Below, piece after piece: positions 1 to 38,223 of a stretch of 38,223 nt of DNA. The DNA lies in NCBI GenBank assembly GCA_017440575.1, contig JAFSGY010000042.1, positions 1-38,223 on the forward strand. The letters are read 5' to 3'. This DNA comes from Lachnospiraceae bacterium (GTDB lineage: Bacteria > Bacillota > Clostridia > Lachnospirales > Lachnospiraceae). The notes beneath the pieces are model-generated. The model saw only the letters and a program-made list of their open reading frames with translations. It was not told the DNA's origin and did no database searches. A program made the position numbers and the translations under genes. Numbering within the stretch: the first letter of the stretch is position 1; every line of letters begins with the position of its first letter.

Positions 1-1
1 A

Positions 2-1276
2 TCAGCACTTTGGCCATTTTCAACCTTAGGATGGCCGGAAAAAACAGAAGACTTAGACTATTTCTATCCAACAGATGTACTTGTTACAGGATATGATATT
101 ATTTTCTTCTGGGTTATCCGTATGATTTTCTCAGGCTTTGAACAGATGGGTGAGAGACCATTCAAGACCGTATTATTCCATGGTCTTGTTCGTGATTCAC
201 AGGGACGTAAGATGTCTAAATCTCTTGGTAACGGTATTGACCCATTAGAGGTTATTGAGCAGTATGGTGCAGATGCATTAAGAATGACATTGATTACTGG
301 TAATGCACCTGGTAACGATATGCGTTTCTATTATGAAAGAGTTGAGGCAAACAGAAACTTTGCAAATAAGATCTGGAATGCGTCACGTTTCATTATGATG
401 AATATGGAAGGCAAGGAGGTAACCGATGCAAGTGCTTCCTTAGAGCCAGTTGACAGATGGATTATCTCTAAGCTGAATACATTAGTAAAAGATGTAACAG
501 AAAATATGGAGAATTTCGACCTTGGTATTGCTGTTCAGAAGATTTATGACTTTATCTGGGATGAGTTCTGTGACTGGTACATTGAGATGGTTAAGCCAAG
601 ATTATACAATTCTGACAATGCAGCTTCTCAGAATGCAGCATTATGGACTCTGAAAACAGTATTAATTGACGCATTGAAGCTGTTACATCCATATATGCCA
701 TTTATCACAGAAGAAATCTTCTGTACCTTACAGTCAGAAGAGGAGTCTATCATGATTTCTAAGTGGCCTGAGTATACAGAAGCTAGAGCTTTTGCAAAGG
801 AAGAAAGAGATATTGAAATCTTAAAGGAAGCTGTTCGTGGTATCAGAAATGTAAGAACAGAGATGAACGTTGCACCTTCTAAGAAGGCACAGGTTTACGT
901 TGTTTCTGAGAATGCAGATATCTGCAATACCTTTGAAGAAGGTAAGCTGTTCTTTGCTTCTCTTGCATATGCTTCAGATGTTACGATTCAGAGTGATAAG
1001 AGTGGCATTGCTGATGATGCAGTATCCGTAGTGATTGCGAATGCAAATCTTTACATTCCATTTGCTGAGCTAGTTGATATTAAGCAGGAAATCGAGCGTT
1101 TGGAAAAAGAATCTAAGAGACTGGATGGAGAGCTTGCCCGTGTAAACGGTATGCTTTCTAATGAGAAGTTCATCTCTAAGGCACCGGAAGCAAAGATTGC
1201 AGAAGAAAGAGAAAAATTAACAAAATATACTCAAATGAAGCAACAAATTGTAGAACGACTTGCACAATTGAGGTAA
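2..1276 (+). CDS. valS: Valyl-tRNA synthetase, C-terminal part (5' end outside window)
   Basis: Class I aminoacyl-tRNA synthetase that charges tRNA-Val in the cytoplasm. The reading frame is open from base 2, so the gene starts upstream of the window. The first visible residues read SALWPFSTLGWPEKTEDLDY, a typical ValRS stretch, followed by a GYDIIFFWV-R-M segment. The KMSKS ATP-binding loop lies at about 210-224 (RKMSKSLGNG), then the anticodon-binding helical domain (DxWIISKLN and FIWDEFCDWYIE). The C-terminal 65 residues are a lysine/glutamate-rich coiled coil, the tRNA-binding arm of bacterial ValRS. It ends in TAA with a FapA-like gene 56 bp downstream and no clear terminator between them. 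Identification is by family motifs and is secure. Confidence 0.97.
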   Translation, partial: SALWPFSTLGWPEKTEDLDYFYPTDVLVTGYDIIFFWVIRMIFSGFEQMGERPFKTVLFHGLVRDSQGRKMSKSLGNGIDPLEVIEQYGADALRMTLITGNAPGNDMRFYYERVEANRNFANKIWNASRFIMMNMEGKEVTDASASLEPVDRWIISKLNTLVKDVTENMENFDLGIAVQKIYDFIWDEFCDWYIEMVKPRLYNSDNAASQNAALWTLKTVLIDALKLLHPYMPFITEEIFCTLQSEEESIMISKWPEYTEARAFAKEERDIEILKEAVRGIRNVRTEMNVAPSKKAQVYVVSENADICNTFEEGKLFFASLAYASDVTIQSDKSGIADDAVSVVIANANLYIPFAELVDIKQEIERLEKESKRLDGELARVNGMLSNEKFISKAPEAKIAEEREKLTKYTQMKQQIVERLAQLR

Positions 1277-1332
1277 ACAGTGTTACAATTGATATAAGAG
1301 AGGCTATTTCGCCTTCCCGGAGGTGACTATTC

Positions 1333-2718
1333 ATGGTTAATGTCAAATCTTATGTCAGATTAACAGATGATAAAACAGAAGCATGGCTTTACTTGTGTGC
1401 GCCAGAAGACGGACGAGATTATGAGAAATCAGAAATCATCCATTATCTTAATGTGAATAAAGTAGTAGCAGGTATCAACGAATCGCATATTGCGGCAATG
1501 TGCAAAAAGAAGATATATGAGCGGGAAGTTAAGGTTGCCAGTAGCGTGAAGGGAGAAGAAGGAAGTGCCGGAAGGTATGAATTCTTCTTTGATACCGAAA
1601 AAAAGAAACCAACGATCCGAAAGGATGGTTCGGTTGATTACCGAAGCATGAGCCTGATTCAGAATGTTGAAGAGGGTGAACTTTTGGCGGTCTATCATCC
1701 TGCTGTGCAAGGCACACCAGGTAAGGATGTGACTGGAGCAACGGAAAAAGCGTTGGTTTATAAAGAGCTTCGTCCGCTGTCAGGTAAGGGCATCAGCAAT
1801 GCGGAAGATCCAAATAAATATTATGCAACAAAGTCAGGTAAGATTGAATACGATGGTGATAATAAGCTTTCTATTGTAGAGGTTTATGAGGTTCAAGGAA
1901 ACTGTGACTTTGCAAATAATCCGATTATTGAGTTCAACGGTGACGTGGTTATCAATGGAAACGTAGAAGCCGGAGTTATCATTAATGCAGGAAAGAGTCT
2001 TACGGTTGAGGGTGTTGTAGAATCGGCATCGATTACCGCAGGCGGTGATGTCTGTCTGAAAAGAGGAATGCAAGGTTCCGGTAAAGGAACGATTATCTCG
2101 GGTGGAGATATTTTTACGGAGTTCTTGGAATATGCCAATGTTACCGCAGAAGGAAATATACAGTCCAATGTTATCCTGAGTTCCCAGGTCAATGCAAAGG
2201 GAGCAATAACGCTGACTGGCAAGAAGGGGTTGATTGCAGGCGGGAATGTGCATGGAATGATGGGAATTACCTGTATCTGTGCAGGAAACATGTCAGAAAT
2301 CAAGACCGGTCTTCATGCAGGTGTGCTTCCTGATATGATGGAAAAGAGAATCGCCGTAAACGAGGAATACAGCATCGTAAACAAGGAGCTGGAGGATATC
2401 GTAGAAGGTATGGCGAAAATCTTAAGGGTACGTCAGAAAACAGGAGAGCTTAGTGAACAGCTTCAGGAGCACCTGATGCATCTAAAGAAGCGTAAGGACG
2501 AAGTTTACCGTAAGTGCATGGAGGTTAAGAAGCAGGCAGACGCAACAGAAGCAATGGTTATGGCTGCACGAGAGGCTAAAATCAGGGTGGATGGAAATAT
2601 CTATCATGGTGTTATCATTGGTATTGATAATCATCAGCTTGTGATTAACCGAGATACCAGTTTTATGGAATATAAAGCACAAAGTGGTATGATTGTTGGA
2701 ACAGTTGTAGTATACTAA
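1333..2718 (+). CDS. FapA/DUF342 family protein (flagellar assembly protein A-like)
   Basis: A 461-residue protein of the FapA (DUF342) family. The middle (about residues 180-330) is a run of short repeats with N-G-D-V, G-x-V and G-G-D-I/V turns (for example FNGDVVINGNVEAGVIINAG), as in a polymer-forming right-handed beta helix. A charged coiled coil follows at about 335-400 and a small beta domain closes the protein. The start is supported by the ribosome binding site GGAGGTGA at 1319-1326. Family members are called flagellar assembly protein A, but the molecular role is poorly defined and DUF342 proteins also occur away from flagellar genes. Here the neighbours are valS and folC, so a flagellar role is an inference. 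No signal peptide or membrane segment is visible. Confidence 0.85.
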   Translation: MVNVKSYVRLTDDKTEAWLYLCAPEDGRDYEKSEIIHYLNVNKVVAGINESHIAAMCKKKIYEREVKVASSVKGEEGSAGRYEFFFDTEKKKPTIRKDGSVDYRSMSLIQNVEEGELLAVYHPAVQGTPGKDVTGATEKALVYKELRPLSGKGISNAEDPNKYYATKSGKIEYDGDNKLSIVEVYEVQGNCDFANNPIIEFNGDVVINGNVEAGVIINAGKSLTVEGVVESASITAGGDVCLKRGMQGSGKGTIISGGDIFTEFLEYANVTAEGNIQSNVILSSQVNAKGAITLTGKKGLIAGGNVHGMMGITCICAGNMSEIKTGLHAGVLPDMMEKRIAVNEEYSIVNKELEDIVEGMAKILRVRQKTGELSEQLQEHLMHLKKRKDEVYRKCMEVKKQADATEAMVMAAREAKIRVDGNIYHGVIIGIDNHQLVINRDTSFMEYKAQSGMIVGTVVVY

Positions 2719-2752
2719 TAGTTTGATGAGAGACATCAGACTGAGAATAATG

Positions 2753-2790
2753 GGTTCATGATTGTCTTAGGATGGTCATGAACCTTTTTT
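2753..2790 (+). terminator. Rho-independent terminator after the FapA-like gene
   Basis: A 9-bp inverted repeat (GGTTCATGA at 2753-2761, TCATGAACC at 2776-2784) with a 14-nt loop is followed directly by six T residues at 2785-2790. It lies between the FapA-like stop and the folC ribosome binding site, so folC probably has its own start or relies on read-through. Confidence 0.7.
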
Positions 2791-2818
2791 ATACCATTAT
2801 TTGAATCAGGAGGCAGAC

Positions 2819-4165
2819 ATGCACAAAAGTGAAATTCGAACCTATAAACAGGCAGAAGAGTATATCTTGGAGGTGCCCAAGTTCACAACCAAGAATCCGT
2901 TGGAAGAAACGAGAGGCTTTTATCAATTTTTGCAGAAACGTGATTATAAGGAAGAGAGCCTGGGAAAAATCATTCATATTGCAGGAACTAATGGAAAGGG
3001 TTCGGTTTGTTCCTTTGTGAATTCGGTATGTTTGGAAAGTGGGTATCATGTAGGGATGTTTACGTCGCCTCATCTGATTACCATGCGTGAGCGATTTATG
3101 ATTGATGGTGAGATGGTTAGTGAAGAGGCTTTTTTGGATGCTTTTTTTTGGCTAGAGGAAGCAATTGATGCTTATCATGAGATAAGTCCGGATTACCAAC
3201 CTACCTTCTTTGAAAGGCTGTTCTTTATGAGCTTGTGCCTATTTCAAAAGGCAGGAGTGGATATTTCCATTATGGAAACGGGACTTGGTGGAAGACTGGA
3301 TACGACTAATGTTATGGAAAAACCATCTGTATGCGTGATTACAGAGATTGGATTGGACCATATGGCGTATCTGGGAGAAACGATAGAACAGATTGCAGGG
3401 GAGAAGGCAGGCATTATCAAACCGGGAATTCCTGTGGTATATGCAGATAAAAGAGGTGAGAGCTCTGTCGTAATAGAGAGAATTGCTAAGGAGAAAGAGG
3501 CATGTTGCTATAAAGTGTCGAAAAATGCATATAAAATTAATAAAATTCAAAAAAAATGCATTGATTTTTCAGTGTGCAGTCGGTATTATGATTATGTTAG
3601 ACTTGTAGTGGAGACGGCGGCTGTATATCAGGTTGAAAATGCTACAATCGCTATGAGTGCATTAGAGGTCTTAAAAGAAAAGGAGCAGTTGACTCAGATT
3701 ACGCAGGAAACCATGCAAAGTGGAATACGTAAGATGCGATGGCCGGGGAGGATGGAAGAGGTACTTCCGCAGGTATTTATTGATGGTGCGCATAATGAGG
3801 ATGGTGTAGAGGCTTTTCTTGCGTCCGTGAAGGCGGGCTGGCAGCAGGAAGACGGAAAGCGGTGTTTTCTTATCTTCTCTGCAGTTAATGATAAGAAATA
3901 TGATAAAATGATAGAAATGCTTGCGGAACTTTCCTGTGTAACGGATTTTTGCATTACAAGGATTCCGGGGCAGAGGGGCGTCAGAATTGACGAACTGGAG
4001 AAACAATTTAGGATTTATACCAATCGAGATATACATGTCTTTGAAGAAATAAGTGATGCATTTGAATTTTGTATGCATCAAAAGGGGGAAGGGGATGTGG
4101 TATATATCGTTGGTTCATTATATTTGGCAGGTCTTGTAGAAGATCTGGTAAAGGGTAGTCTGTAA
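2819..4165 (+). CDS. folC: Bifunctional folylpolyglutamate synthase/dihydrofolate synthase
   Basis: FolC adds glutamate to dihydropteroate and/or to folates, an ATP-dependent Mur-ligase-type reaction in the cytoplasm. The P-loop GTNGKGS is at about residues 56-62, followed by the FTSPHL motif that binds substrate, the GLGGRLDTTN motif and the ITEIGLDH motif, then EKAGIIKP and the C-terminal IDGAHN motif of the family. The length of 448 residues is normal. The ATG at 2819 is chosen because AGGAGG precedes it by 5 bases; an upstream TTG at 2801 overlaps that site and is less likely. The next ORF begins 42 bp downstream, suggesting co-transcription. Confidence 0.95.
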   Translation: MHKSEIRTYKQAEEYILEVPKFTTKNPLEETRGFYQFLQKRDYKEESLGKIIHIAGTNGKGSVCSFVNSVCLESGYHVGMFTSPHLITMRERFMIDGEMVSEEAFLDAFFWLEEAIDAYHEISPDYQPTFFERLFFMSLCLFQKAGVDISIMETGLGGRLDTTNVMEKPSVCVITEIGLDHMAYLGETIEQIAGEKAGIIKPGIPVVYADKRGESSVVIERIAKEKEACCYKVSKNAYKINKIQKKCIDFSVCSRYYDYVRLVVETAAVYQVENATIAMSALEVLKEKEQLTQITQETMQSGIRKMRWPGRMEEVLPQVFIDGAHNEDGVEAFLASVKAGWQQEDGKRCFLIFSAVNDKKYDKMIEMLAELSCVTDFCITRIPGQRGVRIDELEKQFRIYTNRDIHVFEEISDAFEFCMHQKGEGDVVYIVGSLYLAGLVEDLVKGSL

Positions 4166-4207
4166 ACAAACAGATGCCTTGGGTTGTGAGAAAGGTTTGG
4201 TATTACG

Positions 4208-4348
4208 ATGATAGAGTTTGAAGAAGAGTTAAAGAAGTTTCACCCTAGTCTTGAGGTCGAGGATGCTGAGGAAGCAATCTATAATCAGGATCTGACAGAC
4301 CTGGCAGATGTACTGGTAAAAATGGTAAAGGATGCAAAAGAAGAATAG
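4208..4348 (+). CDS. Small acidic hypothetical protein (46 aa)
   Basis: A 46-codon ORF lying snugly between folC (42 bp upstream) and the zinc-ribbon/TPR gene (14 bp downstream). It begins MIEFEEELKKFHPSLEVEDA and continues as a predicted amphipathic helix rich in Glu, Asp and Lys, ending KDAKEE. GAAAGG lies 12 bases before the ATG, a weak ribosome binding site. No domain is recognised. The tight fit between genes on the same strand, the absence of overlap, and a codon composition like its neighbours argue that it is a real gene in the folC operon. The acidic, helical composition suggests a small partner protein, but this is inference only. Confidence 0.65.
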   Translation: MIEFEEELKKFHPSLEVEDAEEAIYNQDLTDLADVLVKMVKDAKEE

Positions 4349-4362
4349 GGGAACTGTGAAAG

Positions 4363-5754
4363 ATGATATGTTATAACTGTGGTTGTCGCTTGTCGGAAAA
4401 GAATTTTTGTACCGGTTGCGGGGCTGATGTAACATTATATAAAAGAATTATATATGCCTCAAACCGTTTTTATAATGAAGCACTGGATAAGGCGCAGGTT
4501 AGAGATTTGTCGGGTGCCATTCATTGCTTACGTGAATGTTTGAAGCTGAATAAGAACCATATCGATGCAAGGAACCTTTTGGGACTTGTTTATTTTGAGC
4601 GCGGTGAAGTAGTTGCGGCATTAAGCGAATGGGTTATTAGCAAAAATATTAAGAGTGAAAAAAACATTGCGGATGATTATATCAATATGATTCAGAATAA
4701 TCCGGGAAGATTGGAAACCTTTAACCAGACGGTGAAAAAGTATAATCAGGCATTGGCTTATTGTCAGCAGGATAGCCTTGACTTAGCGGTAATCCAGCTC
4801 AAAAAGGTATTATCCATGAATCCGCGTTTTTTGCAGGCACATCAGCTTCTTGCGCTGCTCTATATTAATAATCAGGAGTGGGACAAGGCAAAGAAGGAGC
4901 TTGATAAGTGTCTTAAGATAGATACCAATAATACGATTACACTTCGCTATATGAAGGAAGTACAGGCGATGATGCCTGCCGAGGAGGAGCGTAGCAAGAA
5001 GAAAAAAGAAGCTATTGTATATCAAAGTGGTAACGATACGGTTATTCAGCCGGTTGGCAAGAAGGACAGTTCAGGTCTTCGAACTTTATTGAATCTGTTG
5101 CTAGGTGTAGTAATTGGTGTTGGAGTGGCATGGTTTTTAGTGCTTCCGGCAAGAGTACAGAATGAACAGACGAAGGCACAGACTGAGAAAAATGCAATCA
5201 GTGAGCAGTTGGATGCGAAGGCAGTTGAGGTGGCTGAGCTGACGAAGCAGGTAGAGAGTCTGATGCAGGAAAAAGACAGCTTAAATGTAAGTCTTAACGA
5301 GGCTCAGGGAGTTAATGCAGCTGTAATTGCTAGCAATGACCTGATTGAAGCAGCTGTGATGTATCTGAATAAAACAGGTGATGAGTTGGAGATAGCAGGT
5401 ATCATGGAAGAAATTACAGACGAATATCTGGAAAAGGAAGCGTCTGAGGAATTCATAGCATTGTATCAGGCATTGTTGGGAGAGATTGGTTCAACAGTTG
5501 CGGAGACATATTATAATACAGGATATGAAGCGTTCCGTACTGAGGAATATGAGACAGCCATAGAGAATCTGACCAAGGCATTTAAATATGAGCCGGAAAA
5601 TGGCGAGGCGTTATTTAATCTTGGAAATGCTTATCGCAAGAGTGGAGATGAAGCATCGGCAGTCAGTGTTTATAAACAGGTAATGGAGCTATTCCCGGAT
5701 ACAGAAAAGGCAAGAAAGTCTGAGAAATATATCGAAGATATACAGGGTTCATAA
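4363..5754 (+). CDS. Zinc-ribbon, TPR-repeat membrane protein
   Basis: A 463-residue protein with a short N-terminal zinc ribbon (C3-x2-C6 with C8, and C16-x2-C19). Tetratricopeptide repeats follow at about 35-200, with phrases such as AIHCLRECLKLNKNHIDARN and AVIQLKKVLSMNPRFLQAHQ. A single membrane segment (LLNLLLGVVIGVGVAWFLVL) lies at about 240-262, then a coiled coil of roughly 50 residues, and a final TPR pair (YETAIENLTKAFKYEPENGE) near the C-terminus. The zinc ribbon and first TPR set are predicted to be cytoplasmic and the last TPR set outside the membrane. It ends in a strong terminator. The function is unknown; the architecture suggests a scaffold, perhaps in envelope or cell-cycle assembly. 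Confidence 0.8.
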   Translation: MICYNCGCRLSEKNFCTGCGADVTLYKRIIYASNRFYNEALDKAQVRDLSGAIHCLRECLKLNKNHIDARNLLGLVYFERGEVVAALSEWVISKNIKSEKNIADDYINMIQNNPGRLETFNQTVKKYNQALAYCQQDSLDLAVIQLKKVLSMNPRFLQAHQLLALLYINNQEWDKAKKELDKCLKIDTNNTITLRYMKEVQAMMPAEEERSKKKKEAIVYQSGNDTVIQPVGKKDSSGLRTLLNLLLGVVIGVGVAWFLVLPARVQNEQTKAQTEKNAISEQLDAKAVEVAELTKQVESLMQEKDSLNVSLNEAQGVNAAVIASNDLIEAAVMYLNKTGDELEIAGIMEEITDEYLEKEASEEFIALYQALLGEIGSTVAETYYNTGYEAFRTEEYETAIENLTKAFKYEPENGEALFNLGNAYRKSGDEASAVSVYKQVMELFPDTEKARKSEKYIEDIQGS

Positions 5755-5772
5755 TAATTTATACAGGATTAC

Positions 5773-5808
5773 AAAAGAGAACATGATAAGGACATGTTCT
5801 CTTTTTTT
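5773..5808 (+). terminator. Rho-independent terminator after the TPR gene
   Basis: A 13-bp perfect stem (5773-5785 with 5793-5805; core GAGAACATG / CATGTTCTC) with a 7-nt loop and a run of seven T residues ending at 5808. It closes the folC-TPR transcription unit and isolates the spoIIA operon. Confidence 0.9.
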
Positions 5809-5820
5809 GTGCACAGGTGC

Positions 5821-5891
5821 ATATTGTAATTAACAGCTTTGCTGCATGCATCCGGCACAGCAAGCAGACGTTGTCTGCCTGATTACAATAT
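5821..5891 (+). promoter_or_regulatory. Structured leader in front of spoIIAA
   Basis: A perfect 10-bp inverted repeat (ATATTGTAAT at 5821-5830, ATTACAATAT at 5882-5891) encloses two further potential hairpins: GCTTTGCTG with CAGCAAGC (one bulged T) and GCAGAC-gtt-GTCTGC. The closing arm is followed by five more T residues (six counting its last base) and then AGGAGG at 5897-5902. If transcribed, this would fold into a three-way junction ending at the ribosome binding site. No convincing sigma-H or sigma-A promoter was recognised upstream, so whether the element is RNA or DNA (operator) is open. Confidence 0.4.
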
Positions 5892-5909
5892 TTTTTAGGA
5901 GGAGCGAAG

Positions 5910-6248
5910 ATGGAAGAACAATGGAGAATGCAGACAGAGGAGAATCCGAATTTTGCGGTCATTGACAATTACCTGTGTATCAGGATGCCAAAGGAGGTAG
6001 ATCATCATGGAGCCGCAGCCATACGTGAGAATGCGGACAGGCTGTTATTGAATGAGCAGGTGAGAAATATTGTATTTGATTTTGAAAATACAAGCTTCAT
6101 GGATAGTTCAGGAATTGGTATCATTATAGGACGTTATCGTAAGATTTCCAGTCTTGGTGGAAGAGTATATGCAATTCATGCAGATGAGAGGATTCAGAGA
6201 ATATTAAAAGCATCAGGAATGTCATCCATTATCGAGGTGTTGTTATGA
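5910..6248 (+). CDS. spoIIAA: Anti-sigma-F factor antagonist SpoIIAA
   Basis: A STAS-domain protein that, when unphosphorylated, frees sigma-F from SpoIIAB in the forespore. The conserved phosphorylation loop is visible as FMDSSGIG with Ser66 corresponding to the phosphorylated serine of the Bacillus protein; the preceding DHHGA segment also matches the family. It has 112 residues, a normal length. The ATG follows AGGAGGAGCGAAG, an ideal ribosome binding site. It is the first gene of the spoIIAA-spoIIAB-sigF operon and its stop overlaps an in-frame ATG of spoIIAB, indicating translational coupling. Confidence 0.95.
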   Translation: MEEQWRMQTEENPNFAVIDNYLCIRMPKEVDHHGAAAIRENADRLLLNEQVRNIVFDFENTSFMDSSGIGIIIGRYRKISSLGGRVYAIHADERIQRILKASGMSSIIEVLL

Positions 6249-6268
6249 TGAGAAGAGAGGCTAAGGGA

Positions 6269-6727
6269 ATGAAGGAAGAAATGAAATTGGAATTTGATGC
6301 AATATCAGAGAATGAAGGACTTGCAAGAGTAGTTATAGCAGCATTTCTGACAAGACTAGATCCAACGCTGGAGCAACTACAAGACGTTAAAACTGCTGTA
6401 TCAGAGGCTGTAACCAATGCCGTAATTCATGGGTATGAGGAAAAAGGCGGAAAGATAAGGATGTCGGCAGTATTGGAAAAAGGTGAACTCAAGCTTACGA
6501 TTGAGGATGAGGGTGTTGGGATAGAAGATATTTCTAAGGCTATGCAGCCACTTTTTACTACAAAGCCGGAGGGAGAGCGTTCCGGTATGGGCTTTTCCTT
6601 TATGGAAGCCTTTATGGATAGGGTCGAGGTAGAGAGCAGTCCGGGAAATGGGACAACGGTACATATGTGCAAATCCTTTCAGGAAAATATTCTTTCACAG
6701 AGTAAGCTGTTAAGCGGGCAGGTATAG
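6269..6727 (+). CDS. spoIIAB: Anti-sigma-F factor / serine kinase SpoIIAB
   Basis: A GHKL-fold protein kinase that binds and holds sigma-F and phosphorylates SpoIIAA. The N box (EAVTNAVIHGYEE), the DEGVGI motif and the GMGFSFMEAF G2 box are clear. The ORF is open from an ATG at 6245 that overlaps the spoIIAA stop. I prefer ATG 6269 because the resulting start MKEEMKLEFDAISENE aligns with the known family N-terminus and AGAGAGG lies about 8 bases upstream. At 152 residues it has the usual length. sigF begins 3 bp after its stop. Confidence 0.94.
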   Translation: MKEEMKLEFDAISENEGLARVVIAAFLTRLDPTLEQLQDVKTAVSEAVTNAVIHGYEEKGGKIRMSAVLEKGELKLTIEDEGVGIEDISKAMQPLFTTKPEGERSGMGFSFMEAFMDRVEVESSPGNGTTVHMCKSFQENILSQSKLLSGQV

Positions 6728-6730
6728 CCG

Positions 6731-7474
6731 ATGGAGGAAAGAGAGCTTTTTCTAAGGGTACAGGAGGGAGATAAAGAAGCGAGAGAGCTCTTGTTTCATA
6801 AAAATACAGGATTAATCAGGCATATTACAAAGCGATACATAGGAAGAGGCTGTGAGGCAGAGGATTTATTTCAGTTAGGGGCGATAGGGCTTTTAAAGGC
6901 TATTGAAAAATTTGATCCGGATTATGGTGTTTGTTTTTCGACCTATGCAGTTCCTATGATTGCAGGAGAAATCAGACGTTTTTTACGTGATGATGGGATG
7001 GTTAAGGTAAGTCGTGGAATTAAGGAGAATCTATGGAAGATTCGTAGAGTCAGTGAGGAGCTTGGACAGCGGTTAGGGCGTGATGTAACCTTGCAGGAGA
7101 TAGCAGCGGAGACAGGAATCGATATAGAGGATATTGTGATTGCTATGGATGCAGGCAAGGAAGTGGAATCCATTTATAAAACAGTTTATCAGTCTGATGG
7201 GAATGAAATCTATCTGTTAGACCAGCTGGGAAGCGAGGAGGCAGGAGGAATTTCAGGAAGAGAGAATGAAGGAGAACGAGTATTGAACAGGATGCTGTTG
7301 GATTCTCTGCTAGAGACCTTGGACTGTAAGGAAAAGCTGTTAATACGGCTTAGATTCTATGAAAATCAGACTCAGATGCAGACTGCGGACAAGCTAGGAA
7401 TGACACAAGTACAGGTGAGCAGACTGGAGAAGAAGCTATTATTACGAATGCGGCAGCAGGTAATTTGTGGATAA
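6731..7474 (+). CDS. sigF: RNA polymerase sigma-F factor
   Basis: The first forespore-specific sigma factor, kept silent by SpoIIAB until septation. Region 2 is visible at about 35-90 (EDLFQLGAIGLLKAIEKFDP and FSTYAVPMIAGEIRRFLRDD), region 3 (LGRDVTLQEIAAETGI) in the middle and the region 4 helix-turn-helix (MTQVQVSRLEKKLLLRM) at the C-terminus. The 247-residue length is normal. It is the last gene of the spoIIA operon. Unlike the common arrangement, spoVAA does not follow directly; three unrelated genes intervene. Confidence 0.96.
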   Translation: MEERELFLRVQEGDKEARELLFHKNTGLIRHITKRYIGRGCEAEDLFQLGAIGLLKAIEKFDPDYGVCFSTYAVPMIAGEIRRFLRDDGMVKVSRGIKENLWKIRRVSEELGQRLGRDVTLQEIAAETGIDIEDIVIAMDAGKEVESIYKTVYQSDGNEIYLLDQLGSEEAGGISGRENEGERVLNRMLLDSLLETLDCKEKLLIRLRFYENQTQMQTADKLGMTQVQVSRLEKKLLLRMRQQVICG

Positions 7475-7499
7475 TAATACTTTTTTCCTAATAATGCTA

Positions 7500-7527
7500 T
7501 AAAGTTTTCATACGAAACAGTCGATAA
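7500..7527 (+). promoter_or_regulatory. Sigma-28 (SigD/FliA)-type promoter of the DUF6033 gene
   Basis: TAAAGTTT at 7500-7507, 12 bases, then GTCGATAA at 7520-7527. This matches the flagellar sigma factor consensus (TAAAGTTT, 11 bases, GCCGATAA) at 15 of 16 positions with one extra spacer base. It lies 107 bp before the DUF6033 start codon. The match is seen in the sequence; its use by a SigD-like factor is inferred. Confidence 0.65.
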
Positions 7528-7552
7528 ATAAAATGATATATAATGTTATAAG

Positions 7553-7574
7553 CATATGGAATGGAATCCATATG
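7553..7574. repeat. Inverted repeat between the sigma-28-type promoter and the DUF6033 gene
   Basis: CATATGGA at 7553-7560 and TCCATATG at 7567-7574 form a perfect 8-bp inverted repeat with a 6-base spacer, about 26 bp downstream of the promoter -10 element. It could be an operator or a leader hairpin; no T run follows, so it is not a terminator. Confidence 0.4.
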
Positions 7575-7634
7575 TAGAAGTAAAGTAACTATGAGGATGC
7601 GAATGGTTACAAGATAGGAAAGGCTGGTATTGGT

Positions 7635-8483
7635 ATGAATGGAATCAATTATAGCAGTTTATTAAGTAACACAAATCTCTTCTCAAATCAGACAAAGTCT
7701 GTGCAGGAGGATGTAAAATATAAGGCAGGCTCTTTGGTTGAGAAGGAGAGTAGTGCAGTAGAAAATGCAGATCATGATACGGTAGAAATTAACGGTCAGT
7801 CAAGAGTACCAAAGGCTGGTTATGACAGACCAAAGCGTGTGCAGCAAAAGCCGGAGGAACGATATAAAGCGCTGGATGCTAATGGTATTCAGGAGGGAAT
7901 CAAGCTTAGTGATGCGGCAATAGATTTACTAAAGGAATTAAGAGAAAAATATGGTAACATGGAAATCTCGGTTGCAAAGTGGTCTACGGATGAGGAGCAG
8001 GACTATTATGCAAGAGGTTGCAAGAAGGATTACAGTGTATTAATGGATCCTGAATTATTAGAGAAAATGGCAGCAGATGAGTCTGTGAGAGCAGAATATG
8101 AATCTGTTTTAGATCAGGCAGGTGATAAATCAGCTGCATTAGAAGAAGCCTTAGGCGAGGATGCAGACAAGATTAAGAGCTTCAGCATCAGTATAGATGC
8201 AAATGGTAAGGTTTCTTATGCAGTACAGTTAATCAAAGACTTCGAAGAGAGAAATGCTAAGAGAGCAGAGGCTTCGGAGAAGTCAGCAGAAGAGATTCGC
8301 GAAGAGAAGTTAGAGGAGAGAAGAGCAAAGCGGCGAGAGGAAGAAAAGGAACGACTGGAAAGAATCACGGCCGATTCCATGGATGAATTGATTGAAAAGA
8401 TTAAGAATAAGCTCTATCCAGTGGAAGAGGAAGTAGAAGTAGAAGTAGAAGAGACACCGGTAGAGGACATCGTAGAAGAATAA
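7635..8483 (+). CDS. DUF6033 family protein
   Basis: A 282-residue soluble, highly charged protein matching the DUF6033 family. The recognisable core is at about 95-205: LSDAAIDLLKELREKYGNME, a DEEQDYYARG segment, and YSVLMDPELLEKMAADE. The first 90 residues are polar and probably disordered. The C-terminus is a Lys/Arg/Glu-rich helix (residues 210-250) ending in an acidic repeat tail (EEEVEVEVEE) encoded by a short GAAGTA tandem repeat. It is monocistronic, with a sigma-28-type promoter upstream and a strong terminator after it. The function is unknown; the promoter suggests co-expression with motility genes. Family assignment is from memory of the core motif. Confidence 0.75.
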   Translation: MNGINYSSLLSNTNLFSNQTKSVQEDVKYKAGSLVEKESSAVENADHDTVEINGQSRVPKAGYDRPKRVQQKPEERYKALDANGIQEGIKLSDAAIDLLKELREKYGNMEISVAKWSTDEEQDYYARGCKKDYSVLMDPELLEKMAADESVRAEYESVLDQAGDKSAALEEALGEDADKIKSFSISIDANGKVSYAVQLIKDFEERNAKRAEASEKSAEEIREEKLEERRAKRREEEKERLERITADSMDELIEKIKNKLYPVEEEVEVEVEETPVEDIVEE

Positions 8484-8498
8484 CCGGTTAGATATCGA

Positions 8499-8537
8499 AA
8501 AAAGAGGTGAAGTCTTGGGAGGACTTCACCTCTTTTT
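8499..8537. terminator. Bidirectional terminator between the DUF6033 gene and the PHP gene
   Basis: A 16-bp perfect stem (8499-8514 with 8522-8537, core GAGGTGAAGTC) with a 7-nt loop. It is flanked by A and T runs on the two sides, so it can end the rightward DUF6033 transcript and the leftward PHP transcript. Confidence 0.92.
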
Positions 8538-8546
8538 GGTATAGAA

Positions 8547-9335
8547 TTACAGTATGGTCTCAATATCTTTGATGTAGGTTTCCTGATTTTTCGCATCAAA
8601 CAGATAAACAGGAAGATCCGTCGCACGGTCAGGAGTCAGTGTAAGTAAATCTTCAGGAACCTGTAATTGGTAGCCTGTTCCAGACTTGATGCGTGTTACA
8701 TAGTCCTGAATGGAAGCAAGTGGCTCATCAAAGACGAGTCCATAAATGTTACCAATCACCGTTTCGCCAGTTCGATGAATATCGGAGCCTGCGGTCATAG
8801 GAATGTTGTGAGCCTTGGCATAGCGGTATGCAAGACGATCCTGATAAGCAGGATTACCAGCATTAGCAACCTCCCATGCATCACATTGAAAAGGGTGCAG
8901 TTCGATTTTGTCGAGATAGTCACGTTCACGGAAAGGATGTGCCTGAACAACAAGCCCGCCTGCTTTTTTGATCTCATGATAGTGTGTGATATGATCCCAT
9001 TCTAAAATCTCAGGGTGGGCGAGTAGCCATTCCTTATCAAGTCCATAAACAAGGTATTCATCAGGACCAAAGCGGCATTCCCATGCAAAGAATACTTGAA
9101 GTTCTTGCTTGTCTCCTTCTGCTTTCGCATCTTCATAGCCTTGACAGAACAGGTTTACACGTTCTTCCCAAGGAAGATTACTTGGAATACAGGTATTACC
9201 GTTGAAGAAATGGTCTGTTACGATGATACCGGTGTACCCTTTTTCCTTATAAAAGGATATATAATCAGCGCCTCTGCTGCGTCCACAGGCACTTGCCTGA
9301 ACGGTGTGCAGATGTGTTTCGTATAGATAAGACAT
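8547..9335 (-). CDS. PHP-domain metal-dependent hydrolase
   Basis: A 262-residue protein of the PHP (polymerase and histidinol phosphatase) superfamily, which hydrolyses phosphoesters using a metal cluster. Motifs seen are ETHLHT at 6-11, VTDHFF at about 39-44, VQAHPFR near 134-140 and GSDIHRTG near 188-195, together supplying the metal-binding His and Asp residues. The WEC segment after VFFA fits the acidic metal ligand. The ATG follows GGAGAAACGACCT. It is transcribed alone, on the opposite strand to its neighbours. The substrate is unknown; relatives include histidinol-phosphatase and nucleoside 3',5'-bisphosphate phosphatases. Confidence 0.88.
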   Translation of the reverse strand: MSYLYETHLHTVQASACGRSRGADYISFYKEKGYTGIIVTDHFFNGNTCIPSNLPWEERVNLFCQGYEDAKAEGDKQELQVFFAWECRFGPDEYLVYGLDKEWLLAHPEILEWDHITHYHEIKKAGGLVVQAHPFRERDYLDKIELHPFQCDAWEVANAGNPAYQDRLAYRYAKAHNIPMTAGSDIHRTGETVIGNIYGLVFDEPLASIQDYVTRIKSGTGYQLQVPEDLLTLTPDRATDLPVYLFDAKNQETYIKDIETIL

Positions 9336-9362
9336 AGGTCGTTTCTCCTTTCAGATAGTGTT

Positions 9363-9391
9363 ACGGCATACGAAGTAAAGGGTATGCCCGT
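9363..9391. repeat. Imperfect inverted repeat in the PHP/decarboxylase intergenic region
   Basis: ACGGCATAC at 9363-9371 and GTATGCCCGT at 9382-9391 pair over nine bases with one bulge. It lies just upstream of the PHP ribosome binding site, in the 169-bp region between the divergent PHP and decarboxylase starts. It may be an operator or a leader hairpin. Confidence 0.3.
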
Positions 9392-9504
9392 TGAACAAGT
9401 ATTATCGTAGCACAAATTTAAACGAGGGTAAATAGTGTTGCTTGCAATGAACAGGGGAGTTGTATAAGATAGTAATATTAGAATATCTAGGAGAAGAGAG
9501 AAAT

Positions 9505-10971
9505 ATGTGTAATCAAGATAAAACACCGTTATTGGATGCCATTACGGAATTTATAGATACAAAGCCGGCATACTTTCGGATTCCGGGACACCGATTGGAG
9601 CGGGGAATCAGTAAGAAATGGACGGATAAGGTAGGGAAAGAAATTTTTGCTTATGATGTAACCGAAACACCATTTACCGATGATTTGCATAGTCCTGAGG
9701 GAGCAATTGAGGAAGCACAGGAGCTGTTACAGGAGCTTTATGGGGCAGAAAGAAGCTTTTTTCTAGTAAATGGAACGACCTGTGGAAATGAGGCGATGCT
9801 GTTAAGTGTTGCCTTGGAAGGACAAGAGGTTATGGTGGCAAGAAATGCGCACAAATCTGCCATGATGGGACTCATTATTTCAGGAGCAAAGCCAGTTTAT
9901 ATTATGCCTGAGATTTTGAGCGAATGGGGACTTCAGGGGGGGATTACGCCAGAGCAGGTAAGGCGTACCTTTGAAGCGCATCCTGCGTGTAGGGCGCTTT
10001 TTCTTGTAAGTCCGAGTTATTATGGGATTGTGTCGGATTTGAAGGCAATTGCTGATATCTGCCATGAATATGGGGCAATGCTATTGATCGATGAAGCACA
10101 TGGAGGACATTTGTACTTTCATGAAGATCTTCCGAAGGGAGCATTAGAGCAGGGCGCAGATATGTGTGTACAGAGTATGCATAAGGTGACAGGAGCACTT
10201 ACGCAGTCATCGGTGCTGCATATGAAGTCACAGCTTGTGGATGTAGAACGATTGGCGGCCAATCTCCATATTGTACAGAGTACAAGCCCAAATTACTTGC
10301 TCATGACGTCACTTGACTGTGCAAGATATGAGCTTGCCCTACATGGTACAGAGATGATGGAGCAGGCGTTGAGATTAGCAGAGGATGCGAGAAAAAGAAT
10401 TCAAGCAATTGACGGCTTTCGCTGTATGGGGCAGGAGGTAGTCGGACAGGCAGGCATTGCGGGCGTAGATGGAACGAGACTGATTATCAGTGCAAAGGAG
10501 TTTGGACTGACGGGCTTTGCGCTGGAAGAAATCTTATTTGAACGGTATGCAGTGAATATGGAGCTTGCCGATTATGAAAATGTACTTGCCATTGTGACAT
10601 ATGCCAATACGCAGGAAGAGCTGGAACGATTGGTTAAGGCATGTGAAGAGATTGCTCAGGAATATAGTAGGATGCAGGAAACTGCATGCGAACAACCTCA
10701 GCTTCCACAGCTGCCGGAGCAGATGCTTACACCAAGACAGGCGTATTTTGCTGAGGCAGAAGAGATTGCATGGCAGCAGGCAGTGGGAAGGATATCAGCA
10801 GAAATGATAGCACCATATCCGCCGGGGATTCCGATTATCTACCCTGGCGAATGCATCACGCAGGCAGTATGGGACTATTTAGAGAAGTTCCGTAGAGAGA
10901 AACGACATATTCATGGAAGTCGTGACGGTAGATTGGAGGTCATTAAGGTAATAAAAGAAGAGAGTGAGTAG
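9505..10971 (+). CDS. Orn/Lys/Arg decarboxylase family protein (PLP-dependent)
   Basis: A 488-residue fold-type I PLP enzyme of the Orn/Lys/Arg decarboxylase major-domain family, which makes polyamines or cadaverine/agmatine from basic amino acids. PLP-site motifs are DEAHGGH at about 196-202 and SMHKVTGALTQSS with Lys227 as the Schiff-base lysine. The N-terminal PAYFRIPGHR and the C-terminal YPPGIPIIYPGE are hallmarks of the short Gram-positive YaaO/SpeA-like group lacking the wing domain. ATG 9505 is preferred over an upstream TTG at 9460 because AGGAGAAGAGAG precedes it. Which amino acid is used cannot be told from sequence reading. Confidence 0.92.
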   Translation: MCNQDKTPLLDAITEFIDTKPAYFRIPGHRLERGISKKWTDKVGKEIFAYDVTETPFTDDLHSPEGAIEEAQELLQELYGAERSFFLVNGTTCGNEAMLLSVALEGQEVMVARNAHKSAMMGLIISGAKPVYIMPEILSEWGLQGGITPEQVRRTFEAHPACRALFLVSPSYYGIVSDLKAIADICHEYGAMLLIDEAHGGHLYFHEDLPKGALEQGADMCVQSMHKVTGALTQSSVLHMKSQLVDVERLAANLHIVQSTSPNYLLMTSLDCARYELALHGTEMMEQALRLAEDARKRIQAIDGFRCMGQEVVGQAGIAGVDGTRLIISAKEFGLTGFALEEILFERYAVNMELADYENVLAIVTYANTQEELERLVKACEEIAQEYSRMQETACEQPQLPQLPEQMLTPRQAYFAEAEEIAWQQAVGRISAEMIAPYPPGIPIIYPGECITQAVWDYLEKFRREKRHIHGSRDGRLEVIKVIKEESE

Positions 10972-10980
10972 TATAGAGTT

Positions 10981-11021
10981 TGCCTGTTACTGGAACGGAA
11001 TGAACAGTAACAGGCATTTTT
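10981..11021 (+). terminator. Terminator after the decarboxylase gene
   Basis: A perfect 12-bp stem (TGCCTGTTACTG at 10981-10992, CAGTAACAGGCA at 11005-11016) with a 12-nt loop, followed by five T residues. Confidence 0.9.
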
Positions 11022-11051
11022 GCATAAAAAGGTCAGATTAGGGGAATAGTT
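11022..11051 (+). promoter_or_regulatory. Possible sigma-G-type promoter of spoVAA
   Basis: GCATA at 11022-11026 resembles a sigma-G/F -35 element, and AATAGTT at 11045-11051 partly resembles the -10 element CATnnTA. The position, right after the decarboxylase terminator and 36 bp before spoVAA, fits a forespore promoter. The -10 match is weak. Confidence 0.25.
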
Positions 11052-11086
11052 ACCAATACTAGGAAAAAGCAGTTAATAGAAAGGGC

Positions 11087-11728
11087 ATGGTTAGAAGAAT
11101 GGCAAATGTTGTAATCTATGTCATGGCAAAGCAAAATGTAGAGGCAAAGAAAGACGAAATTCTATTGGGAGATGCGGCAAGTGTTTATTGTGAGGACAGC
11201 GCAGTCAGAGCAAAAGCAAATGCTCTATGTATTTATAAATTTCGAGGGGGACAGGAAGCCAGAGCAGTGATCAGCATGATGAAAATTATAGAAATGCTGA
11301 CGGTACTGGTGCCTGGGGCAACGGTGGAGAGCATTGGTGAAAAAGCGATTGTACTGGAAAAAATCCCGGAAAAGAAATATAACAGTCGACTCATACCATG
11401 GAAGATAGCACTGGTGGCAGCAGTCAGTTTTTTCGGAACGGCGTTTACCATTATGGCATTTCATAATGATGTTGGAGTAAGTGATGTGTTTATGAGAATA
11501 TATGAGATGGTAACAGGGCAGAAATCATCGGGGTGTACGGCACTGGAAATCTTTTATTCTATTGGGCTTTGTCTTGGAATCATTATTTTCTACAATCATA
11601 TCGGTGGTAGAAGGATTACAAAAGACCCTACGCCTCTTGAGGTGGAAATGAAGATTTATGAACAGAATGTTAATATGACACTTGTGGAAACAGCAGAAAG
11701 AGAGGGCAAAGAAATTGATGTGGATTAG
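11087..11728 (+). CDS. spoVAA: Stage V sporulation protein AA
   Basis: SpoVAA is part of the SpoVA membrane system that imports dipicolinate into the forespore and releases it on germination. The N-terminal soluble domain carries the family phrase EILLGDAASVY. Two membrane segments follow (IALVAAVSFFGTAFTIMAFH near 110 and EIFYSIGLCLGIIIFYNHIG near 155), with FHNDVGVSDVFMRIYEMVTG and DPTPLEVEMKIYEQN aligning well with the Bacillus protein. It has 213 residues from ATG 11087; an in-frame ATG at 11099 is an alternative because AAAGGG sits only one base before the first. spoVAB starts inside its last codons. Confidence 0.93.
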   Translation: MVRRMANVVIYVMAKQNVEAKKDEILLGDAASVYCEDSAVRAKANALCIYKFRGGQEARAVISMMKIIEMLTVLVPGATVESIGEKAIVLEKIPEKKYNSRLIPWKIALVAAVSFFGTAFTIMAFHNDVGVSDVFMRIYEMVTGQKSSGCTALEIFYSIGLCLGIIIFYNHIGGRRITKDPTPLEVEMKIYEQNVNMTLVETAEREGKEIDVD

Positions 11729-12185
11729 TAATGTGATGTTGGCTTTCTTAGGAACTTGCTTTGGACTGATGGTGGCTGGTGGAGTATTTACAGTTCTCTT
11801 TGTAGTAGGTATGATTCCTCGATTTGCCGGGAAAACGGATACTGCAAGATATGAGGTACTATATGAGGAGTTTATTATAGGGGGCTCGGTTGCAGGCTGT
11901 ATTTTGAGCGTTTTTGAGTTCCCATATAGGTTTGGTGAATGGATGCAGAAGCTTCCAACATCGGTGTATGATGTGGTTGTTTTGATAGTGTTGATAGCAA
12001 TTGGTATCTTTTCAGGAATCTTTGTGGGATGCCTAGCACTTGCCTTGGCTGAAATGATTGATTCGATTCCTATCTTTGCAAGAAGAATGGGCTTTCGACA
12101 TGGCGTAGGCGTGGCAGTTATCTCGACAGCGCTAGGAAAACTGTGTGGCTCGATGCTTTATTTTTGTATGCATTTTTATGAATAG
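11718..12185 (+). CDS. spoVAB: Stage V sporulation protein AB
   Basis: A 155-residue polytopic membrane protein, partner of SpoVAA in the dipicolinate channel complex. Four or so hydrophobic segments are visible, and the N-terminal pattern (FLGTCFGLMVAGG, then VVGMIPRFAGKTDTARYEV) matches SpoVAB. The ATG at 11718 overlaps the spoVAA stop by 11 bases and gives the expected family N-terminus; the ORF is open further up to a TTG at 11682, but that adds a charged stretch not found in the family. It is followed by a LacI gene rather than by spoVAC, which is 7.8 kb away in this window. Confidence 0.92.
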   Translation: MWISNVMLAFLGTCFGLMVAGGVFTVLFVVGMIPRFAGKTDTARYEVLYEEFIIGGSVAGCILSVFEFPYRFGEWMQKLPTSVYDVVVLIVLIAIGIFSGIFVGCLALALAEMIDSIPIFARRMGFRHGVGVAVISTALGKLCGSMLYFCMHFYE

Positions 12186-12196
12186 ATGCAGCTGAC

Positions 12197-12226
12197 TTGA
12201 TGATTTAGGTTGCGAGATGTTATGAT
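12197..12226 (+). promoter_or_regulatory. Sigma-A-type promoter for the LacI-GH53 unit
   Basis: TTGATG at 12197-12202 and TATGAT at 12221-12226 are separated by 18 bases, a good vegetative promoter 58 bp before the LacI start. No clear LacI-type palindrome was found around it. Confidence 0.5.
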
Positions 12227-12284
12227 AATAGAGTAGCTATGGAGTGGTTTTCAATAGTCTGTTAGACAAAGAAGAAAAAGGATT

Positions 12285-13301
12285 GTGACAAGAGATATGG
12301 CAAAGGAAATTAGTATTAGCGAGCTTGCTGAGAGGCTGAATATATCTGTGACTACGGTTTCGAGGGCTCTGTCCGGTAAGGGCAGAGTCGGAGAGGAAAC
12401 GCGTAAGAGAGTATTGGATTATATTGAGGAACATGATTACATACCGAATATTCATCGACCGAAAGAGATAGAGAAGCCTACGAGAACGATATGTGTAACG
12501 CTTCCGGGCGAAGAGGACTTTGCAGAAATGCCTTACTTTCAAAAAATCATGTTAAGTATCTATGACTATTTTCAAACTAGAGATTATGACATTATCGTCA
12601 TAAAGATAAAGGCAGATGATATTGGAGCGTTAGAGAGGGTAATCCTGAACCGGAAGGTAGATGGTGTTATTTTGACTAGAGCCATAGAAGATAGTATGGC
12701 AATACAATATTTGAAAAAGGAAAAGGTTCCTTTTGTTGTGATTGGTTCTTATCATGATTCAGATGTATATCAAGTGGATGTGGAGCAGGAGAATGCATGC
12801 AGAGAGCTTACATCTATTCTGATACGCATGGGAATTCGGGACATTGCCTTATTTTGCGCCGATATTAGTCATATGGTTACGCAAAGCAGATATAATGGCT
12901 TTGTAAAAGCTTTTGAGGAGAATAATCTTTCGGTGGATACTAGTCGGGTCTTTGATGAGGTAGGATATCAGCTTGTGGCAGAAAAGGTAATTGAAGATCT
13001 GCTAAAGCAACAGATTGAGTGTATTATTTGTATGGATGACAATATCTGTATCAATGTATTGAATAAGCTTCGAAAAGAAAATGTAAAAATACCGGAGGAC
13101 ATTAAGGTAGCTTCCTTTTTCAACAACTCGTTACTAAGCAGCTACTACCCTCCGATAACCTGTCTGGATTTTGATATTCAGGAGTTGGGTATGGTTGCTG
13201 CAAAAATGATGTTAGATGTTCTGGAGGGAAATGATACACCAAAAAGATTGGAACTTGGCTATCAGGTAATGTTAAAAAATTCAACAAAGATGTCTGTATA
13301 A
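12285..13301 (+). CDS. LacI family transcriptional regulator
   Basis: A 338-residue LacI/GalR-type sugar-responsive repressor. The DNA-binding headpiece is at about residues 6-55 (ISISELAERLNISVTTVSRA, LSGKGRVGEETRKRV, IEEHDYIPN), followed by the periplasmic-binding-like effector domain ending PPITCLDFDIQELGMVAAKM. The frame starts at a GTG at 12285 with AAAAAGG a few bases before it; ATG 12297 is the alternative and would remove four residues. Together with the GH53 gene 27 bp downstream it forms a small operon, so it probably responds to galactan breakdown products. This is inferred from context. Confidence 0.92.
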   Translation: MTRDMAKEISISELAERLNISVTTVSRALSGKGRVGEETRKRVLDYIEEHDYIPNIHRPKEIEKPTRTICVTLPGEEDFAEMPYFQKIMLSIYDYFQTRDYDIIVIKIKADDIGALERVILNRKVDGVILTRAIEDSMAIQYLKKEKVPFVVIGSYHDSDVYQVDVEQENACRELTSILIRMGIRDIALFCADISHMVTQSRYNGFVKAFEENNLSVDTSRVFDEVGYQLVAEKVIEDLLKQQIECIICMDDNICINVLNKLRKENVKIPEDIKVASFFNNSLLSSYYPPITCLDFDIQELGMVAAKMMLDVLEGNDTPKRLELGYQVMLKNSTKMSV

Positions 13302-13328
13302 ATAACAGATATGCAGAAAGGGGAAACA

Positions 13329-15026
13329 ATGAGTCTGTTTATCAAAGGAATGGATATTTCGTCATATCCGGAAATGTTGGACAAGCAGTATACATATTAT
13401 GATTTTAATGGAAAAGAGGTCAATCTGCTTGATTTTGCAAAGGAGCAAGGCTTTAATTATGGTCGGTTACGTATCTGGAATGAACCAGAGAGGGTGCCGG
13501 AGTCTGGAGGCTATTGCAATCTGAAGGACACGCTGAAAATGGCAAAAGAAATCATGCAAAGAGGTATGGGATTACTTCTGGATTTTCATTATTCAGATTG
13601 GTGGGCAGATCCCGGAAATCAAAATCTACCTTTTGCATGGAAGGAGCTTTCAGAGGATGAGCTGGTAGAGGTCGTGTATGATTATACCAAAAAGGTTATG
13701 ATGGCATTAGCTGAAAATGGTACCTATCCTGATATGGTTCAAATCGGCAATGAGATCCGATGTGGTATGATGTGGCCGGTTGGAGCCATTACCAACTGGA
13801 AAGGGCTTGCAAAGCTGATTAATGCAGGCATTAAGGCAGTGCGTGATACGCAGGGAGAACGTGATACCAAGATTGTGATACATCTGGATCAGGGGGGAAG
13901 ATATTATTATTATGAGGAATGGTTTGATGCAGCACTGGCGCATGGTGTTACGGATTTTGACATTATAGGATTGTCCTATTATCCATTTTGGCATGGAACC
14001 TTTAATGATTTGAAAAACACAATGGAAAAGTTAATTGTACGTTATAAGAAGCCTCTTGTATTGGCAGAAATCGCGCATGCTTATAGAATGAGTCAGGGTA
14101 ATCTATTTGGTGAAGCACAGGAAAGGATTGCGGGATTTCCTGCGAATCCTGAGGCACAAAGAACGGTATTAGAGCTGATTATGAGTATTGTAGCCCATGT
14201 GAGCAATGACATGGGAATAGGCGTTTTCTACTGGGAGCCTTTCTGGCAGGCGAAAGAGAATGATGGAAGCTGGGGCTCTTGTATGGTACTGGTAGATAGT
14301 AACGGAATGCCGACAGAAGGCTGTAAGGCATTTGGAATAGAGCCGAAGAATACAGATATTAATAAAATTGCAAAAATCTATGAACCAAAGGCTGCTATGT
14401 TATCAGATAAGGAGCAATTAGAGCGTTATTTACCGCAGAATATCAAGGTGCTGATGTGGGATGGTAGTATAGAAAACAGAGTAGTAAATTGGGAGCTTTC
14501 TGATATGTCAGCTTCAGAAGAGTTTTCTGTTCATGGTGTACTTTCATCAGGAGAAGGTGTGCAGATGCAGATTCGCATTGACAGCAATGCTCAAAATCTG
14601 CTTGGAAATGGTGAATTTGTGGAAGATTTGCGCTTCTGGGAGGTAGAGACATCCCACGATGTTCAGCAGGAAATTCGACAGGAGATTGCAGAGGAATTTC
14701 CATTTGAGGCAAAGAATTATTTTTATTTTTCATGTAAAGAAAATCTGACCTTGTGTATGAAGCAATGTATAGAGCAGGTAGAGACAGGTAGTTATGTACT
14801 GTCTTTGGAATATCTTGGAGATAATACAACTGGCGTAAAGGTGTGGCTGTATGCAAAGTCTGGAGAAAAAGAATATATGGCAGACATTTTCCCAACGGAT
14901 AGCGAGTGGGTGAGACAGGAGCTTGTATTTGAGGTTGAGGATGTGAGTGCCGTGGAGGTTGGCATAAAGGTCGACTCACCTGCGATGTATGGACAGGTGA
15001 GAGCTGTGAAGCTGGTGAAGAGATAG
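13329..15026 (+). CDS. GH53 family arabinogalactan endo-beta-1,4-galactanase, cytoplasmic
   Basis: Glycoside hydrolase family 53 cleaves beta-1,4-galactan side chains of pectin. The catalytic domain covers about 1-345, with RLRIWNEP, LLDFHYSDWWADPGNQ, the acid/base Glu142 in QIGNEI and the nucleophile Glu247 in VLAEIAHAY. Residues 350-565 form an extra region of beta-rich sequence (including a carbohydrate-binding-module-like stretch LGNGEFVEDLRFWEVET). The start is ATG 13329 with AAAGGGG upstream. There is no signal peptide, which is unusual for an endo-acting galactanase and implies action on imported oligosaccharides. It lies in an operon with a LacI regulator and ends in a strong terminator. 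Confidence 0.93.
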   Translation: MSLFIKGMDISSYPEMLDKQYTYYDFNGKEVNLLDFAKEQGFNYGRLRIWNEPERVPESGGYCNLKDTLKMAKEIMQRGMGLLLDFHYSDWWADPGNQNLPFAWKELSEDELVEVVYDYTKKVMMALAENGTYPDMVQIGNEIRCGMMWPVGAITNWKGLAKLINAGIKAVRDTQGERDTKIVIHLDQGGRYYYYEEWFDAALAHGVTDFDIIGLSYYPFWHGTFNDLKNTMEKLIVRYKKPLVLAEIAHAYRMSQGNLFGEAQERIAGFPANPEAQRTVLELIMSIVAHVSNDMGIGVFYWEPFWQAKENDGSWGSCMVLVDSNGMPTEGCKAFGIEPKNTDINKIAKIYEPKAAMLSDKEQLERYLPQNIKVLMWDGSIENRVVNWELSDMSASEEFSVHGVLSSGEGVQMQIRIDSNAQNLLGNGEFVEDLRFWEVETSHDVQQEIRQEIAEEFPFEAKNYFYFSCKENLTLCMKQCIEQVETGSYVLSLEYLGDNTTGVKVWLYAKSGEKEYMADIFPTDSEWVRQELVFEVEDVSAVEVGIKVDSPAMYGQVRAVKLVKR

Positions 15027-15030
15027 GATG

Positions 15031-15075
15031 AAAATACCCTGATACTTGAAAAGAGGTGTCAGGGTATTTTTTTTT
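15031..15075 (+). terminator. Terminator after the GH53 gene
   Basis: A 15-bp stem with one G-T pair (15031-15045 with 15056-15070, core ATACCCTGA / TCAGGGTAT) followed by a run of T residues to 15075. Confidence 0.9.
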
Positions 15076-15145
15076 GTAAAGGAGCTAAAGGTATAGAAAT
15101 TAAGAAAAACACAAAAAAATGGCAAAAAGACCATATATGGACCAC

Positions 15146-15154
15146 TTTACGCAT
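15146..15154 (+). promoter_or_regulatory. Candidate operator TTTACGCAT upstream of the agr regulator genes
   Basis: The 9-mer TTTACGCAT lies 61 bp before the XRE start. The same 9-mer, in the same orientation relative to its gene, occurs upstream of agrB (18337-18345 on the minus strand). It also begins a loose inverted repeat, TTTAC with GTAAA at 15164-15168. A shared regulator site is possible but unproven. Confidence 0.3.
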
Positions 15155-15214
15155 ATTATTTTTGTAAAATGAATAAAATAGAGTGTAAAAATATTTTGCG
15201 TAGGGGTGAGTTGA

Positions 15215-15457
15215 TTGCAGGTACAAGAGGCGACCGTAAAAAGAATACAAGAACTTTGTGCCGACAAGAATATTAAAATCAATGAGCTTGCCCGTGTTGC
15301 AGGAATGGCTCCGTCAACGTTGAAAAATGTCATGAATGGTGGCAGTAAAAATACAGGAATTGTTACCATTGCGCAGATTTGTGATGGCTTGAATATAACA
15401 GTAAAGGAGTTTTTCGACAGCAAAGTATTTGAAGAACTAGAGCAGGAAATATCCTAA
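15215..15457 (+). CDS. XRE-family helix-turn-helix regulator, TTG start
   Basis: An 80-residue Cro/CI-type DNA-binding protein. The helix-turn-helix is seen in IKINELARVAGMAPSTLKNV, followed by GIVTIAQICDGLNITVKEFF, a typical single-domain XRE repressor. The start is a TTG preceded by AGGGGTGAG with good spacing; the next in-frame ATG would cut into the helix-turn-helix, so TTG is the best choice. It is 17 bp upstream of the LytTR regulator and co-directional with it, and therefore probably co-transcribed. Its likely targets are its own promoter or agrBD, which is inference. Confidence 0.85.
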   Translation: MQVQEATVKRIQELCADKNIKINELARVAGMAPSTLKNVMNGGSKNTGIVTIAQICDGLNITVKEFFDSKVFEELEQEIS

Positions 15458-15474
15458 AGATAATGTGAAGTACT

Positions 15475-16206
15475 ATGAAGAGAAATGTATTAATTATTGA
15501 AGATAATAAAGCGTGTATGGACGCACTGGTGGAGATAACAAGGAAATGTGATTCCGTCGGTGCTATTTTTTGTGCTGAAAACAAGGAAAAGGCATATGCT
15601 TATGCTATGGAAGAAACGATTGATTTGTTTCTGGTAGATATTATACTAAATCATTCGGAGCATCAGGATGTATCAGGGATGCGGTTTGTAGAGAAAATCA
15701 GGCAGATGGACAAGTACGAGTTCACGCCAGTTATTTTTATTACGAATCTGATTGATGAGGAAATGAATGCTTTCCATAATCTGCATTGCTATGGCTATAT
15801 TGAGAAGCCCTTTGACCCGGAAAAGCTTTACAAGCTGATCTCGTCGGCACTGAATTTTCCTTTGCAGAATAACAAAAACAATGGCTTTTTCTATTATAGG
15901 AAGGATGGCATTATCTATTCGATAGAGGTTGACCAGATTATCTATGCAGAGACCAGCTTTCGTAAATTAGTCATCTATACAACTTCCGATGAAATCGAGA
16001 TTCTATACAAAACGTGCAACAGTCTGTATAAGGAATTGCCAAGGGAATACTTTATCCAGTGTAACAGAAATGCAATCGTGAATCGCAAATACATTGAGTC
16101 TATTGATAAGACCAATCGGTATATCAAGATGAAAAATGGAAAAAGTGTTGAGATTGGAAGAATAATAGGTAAGGGGTTCTTTGAAGAGTTGGGTTATGAT
16201 AGTTAA
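15475..16206 (+). CDS. LytTR response regulator of the agr locus (AgrA-like)
   Basis: A 243-residue response regulator with an N-terminal receiver domain (IIEDN acidic pocket, phospho-acceptor Asp55 in LVDIIL, Lys in YIEKPFDP) and a C-terminal LytTR DNA-binding domain from about 140 (IYSIEVDQIIYAETSFRKLV to YFIQCNRNAIVNRKYIESID). LytTR proteins activate by binding paired direct repeats upstream of promoters. It lies between an XRE gene and an AgrC-like kinase whose start overlaps its last codons, so the pair is translationally linked. By position it should be the transcriptional output of the AgrD signal. Confidence 0.92.
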   Translation: MKRNVLIIEDNKACMDALVEITRKCDSVGAIFCAENKEKAYAYAMEETIDLFLVDIILNHSEHQDVSGMRFVEKIRQMDKYEFTPVIFITNLIDEEMNAFHNLHCYGYIEKPFDPEKLYKLISSALNFPLQNNKNNGFFYYRKDGIIYSIEVDQIIYAETSFRKLVIYTTSDEIEILYKTCNSLYKELPREYFIQCNRNAIVNRKYIESIDKTNRYIKMKNGKSVEIGRIIGKGFFEELGYDS

Positions 16207-17461
16207 TGTGGTGGCGGTTTTTTCAGAGTATATAAGTATTATTTTATTTTTACAAAAAGTATCTAAAAAGAAAATATTTTTTGATAAATATGTTATTTTA
16301 TTTTTCCTTACAGATTTAATAAGCGTATGGTTGACAAAAGAATTTGGTGAAAAATATGTTTGGATTAGTTTGGTGTCATATTCTAATTTCTTAATTTATA
16401 CTAGATTATGTTTGGTAAAGAAATGGGTTAATGCAATAAAAGTATGGGCACTAATGATTATTACGATACCTTGTCTGCAGCTAATGTTATATTATGGGAC
16501 TAAATTTGCGTTAGAAAAAGTTATTAGCAAGCAAATAATGGGGATTTTAATAAATATCCTTATAAGTTTGATATTTCTTTTTTGGAAGAATAAATATACA
16601 TATATAATTTTTCGTTCAGTGAATAAGATAAAGAATATAATTTTTATTTTTGTTTTTGGAGTATTGTTTTCATATTTATTATATATGTATAATTTTAATG
16701 GTATTATAAGTCCTAGTGTTATGATTCCTGTAATGGGTGGAATCACAGGTTTTTGTTTGGTATTTGTATTATGGACTAATGCTGAATATGAGAAAAAAAG
16801 TAAAGCAAAAGAGGTGCAATTATATGAGTTATATAATAAGACTTTTGAAGAGGCTATAAATACGATAAGAACTAGACAACATGAATTTGATAATCACATA
16901 AATGCAATAAAATGTTTGAATATGACAATACACAATCCTCAAGAGTTAATAAATGTGCAGAATGAATATTGTGATAAATTATTGGAGGAGAGTTCTGATA
17001 ATAGATTGTTGAAGATGAATGGAGAACCATTAATAATAGGATTTTTGTATTCAAAGTTTATGAATGCTAGAAAAGAGGGAATTATAATAGAACATCAGAT
17101 ACAAGCTATTGAGTTTAGAAATAAAATAAAAATTGTTGATTTGATAGAAGTTCTTGGTGTAATGATAGATAATGCTATTGAAGCGTTGAGAGATGAGAAG
17201 TTTGTTAACAAAAAACTTATTGTTAGAATCTTGTGTGAAGATGGTGGAAAAATTGTGATAGAAGTATCTAATAGAAGCAAAAAATATTTAAATAATGAAA
17301 TCGAAAAATTCTGTATGTTGGGGTATACTACTAAAGGCGAAAAACGAGGAATGGGATTGTCACGCGTGGTGGAAATAGTTAAGAATTATAAGGGAGATTT
17401 CTTTATCGGAAATGTCAGTTATGATGAACAAAATTATTTATGTTTTAAAATTATTATTTAA
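16196..17461 (+). CDS. AgrC-like GHKL sensor histidine kinase
   Basis: A polytopic receptor kinase of the AgrC type. Six or so hydrophobic segments fill residues 1-190, as in peptide pheromone receptors. The phospho-accepting motif is IRTRQHEFDNHINAIK, the N box is VLGVMIDNAIEAL and the glycine box is KGEKRGMGLSRVVEIV near the C-terminus. It uses ATG 16196, overlapping the regulator gene; TTG 16181 with AAGGGG upstream is an alternative. The gene body is clearly more AT-rich than the upstream regulator, with many ATA, AAT and TTA codons, and returns to local composition near 17340. This hints that the sensor has a separate history. Its ligand is presumably the AgrD peptide encoded convergently. 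Confidence 0.92.
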   Translation: MIVNVVAVFSEYISIILFLQKVSKKKIFFDKYVILFFLTDLISVWLTKEFGEKYVWISLVSYSNFLIYTRLCLVKKWVNAIKVWALMIITIPCLQLMLYYGTKFALEKVISKQIMGILINILISLIFLFWKNKYTYIIFRSVNKIKNIIFIFVFGVLFSYLLYMYNFNGIISPSVMIPVMGGITGFCLVFVLWTNAEYEKKSKAKEVQLYELYNKTFEEAINTIRTRQHEFDNHINAIKCLNMTIHNPQELINVQNEYCDKLLEESSDNRLLKMNGEPLIIGFLYSKFMNARKEGIIIEHQIQAIEFRNKIKIVDLIEVLGVMIDNAIEALRDEKFVNKKLIVRILCEDGGKIVIEVSNRSKKYLNNEIEKFCMLGYTTKGEKRGMGLSRVVEIVKNYKGDFFIGNVSYDEQNYLCFKIII

Positions 17462-17465
17462 TACA

Positions 17466-17503
17466 AAATACGTGTTTAGTGAGTTGAGACTAAACACGTA
17501 TTT
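17466..17503. terminator. Bidirectional terminator between agrC and agrD
   Basis: A 15-bp perfect stem (17466-17480 with 17489-17503, core ACGTGTTTAGT / ACTAAACACGT) with an 8-nt loop. It sits 5 bp past the kinase stop and 2 bp past the agrD stop, with T-rich flanks on both strands, so it serves both convergent transcripts. Confidence 0.92.
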
Positions 17504-17505
17504 CT

Positions 17506-17643
17506 TTATTTTTCAAGTGTAGGAAACTCAGGTTCGCCAAAAAAGAATACACAGGGACAACAATATGGTAATTCCCAATACGACGACAACATCATAAACG
17601 ACAACACCGACGTTGTAGCCATTGTCATAAAACGCTTAATCAT
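17506..17643 (-). CDS. agrD: AgrD-like autoinducing peptide precursor (45 aa)
   Basis: A 45-codon gene starting 2 bp after the agrB stop, with AGAGGTG before its ATG. Residues 1-21 are a hydrophobic/amphipathic leader (MIKRFMTMATTSVLSFMMLS). The rest contains YCCPCVFFFGEPEFPTLEK. By comparison with known AgrD proteins (for example the clostridial ring CLWFT followed by a Pro-Glu-x-Pro tail), the thiolactone ring is predicted as Cys31-V-F-F-F35. The cleaved tail would begin at Gly36, and its x-x-P-E-x-P pattern (GEPEFP) matches the family. Cys28 and Cys29 before the ring are unusual. AgrB should process and cyclise it, and the AgrC-like kinase should sense the product. These roles are inferred from family and position. 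Confidence 0.85.
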   Translation of the reverse strand: MIKRFMTMATTSVLSFMMLSSYWELPYCCPCVFFFGEPEFPTLEK

Positions 17644-17645
17644 GT

Positions 17646-18200
17646 TTATTCACCTCTTTTCTTTCGTAATTTTGCTATAATCAACTGCACAGAGTGCAGA
17701 AGTATAGTCCAATATCCCACAGCGAAGTATTTCGTTTGATAGAACAAGATAAGCAGTAGGATTCCGAAGCTGGTTGCCAGTAAGGTTTTCTTCTTACGAT
17801 GGATGATTTCTCTTTCTGGTAATGGAGGTCTAGATGCAGAAAGGATTGGTGAAAGTGCACCATTGATTATCGTACATAGTCCCAGACTAATTATCGCACT
17901 CCAAAAAGGGATACTAATTCCAGTTAGAGGAATAGTTACGAGAAGAAAGTAACCAAGTGAGAAGAATAGGCAGGACATGTAATGCTTAAAATGTAGTCCG
18001 CCGGAGCTTAATCTCAGTGGCAGGAGGATGATAAATGCAAATAGAAATAAATCTAATCTGTGGAGAAGAGCAAACAAGACAATAAAAAGTAATAGCTTAC
18101 TGACATCGTAGAAGATGCAGGTAATAGAAAAAATTAACATTTTTTTATCCCGTTCGCTGATATTCATATTTGCATCAATAAAGTTCGATAATATTTGCAT
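17646..18200 (-). CDS. agrB: AgrB-like peptide-processing membrane endopeptidase
   Basis: A 184-residue polytopic membrane protein that cleaves the AgrD C-terminal tail and forms the peptide thiolactone. The catalytic pair is visible as His70 and Cys77 in LRLSSGGLHFKHYMSC, with the same 7-residue spacing as in Staphylococcus AgrB, preceded by the conserved Arg and GG. Hydrophobic segments lie at about 25-65, 78-120 and 138-172. The ATG follows GGAGGT by 7 bases. It is the first gene of the agrB-agrD unit and diverges from an XRE gene. The symbol is by family; orthology to the staphylococcal gene is not implied. Confidence 0.93.
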   Translation of the reverse strand: MQILSNFIDANMNISERDKKMLIFSITCIFYDVSKLLLFIVLFALLHRLDLFLFAFIILLPLRLSSGGLHFKHYMSCLFFSLGYFLLVTIPLTGISIPFWSAIISLGLCTIINGALSPILSASRPPLPEREIIHRKKKTLLATSFGILLLILFYQTKYFAVGYWTILLHSVQLIIAKLRKKRGE

Positions 18201-18316
18201 GGTTCAAACCTCCAATGAGGTTAGTTTACAGGAATAGAATAAAAATCCTGCAAAAACGGCACAGAATGTGTAGTCTGACGTACAGATGAGAGAATATATA
18301 GAAATGCCTTGGTTAC

Positions 18317-18347
18317 TACGTGAAAATAGCAAGTTAATGCGTAAAAT
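18317..18347 (-). promoter_or_regulatory. Candidate LytTR direct repeats upstream of agrB
   Basis: On the minus strand, ATTTTACGC (18347-18339) and ATTTTCACGT (18327-18318) form an imperfect direct repeat about 20 bp, two helical turns, apart. LytTR regulators typically bind such pairs. The distal copy includes the TTTACGCAT 9-mer also found at 15146. No strong promoter hexamers lie immediately downstream, as expected for an activated promoter. Confidence 0.35.
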
Positions 18348-18413
18348 GATAAAAGAAGCAAGGAATCTATTATCATAATAAATATTATTAATGATAAAAG
18401 GATTTAGATAAGT

Positions 18414-18653
18414 ATGCGGGATGAAGAAATCTATAAGGAAGCGGGAGTTAGGATTCAGGGATTGCGAGAACGGTGGAGTTTAACAAGAGAAGAGATGGCA
18501 GAATTTGTTGGGCTTTCTGCAAAACATATTTATGAGATAGAGGCAGGGAGAAAAGGCTTTTCTGCAAGTACCTTGTATCGGATCGCGACAGCGTTTGGAG
18601 TAGGCTGTGATTATATTATGACAGGAAAAGAGGATAAGAACCTTGAAGCATAA
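18414..18653 (+). CDS. XRE-family helix-turn-helix regulator
   Basis: A 79-residue single-domain Cro/CI-type regulator. The HTH (LTREEMAEFVGLSAKHIYEI) is followed by EAGRKGFSASTLYRIATAFG and GCDYIMTG, a standard XRE layout. It diverges from agrB across a 213-bp region, so it may act on the agrBD promoter. AAAAGGA lies about 12 bases before the ATG, a loosely spaced ribosome binding site. Its stop codon is inside the loop of a very strong terminator hairpin, so the last codons are part of the terminator stem. Confidence 0.85.
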   Translation: MRDEEIYKEAGVRIQGLRERWSLTREEMAEFVGLSAKHIYEIEAGRKGFSASTLYRIATAFGVGCDYIMTGKEDKNLEA

Positions 18654-18670
18654 GGTTCTTATCCTCTTTT
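18626..18670. terminator. Bidirectional 19-bp terminator between the XRE gene and the HD-GYP gene
   Basis: A perfect 19-bp stem (18626-18644 with 18652-18670; core GAGGATAAGAACCTT) with a 7-nt loop that contains the XRE stop codon. A and T runs flank it on both sides, serving the convergent XRE and HD-GYP transcripts. Confidence 0.93.
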
Positions 18671-18674
18671 TGGA

Positions 18675-19841
18675 TTACATTTTAAATTGTTCGAGTGAGA
18701 AACGTTCCATTTCCTCTTTAGCGAGCTTGAAGCATTCCATGAGTCTTGGCGAAAAGACGCCACATTCCCCATTTAAAATCATTTCGTATGCCTCATGAAG
18801 TGAGTAGGCATCTTTATAGACTCGTTTGCTGATGAGGGCATCGTAAACGTCTGCAACAGAGACAATCTGAGCTTCTAAAGGAATATCATCACCCTTTAGC
18901 CCATCAGGATAACCACGGCCATCATAGCGTTCATGGTGATAACGACAGATTTCATAGCTGTATTTATAATAGCGCTCATCCTGCAGGCTTTCCATGGTTT
19001 TTAAGATGTCACAGCCACGAGTGGTGTGAGTTTTCATAATCTCGAATTCTTCGCTGGTCAGTTTACCGGGCTTTAAGAGAATACTGTCAGGAATGGCAAT
19101 CTTGCCAATATCGTGCATGGCAGAAGCAGAGGAGATGACATCTATTTGTTCTGGTGTGTAGTTTACTTCCTCATATATTATACTGACATATTTTAACATA
19201 ATCTTAGTAAAGCCTTTGATGCGTTGAATATGGTCACCAGATTCAACACTTCTAAATTCCACTACGGTACTGAGAATATCGATAATGTCGTTGTTAATCT
19301 CTTTGAGACGTTGGAGCTGCTTTTTCTTTTCAACATCATCGACATCGAAGATAGTAATAAGAATACCATTTTGAATAGGGAAAAATTCAAACTCCTTCCA
19401 ACGATAGGTGCCATCCTCGGTAAGGACGCGGATTTCCTGAGAGAGGAAGCCTTCTTCGGCGCGAAATCCCTCTTCGTTTTCTACATTTTTAGGAATTGTT
19501 TTAGAGGTATTATAGTCGTCAGCATGCAAATGCTTTTGACAAAAAGAATAATAATCCTCCATGGTGCCGATAGGCTTGACATTTTTCAGGAGTCCTCTTT
19601 CGTAGAGGACATGGTAATAGTTTTGTTCTTCATTTAAATATACAAAGGCATCATATCGCTTACCTAAGATGGGCATAAGATGATTAGCGATAGTAGTGAT
19701 GGCTTCCGAAGTATTTTCCGCATGATTGATAAATACGTTCGTTGGAATGGTATGTATAATATTTTCTAAAAAACGATTGCGTTCTTCTAGTTCCTGCACT
19801 CTTTTTTGCAGGTCTTCATATGAAAAAGGCGATTTATCCAT
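18675..19841 (-). CDS. HD-GYP domain protein (putative cyclic-di-GMP phosphodiesterase) with PAS-like domain
   Basis: A 388-residue cytoplasmic protein: an N-terminal coiled coil (KRVQELEERNRFLENI), a PAS-like domain at about 60-185 (GTYRWKEFEFFPIQNG), then an HD-GYP domain. HD-GYP motifs are GDHIQRI, HDIGKIAIPD and HHERYDGRGYPDGLKGDDIP, followed by SVADVYDALISKRVYKDA. The family hydrolyses cyclic di-GMP, though some members act on other cyclic dinucleotides or are degenerate; the metal-binding His/Asp residues and GYP are present. ATG 19841 is chosen because AAAGGAG lies 10 bases upstream; the frame extends 27 residues further but without a ribosome binding site. It is convergent with an XRE gene and divergent from spoVAC. 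Confidence 0.9.
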   Translation of the reverse strand: MDKSPFSYEDLQKRVQELEERNRFLENIIHTIPTNVFINHAENTSEAITTIANHLMPILGKRYDAFVYLNEEQNYYHVLYERGLLKNVKPIGTMEDYYSFCQKHLHADDYNTSKTIPKNVENEEGFRAEEGFLSQEIRVLTEDGTYRWKEFEFFPIQNGILITIFDVDDVEKKKQLQRLKEINNDIIDILSTVVEFRSVESGDHIQRIKGFTKIMLKYVSIIYEEVNYTPEQIDVISSASAMHDIGKIAIPDSILLKPGKLTSEEFEIMKTHTTRGCDILKTMESLQDERYYKYSYEICRYHHERYDGRGYPDGLKGDDIPLEAQIVSVADVYDALISKRVYKDAYSLHEAYEMILNGECGVFSPRLMECFKLAKEEMERFSLEQFKM

Positions 19842-20014
19842 AACATGTTTGCTCCTTTTTGGGGAAAAGTCGAATAAAAAACTCGTAATAGCAAAATTGT
19901 GTATATAATAATATGATAACATTGAAATTCACATTCGACAAGAGTTCTAAAAATGAGAATGAAAAAGCATGATTTGGGAATAACTATGAAAAAGCAGAAA
20001 AAGAAGGATAAGAA

Positions 20015-20482
20015 ATGGATAAGAAAACAGATAAAAAAATTAAGGATTATCAGGATTACGTCGAAAAAATATCACCTAAGACCAACTTGGGACTACAGAT
20101 GGCAAAGGCATTTATAACAGGTGGAATTATCTGCTGTATTGGACAATTTATAGTAAATACGGCAATGAATCAGTTTGGTATCGATAAGGATACAGCAGCA
20201 AGCTGGTGTTCCGTGCTGCTGATTCTTGCAAGTGCGATTCTTACAGGCTTTAATCTCTATGGTGGGCTAGTAAAATGGGGAGGAGCCGGTGCATTGGTGC
20301 CGATTACCGGCTTTGCAAATTCGGTAGTGTCCTCAGCAATCGAGTATCAGACAGAAGGTCAGGTATTTGGTATTGGTTGTAAGATATTTACGATTGCAGG
20401 ACCGGTTATTTTATACGGAATCGTTACAAGCTGGACGCTTGGAGTGGTGTATTGGATTGGAACGGTGTTAGGAATTGTGTAG
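20015..20482 (+). CDS. spoVAC: Stage V sporulation protein AC
   Basis: SpoVAC is a membrane channel component of the SpoVA complex, reported to be mechanosensitive and to release dipicolinate during germination. The 155-residue protein has a charged N-terminus (KIKDYQDYVEKISPKTN) and membrane segments including AFITGGIICCIGQFIVNTAM and LLILASAILTGFNLYG. The conserved GGAGALVPITGFANSVVSSA and EYQTEGQVFGIGCKIF stretches align with Bacillus SpoVAC. AGAAGGATAAGAA precedes the ATG. It stands alone here: spoVAD and spoVAE do not follow. Its stop codon abuts the stop of a convergent gene with no terminator between. Confidence 0.95.
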   Translation: MDKKTDKKIKDYQDYVEKISPKTNLGLQMAKAFITGGIICCIGQFIVNTAMNQFGIDKDTAASWCSVLLILASAILTGFNLYGGLVKWGGAGALVPITGFANSVVSSAIEYQTEGQVFGIGCKIFTIAGPVILYGIVTSWTLGVVYWIGTVLGIV

Positions 20483-21286
20483 TTAAGTAAAGTATTCCCT
20501 TATAATGTGGTCAACAGTTTCAGAATTTAAAGGATGTTCTTTAGTTTCATATGTGGTAATTAATTGAATAGATGGGACAATACCATGTGTAGTATAAAGC
20601 TGTAATTTTGAATATGCTTGTTTGGAATAGTTTAAGTCGTCCATCATTCCAAAGTGCTCCCAATAATAGAAGTTACCGGTTTGTGGATGGCGAATTGTAA
20701 AATCTGGATATAGAACAATGTCACTTAATGGAAGCGCACATTCATAGCGGAAGGGAATCTTGTTTACATGAAGTGCCATGTCAATAAGTGCCTCTGATTT
20801 AGAACGAACTGTGTGGCCAGAGATTGTTTTAAGCGTTAGTTGCTCAGGATATTTTAAGTTGTGTTCATAAGGGGAATTCATCCATTCGAGAAGTTCTTTT
20901 GAGAGAGGCTTGAAAAATGGAGAAAGTAACTTTTGATATTCGGACATAGATAAAAGCAGATGCTCAGCCTTTTCAACATAGGCTTCGTGATGTTTTATAT
21001 AAAATTCAAGTGCTTGTATTTCATGAATTAAATCATCATGTAATAAAGTTAAGTACTTTTTAGCAGCTAACTGTTCTGCTAGCTTTCGTTCTTTTTTGGG
21101 AAGATAGGTGGAAGTGTGTCCATCACTGATGTACCATTTATAACGATTGTCATTGCGAGCGCAAATGATTTTTCCTTTAGGAAAAGATTTTAGTTGAAAC
21201 TCAATAGAATGTATTTGCTTTTTAAGCCGTTGTTGTTCAGCTAATATTTTTTCATATAGCGTAGTAAAAACCTCCTTTTTTATCAT
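20483..21286 (-). CDS. Hypothetical protein with PD-(D/E)XK nuclease-like C-terminus
   Basis: A 267-residue soluble protein. The N-terminal half is a long charged coiled coil (residues 10-140). The C-terminal part contains VRSKSEALIDMALH, an RYE segment, VLYPDFTIRHPQTG and YYWEHFGMMDD. This order of Glu, PDF and W-E-H resembles the core of the PD-(D/E)XK nuclease fold. Whether it is an active nuclease is unknown. The start is uncertain: the ATG at 21286 has no ribosome binding site, while a perfect AAGGAGG (21277-21271) lies inside the ORF with no in-frame ATG, GTG or TTG close behind it; the nearest in-frame codon at good spacing is ACG. It is convergent with spoVAC, with adjoining stop codons. 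Confidence 0.6.
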   Translation of the reverse strand: MIKKEVFTTLYEKILAEQQRLKKQIHSIEFQLKSFPKGKIICARNDNRYKWYISDGHTSTYLPKKERKLAEQLAAKKYLTLLHDDLIHEIQALEFYIKHHEAYVEKAEHLLLSMSEYQKLLSPFFKPLSKELLEWMNSPYEHNLKYPEQLTLKTISGHTVRSKSEALIDMALHVNKIPFRYECALPLSDIVLYPDFTIRHPQTGNFYYWEHFGMMDDLNYSKQAYSKLQLYTTHGIVPSIQLITTYETKEHPLNSETVDHIIREYFT

Positions 21287-21767
21287 TGATTAGTGATATT
21301 GAAGCATAGATAGATTTATTTTGTAAATAGAAAAATTCAAATTTATATAAATTTTATATTTTTTGTCAATATAATGAATGAGAATTAGCAAGGAGGGTAT
21401 ATAGGGATTAGAAGCTGAAAGATACCCCGTTTCGGGCTGAAAAATTGTCAAAAAGTAGCATTTTGATATATTAGTGGGAGATATAGTGATGGAACAAAGG
21501 TAAAATACCCCGGAAAATGAAAAAGTGGGGTATAGAATGCGGTGAAAAGTGTATATACCCTAAATTGAAAATAGTGTAGCGTAATTGAATTGAAACAAGG
21601 AATGGAGCATGTGGTTCTTGTGAAAATAAGAAAATACCAGTAATATAGTGATATGGAAAATAGGTAAAATGAATGTCTAAAGTAATTATACTTAAATGGG
21701 TTTTAAGAAAGTAAGAATGTATTAACGTATAAAAGAGATACAACAAGATAGAAGGATAAAGCATAAT
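21287..21767 (+). other. 481-bp AT-rich gene-free leader of the LytTR/ABC unit
   Basis: No supported coding region. The stretch holds an AGGAGG at 21391-21396 with no start codon at suitable distance. ATACCCC occurs at 21422-21428 and again at 21505-21511, the second pairing with GGGGTAT at 21527-21533. A distant perfect inverted repeat links AGGGTATATA (21394-21403) with TATATACCCT (21552-21561). It may be a long regulated leader, or the remains of a lost gene. Confidence 0.4.
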
Positions 21768-22457
21768 ATGAATATACTTATTTGTGACGATGAACCGCAA
21801 ATTTTACATCAAATATCAGAAAAAGTACATAATGATTTCCCGGAGTGGCAGATTATGAAGGTAGGCAATTCGACAGAATTGCTGGGGTTACTTCAAGAGC
21901 AGGAATGTGATATTTTATTGTTAGATATTGACATGCCTGTCATAAATGGATTAGACATTGCAAGAAGGTTAGAGAACCTAAAAAAGAAACCGTTGCTGAT
22001 ATTTGTGACAAGCCATGATGAATTGGTGTATGACAGTCTGCAGTTTCATCCGTTTGGATTCGTGAGAAAGAGTTATCTTGAGACAGAACTTCCAAGAGTA
22101 TTGCGAGATTGCGAAAAAGAAATAAACAGCCATAGCAGGCACTATCATTTCCGTACTTCGGAGGGAGAGATTAAGCTCTTGCTGGATGATATTTTGTATT
22201 TTGAATCAGAAGGAAATTATATTAGTGTTTATGCGAAGGACATAAGCTATCGCTTTCGGGAAACGATAACAACGCTTCAAAATACATTGGAGAAATTTGG
22301 TTTTATAAGAATACATAGAGGATTTCTGGTCAATCAGTCAGCTGTTGAGGTATTAGGAACGGATGAACTGAAGCTGTATAATGGCATGAAGCTTCCGATT
22401 GGAAGAAATTATGCAGAAACAGCCAAGAAACGGATGATGAGGTATATGCTGCAATGA
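21768..22457 (+). CDS. LytTR family response regulator
   Basis: A 229-residue response regulator: receiver domain with CDDEP acidic pocket and phospho-acceptor Asp in LLLDIDMPVING (residue 54), then a LytTR DNA-binding domain from about 125 (FRTSEGEIKLLLDDILYFES to IRIHRGFLVNQSAVEVLG). It is the first gene of a six-gene, tightly packed unit with a kinase and an ABC-2 transporter. The kinase ATG overlaps its stop (ATGA), so the two are coupled. AGAAGG precedes the ATG by about 13 bases, loosely spaced. It likely controls its own operon, whose long leader lies upstream. Confidence 0.92.
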   Translation: MNILICDDEPQILHQISEKVHNDFPEWQIMKVGNSTELLGLLQEQECDILLLDIDMPVINGLDIARRLENLKKKPLLIFVTSHDELVYDSLQFHPFGFVRKSYLETELPRVLRDCEKEINSHSRHYHFRTSEGEIKLLLDDILYFESEGNYISVYAKDISYRFRETITTLQNTLEKFGFIRIHRGFLVNQSAVEVLGTDELKLYNGMKLPIGRNYAETAKKRMMRYMLQ

Positions 22458-23176
22458 TATGGCAAAAGAAAGAAAAAACGGAATATCAGATATTGGATGA
22501 AAAATATCAAAAGGTATTAGGCGAAAAGGCTGAACTTGCATATGAATTGGAAGAGGTCAAAGCCTCAATGGGACAAATTATAGAACAAGATGTGCAGATT
22601 CGGGAGTTACATGAGAGTGTGCGAAGGATAAAGCATGATATGAAAAATCATATGATGGTAATTGCGGCATATCTGAATGAGGAAAATTATGAGCAGGCAA
22701 AAGCCTATACATCAGAGATTCTGGATAAGCTAAATGCCGTTCACAGCTACATAGAAACAGGGAATTCGCTGTTAAACCATATTTTAAATGAGAAGCTGAA
22801 TCTGGCAAGGGCTTTAGGAATCTCTGTTAAGGCAGAGATTGAGAATGTATCTTTTGCGAAAATGGAAAGCCTTGATTTTTCGGCACTATTATCTAATATT
22901 CTGGACAATGCGATAGAAGCATGTCAGAAGGAGAGAGAACCGGAATTACAGGTAAGAATATCAATAAAAAGGGGATATGAGGTGATTTTGGTTAAAAATA
23001 TGACAGAGATGTCAGTGTTAAAAAACAACCCGGAACTTCATACTACGAAGGAATCAAAGGAGTCACATGGTATGGGGATTACGCAGATAAAAGCAATTGT
23101 TCAAAAATACAATGGTCTGTGTGATTTCTATGAGGAAGAGGGATGGTTCTGTGTGAGTGCGTTTATCCCTATATAG
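22454..23176 (+). CDS. Soluble GHKL-domain sensor histidine kinase
   Basis: A 240-residue kinase of the same GHKL/HPK10 class as AgrC but without any membrane segment: it begins with a coiled coil (residues 8-55). The phospho-acceptor motif is RRIKHDMKNHMMVIAAYLNE, the N box is LLSNILDNAIEAC and the glycine motif is SHGMGITQIKAIVQKYNG. A kinase of this class with no membrane domain must receive its signal inside the cell or through a partner such as the adjacent ABC transporter. It overlaps the response regulator gene by 4 bases. The sequence is intact and does not look truncated, since the coiled coil leads directly into the dimerisation helix. Confidence 0.9.
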   Translation: MIWQKKEKTEYQILDEKYQKVLGEKAELAYELEEVKASMGQIIEQDVQIRELHESVRRIKHDMKNHMMVIAAYLNEENYEQAKAYTSEILDKLNAVHSYIETGNSLLNHILNEKLNLARALGISVKAEIENVSFAKMESLDFSALLSNILDNAIEACQKEREPELQVRISIKRGYEVILVKNMTEMSVLKNNPELHTTKESKESHGMGITQIKAIVQKYNGLCDFYEEEGWFCVSAFIPI

Positions 23177-23191
23177 CTGTTGTTTATCCCA

Positions 23192-23331
23192 ATCCCTTGC
23201 AACGTGAGGTTGCAGGGGATATTCTATGTCCAGTGGTAGAAAATTGCAGTAACGTGGTGGCAGTTAATCAAGAATCACGAAGTGATTCTTGGAGTGATTG
23301 CCGCTGGGCAATCACTTGTACACACTTGTGT
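23192..23331 (+). promoter_or_regulatory. Hairpin cluster before the first ABC ATPase gene
   Basis: Three strong stems lie in the 166-bp gap between kinase and ATPase genes: 23192-23203 with 23209-23220 (12 bp, one G-T), 23269-23278 with 23282-23291 (10 bp, 3-nt loop), and 23293-23302 with 23307-23316 (10 bp, 4-nt loop). A small ACACA/TGTGT element follows at 23320-23331, just before the ribosome binding site. Stems two and three share GTGATT/AATCAC and can pair with each other instead. No T run follows, so these are not ordinary terminators. Confidence 0.55.
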
Positions 23332-23342
23332 TAAGGAGTTTT

Positions 23343-24257
23343 ATGATTACATTAGAAAGCGTAAGCAAATTTATCATTTCTGATTTCCATATCCATATTC
23401 CGCAAGGAGAATGCGTTGGGCTGATTGGCGTATCCGGTGCAGGAAAGACAACGTTGTTAAAGCTTATGAGTGGATTACTGGCACCGAAACATGGTTATAT
23501 CAGAACAATAGGTAGGAATCCGGTACGGGAAAAAGGTACTTATGGGAGAGACATGGGTATCTTTCTGACAGGGAAATCGAATCTGGAGAATCAGGATACC
23601 GCCAGAGAAGCCTTGGAAATGCTATGTCATGTTTATCGAATTCCAAAAGAGGAATTTCATAGGAGCTATGAAGCATTATCGGAAAGATTTGCTTTCAGAG
23701 AGTATGAGGAGAAAAGGATAAAGGATTTATCCCTGGGACAGCGTATGCGTGTGGAGCTGGCAGCAGTGCTTATGCTAAAACCGAAGCTGTTACTATTGGA
23801 TGAACCTGATATTGGATTGGATGAAAATGGTAAAGCTGCGTTCTGGAAGATTTTAGAGGAAGAGCGCAGGAAGGGAATGACGATTGTCGTGTCTTCGCAT
23901 AATCCGGTTGAGATTTCCAGACATTGTAGCAGAATTGCATTGATAGATGAGGGAAAGCTTTTGTTTTACGGAACGGAGAAGCGTTTACGCAGTAAGTATG
24001 CTTCCATGGATATTATGCAACTGAAGCTGGATGGAAAAATACCGGATTTGGAGGATTTACCTCTGAAAAAGTATGAAGCAGAGCAGGATATGCTTCGATT
24101 ATTTTACGATGCGAATCTGGTATCAGCAGCAGAAATCATAGGACTTATCTTAAAACAGACACAGGTAAAGGAGATTCAGGTGATAAAGCCGAATCTGACA
24201 GATATGATTATGCAGCTAAAGGGAGTGAAAGAGGATGAGCTTAATCGAGGTAAGTAA
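23343..24257 (+). CDS. ABC transporter ATP-binding protein (first ATPase)
   Basis: A 304-residue ABC ATPase. Walker A is GVSGAGKTT at about 29-37, the signature is LSLGQRMRVE and Walker B is LLLLDEPDIGLDE, with the switch His in VVSSHNP. A C-terminal extension of about 95 residues follows the nucleotide-binding domain. TAAGGAG four bases before ATG 23343 fixes the start; the frame extends upstream but through the hairpin region. The next gene, another ATPase, overlaps it by 23 bases. With two ATPases and two permeases, a heteromeric exporter is likely. The substrate is unknown. Confidence 0.9.
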   Translation: MITLESVSKFIISDFHIHIPQGECVGLIGVSGAGKTTLLKLMSGLLAPKHGYIRTIGRNPVREKGTYGRDMGIFLTGKSNLENQDTAREALEMLCHVYRIPKEEFHRSYEALSERFAFREYEEKRIKDLSLGQRMRVELAAVLMLKPKLLLLDEPDIGLDENGKAAFWKILEEERRKGMTIVVSSHNPVEISRHCSRIALIDEGKLLFYGTEKRLRSKYASMDIMQLKLDGKIPDLEDLPLKKYEAEQDMLRLFYDANLVSAAEIIGLILKQTQVKEIQVIKPNLTDMIMQLKGVKEDELNRGK

Positions 24258-25233
24258 TATTAGTAAATCTTTTAAGGTCAACAAGCGAAAAAGTGGTGTA
24301 ACCGGTATGCTTGCAAATCTGCTTGTTCCAAAGTATGAAATCAGACAGGCAGTAAAGGATATCAGTTTTTCGATTGAGAAGGGAGAAATGGTTGGATTTA
24401 TAGGCCCTAATGGAGCCGGTAAATCAACTACGATTAAAATGCTGTCGGGAATTCTGTATCCGGATAATGGTAAAATCTGCGTAGGTGGAAAGATACCGTA
24501 TAAACAACGTAAGGAGTATGTAGGGAACATAGGTGTTGTCTTTGGGCAGAAGTCGCAGCTTCAATGGGATTTGCCGGTGATAGACAGTTTGGAATTATTG
24601 AAGGCAATCTACCGTATTCCGGATGAAAAATATCATAAAAATCTTGAACGTTTTGTAGAAATACTAGATATGGGAAGCTTTTTACATCAACCAGTGAGAC
24701 AATTGTCGCTGGGACAGCGCATGCGAGCGGATATTGTGGCAGCATTGATTCATTCTCCGCAGATTGTCTTTTTTGATGAGCCGACAATTGGTGTTGACGT
24801 TGTGGGGAAGGAAACCATCCGTAATTTTATCCGTGAGTTGAATGCCGAGGATGAGATTACGATGCTTTTTACTACTCATGATATGCAGGATATCGAGAAG
24901 GTCTGTGAGAGATTGATTGTCATAGATAAAGGGGAAAAGATTTATGATGGTTCTTTATTGGGAATTCGCGAAAAATACGGAACGACAAGACAGCTTGATG
25001 TAGAGTTTGCACGAATGGAACAGATTGCACCAATAGAAAATGTGGAAATTGTAGAGCTGGATGCTCTTGATGGAAAGAAGAAACGTTTTGTATTTGAAAA
25101 TAAGAAGGTTGCCATTAATGACCTGATGAATTACATATTGCAGAACTATCAAGTGCGAGACATCAGTATTTCGGAGCCGGAGATTGAGAGTATTATTCGA
25201 AAGATTTATAACGGAGAGGTTGTGACAGTATGA
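24235..25233 (+). CDS. ABC transporter ATP-binding protein (COG4586-like)
   Basis: A 332-residue ABC ATPase of the group usually coupled to two ABC-2-like permeases. Walker A GPNGAGKST lies at about 62-70, preceded by the KDISFSIEKGEMVGFIG strand. The group's GNIGVVFGQKSQLQWDLPVI motif, the signature LSLGQRMRADIVAALIHSPQ and Walker B IVFFDEPTIGVD are clear. GGGAG lies 9 bases before the ATG, inside the preceding gene, and its stop overlaps the next ATG by 4 bases. These overlaps show one coupled transcript. The transported compound is not known for this family. Confidence 0.93.
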   Translation: MSLIEVSNISKSFKVNKRKSGVTGMLANLLVPKYEIRQAVKDISFSIEKGEMVGFIGPNGAGKSTTIKMLSGILYPDNGKICVGGKIPYKQRKEYVGNIGVVFGQKSQLQWDLPVIDSLELLKAIYRIPDEKYHKNLERFVEILDMGSFLHQPVRQLSLGQRMRADIVAALIHSPQIVFFDEPTIGVDVVGKETIRNFIRELNAEDEITMLFTTHDMQDIEKVCERLIVIDKGEKIYDGSLLGIREKYGTTRQLDVEFARMEQIAPIENVEIVELDALDGKKKRFVFENKKVAINDLMNYILQNYQVRDISISEPEIESIIRKIYNGEVVTV

Positions 25234-26024
25234 GATTAGCACCATATATAGCGTATTTGAAAAAGAGCTTTCTAAGAAAAAGTGCCTATCGTTTTGACCA
25301 TCTTATGAGCATTCTGTCTACATGCCTTCGTATTTTTATCTTTTGGGAAATCTATAGAACATTATATGGCACAAGGCAAGAAGTGGACGGAATTACCATG
25401 GCTATGGTTACGACTAATTTTATCCTGTCGATGGGGCTGGATGTTGTATTTGGAATGGATGATAATTTCATACCAGGGAAAATTCATGATGGCAGTATTG
25501 CTACCGAGCTGCTTCGCCCTATGAGTATTAAGGGACGGATGATTGCGGAAAATATGGGAAGTTCTGTGTTTAAGTTGATTTTTCATTTTATTCCTGCATT
25601 GCTGATTGCACAGATTATGATAGGAATTCTTCCACCGGCAAGTCCAATGATGTTTATGTGTTTTCTAATTAGTGCGTTGCTTGGATATGGTGTTATGTGG
25701 AGTATCAGCTTTGCCTTGCAGATGTTGTCATTTTGGGTAATTACAACCTGGAGTATCACAACTCTAAAAAACGTAGTAATTAATATCTTCTCAGGAACGA
25801 TGCTTCCATTGTGGTTCATGCCGGAATGGATGGACAGAATATTGCGATTTCTTCCATTTTCTTCTATTTATTTTACCCCGGTTCAGATTTATCTGGGACA
25901 GCTCTCAGGTGCAGAGATTCTGGAAAAGTGTTGTATACAGATAATTTGGATTCTGATTATCTATTGTGTTGGCGATATTCTTTGGAAGTGCGGACAACGT
26001 AAGCTTGTGGTACAAGGGGGCTAG
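25230..26024 (+). CDS. ABC-2 type transporter permease (COG4587-like)
   Basis: A 264-residue membrane protein with about six hydrophobic segments. The start MRLAPYIAYLKKSFLRKSAY and the motif DDNFIPGKIHDGSIATELLR (amphipathic loop between the first segments) match the permease usually encoded next to COG4586 ATPases. It starts with an ATGA overlap with the ATPase gene. It probably pairs with the following permease to form the membrane channel. Confidence 0.88.
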   Translation: MRLAPYIAYLKKSFLRKSAYRFDHLMSILSTCLRIFIFWEIYRTLYGTRQEVDGITMAMVTTNFILSMGLDVVFGMDDNFIPGKIHDGSIATELLRPMSIKGRMIAENMGSSVFKLIFHFIPALLIAQIMIGILPPASPMMFMCFLISALLGYGVMWSISFALQMLSFWVITTWSITTLKNVVINIFSGTMLPLWFMPEWMDRILRFLPFSSIYFTPVQIYLGQLSGAEILEKCCIQIIWILIIYCVGDILWKCGQRKLVVQGG

Positions 26025-26029
26025 AGGAC

Positions 26030-26839
26030 ATGCGTAGTGATACTTTGAATTTGACATGGATATATACCAAAAAAATTATGAAGGCATGGTTTCAATACCG
26101 TTCAGATGCCTTACTGCGGTCAGTGACGGTGTTTTTGCGTGAGGCGACAGGCATTATCGTTATTTACTTTACACTGTTAAAGTTCGATTCACTGAATGGC
26201 TGGAATATGTATGAGATGTTCTTTTTATATAGTCTTTTGTTCCTGACTTATGGAATTATGATTATCTTTTTTACAGGGTTAAGAGATTTCGGAAGAACGG
26301 TAAGAGATGGCAGCTTTGACCGATATATTCTGAGACCAAGGGGATTGTTGTTTCAGATTATTTTTGCCAATGCGGACTGGTTTGCGGCTGTTGGGCATGG
26401 AGGCTTGGGTGTTGTATTATTTCTGATTTCAGCGCAGAAGGTTGGCATTGAATGGAATGTCTGGTATGCCGTATATTATATGTTTGCTATTATCGGTGGT
26501 GTACTGATACAGGGGGCTATTTTCTTATTTCTTGCAACATTGAATATTTATCTTCTGGAAACAAGCAGTCTCAAGGAATTATTTTACTTTAATATGCGTA
26601 AGTTTGCAGGTTATCCGGTGAGTCTGTTTCAGAAGCCGATACAGATTCTGATGATTTACGTTGTGCCGTTTGCATTTGTGAATTATTTCCCTTCACAATA
26701 TTTATTGCGAAAAGATGATATGCAGCAATATCCTGAAATATTCCTCTATCTGACACCGGTAATTGGTATCGGAATGTACATAGCGGCATATTTTTTCTGG
26801 CGGTACAGCATTCGTTTTTATAAGAGTTCAGGGAATTAA
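26030..26839 (+). CDS. ABC-2 type transporter permease (COG3694-like)
   Basis: A 269-residue polytopic membrane protein, second permease of the same transporter. It shows about six hydrophobic segments, with the RDFGRTVRDGSFDRYILRPR loop that matches the corresponding DGS..LLRP loop in the first permease and defines this family. The gap to the preceding gene is only 5 bp. It is the last gene of the unit; a bidirectional terminator follows. Confidence 0.88.
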   Translation: MRSDTLNLTWIYTKKIMKAWFQYRSDALLRSVTVFLREATGIIVIYFTLLKFDSLNGWNMYEMFFLYSLLFLTYGIMIIFFTGLRDFGRTVRDGSFDRYILRPRGLLFQIIFANADWFAAVGHGGLGVVLFLISAQKVGIEWNVWYAVYYMFAIIGGVLIQGAIFLFLATLNIYLLETSSLKELFYFNMRKFAGYPVSLFQKPIQILMIYVVPFAFVNYFPSQYLLRKDDMQQYPEIFLYLTPVIGIGMYIAAYFFWRYSIRFYKSSGN

Positions 26840-26851
26840 TAAGAAAAGACA

Positions 26852-26894
26852 AAGAAGCGTTGAAGGCATTATATATGCTCTTTCAACGCTTCTT
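26852..26894. terminator. Bidirectional terminator between the permease and the DUF1622 gene
   Basis: A 13-bp perfect stem (AAGAAGCGTTGAA at 26852-26864 with TTCAACGCTTCTT at 26882-26894), extended by an inner GCAT/ATGC pair. It overlaps the 3' end of the leftward DUF1622 gene. Confidence 0.8.
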
Positions 26895-27210
26895 CTTCAT
26901 GTTTAATCTCCCAATGAATTAAAAAGGTCAGTAGACCTCGCAGCAGGATGACAGCACCTAAGATAACAAGCTCCTCCCATTCGCGGACGATAACTGTTCT
27001 AAGAACTTCACTTCCGACTTTGAATTCCAGAGATACGGCAATACCCTGGGCAAGGTCAAGTCTGACCTTGGTATCATGACAAATCCATTCCTTAAAGCAT
27101 TTTAGGGCTGTAAAGACGAGAATAATAATACCTAAAAGTTCTAATGTGGTAGTGCAGAATTCAACGATGTAGGTTAGGTATAACTCTATATAATGAAGAA
27201 ACGTTTCCAT
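26869..27210 (-). CDS. DUF1622 family membrane protein
   Basis: A 113-residue small membrane protein of the DUF1622 family. It has two predicted membrane helices (residues 17-38, TLELLGIIILVFTALKCF, and 80-96, ELVILGAVILLRGLLTFL) joined by a conserved region with RLDLAQGIAVSLEFKVGSEV and LRTVIVREWEEL. AGGAGG lies 9 bases before the ATG. The function is unknown. It is monocistronic, between two unrelated operons, and its end lies within the terminator stem. Confidence 0.88.
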   Translation of the reverse strand: METFLHYIELYLTYIVEFCTTTLELLGIIILVFTALKCFKEWICHDTKVRLDLAQGIAVSLEFKVGSEVLRTVIVREWEELVILGAVILLRGLLTFLIHWEIKHEEEALKEHI

Positions 27211-27365
27211 TGCATAATTCCTCCTAAAATATTATGGATATAGTATATACAATAATGGTAAGATTATTAGACTACGGTATTTGGTGTAAATGTGTATGCC
27301 TGTGGAACATTTGCAAATTGTCAAGCTATGTGTAAAGAAAGGATTGGCATATCAAGGGGATAAAA

Positions 27366-27404
27366 TTTAAACACTTTACATCTTCCGATTTTCTAAAATA
27401 CAAT
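27366..27404 (+). promoter_or_regulatory. Promoter of the AraC regulator gene with shared TTTAARCACTTTAC motif
   Basis: TTTACA (27375-27380) and TACAAT (27399-27404) with 18-base spacing form a good sigma-A promoter. The overlapping 14-mer TTTAAACACTTTAC (27366-27379) recurs with one change upstream of the sugar-transport operon at 29790-29803, suggesting a common operator. Transcription would start near 27411, which rules out the upstream ATG at 27410 as the translation start. Confidence 0.6.
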
Positions 27405-27466
27405 ATACAATGGGTAAGTGGATAAAGGTCTTTCTAATGGATGGAGAAGGTTATCAGGGAGGATTT

Positions 27467-29653
27467 ATGAGAGCATTAAGGGATAAGCTGAAAGTACAGA
27501 ATATTTTTCATTATATTATTATTTTCAGTATGCTGGTTATGTTGATTATTTTGGTAATGGGTGGTTATCTTTATCGTTTTTACTATAAAACGGTATATGA
27601 CAGCTTTTGTACGGAGAATAAAAGTGAACTGAATACGGTAATAAATCAGCATGAAAACGATATGCAGATTATAACGGATATTATGCTGCAGACAGAAATG
27701 TCTACGGACACAACAAAATTCTTTTTGTCAGAACAGCCACAGAAGAGTACGGCATTAAAAGCTCAGATAAATTTATATACCAAGGTAAGTCAGTTTTTTG
27801 ACCAGATGTTTTATTACTATCAGGAAGATGAATATTTATATAATCATTCCACGTCAGCAAATATTGACTTTTTCTGTAAACATTTGCAACTGCAACATTT
27901 GTCAGAGGAACAATTCGAGGAATTGTTAGGTCAAAAATTGAAGAAAATGTTGATTTTACCGGAGCAGAAAGTAGATGGACATTTTGTTTTTAATTATATG
28001 TCAATCGAAGCTGCTGCAATCTATATGCTGCCATTGGCACCGGATTATGATGGGATATTATTGTTTCTTGTAGGTAACGATTATTATGATCGTATTTTGC
28101 ATGCGGAGGACAGGAATAATTATATTATTTATAATGGAGAAGTCATTGCACAGAGAGGAAGCTTAGTGATTTCAAAAGAACAGATGATATCTTCTCTAAC
28201 AGAAGAATTACCGGAAGAAGTGGTGCAGAAAGAGGTAAGCTTTGACGGAGAAAGATATCTTTTAACAGCCCAAAAAATGGAAAATAAGATTGTTTATGCG
28301 ACTCTGCAGCCAATGGAATTCTTTTTTGACCGCATGTTAAGTGGACAGTGGGGAATTGTGATGCTTTTGCTTGTATGTTGTATTCCGGCAGCATTCATTA
28401 TTATGTTAGGAAGTAAGCGTCTGATGGATTGGTTCCAGAACATGAATCATTTGTTGAACCGGGGAGAACAGCATGCCTACAATATGGAGCATATGCAGGC
28501 CGATGTGCAGGCACTGGTTAAAGCAGAACGGGAAAGTGTTGTTATGCGAAAGACAGTCTTTGTTCGTAATTTTATCCGAAGTGATTATGCCTGCAAAGAA
28601 GTAGTACTGGAAAATGCGCAGAAGGTTGGAATGAATGTTGACTATACTTATTATGTGGTTGCACTTGTGAGTGACAGGGAAATTGGCAGGGAAAATAAAG
28701 CCTTTCAACAGATGCTTGAAGTGATTGGAAAGGATGATAAGACAGAAGGCTATGGTGTTCATCTGATAAACAGCAATCAGAAGCTGTTTGTGATATTTGC
28801 GAATGAAAAAGAAAGCATTGAGCAGATGGTAAATAAAATGTTTGAGGTTGGCAGAACACAATGTGAAGAGTTCGTTATGGCGGTTAGCTATTATCATGAA
28901 GAATTTACCAATGGTTCTATGGCATATGTAGAAGCCGTTACGGCATATGATAGCCGTTACTTAGTAGATAACAGCAGAATTATTTTCTATAACGATGTTC
29001 GGCAGCCGGTAAACTGGGAAATTATCCCGACGATTACTCTGCAAAATCTGAAAAATGCATTGAAAACCAGAAATGGTGAAAGCGTAAAGGATATCATTCA
29101 GGAGATTTGTGAACGAATGAGAAAAGAGCGTCCTTCTATGTTCACGTTCCGATGGATATATGATGATATTCTTCGTATTTTATTAGCAGAATGGCCCGGT
29201 GCGGAAAATGAATGGAATCAGATTTACAATGTATTTACACTATCAAGATGTCAAAGCATAGAGGATTTCAATGAGCTGTTAACAGAAGCCTGTCGTATGA
29301 TTTTAGAGAGCGAGACAGATGTACAATCTCAGCAGACGAGCGTAGCAGAGAATGCTATGCATTATATGAACATGCATTATAAGGAAGCTGATTTGAATAT
29401 GTCTATGCTGGCAGACTATTTGCAGATTAGTTCTGTAACACTGGCTGTAGAATTTAAAAATGAGACAGGAGTCAGCCCGTCGGATTATTTAGCAAGCCTT
29501 CGTATGGAGCAGGCAAAAAAGCTGTTGAAAGAAACAGACCTTTTAATCAAGGAGATTAGCCTGGCAGTTGGTTATGAGGATGACCATGTATTCATGAGAC
29601 GGTTTAAAAAATATACCGGAAAGACTCCGGGACAATATCGAAAAGAAGATTAG
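27467..29653 (+). CDS. Membrane-bound AraC-family transcriptional regulator
   Basis: A 728-residue one-component regulator: an N-terminal membrane segment (residues about 14-36, IIIFSMLVMLIILVMGGYLY), an extracellular sensor domain of some 250 residues, and a second membrane segment near 300 (MLLLVCCIPAAFIIMLG). A cytoplasmic region follows, then a C-terminal AraC helix-turn-helix pair (MSMLADYLQISSVTLAVEFK and IKEISLAVGYEDDHVFMRRF, ending KKYTGKTPGQYRKED). This layout is typical of Firmicutes regulators placed beside LplB/LplC-type sugar ABC operons. ATG 27467 is preferred over 27410 because AGGGAGG lies just before it and the promoter -10 box is too close to 27410. It probably senses an extracellular sugar and activates the downstream operon. 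Confidence 0.92.
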   Translation: MRALRDKLKVQNIFHYIIIFSMLVMLIILVMGGYLYRFYYKTVYDSFCTENKSELNTVINQHENDMQIITDIMLQTEMSTDTTKFFLSEQPQKSTALKAQINLYTKVSQFFDQMFYYYQEDEYLYNHSTSANIDFFCKHLQLQHLSEEQFEELLGQKLKKMLILPEQKVDGHFVFNYMSIEAAAIYMLPLAPDYDGILLFLVGNDYYDRILHAEDRNNYIIYNGEVIAQRGSLVISKEQMISSLTEELPEEVVQKEVSFDGERYLLTAQKMENKIVYATLQPMEFFFDRMLSGQWGIVMLLLVCCIPAAFIIMLGSKRLMDWFQNMNHLLNRGEQHAYNMEHMQADVQALVKAERESVVMRKTVFVRNFIRSDYACKEVVLENAQKVGMNVDYTYYVVALVSDREIGRENKAFQQMLEVIGKDDKTEGYGVHLINSNQKLFVIFANEKESIEQMVNKMFEVGRTQCEEFVMAVSYYHEEFTNGSMAYVEAVTAYDSRYLVDNSRIIFYNDVRQPVNWEIIPTITLQNLKNALKTRNGESVKDIIQEICERMRKERPSMFTFRWIYDDILRILLAEWPGAENEWNQIYNVFTLSRCQSIEDFNELLTEACRMILESETDVQSQQTSVAENAMHYMNMHYKEADLNMSMLADYLQISSVTLAVEFKNETGVSPSDYLASLRMEQAKKLLKETDLLIKEISLAVGYEDDHVFMRRFKKYTGKTPGQYRKED

Positions 29654-29668
29654 AAAAATGAGATTAGG

Positions 29669-29706
29669 AAAATGAGGTGTCGAAATTTTAGACACCTCAT
29701 TTTTTT
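29669..29706 (+). terminator. Terminator after the AraC regulator gene
   Basis: A 13-bp perfect stem (29669-29681 with 29691-29703, core ATGAGGTGTC / GACACCTCAT) followed by T residues to 29706. Confidence 0.9.
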
Positions 29707-29789
29707 GACCTTATCAAATAAGTTCTGTAAACCAGAAAAACAGCCACAATGTGAGTTTTGTATGGAAATATATAGCATAGTGTTAAAAT

Positions 29790-29828
29790 TTTAAGCACTT
29801 TACCCAAGGCAAAATGGTGGTGTATGGT
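29790..29828 (+). promoter_or_regulatory. Promoter region of the sugar-transport operon with shared motif
   Basis: TTTAAGCACTTTAC (29790-29803) matches the AraC gene promoter motif at 13 of 14 positions. TTTACC (29799-29804) and TATGGT preceded by TG (29823-29828) with 18-base spacing give a weak promoter of the kind that needs an activator. It lies 63 bp before the first permease gene. Confidence 0.5.
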
Positions 29829-29890
29829 GAATGTGGACAAAGCGATAAGCGAAAAAGTCATAAAAGTATAAAGAAAGGAAAAAGGGTTAC

Positions 29891-30838
29891 ATGAACAAAA
29901 AAGAAAAAAGCAAAGTAAGTGTTCAGAGACAGAGAAGGAACTTAAAAGCCGCTTTGAAGAATAACTGGCAGCTATACTTATTTGTATTACCGGCTATTAT
30001 CTATTTCATCATATTTAATTATCTGCCTTTGTATGGAATACAGATTGCGTTTAAGGATTACAAAGCAGTGCAGGGAATAGCAGGAAGTGCCTGGGTTGGT
30101 TTGAAGCATTTTAAGAAATTTTTTGAAGCATATTATTTTCAGAGATTACTTATTAATACCTTTGTATTGAATATTTTCTACTTAATATGCAGTTTTCCGA
30201 TTCCTATATTGTTAGCGATTCTGTTGAACAGAATACGCAATAAGAAGTTGCAGAGAACAATCCAGACAACCATATATGTACCGTATTTTATCTCTACGAT
30301 TGTATTGGCTGGTATGATGTATATTTTTCTGTCACCTTCCAGTGGAATTTTCAATTTTGCAAGAGAAGCTTTGGGAATGGCGCCGATTGACTTTATGTCG
30401 GAAGAAGAAATGTTCCGTCCTATCTATATTATTTCAGGTATTTGGCAGTCGGCAGGTTATGGAACGATTCTCTATATTGCTACTTTGACAGGAGTAGACC
30501 CATCTCTCTACGAAGCTGCGGAGATTGATGGTGCAAATATTTGGCAGAAGATTCGATATATTGATTTACCGACACTGATTCCAACTGCCATGATGGTATT
30601 CATTCTGGATTGCGGCAAGATTTTAAGCAGTAATACGGATAAGGTTCTGGTAATGCAGACGCCGGGAAATACAGCTACATCAGATATTATTGGGGTATAT
30701 GTATATAATGTCGGACTTGGTTCCGGTCAGTTCTCCTATACGGCTGCCATTGGTTTATTTGTTAATATCATTAACTTTATCTTAATTATAGTAGTAAATA
30801 AGATAGCGAAGAAATCAGCTAATGTAGGATTATTCTAG
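29891..30838 (+). CDS. Sugar ABC transporter permease, LplB-type
   Basis: A 315-residue binding-protein-dependent transport permease of the LplB group (carbohydrate uptake family 1). Six hydrophobic segments are visible, starting with NWQLYLFVLPAIIYFIIFNY and the PLYGIQIAFKDYKA loop. The EAA ATPase-coupling motif is seen as LYEAAEIDGANIWQKIRYID. It is the first gene of a three-gene uptake operon; the second permease follows after 17 bp. As usual for this group no ATPase gene is in the operon, so a shared MsmX-like ATPase elsewhere is expected. Confidence 0.93.
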   Translation: MNKKEKSKVSVQRQRRNLKAALKNNWQLYLFVLPAIIYFIIFNYLPLYGIQIAFKDYKAVQGIAGSAWVGLKHFKKFFEAYYFQRLLINTFVLNIFYLICSFPIPILLAILLNRIRNKKLQRTIQTTIYVPYFISTIVLAGMMYIFLSPSSGIFNFAREALGMAPIDFMSEEEMFRPIYIISGIWQSAGYGTILYIATLTGVDPSLYEAAEIDGANIWQKIRYIDLPTLIPTAMMVFILDCGKILSSNTDKVLVMQTPGNTATSDIIGVYVYNVGLGSGQFSYTAAIGLFVNIINFILIIVVNKIAKKSANVGLF

Positions 30839-30855
30839 GGAAGGAGGATGAAAAG

Positions 30856-31773
30856 ATGTCAGGCAAAAGAAAACAAAATATGAGTCTGAGCAATCGGGTG
30901 TTTTACATATTCAATACGATTTTCTGGACTTTTATCATGTTTATCATTCTATATCCGCTATATTTGGTATGCATTGCATCAGTATCTGATCCGGATGCAA
31001 TTGTAAGAGGTGAAGTAATATGGCATCCAGTGGATTTTTCACTTATGGGATATGAAGCAGTTATGGGATATAAGGAGTTGTGGACTTCCTATGGTAATTC
31101 TTTGATTTACACAGCTGTAAGTATTGTGATTAGCATTGTGGTAACACTGCTGGCAGCATATGCATTGTCCAGACCGAAATTCCCGGGTAAGGCTTTTATC
31201 AATATGTTTTTTGTAATAACGATGTTCTTCAACGGAGGTCTGATTCCTACCTTTTTGGTAATGAGAGACATCAAGCTTTACAATACACCATGGGTTATTA
31301 TTTTAATGGGGTGTGTCAGTGTATGGAATCTAATGGTAGCAAGAACTTATATCCAGACGAATATACCGGAAGAATTATATGAAGCAGCGACACTGGATGG
31401 AGCGAGTCATGTACAGTTTTTCGGAAGAGTCGTTTTTCCATTAAGTAAAACAATTATCGCAGTACTGGCAGTTTATTATGGTGTTTCCAAATGGAATGAT
31501 TATTTTACCGGGTTGGTATATCTGAAGGATAGAAGATTGTTGCCTTTGCAGACAGTATTGCGAGAGATTCTGGCAACGCTGCAGGTAGACAAATCCGGTG
31601 ATTACATGATGAACATGATGGATAATGCAGAATCTATGGCAGAGGCAATGCGAATTGCCAACGTATCGAAATACTGTATCATCATTGTAGCTACGGTTCC
31701 GGTCGTTATCTTATATGCATTTATGCAGAAGTATTTTGAAAAGGGAGTTATGATTGGTTCCCTGAAAGGCTAA
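30856..31773 (+). CDS. Sugar ABC transporter permease, LplC/YtcP-type
   Basis: A 305-residue permease partner of the LplB-type protein. It has six hydrophobic segments and the family phrases NTIFWTFIMFIILYPLYLVC, ITMFFNGGLIPTFLV and the EAA loop LYEAATLDGASHVQFFGRVV, ending in the conserved QKYFEKGVMIGSLKG. GGAGG precedes the ATG. It forms the second half of the membrane channel for an oligosaccharide. The substrate cannot be told from the permease. Confidence 0.93.
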   Translation: MSGKRKQNMSLSNRVFYIFNTIFWTFIMFIILYPLYLVCIASVSDPDAIVRGEVIWHPVDFSLMGYEAVMGYKELWTSYGNSLIYTAVSIVISIVVTLLAAYALSRPKFPGKAFINMFFVITMFFNGGLIPTFLVMRDIKLYNTPWVIILMGCVSVWNLMVARTYIQTNIPEELYEAATLDGASHVQFFGRVVFPLSKTIIAVLAVYYGVSKWNDYFTGLVYLKDRRLLPLQTVLREILATLQVDKSGDYMMNMMDNAESMAEAMRIANVSKYCIIIVATVPVVILYAFMQKYFEKGVMIGSLKG

Positions 31774-31833
31774 CAGTTAATTATATACGATTTTGGCACA
31801 GTATGTGTTAAAATAGAGAATGGAGGGTTTCTT

Positions 31834-33477
31834 ATGAAGAGAAAAGTTTTAGCATTAGTATTAACAGGTGCAATGACAATGACTGCACTTGCAGGTTGTG
31901 GCAGCAATGAACAGGCAAGCACAGAGAATGCAGCAGGTGGTGCAGAGGCTACTGCAGAAGCAAGTAATAATTTTAATGAGACAGGTTATCCGATTGTGAA
32001 TGAACAGATTACATTGAAGGTAATGATGGCAATTCGAGATAGTGATTCTTTAACGAATCCGGATGAAATGCCTGCTGTTCAGAGACTGGAGGAATTGACT
32101 AATATTAATATTGAGTGGGATATGATAAAGGGTTCTGACTGGAAAACAAAGACCAATTTGATGTTTTCTTCAGGTGAATATCCGGATATCATTATTTGTC
32201 CAAATGGTGAGGGATATATTGATGATGAGGAGTACGGTGTTACACAGGGCTTGGTAATTCCATTAGACGACTATATTGAGAAGTATATGCCTATTTATAA
32301 TGAGCGTATCGCAGCAGAAGCTTCTGATCCTACGGTAAGTCTGATTGCAAGTGATGGACAGAAATATTCGGTTGGTTATCTGGTAGGTCAGAATATTAAT
32401 ACTTCTGCACATACCTTTATTAATCAAGAGTGGTTGGATGCAGTAGGAATGGAAGCGCCTACTACGGTAGATGAGCTGACAGAGGTATTAAGAGCATTTA
32501 AAACGCAGGATCCAAATGGTAATGGTGAGGCTGACGAAGTACCATTGCAGATGGGACTTGACACAGGTTATTATGGCTTCCGTTATATTCTTCCTATGTT
32601 TGGAGTTCCAGCAGATGCTGATAAGTGGATATACATTGATGATAATAAGAAGGTACAGTTTGCGGCTGACAAGGTTGAGTTCCGTGCAGCAGTAGAATGG
32701 TTACACCAGATGTATGAGGAAGGTCTGACTGACCCGGAAATTTTATCTCAGGATTACAATACGGTAGAGACTAAGCTGAAAGAAGGTAATGTAGGTTTAT
32801 TCCATGCATGGAGATTACTGGCAATGGGCTTTGATGATGGTGTTGCTGCAAATAGTGTATGTATCCTTCCTCCTTCAGCAGAAGGAACGAATGCATTAAT
32901 GCATCGTATGCTTGAAGTGGCACGTCCGGGTGCATTTGTAACTTGTACTAATGAGAACATTCCTGCAACTATGCGTTTGCTGGATGCTATGCTTGACACA
33001 GAGATGCAGTTTTCCTTATATTATGGTGAGCAGGACGCAACCGATGGTACGGGCTGGACATACAATGAAAATGGTAAGATTGATTCTCTGAATACCGGTG
33101 CAGTGGAAGTAAGAAATTATCTGGATTGTAACACAATGTTCTTTGCTCCGGGTGAGTATATTTCCTCAACCTTTAACATGCCGGCTCAGCGTATTGAGAA
33201 GACAACATATTGTAAAGATTATGATGCAGCAGGTCACATTCAGAAGTATGCAAATGATTATCTGGATATGGCACCGCTGACTGCTGAACAGGTAGCAGAA
33301 TCGAATCTGACAGAAACAGATATTAATAAGACCGTATGGGAAGGTGTTTCAAGCTTTGTTACGGATGGTGTGACAGACGAAAGCTGGAATGAATTTGTTG
33401 GCAAATTCGAGACTATGGGCGTGACGGAATATGTGCAGATGTATCAGACTGCAATCGATTCTATGGATTTAGAGTAA
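31834..33477 (+). CDS. Sugar ABC transporter substrate-binding lipoprotein (LipO-like)
   Basis: A 547-residue extracellular solute-binding protein, anchored to the outside of the membrane by a lipid on Cys22 (lipobox LAGC after a short KRK and hydrophobic signal). A Thr/Ala/Glu-rich linker follows, then a large type-1 binding domain containing TNINIEWDMIKGSDWKTKTN, YPDIIICPNG, the acidic DPNGNGEADE loop that can bind calcium, and MFGVPADADKW. The size and motifs fit the LipO group paired with LplB/LplC permeases. GGAGGG lies before the ATG. The sugar is not known; the adjacent GH43 enzyme suggests xylo- or arabino-oligosaccharides. Confidence 0.93.
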   Translation: MKRKVLALVLTGAMTMTALAGCGSNEQASTENAAGGAEATAEASNNFNETGYPIVNEQITLKVMMAIRDSDSLTNPDEMPAVQRLEELTNINIEWDMIKGSDWKTKTNLMFSSGEYPDIIICPNGEGYIDDEEYGVTQGLVIPLDDYIEKYMPIYNERIAAEASDPTVSLIASDGQKYSVGYLVGQNINTSAHTFINQEWLDAVGMEAPTTVDELTEVLRAFKTQDPNGNGEADEVPLQMGLDTGYYGFRYILPMFGVPADADKWIYIDDNKKVQFAADKVEFRAAVEWLHQMYEEGLTDPEILSQDYNTVETKLKEGNVGLFHAWRLLAMGFDDGVAANSVCILPPSAEGTNALMHRMLEVARPGAFVTCTNENIPATMRLLDAMLDTEMQFSLYYGEQDATDGTGWTYNENGKIDSLNTGAVEVRNYLDCNTMFFAPGEYISSTFNMPAQRIEKTTYCKDYDAAGHIQKYANDYLDMAPLTAEQVAESNLTETDINKTVWEGVSSFVTDGVTDESWNEFVGKFETMGVTEYVQMYQTAIDSMDLE

Positions 33478-33506
33478 TGGTGTTGTTATAGAAGTGAATA
33501 AACAAG

Positions 33507-33540
33507 AAGTCCTGCCGGATGATGTTCGGCAGGACTTTTC
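33507..33540 (+). terminator. Hairpin terminator between the binding protein and GH43 genes
   Basis: An 11-bp perfect stem (AAGTCCTGCCG at 33507-33517, CGGCAGGACTT at 33527-33537) with a 9-nt loop. The T run is short (TTTT), so it may act as a partial terminator that lowers GH43 expression relative to the transporter. Confidence 0.75.
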
Positions 33541-33578
33541 GTACATTATGGTAGAATTTGAAAGAGAAGGTAATAATT

Positions 33579-35081
33579 ATGCAATATGAAAATCCAATCA
33601 TTCGTGGTTTTAATCCGGATCCGAGTATATGCAGAGTAGGAGAGGACTATTATCTGGTAACAAGCTCGTTTGAGTATTTTCCGGGAATTCCAATTTATCA
33701 TAGTAAGGATTTGGTAAACTGGACACAGATAGGGAATTGTTTACAACGTTCTGAAGAATTTCCATTGAGTCATGTGAAGGACTCCGGCGGCATCTGGGCA
33801 CCGACAATACGTTATCATGAAGGGATATTTTATGTGACAGCGACCTTGGAACAGTATGGTAACTTTATCGTATCGACAGATAATCCGGCAGGAATATGGT
33901 CTGCGCCTGTCTGGGTATCGGTAGGAGGTATAGACCCTTCGTTATTATTCGATGAAGGAAAAGTATATTATTGTACCAATCATAGAGAGCACCCGGAAAA
34001 AGAGGAAATTACGCTGGAAGAGATTAATGTGGAAACGGGAGAGCTGCTGACTCAGCCAAAAGCAATCTGGAGTGGCATTGGTGGTGGCTTTTTGGAGGCA
34101 CCGCATGTATATCATATTGGAGAATGGTATTATATCATGGCAGCAGAAGGTGGAACGAACTTTAATCATATGGTTACGATTGACAGAAGTAAGTGCATAT
34201 GGGGACCATATGAGGATTGTCCATTCAATCCGATTTTAACGAATGCGCATGATACCAGCAAGGAAGTGCAGTGTGCAGGACATGGAGATTTGTTCGAGGA
34301 TCATCATGGAAACTGGTGGATGGTTCATCTGGGAATACGGTTATGTAGGCGAACTATGACGAATCTTGGCAGAGAGACCTTTTTAACACCGATTGTATGG
34401 GAGAATGACTGGCCTGTGGTACAGAATAACAAAAAGGCTGTGCTTCTCTGTGATGGACCTTTGTGGGAAAAACAAAGAGTGCATAAAGAATGGAGAGCTG
34501 ATTTTACAAAATCAGAGCTTGAGTCGGAAATTATGTTCCTGAGAACCCCGGTTAAGGAGAATTATCAGATTCAGAATGGACAATTGGAAATTAAGCCATC
34601 TTTGGTTAAGCTTTCTGACTGTGCGAACCCATCTTTTGTGGCAAGAAGACCTTTGGATTTTGACTGTGAGATGGATATACAGTTTGATTTTACACCACAG
34701 CAGGATGGTGACGAGGCAGGTGTTGTAGTACTGCTTTCTTCGGAGTTTCATGTAGAAATGTTTATTAGAAAAGAGAACGGTGAAAACTATCTGATTTTGC
34801 AGAAGAATGCAGAGGATATGGTACAGATTGCGTATAAAGAGAAAGCCGGTGATGTATCTTCTAGTCATTTACATATGAAGATTAAGGCAGATAAGGAAAA
34901 ATATACCTTCTATTTTGGAAAGGATGAAGCTTCTTTACAGGAAATCGGGACAGGTTCCACAAGATTTCTATGCTGTGAGTTAGCAGGGAAATGTTTTACA
35001 GGAACGGTATGGGGAATCTATACTGTCTGCCAACAGGAGACTGGAGCAGAGCTTTGTGTTAGAAGTTGGAGTATGCGATAA
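33579..35081 (+). CDS. GH43 family glycosidase (beta-xylosidase/arabinofuranosidase-like)
   Basis: A 500-residue enzyme with an N-terminal five-bladed GH43 domain (1-310) and a C-terminal beta-sandwich (315-500). The catalytic trio is visible: Asp14 in FNPDPS (general base), Asp119 in GGIDPSLLF (pKa modulator) and Glu173 in GFLEAPHVY (general acid). The pattern resembles XynB-type beta-xylosidases, but arabinofuranosidase activity is equally common in the family. ATG 33579 is chosen because AGAAGG lies 8 bases upstream; the frame also opens at a TTG at 33558 which overlaps that site. It has no signal peptide, so it acts on imported oligosaccharides delivered by the upstream transporter. Confidence 0.92.
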   Translation: MQYENPIIRGFNPDPSICRVGEDYYLVTSSFEYFPGIPIYHSKDLVNWTQIGNCLQRSEEFPLSHVKDSGGIWAPTIRYHEGIFYVTATLEQYGNFIVSTDNPAGIWSAPVWVSVGGIDPSLLFDEGKVYYCTNHREHPEKEEITLEEINVETGELLTQPKAIWSGIGGGFLEAPHVYHIGEWYYIMAAEGGTNFNHMVTIDRSKCIWGPYEDCPFNPILTNAHDTSKEVQCAGHGDLFEDHHGNWWMVHLGIRLCRRTMTNLGRETFLTPIVWENDWPVVQNNKKAVLLCDGPLWEKQRVHKEWRADFTKSELESEIMFLRTPVKENYQIQNGQLEIKPSLVKLSDCANPSFVARRPLDFDCEMDIQFDFTPQQDGDEAGVVVLLSSEFHVEMFIRKENGENYLILQKNAEDMVQIAYKEKAGDVSSSHLHMKIKADKEKYTFYFGKDEASLQEIGTGSTRFLCCELAGKCFTGTVWGIYTVCQQETGAELCVRSWSMR

Positions 35082-35106
35082 AATGTTACAAATAAAATAA
35101 AAACTG

Positions 35107-35134
35107 TTGAAATTGCGAATGTAACTGCTACAAT
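35107..35134 (+). promoter_or_regulatory. Sigma-A-type promoter of the PBECR-like ORF
   Basis: TTGAAA (35107-35112) and TACAAT (35129-35134) with 16-base spacing. The -10 box overlaps the first ATG of the downstream frame (35133), so translation must start further in. Confidence 0.5.
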
Positions 35135-35165
35135 GGAAGTAGCAAAAGAAGAAAAGAGAGTAGCA

Positions 35166-35375
35166 GTGTATACAGTTGGAAGGATAAATAGAAACATTTA
35201 CAAATGCATTACAGAAGATATTGTAACGGATGAGGTTATAATAACGGATGAAAGAATACAGCATATAAAAGACAGGCATCCAAATGACTATGAAAGATTT
35301 TGTGGCTACTTGAAAGAAATTGTAGAGAATCCGCAATATATTGTACGCCTGCCAAAGAGTTCCTTGATATTCTAA
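35166..35375 (+). pseudogene. Truncated PBECR-like nuclease-fold protein
   Basis: A short frame whose residues GRINRNIYKCITEDI and VTDEVIITDERIQHIKDRHP, then DYERFCGYLKEIVENPQYIV, resemble the N-terminal half of PBECR (phage-Barnase-EndoU-ColicinE5/D-RelE-like) proteins common in Firmicutes. From GTG 35166, preceded by AAGAGAG, it gives 69 residues, versus about 120 as I recall for the family. It ends soon after PQYIV, where family members continue with a KPNxxLxL strand and a C-terminal half. No continuation is seen in the other frames. It is probably a remnant, though it keeps a promoter and a terminator. A functional short form is the alternative. Confidence 0.5.
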
Positions 35376-35409
35376 TATTGGAACATAATCATGTTATGGA
35401 AAAGAGTGT

Positions 35410-35459
35410 AAGCACCAGATAATGAATTCTTAAATGAATTGATTATATGGTGCTTTTTA
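35410..35459 (+). terminator. Terminator after the PBECR-like ORF
   Basis: AAGCACCA (35410-35417) pairs with TGGTGCTT (35448-35455), extended inward by ATAAT/ATTAT, and is followed by five T residues counting the arm's last two. It lies just before the stop of the convergent ABC exporter gene. Confidence 0.75.
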
Positions 35460-37184
35460 TTATTCCTGTGCCAACTGCATCTGGTAATAGAAGCCCTTTA
35501 ATGCGAGCAATTCTTCATGTGTACCACGTTCGATAATTTCACCCTCACGAATAACCAGAATGAGGTCTGCATCCTTGATGGTGGATAAGCGGTGTGCGAT
35601 CGCGACAATGGTTCGTTTGCCAGTGATGTTTTTGATGGCTTTCTGAATCTGGCGTTCTGTCTGAACATCAACAGAGGCAGTGGCCTCGTCCAAAATGATA
35701 ATAGGAGACTGGCGTAGGATGGCTCTTGCGATAGCAACTCGCTGTTTTTGTCCTCCTGAGAGGCGAAGTCCTCGTTCTCCTACCTTGGTTTCATATTGTT
35801 CCGGCATATGTAAAATATCTTCGTGAATGTTGGCAGCCTTTGCAGCTTCTTCAATCTCTGCCTGAGTAGCGTCAGGCTTGGCATATCCAATATTTTCAGC
35901 AATCGTTCCATTGAATAAGAAGGTATCCTGTAAAACAGGAGAAATATTGTGTCGGAGGCTGTCCAGAGTCACATCACGAATGTCTTTTCCATCAATCAGA
36001 ACCCGTCCCTCAATCGGGTCATAGAATCTGGAAAGGAGCTGTGTCATGGTTGTTTTGCCAACTCCGGTCGGACCAACAAGGGCAACCATCATACCAGGCT
36101 TACAGGAGAAAGAGATGTCTTTCAAAACCGGAATTTCATTTTTATAGTGAAAGCTTACATGTTCAAAGGCAATGGAACCATCCACATGCCCAATATCGGT
36201 TGCATGCTCGGAATTCTGTATTTCGGACGGGGTATCTAGGATTAGAGTCACTCTTTCTGCGCCTGCAAGGGATTGCTGCAGATTTTCTAACAGGTTAGCA
36301 AGACCGGAAACGGGGGCATAAAAAAGTGATAAATAAAGCACAAAGGCAACAATATCTTCCACAGAAAGCTGTTCCTTAAAAGCTAGAAGTCCTCCAAAGA
36401 AGACAACAAGCACAGTTCCTGCGGAAGAAAGAAATTCTACACTTGGATGGAAAACAGCACTGGCGCGTAAGGCACGAAGCATGGCTTTTACCTGTTCAAA
36501 ATTCTTTTCACGGATTATTCCGCTTTCATAAGCTTCCTGCCCAAAGGACTGGATTTCATGAAGCCCGGAGAGACTATCTTGTAATTGGGCATTTAGTTCA
36601 CCCATGCATTTTTGGGAAGCCTTGAAGAATGGACGTACCTTTTTCGCAAAGATAACACCGGAAAAAAGAATCAGTGGTATCGGACAGCAGGTAATGAGTG
36701 CCAGCTTCCAATTGATTGTAAGCAGAATCACTAAGACTCCGACAAAGGTAACGACATTGGTTATCATTTCAGGAATCATATGGGCATATAGGAGCTCAAA
36801 ATCTCTGGTATCATTGACAATACGGCTCATCAGGTCACCTGTCTGCTTGTCATGGAAAAAGCCAAGGTCAAGACTTTGTAATTTATCATACATGCGGCTT
36901 CTCAAGTCGCCAACAAGATACCATGCAGCCTTATGAGCCAGATAATTACTTAGAAAGCGGAACAAGATTCGCAAAAGATATAAGCTAAGCAGAATCAGGG
37001 TAAGCGTTGTAATAACAGAAAAAGAAGTCTGCTTAAAGCCGGATTCCACAATTCCGGTCATAGCGGATAAGACCTTTGGAGCTGTCAGATTTACAGCAGT
37101 TAAGGCTAGTGTTGATAAAATAGCAAGAATATAAAGTCCTTTATATCTTGCTGCTTCTTTGGTAAGTTTCCATAGCATTTTCAT
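35460..37184 (-). CDS. ABC exporter, fused membrane and ATPase domains (MdlB/MsbA-like)
   Basis: A 574-residue half-transporter. The membrane domain has six helices (residues about 15-310), beginning YKGLYILAILSTLALTAVNL and carrying the FHDKQTGDLMSRIVNDT coupling region. The ATPase domain has Walker A VGPTGVGKTT, a Q loop in ISPVLQDTFLF, the signature LSGGQKQRVAIARAIL, Walker B IIILDEATASVD and the switch His in AHRLST. It is predicted to export lipids, drugs or peptides as a homodimer; the substrate is unknown. The frame is open to 37313, but that extension runs through the terminator of the upstream gene. ATG 37184 with AAGGAG 11 bases before it is the likely start. Confidence 0.93.
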   Translation of the reverse strand: MKMLWKLTKEAARYKGLYILAILSTLALTAVNLTAPKVLSAMTGIVESGFKQTSFSVITTLTLILLSLYLLRILFRFLSNYLAHKAAWYLVGDLRSRMYDKLQSLDLGFFHDKQTGDLMSRIVNDTRDFELLYAHMIPEMITNVVTFVGVLVILLTINWKLALITCCPIPLILFSGVIFAKKVRPFFKASQKCMGELNAQLQDSLSGLHEIQSFGQEAYESGIIREKNFEQVKAMLRALRASAVFHPSVEFLSSAGTVLVVFFGGLLAFKEQLSVEDIVAFVLYLSLFYAPVSGLANLLENLQQSLAGAERVTLILDTPSEIQNSEHATDIGHVDGSIAFEHVSFHYKNEIPVLKDISFSCKPGMMVALVGPTGVGKTTMTQLLSRFYDPIEGRVLIDGKDIRDVTLDSLRHNISPVLQDTFLFNGTIAENIGYAKPDATQAEIEEAAKAANIHEDILHMPEQYETKVGERGLRLSGGQKQRVAIARAILRQSPIIILDEATASVDVQTERQIQKAIKNITGKRTIVAIAHRLSTIKDADLILVIREGEIIERGTHEELLALKGFYYQMQLAQE

Positions 37185-37292
37185 GAGTTTTGATACTCCT
37201 TTAGTGTGTTCATATGTTTTTATTTTATTATACAATGTGTTGATTATCTTGCAAAGCATATTCTTAGTTTGCTGGATTATGGGCATAAAGAA

Positions 37293-37318
37293 AGAGCATG
37301 TCAAATCTGACATGCTCT
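37293..37318 (-). terminator. Terminator of the CofE-like gene
   Basis: An 11-bp perfect stem (AGAGCATGTCA at 37293-37303, TGACATGCTCT at 37308-37318) with a 4-nt loop. On the minus strand it is followed by TTTCTTT. It ends the CofE-like transcript 15 bp after its stop codon. Confidence 0.85.
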
Positions 37319-37332
37319 GAAAAGTGTTCTTA

Positions 37333-38223
37333 TTAGTTTGTTGTGAAATTATCGAAGTATCCCTGAATTAAGATAATTGGAGTACCCTTGTCACCGGAAC
37401 CGGAAGTTAAGTCACATAAAGAACCGATTAAGTCAGTTAACTGTCTAGGTGTTGTTCCCTGAGAAGCCATGTTACCAACTAAGTTATCTTCCTTGGATTT
37501 AATGCTGTTAGAGATTGCTTCCTTTAATTCAGCACCGCTAAGGTTAGCAAAATCATTATCAGCAAGATACTTTAACTTTAATTCGTTTGGAGTACCAACA
37601 AGTCCGTCAGTAAATGCAGGAGATACAACCGGGTCAGCTAATTCCCAAATCTTACCCTGTGGATCCTTGAAAGCACCATCGCCGTATACCATAACTTCAA
37701 CATGCTTTCCAGTCTTTTCTAAGATGGAAGACTGAATATCTAATACTAAGTCCTTACACTCGTTAGGGAATAACTTAATCTTATCCTCTGTAGACTTGTT
37801 AGAACCAAGTAAACCATACTTTGCGTTGTAGCCGCTGCCGTTTACAGGAGCTGTAAGGATATCATCTAATCCACAAACAACCTTCGCGCCAGCCTCTCTT
37901 AAGATACGCTTTGTACGAACTCTTGTGTGAATGTCACAGTTGATGATGCAGTCTGTGTAGTTGAGAATGGTCTTTGCCTGGTTAGCGAAGATAACTTCAA
38001 CCTCGGCACCAGCTTCCTTGATGATGCTGGAATAGTAATCTACATAATCAACACCTGTGAACTCATGCTTGTTTTCACCGAATAATTCACGGTATCTTTC
38101 TAATGTTAAAACGTCAGAATAAGGATTGATACCAGCTTCATCTAACTGGTCATATGTCAATAATGCGTTTCCAACTTCGTCGCTTGGGTAGCTTAACATT
38201 AATACACCCTTCTTGCAGCCCAT
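37333..38223 (-). CDS. Coenzyme F420-0:L-glutamate ligase (CofE) family protein, C-terminal part
   Basis: The visible 297 residues match the C-terminal three quarters of the roughly 400-residue Firmicutes members of the F420-0:L-glutamate ligase family. Landmarks are VLMLSYPSDEVGNALL, TGVDYVDYYSSIIKEAGAEV, CDIHTRVRTKRILREAGA, the YGLLGSNKSTEDKIKLFP segment, VMVYGDGAFKDPQGKIWELA and the C-terminal LTSGSGDKGTPIILIQGYFD. The Met at the window edge (MGCKKG) is internal to the family alignment; the true start lies beyond 38223. Archaeal CofE adds glutamates to coenzyme F420, but these Firmicutes are not known to make F420, so the real substrate is uncertain. A terminator follows. Confidence 0.88.
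   Translation of the reverse strand: MGCKKGVLMLSYPSDEVGNALLTYDQLDEAGINPYSDVLTLERYRELFGENKHEFTGVDYVDYYSSIIKEAGAEVEVIFANQAKTILNYTDCIINCDIHTRVRTKRILREAGAKVVCGLDDILTAPVNGSGYNAKYGLLGSNKSTEDKIKLFPNECKDLVLDIQSSILEKTGKHVEVMVYGDGAFKDPQGKIWELADPVVSPAFTDGLVGTPNELKLKYLADNDFANLSGAELKEAISNSIKSKEDNLVGNMASQGTTPRQLTDLIGSLCDLTSGSGDKGTPIILIQGYFDNFTTN

Follow-up and report, generated by a model that had tools for sequence, protein, structure and literature searches.

An apparently complete Agr-type quorum-sensing module in a Lachnospiraceae genome, with cysteine and serine exchanged at the predicted ring position of related AgrD precursors

Results

Gene content of the locus

The window analyzed here is a 38,223-nucleotide stretch of a Lachnospiraceae genome (contig JAFSGY010000042.1, assembly GCA_017440575.1; 2.8 Mb in 122 contigs, 78% complete). 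It carries agrB (17646..18200, minus strand), which encodes a membrane endopeptidase/cyclase of 184 residues that matches Pfam PF04647 with an E value of 5.4e-26. Its His70 and Cys77, which we take to be the catalytic pair of AgrB, are invariant across 12 aligned AgrBs, and the same H-x6-C arrangement is found in all 103 AgrBs for which we called an AgrD. An AgrB profile gave no match at E 1 against solved structures. Only 2 nt after the agrB stop begins agrD (17506..17643, minus strand), a 45-codon reading frame with a ribosome-binding-like AGAGGTG upstream of it.

The kinase and regulator genes adjoin agrBD on the opposite strand and stand outside its operon. The LytTR response regulator, which is AgrA-like (15475..16206, plus strand), contains Response_reg (E 1.1e-14) and LytTR (E 1.5e-16) domains and is followed by an AgrC-like sensor kinase (16196..17461, plus strand) with N-terminal hydrophobic segments within residues 22–190, the H-box RQHEFDNH and a GHKL ATPase domain (HATPase_c_5 of Pfam, E 9.9e-12). 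The in-frame ATG at 16196 was taken as the kinase start from the sequence, and the searches used 16211 or a TTG at 16181. The kinase also matches the NCBIfam model HisKinAgrCStaph with an E value of 7.1e-11, at 41.9 bits and thus far under that model's cut-off of 500. The 44 nt that separate the ends of the kinase and agrD genes contain a hairpin (17466..17503) whose 15-pair stem is followed by a T-rich stretch; it is terminator-like on the plus strand (−18.9 kcal/mol, z −4.7).

Two Xre-type regulator genes complete the picture. XreB (18414..18653, plus strand; HTH_19, E 2.4e-10) is divergent from agrB, and XreA (15215..15457, plus strand; HTH_26, E 1.4e-11) precedes the LytTR regulator. The identification as an Agr locus with a kinase and a LytTR regulator nearby, made earlier from the DNA alone, is thus borne out by the domain matches. 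Outside the agr module, a second LytTR regulator and a short GHKL kinase (240 residues), followed by ABC-transporter-like reading frames, lie at 21768–23176 on the plus strand.

The AgrD precursor and its predicted ring

The 45-residue precursor, MIKRFMTMATTSVLSFMMLSSYWELPYCCPCVFFFGEPEFPTLEK, was assigned from its reading frame and from the pattern that is conserved behind agrB. It has the features of an AgrD: a hydrophobic leader (residues 1–27), a Cys-rich core (C28–F35) and an acidic, proline-containing tail (G36–K45). Ring positions are counted here from the Glu of the G-E-P motif that follows the core, so that the ring-starting residue is position −6. Across 14 close-clade loci with a called AgrD, including the window and the genome's own paralog, the position five residues ahead of the invariant G-E-P holds Cys in seven and Ser in seven. 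The last ring residue is Phe, G-E-P follows and the tail has its closing Pro in all 14, which likewise share the overall pattern [C/S]-x4-G-E-P. Because this core is fixed in the close clade, we placed the ring at Cys31–Phe35 (C-V-F-F-F; codons 17539..17553, minus strand). The alignment therefore supports a predicted five-residue ring starting at Cys31, in agreement with the original prediction.

That prediction had also raised alternative rings through the C-C-P-C sequence. Among the same 14 loci, Cys is found at −9 in four and at −8 in one, the window itself. The extra cysteines are therefore local, and alternative rings are possible on the residues present, though not favored. A fifteenth close-clade AgrD, that of L006, is interrupted by an assembly gap (1101–1387) whose run of N is flanked on either side by the codons for PYTGLCT; its end reads CTFFFGEPEYP. 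With the window's AgrD as query, a search of the genomes G000, G020 and G031 returned the query's own locus in G000, the gapped AgrD in G031 at E 0.012, and six further matches, all weak.

Conservation of the module among relatives

The closest AgrBs (14 records, L032–L045 of 23 loci) are 40–83% identical to the window's and come from Lachnospiraceae; 12 of the 14 records are metagenome-assembled, and some derive from the gut of cows, deer or goats. Most similar is an AgrB of G020, at 83% over the first 96 residues. At E 1e-20 or better, AgrB is present in 14/38 genomes of the genus (our own included), and it was found in 20/397 genomes of a family sample.

Gene order was compared at 17 close-clade loci, namely the window, L188, L189, L190 and L032–L045 without L041, which is the same place as L190. 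Near-duplicates in the close clade are L043/L044 and L008/L009. An XreB-like gene is divergent from agrB in 15 of the 17; it is absent in L033, whose contig starts 700 bp upstream, and lies elsewhere in L035, whose different gene order we count against our preferred explanation. Where the sequence extends far enough, the kinase gene is convergent with agrD in 14 of 15 close-clade loci, as it is in all nine outer loci (L046–L054). XreA precedes the regulator in 9 of the 14 close-clade loci whose sequence covers that place, and in six of the nine outer loci the regulator gene is located upstream of agrB. The module usually includes one or two genes for Xre regulators. In L037, XreB and agrB are about 880 bp apart (4122–5001), compared with about 210–230 bp in the window and the paralog, and this stretch holds several operator-like repeats (4231–4266, and 4294–4385 and 4976–5006 on the minus strand).

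The two halves of the kinase differ in their conservation. Compared with the window's kinase, the sensor half is 13–32% identical and the kinase half 26–51% (L050 was left out as too short), and the sensor half is the lower in all 22 comparisons. This is as expected for a diversifying receptor that tracks a changing signal. Together with the adjacency of the kinase gene, the contrast is evidence, though not proof, that the peptide and this receptor may be paired.

A second agr module in the same genome

A second AgrB of this genome (L188, contig C119) is 48% identical to the window's, and its only stop is the terminal one. The AgrD behind it reads TTGN-SLFFF-GEPEYP, with Ser at the ring position. 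This copy comes with a divergent Xre gene, a convergent kinase and a LytTR regulator of its own (L188:4863–8802). At the place of XreA stands a longer HTH-like protein (8134–8802), with a recombinase-like reading frame beyond it (8978–9904), both named by eye.

A candidate operator upstream of agrB

By eye, we noticed in the alignment of upstream regions a direct repeat, ACGCATTAA-12 bp-ACGTAGTAA (18313..18342, minus strand), which we then tested. Averaged over 14 upstream regions, self-matching at a lag of 21 bp was the highest of 26 lags, and none of 300 shuffles scored as high. In four of these regions (the window, L188, L038 and L036) the best self-matching segment coincides with the repeat; in the remaining ten it is located elsewhere or is shifted in register. 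A half-site model was built from nine other loci, with half-sites chosen by eye in an alignment that included the window. Of 229,338 placements scored in the window, this model put the repeat at the top, and it did the same for the paralog's site among the 60,462 placements in that contig. A 13-bp spacer (lag 22) is present in seven of the nine sites behind the model, and at that lag the mean self-match is not raised; the lag-21 signal is therefore carried mainly by the window, L188, L038 and L036. A stricter pattern found two matches in the genome, both upstream of agrB, and none in the reversed control, but it was derived from the window and paralog sites, the very sites matched.

The repeat is clear in the window, its paralog and one other relative, and weaker or absent in others. 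G020 has no recognizable repeat upstream of either agrB copy (best 5 and 8 mismatches), and none of its top half-site matches lies upstream of agrB in the right orientation; its AgrDs are out of view because both agrB copies stop at contig ends. In L040, no upstream repeat is among the top four half-site matches, and in the window none of the top six lies in front of the kinase and regulator genes. The lack of a recognizable repeat in G020 and L040 counts against our preferred explanation. A background AgrA half-site consensus fitted just two of 15 upstream regions, those of L043 and L044, and was discarded. LytTR operators are described in the relevant part of PMC6193735 as 9-bp repeats, mostly 12 bp apart and in some cases 11 or 13. 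The repeat shares this geometry and is a candidate operator for autoinduction.

Cysteine and serine at the ring position

AgrD-like reading frames were called with a script blind to the ring residue at 150 distinct AgrB loci. A first version, anchored on E-x-x-x-P, called 70/150, missed Y-Q-P tails and chose some wrong reading frames, and the anchor was therefore widened. The final caller found an AgrD-like reading frame behind agrB in 103/150 loci, with 5 running off the contig and 42 without a call. Sixty of these loci, picked by similarity to the window's AgrB, form the relatives set (L001–L089; 50 called, 4 off contig, 6 no call), and the other 90 are the best AgrB matches of a class-wide search in which Pfam AgrB was present in 74/196 genomes (53 called, 1 off contig, 36 no call). 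The caller missed L080, which is Ser by eye, and L028, a Cys candidate; neither enters any count. The original prediction had proposed asking whether the reading frame is conserved in relatives that keep agrB, and these counts, with the 14/14 pattern of the close clade, show that it is.

Among the 50 called relatives, position −6 is Ser in 32, Cys in 15 and Thr in two, and one further AgrD has Ser at −7. In the class set, where whichever Cys or Ser came first at −6, −7 or −8 was taken as the ring former, the 53 called AgrDs comprise 44 Cys by script plus L121 (mis-anchored by the caller and Cys on inspection), six Ser and two Thr. Cys thus leads in the class set, and Ser is the majority among relatives of the window's AgrB.

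To this picture we added a tree of 51 AgrBs (the 50 called relatives and L006, with L020 counted as Ser), on which Ser is again the majority (33). The Ser label requires eight changes on this tree, of which strongly supported branches force seven, and 8–10 on the bootstrap trees; Cys, Ser and Thr labels together require nine. Cys and Ser would accordingly appear to have been exchanged at least seven to eight times on a tree that has several long branches, two pairs of which meet. Among AgrB columns with at least 45 rows filled, none gives a clean separation between Cys and Ser precursors; the best has a mutual information of 0.65, without a residue specific to either type.

Two departures from these types were seen. 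Thr stands at the ring position in L022 (TIGII), L027 (TFGLV), L167 (TNTIS) and L185 (TNGIG), the last with a core that has no Cys or Ser at all; possible products are a Thr lactone, a ring of larger size or a linear peptide. In L101, L102, L113 and L114, Cys lies eight residues ahead of the anchor (N-T-[A/S]-C-x6-H-Q-P-K-M-P), which suggests seven-residue rings or another cut site.

Discussion

Taken as a whole, the locus is apparently an ordinary, complete Agr system and not a new kind of system. We put at roughly 85% the probability that it is an Agr-type peptide quorum-sensing module whose Cys31–Phe35 thiolactone is sensed by the adjacent kinase, with the regulator raising agrBD. Cleavage, ring chemistry, receptor pairing, binding and the direction of regulation are drawn here from knowledge of the family. 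AgrB would cut AgrD after Phe35, and Cys31 would close on Phe35 to give the five-residue thiolactone C-V-F-F-F with an N-terminal tail; the leader would be taken off during export by a host peptidase. The convergently transcribed kinase would sense the exported peptide and phosphorylate the LytTR regulator, which would bind the direct repeat upstream of agrB and raise agrBD transcription, closing the loop. The original prediction had the whole loop present: its gene set stands, while its operation is a matter of such reasoning, aided by the LytTR-type repeat, the conservation of which has gaps.

This model has rivals. Cys28 or Cys29 could close the ring instead, giving an eight- or seven-residue thiolactone, or the extra cysteines could form a disulfide once the peptide is exported. 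C-C-P-C does offer the residues, L008, L009 and L012 keep Cys at −9 together with Ser at −6, and larger rings exist, such as the nine-residue ring of Enterococcus faecalis GBAP in the part of PMC12312760 cited. We nevertheless regard this as unlikely, since −8 is Cys in the window only and −9 in 4/14, whereas −6 is Cys or Ser in every close-clade locus. It is also conceivable that the AgrBD product is a cyclic peptide that is no quorum signal (for example, a growth-inhibiting one), with the kinase and regulator answering another cue. The Ser-lactone AgrD pentapeptide of Clostridium thermocellum, when added to medium, did inhibit growth, as described in the portion of PMC5322536 cited. However, kinase and regulator genes are kept beside agrBD across the clade, the kinase is AgrC-like in layout, and agrB is preceded by a LytTR-type repeat, which makes a non-signaling product quite improbable.

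A more basic doubt is whether the short reading frame is a gene at all. It matches no Pfam or NCBIfam model, which we count against our preferred explanation, and very close relatives supplied no AgrD for comparing selection. Yet a chance or decayed reading frame that shares place, similar length, core and tail with those of relatives is scarcely credible.

On its own, this locus adds one predicted signal (C-V-F-F-F) to the known Agr family. The wider interest lies in the recurrent exchange of Cys and Ser inside a single AgrB lineage, and in the presence of a predicted channel of each chemistry in one genome. It seems probable, if less firmly so than the reading of the locus itself, that the ring-closing residue is an evolvable switch in this Lachnospiraceae lineage. 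One AgrB lineage would then serve both Cys (thiolactone) and Ser (lactone) precursors, with the at least seven to eight exchanges noted above, and the genome would run a Cys channel alongside a Ser channel, with a separate kinase and regulator for each. The related cyclases and precursors form a natural set for asking what lets AgrB use oxygen or sulfur as the nucleophile, and whether a change of nucleophile insulates two signaling channels in one cell.

Closure through Ser is itself known chemistry, since Ser lactones are established in Staphylococcus pseudintermedius, E. faecalis and C. thermocellum. Ser-closed peptides are treated as exceptions among thiolactones in the sections of PMC12312760 and PMC5322536 cited. 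In the open-licence literature we found neither a survey of Lachnospiraceae or Ser-majority AgrDs, a negative that carries little weight, nor a description of Cys/Ser switching at the frequency seen here.

Comparison with known Agr systems

With the staphylococcal agr system the locus shares the AgrB/AgrD pair, a five-residue ring (AIP-1 is YST[CDFIM] in Table 1 of PMC12312760), a GHKL kinase and a LytTR regulator. It differs in that the staphylococcal genes form a single agrBDCA operon, whereas agrBD and the kinase and regulator are convergent units here, and in the Xre genes attached to the window's module.

Separate agrBD and agrCA operons are described for clostridial agr in the corresponding section of PMC12312760. 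The rings given there for the group of C. acetobutylicum, C. perfringens and C. difficile agr2 include [CLWFT] and [CVLVTL], and C. difficile agr2 is listed as NSA[SSWVA], with a Ser ring. The core sequence of the window's AgrD differs from these, and its conserved neighborhood has Xre genes.

The C. thermocellum AgrD pentapeptide forms a ring of five residues that closes through Ser, as LC-MS/MS confirmed, and it resembles the Ser ring predicted for the second agr copy of this genome. In contrast, the window's copy has Cys, and the part of PMC5322536 cited reports no co-localized agr operon in C. thermocellum. The Ser-closed lactones of S. pseudintermedius (its AIP) and E. faecalis (GBAP), as covered in the cited parts of PMC3673130 and PMC12312760, are precedents for the Ser-type relatives, although they come from other genera and the ring of GBAP has nine residues.
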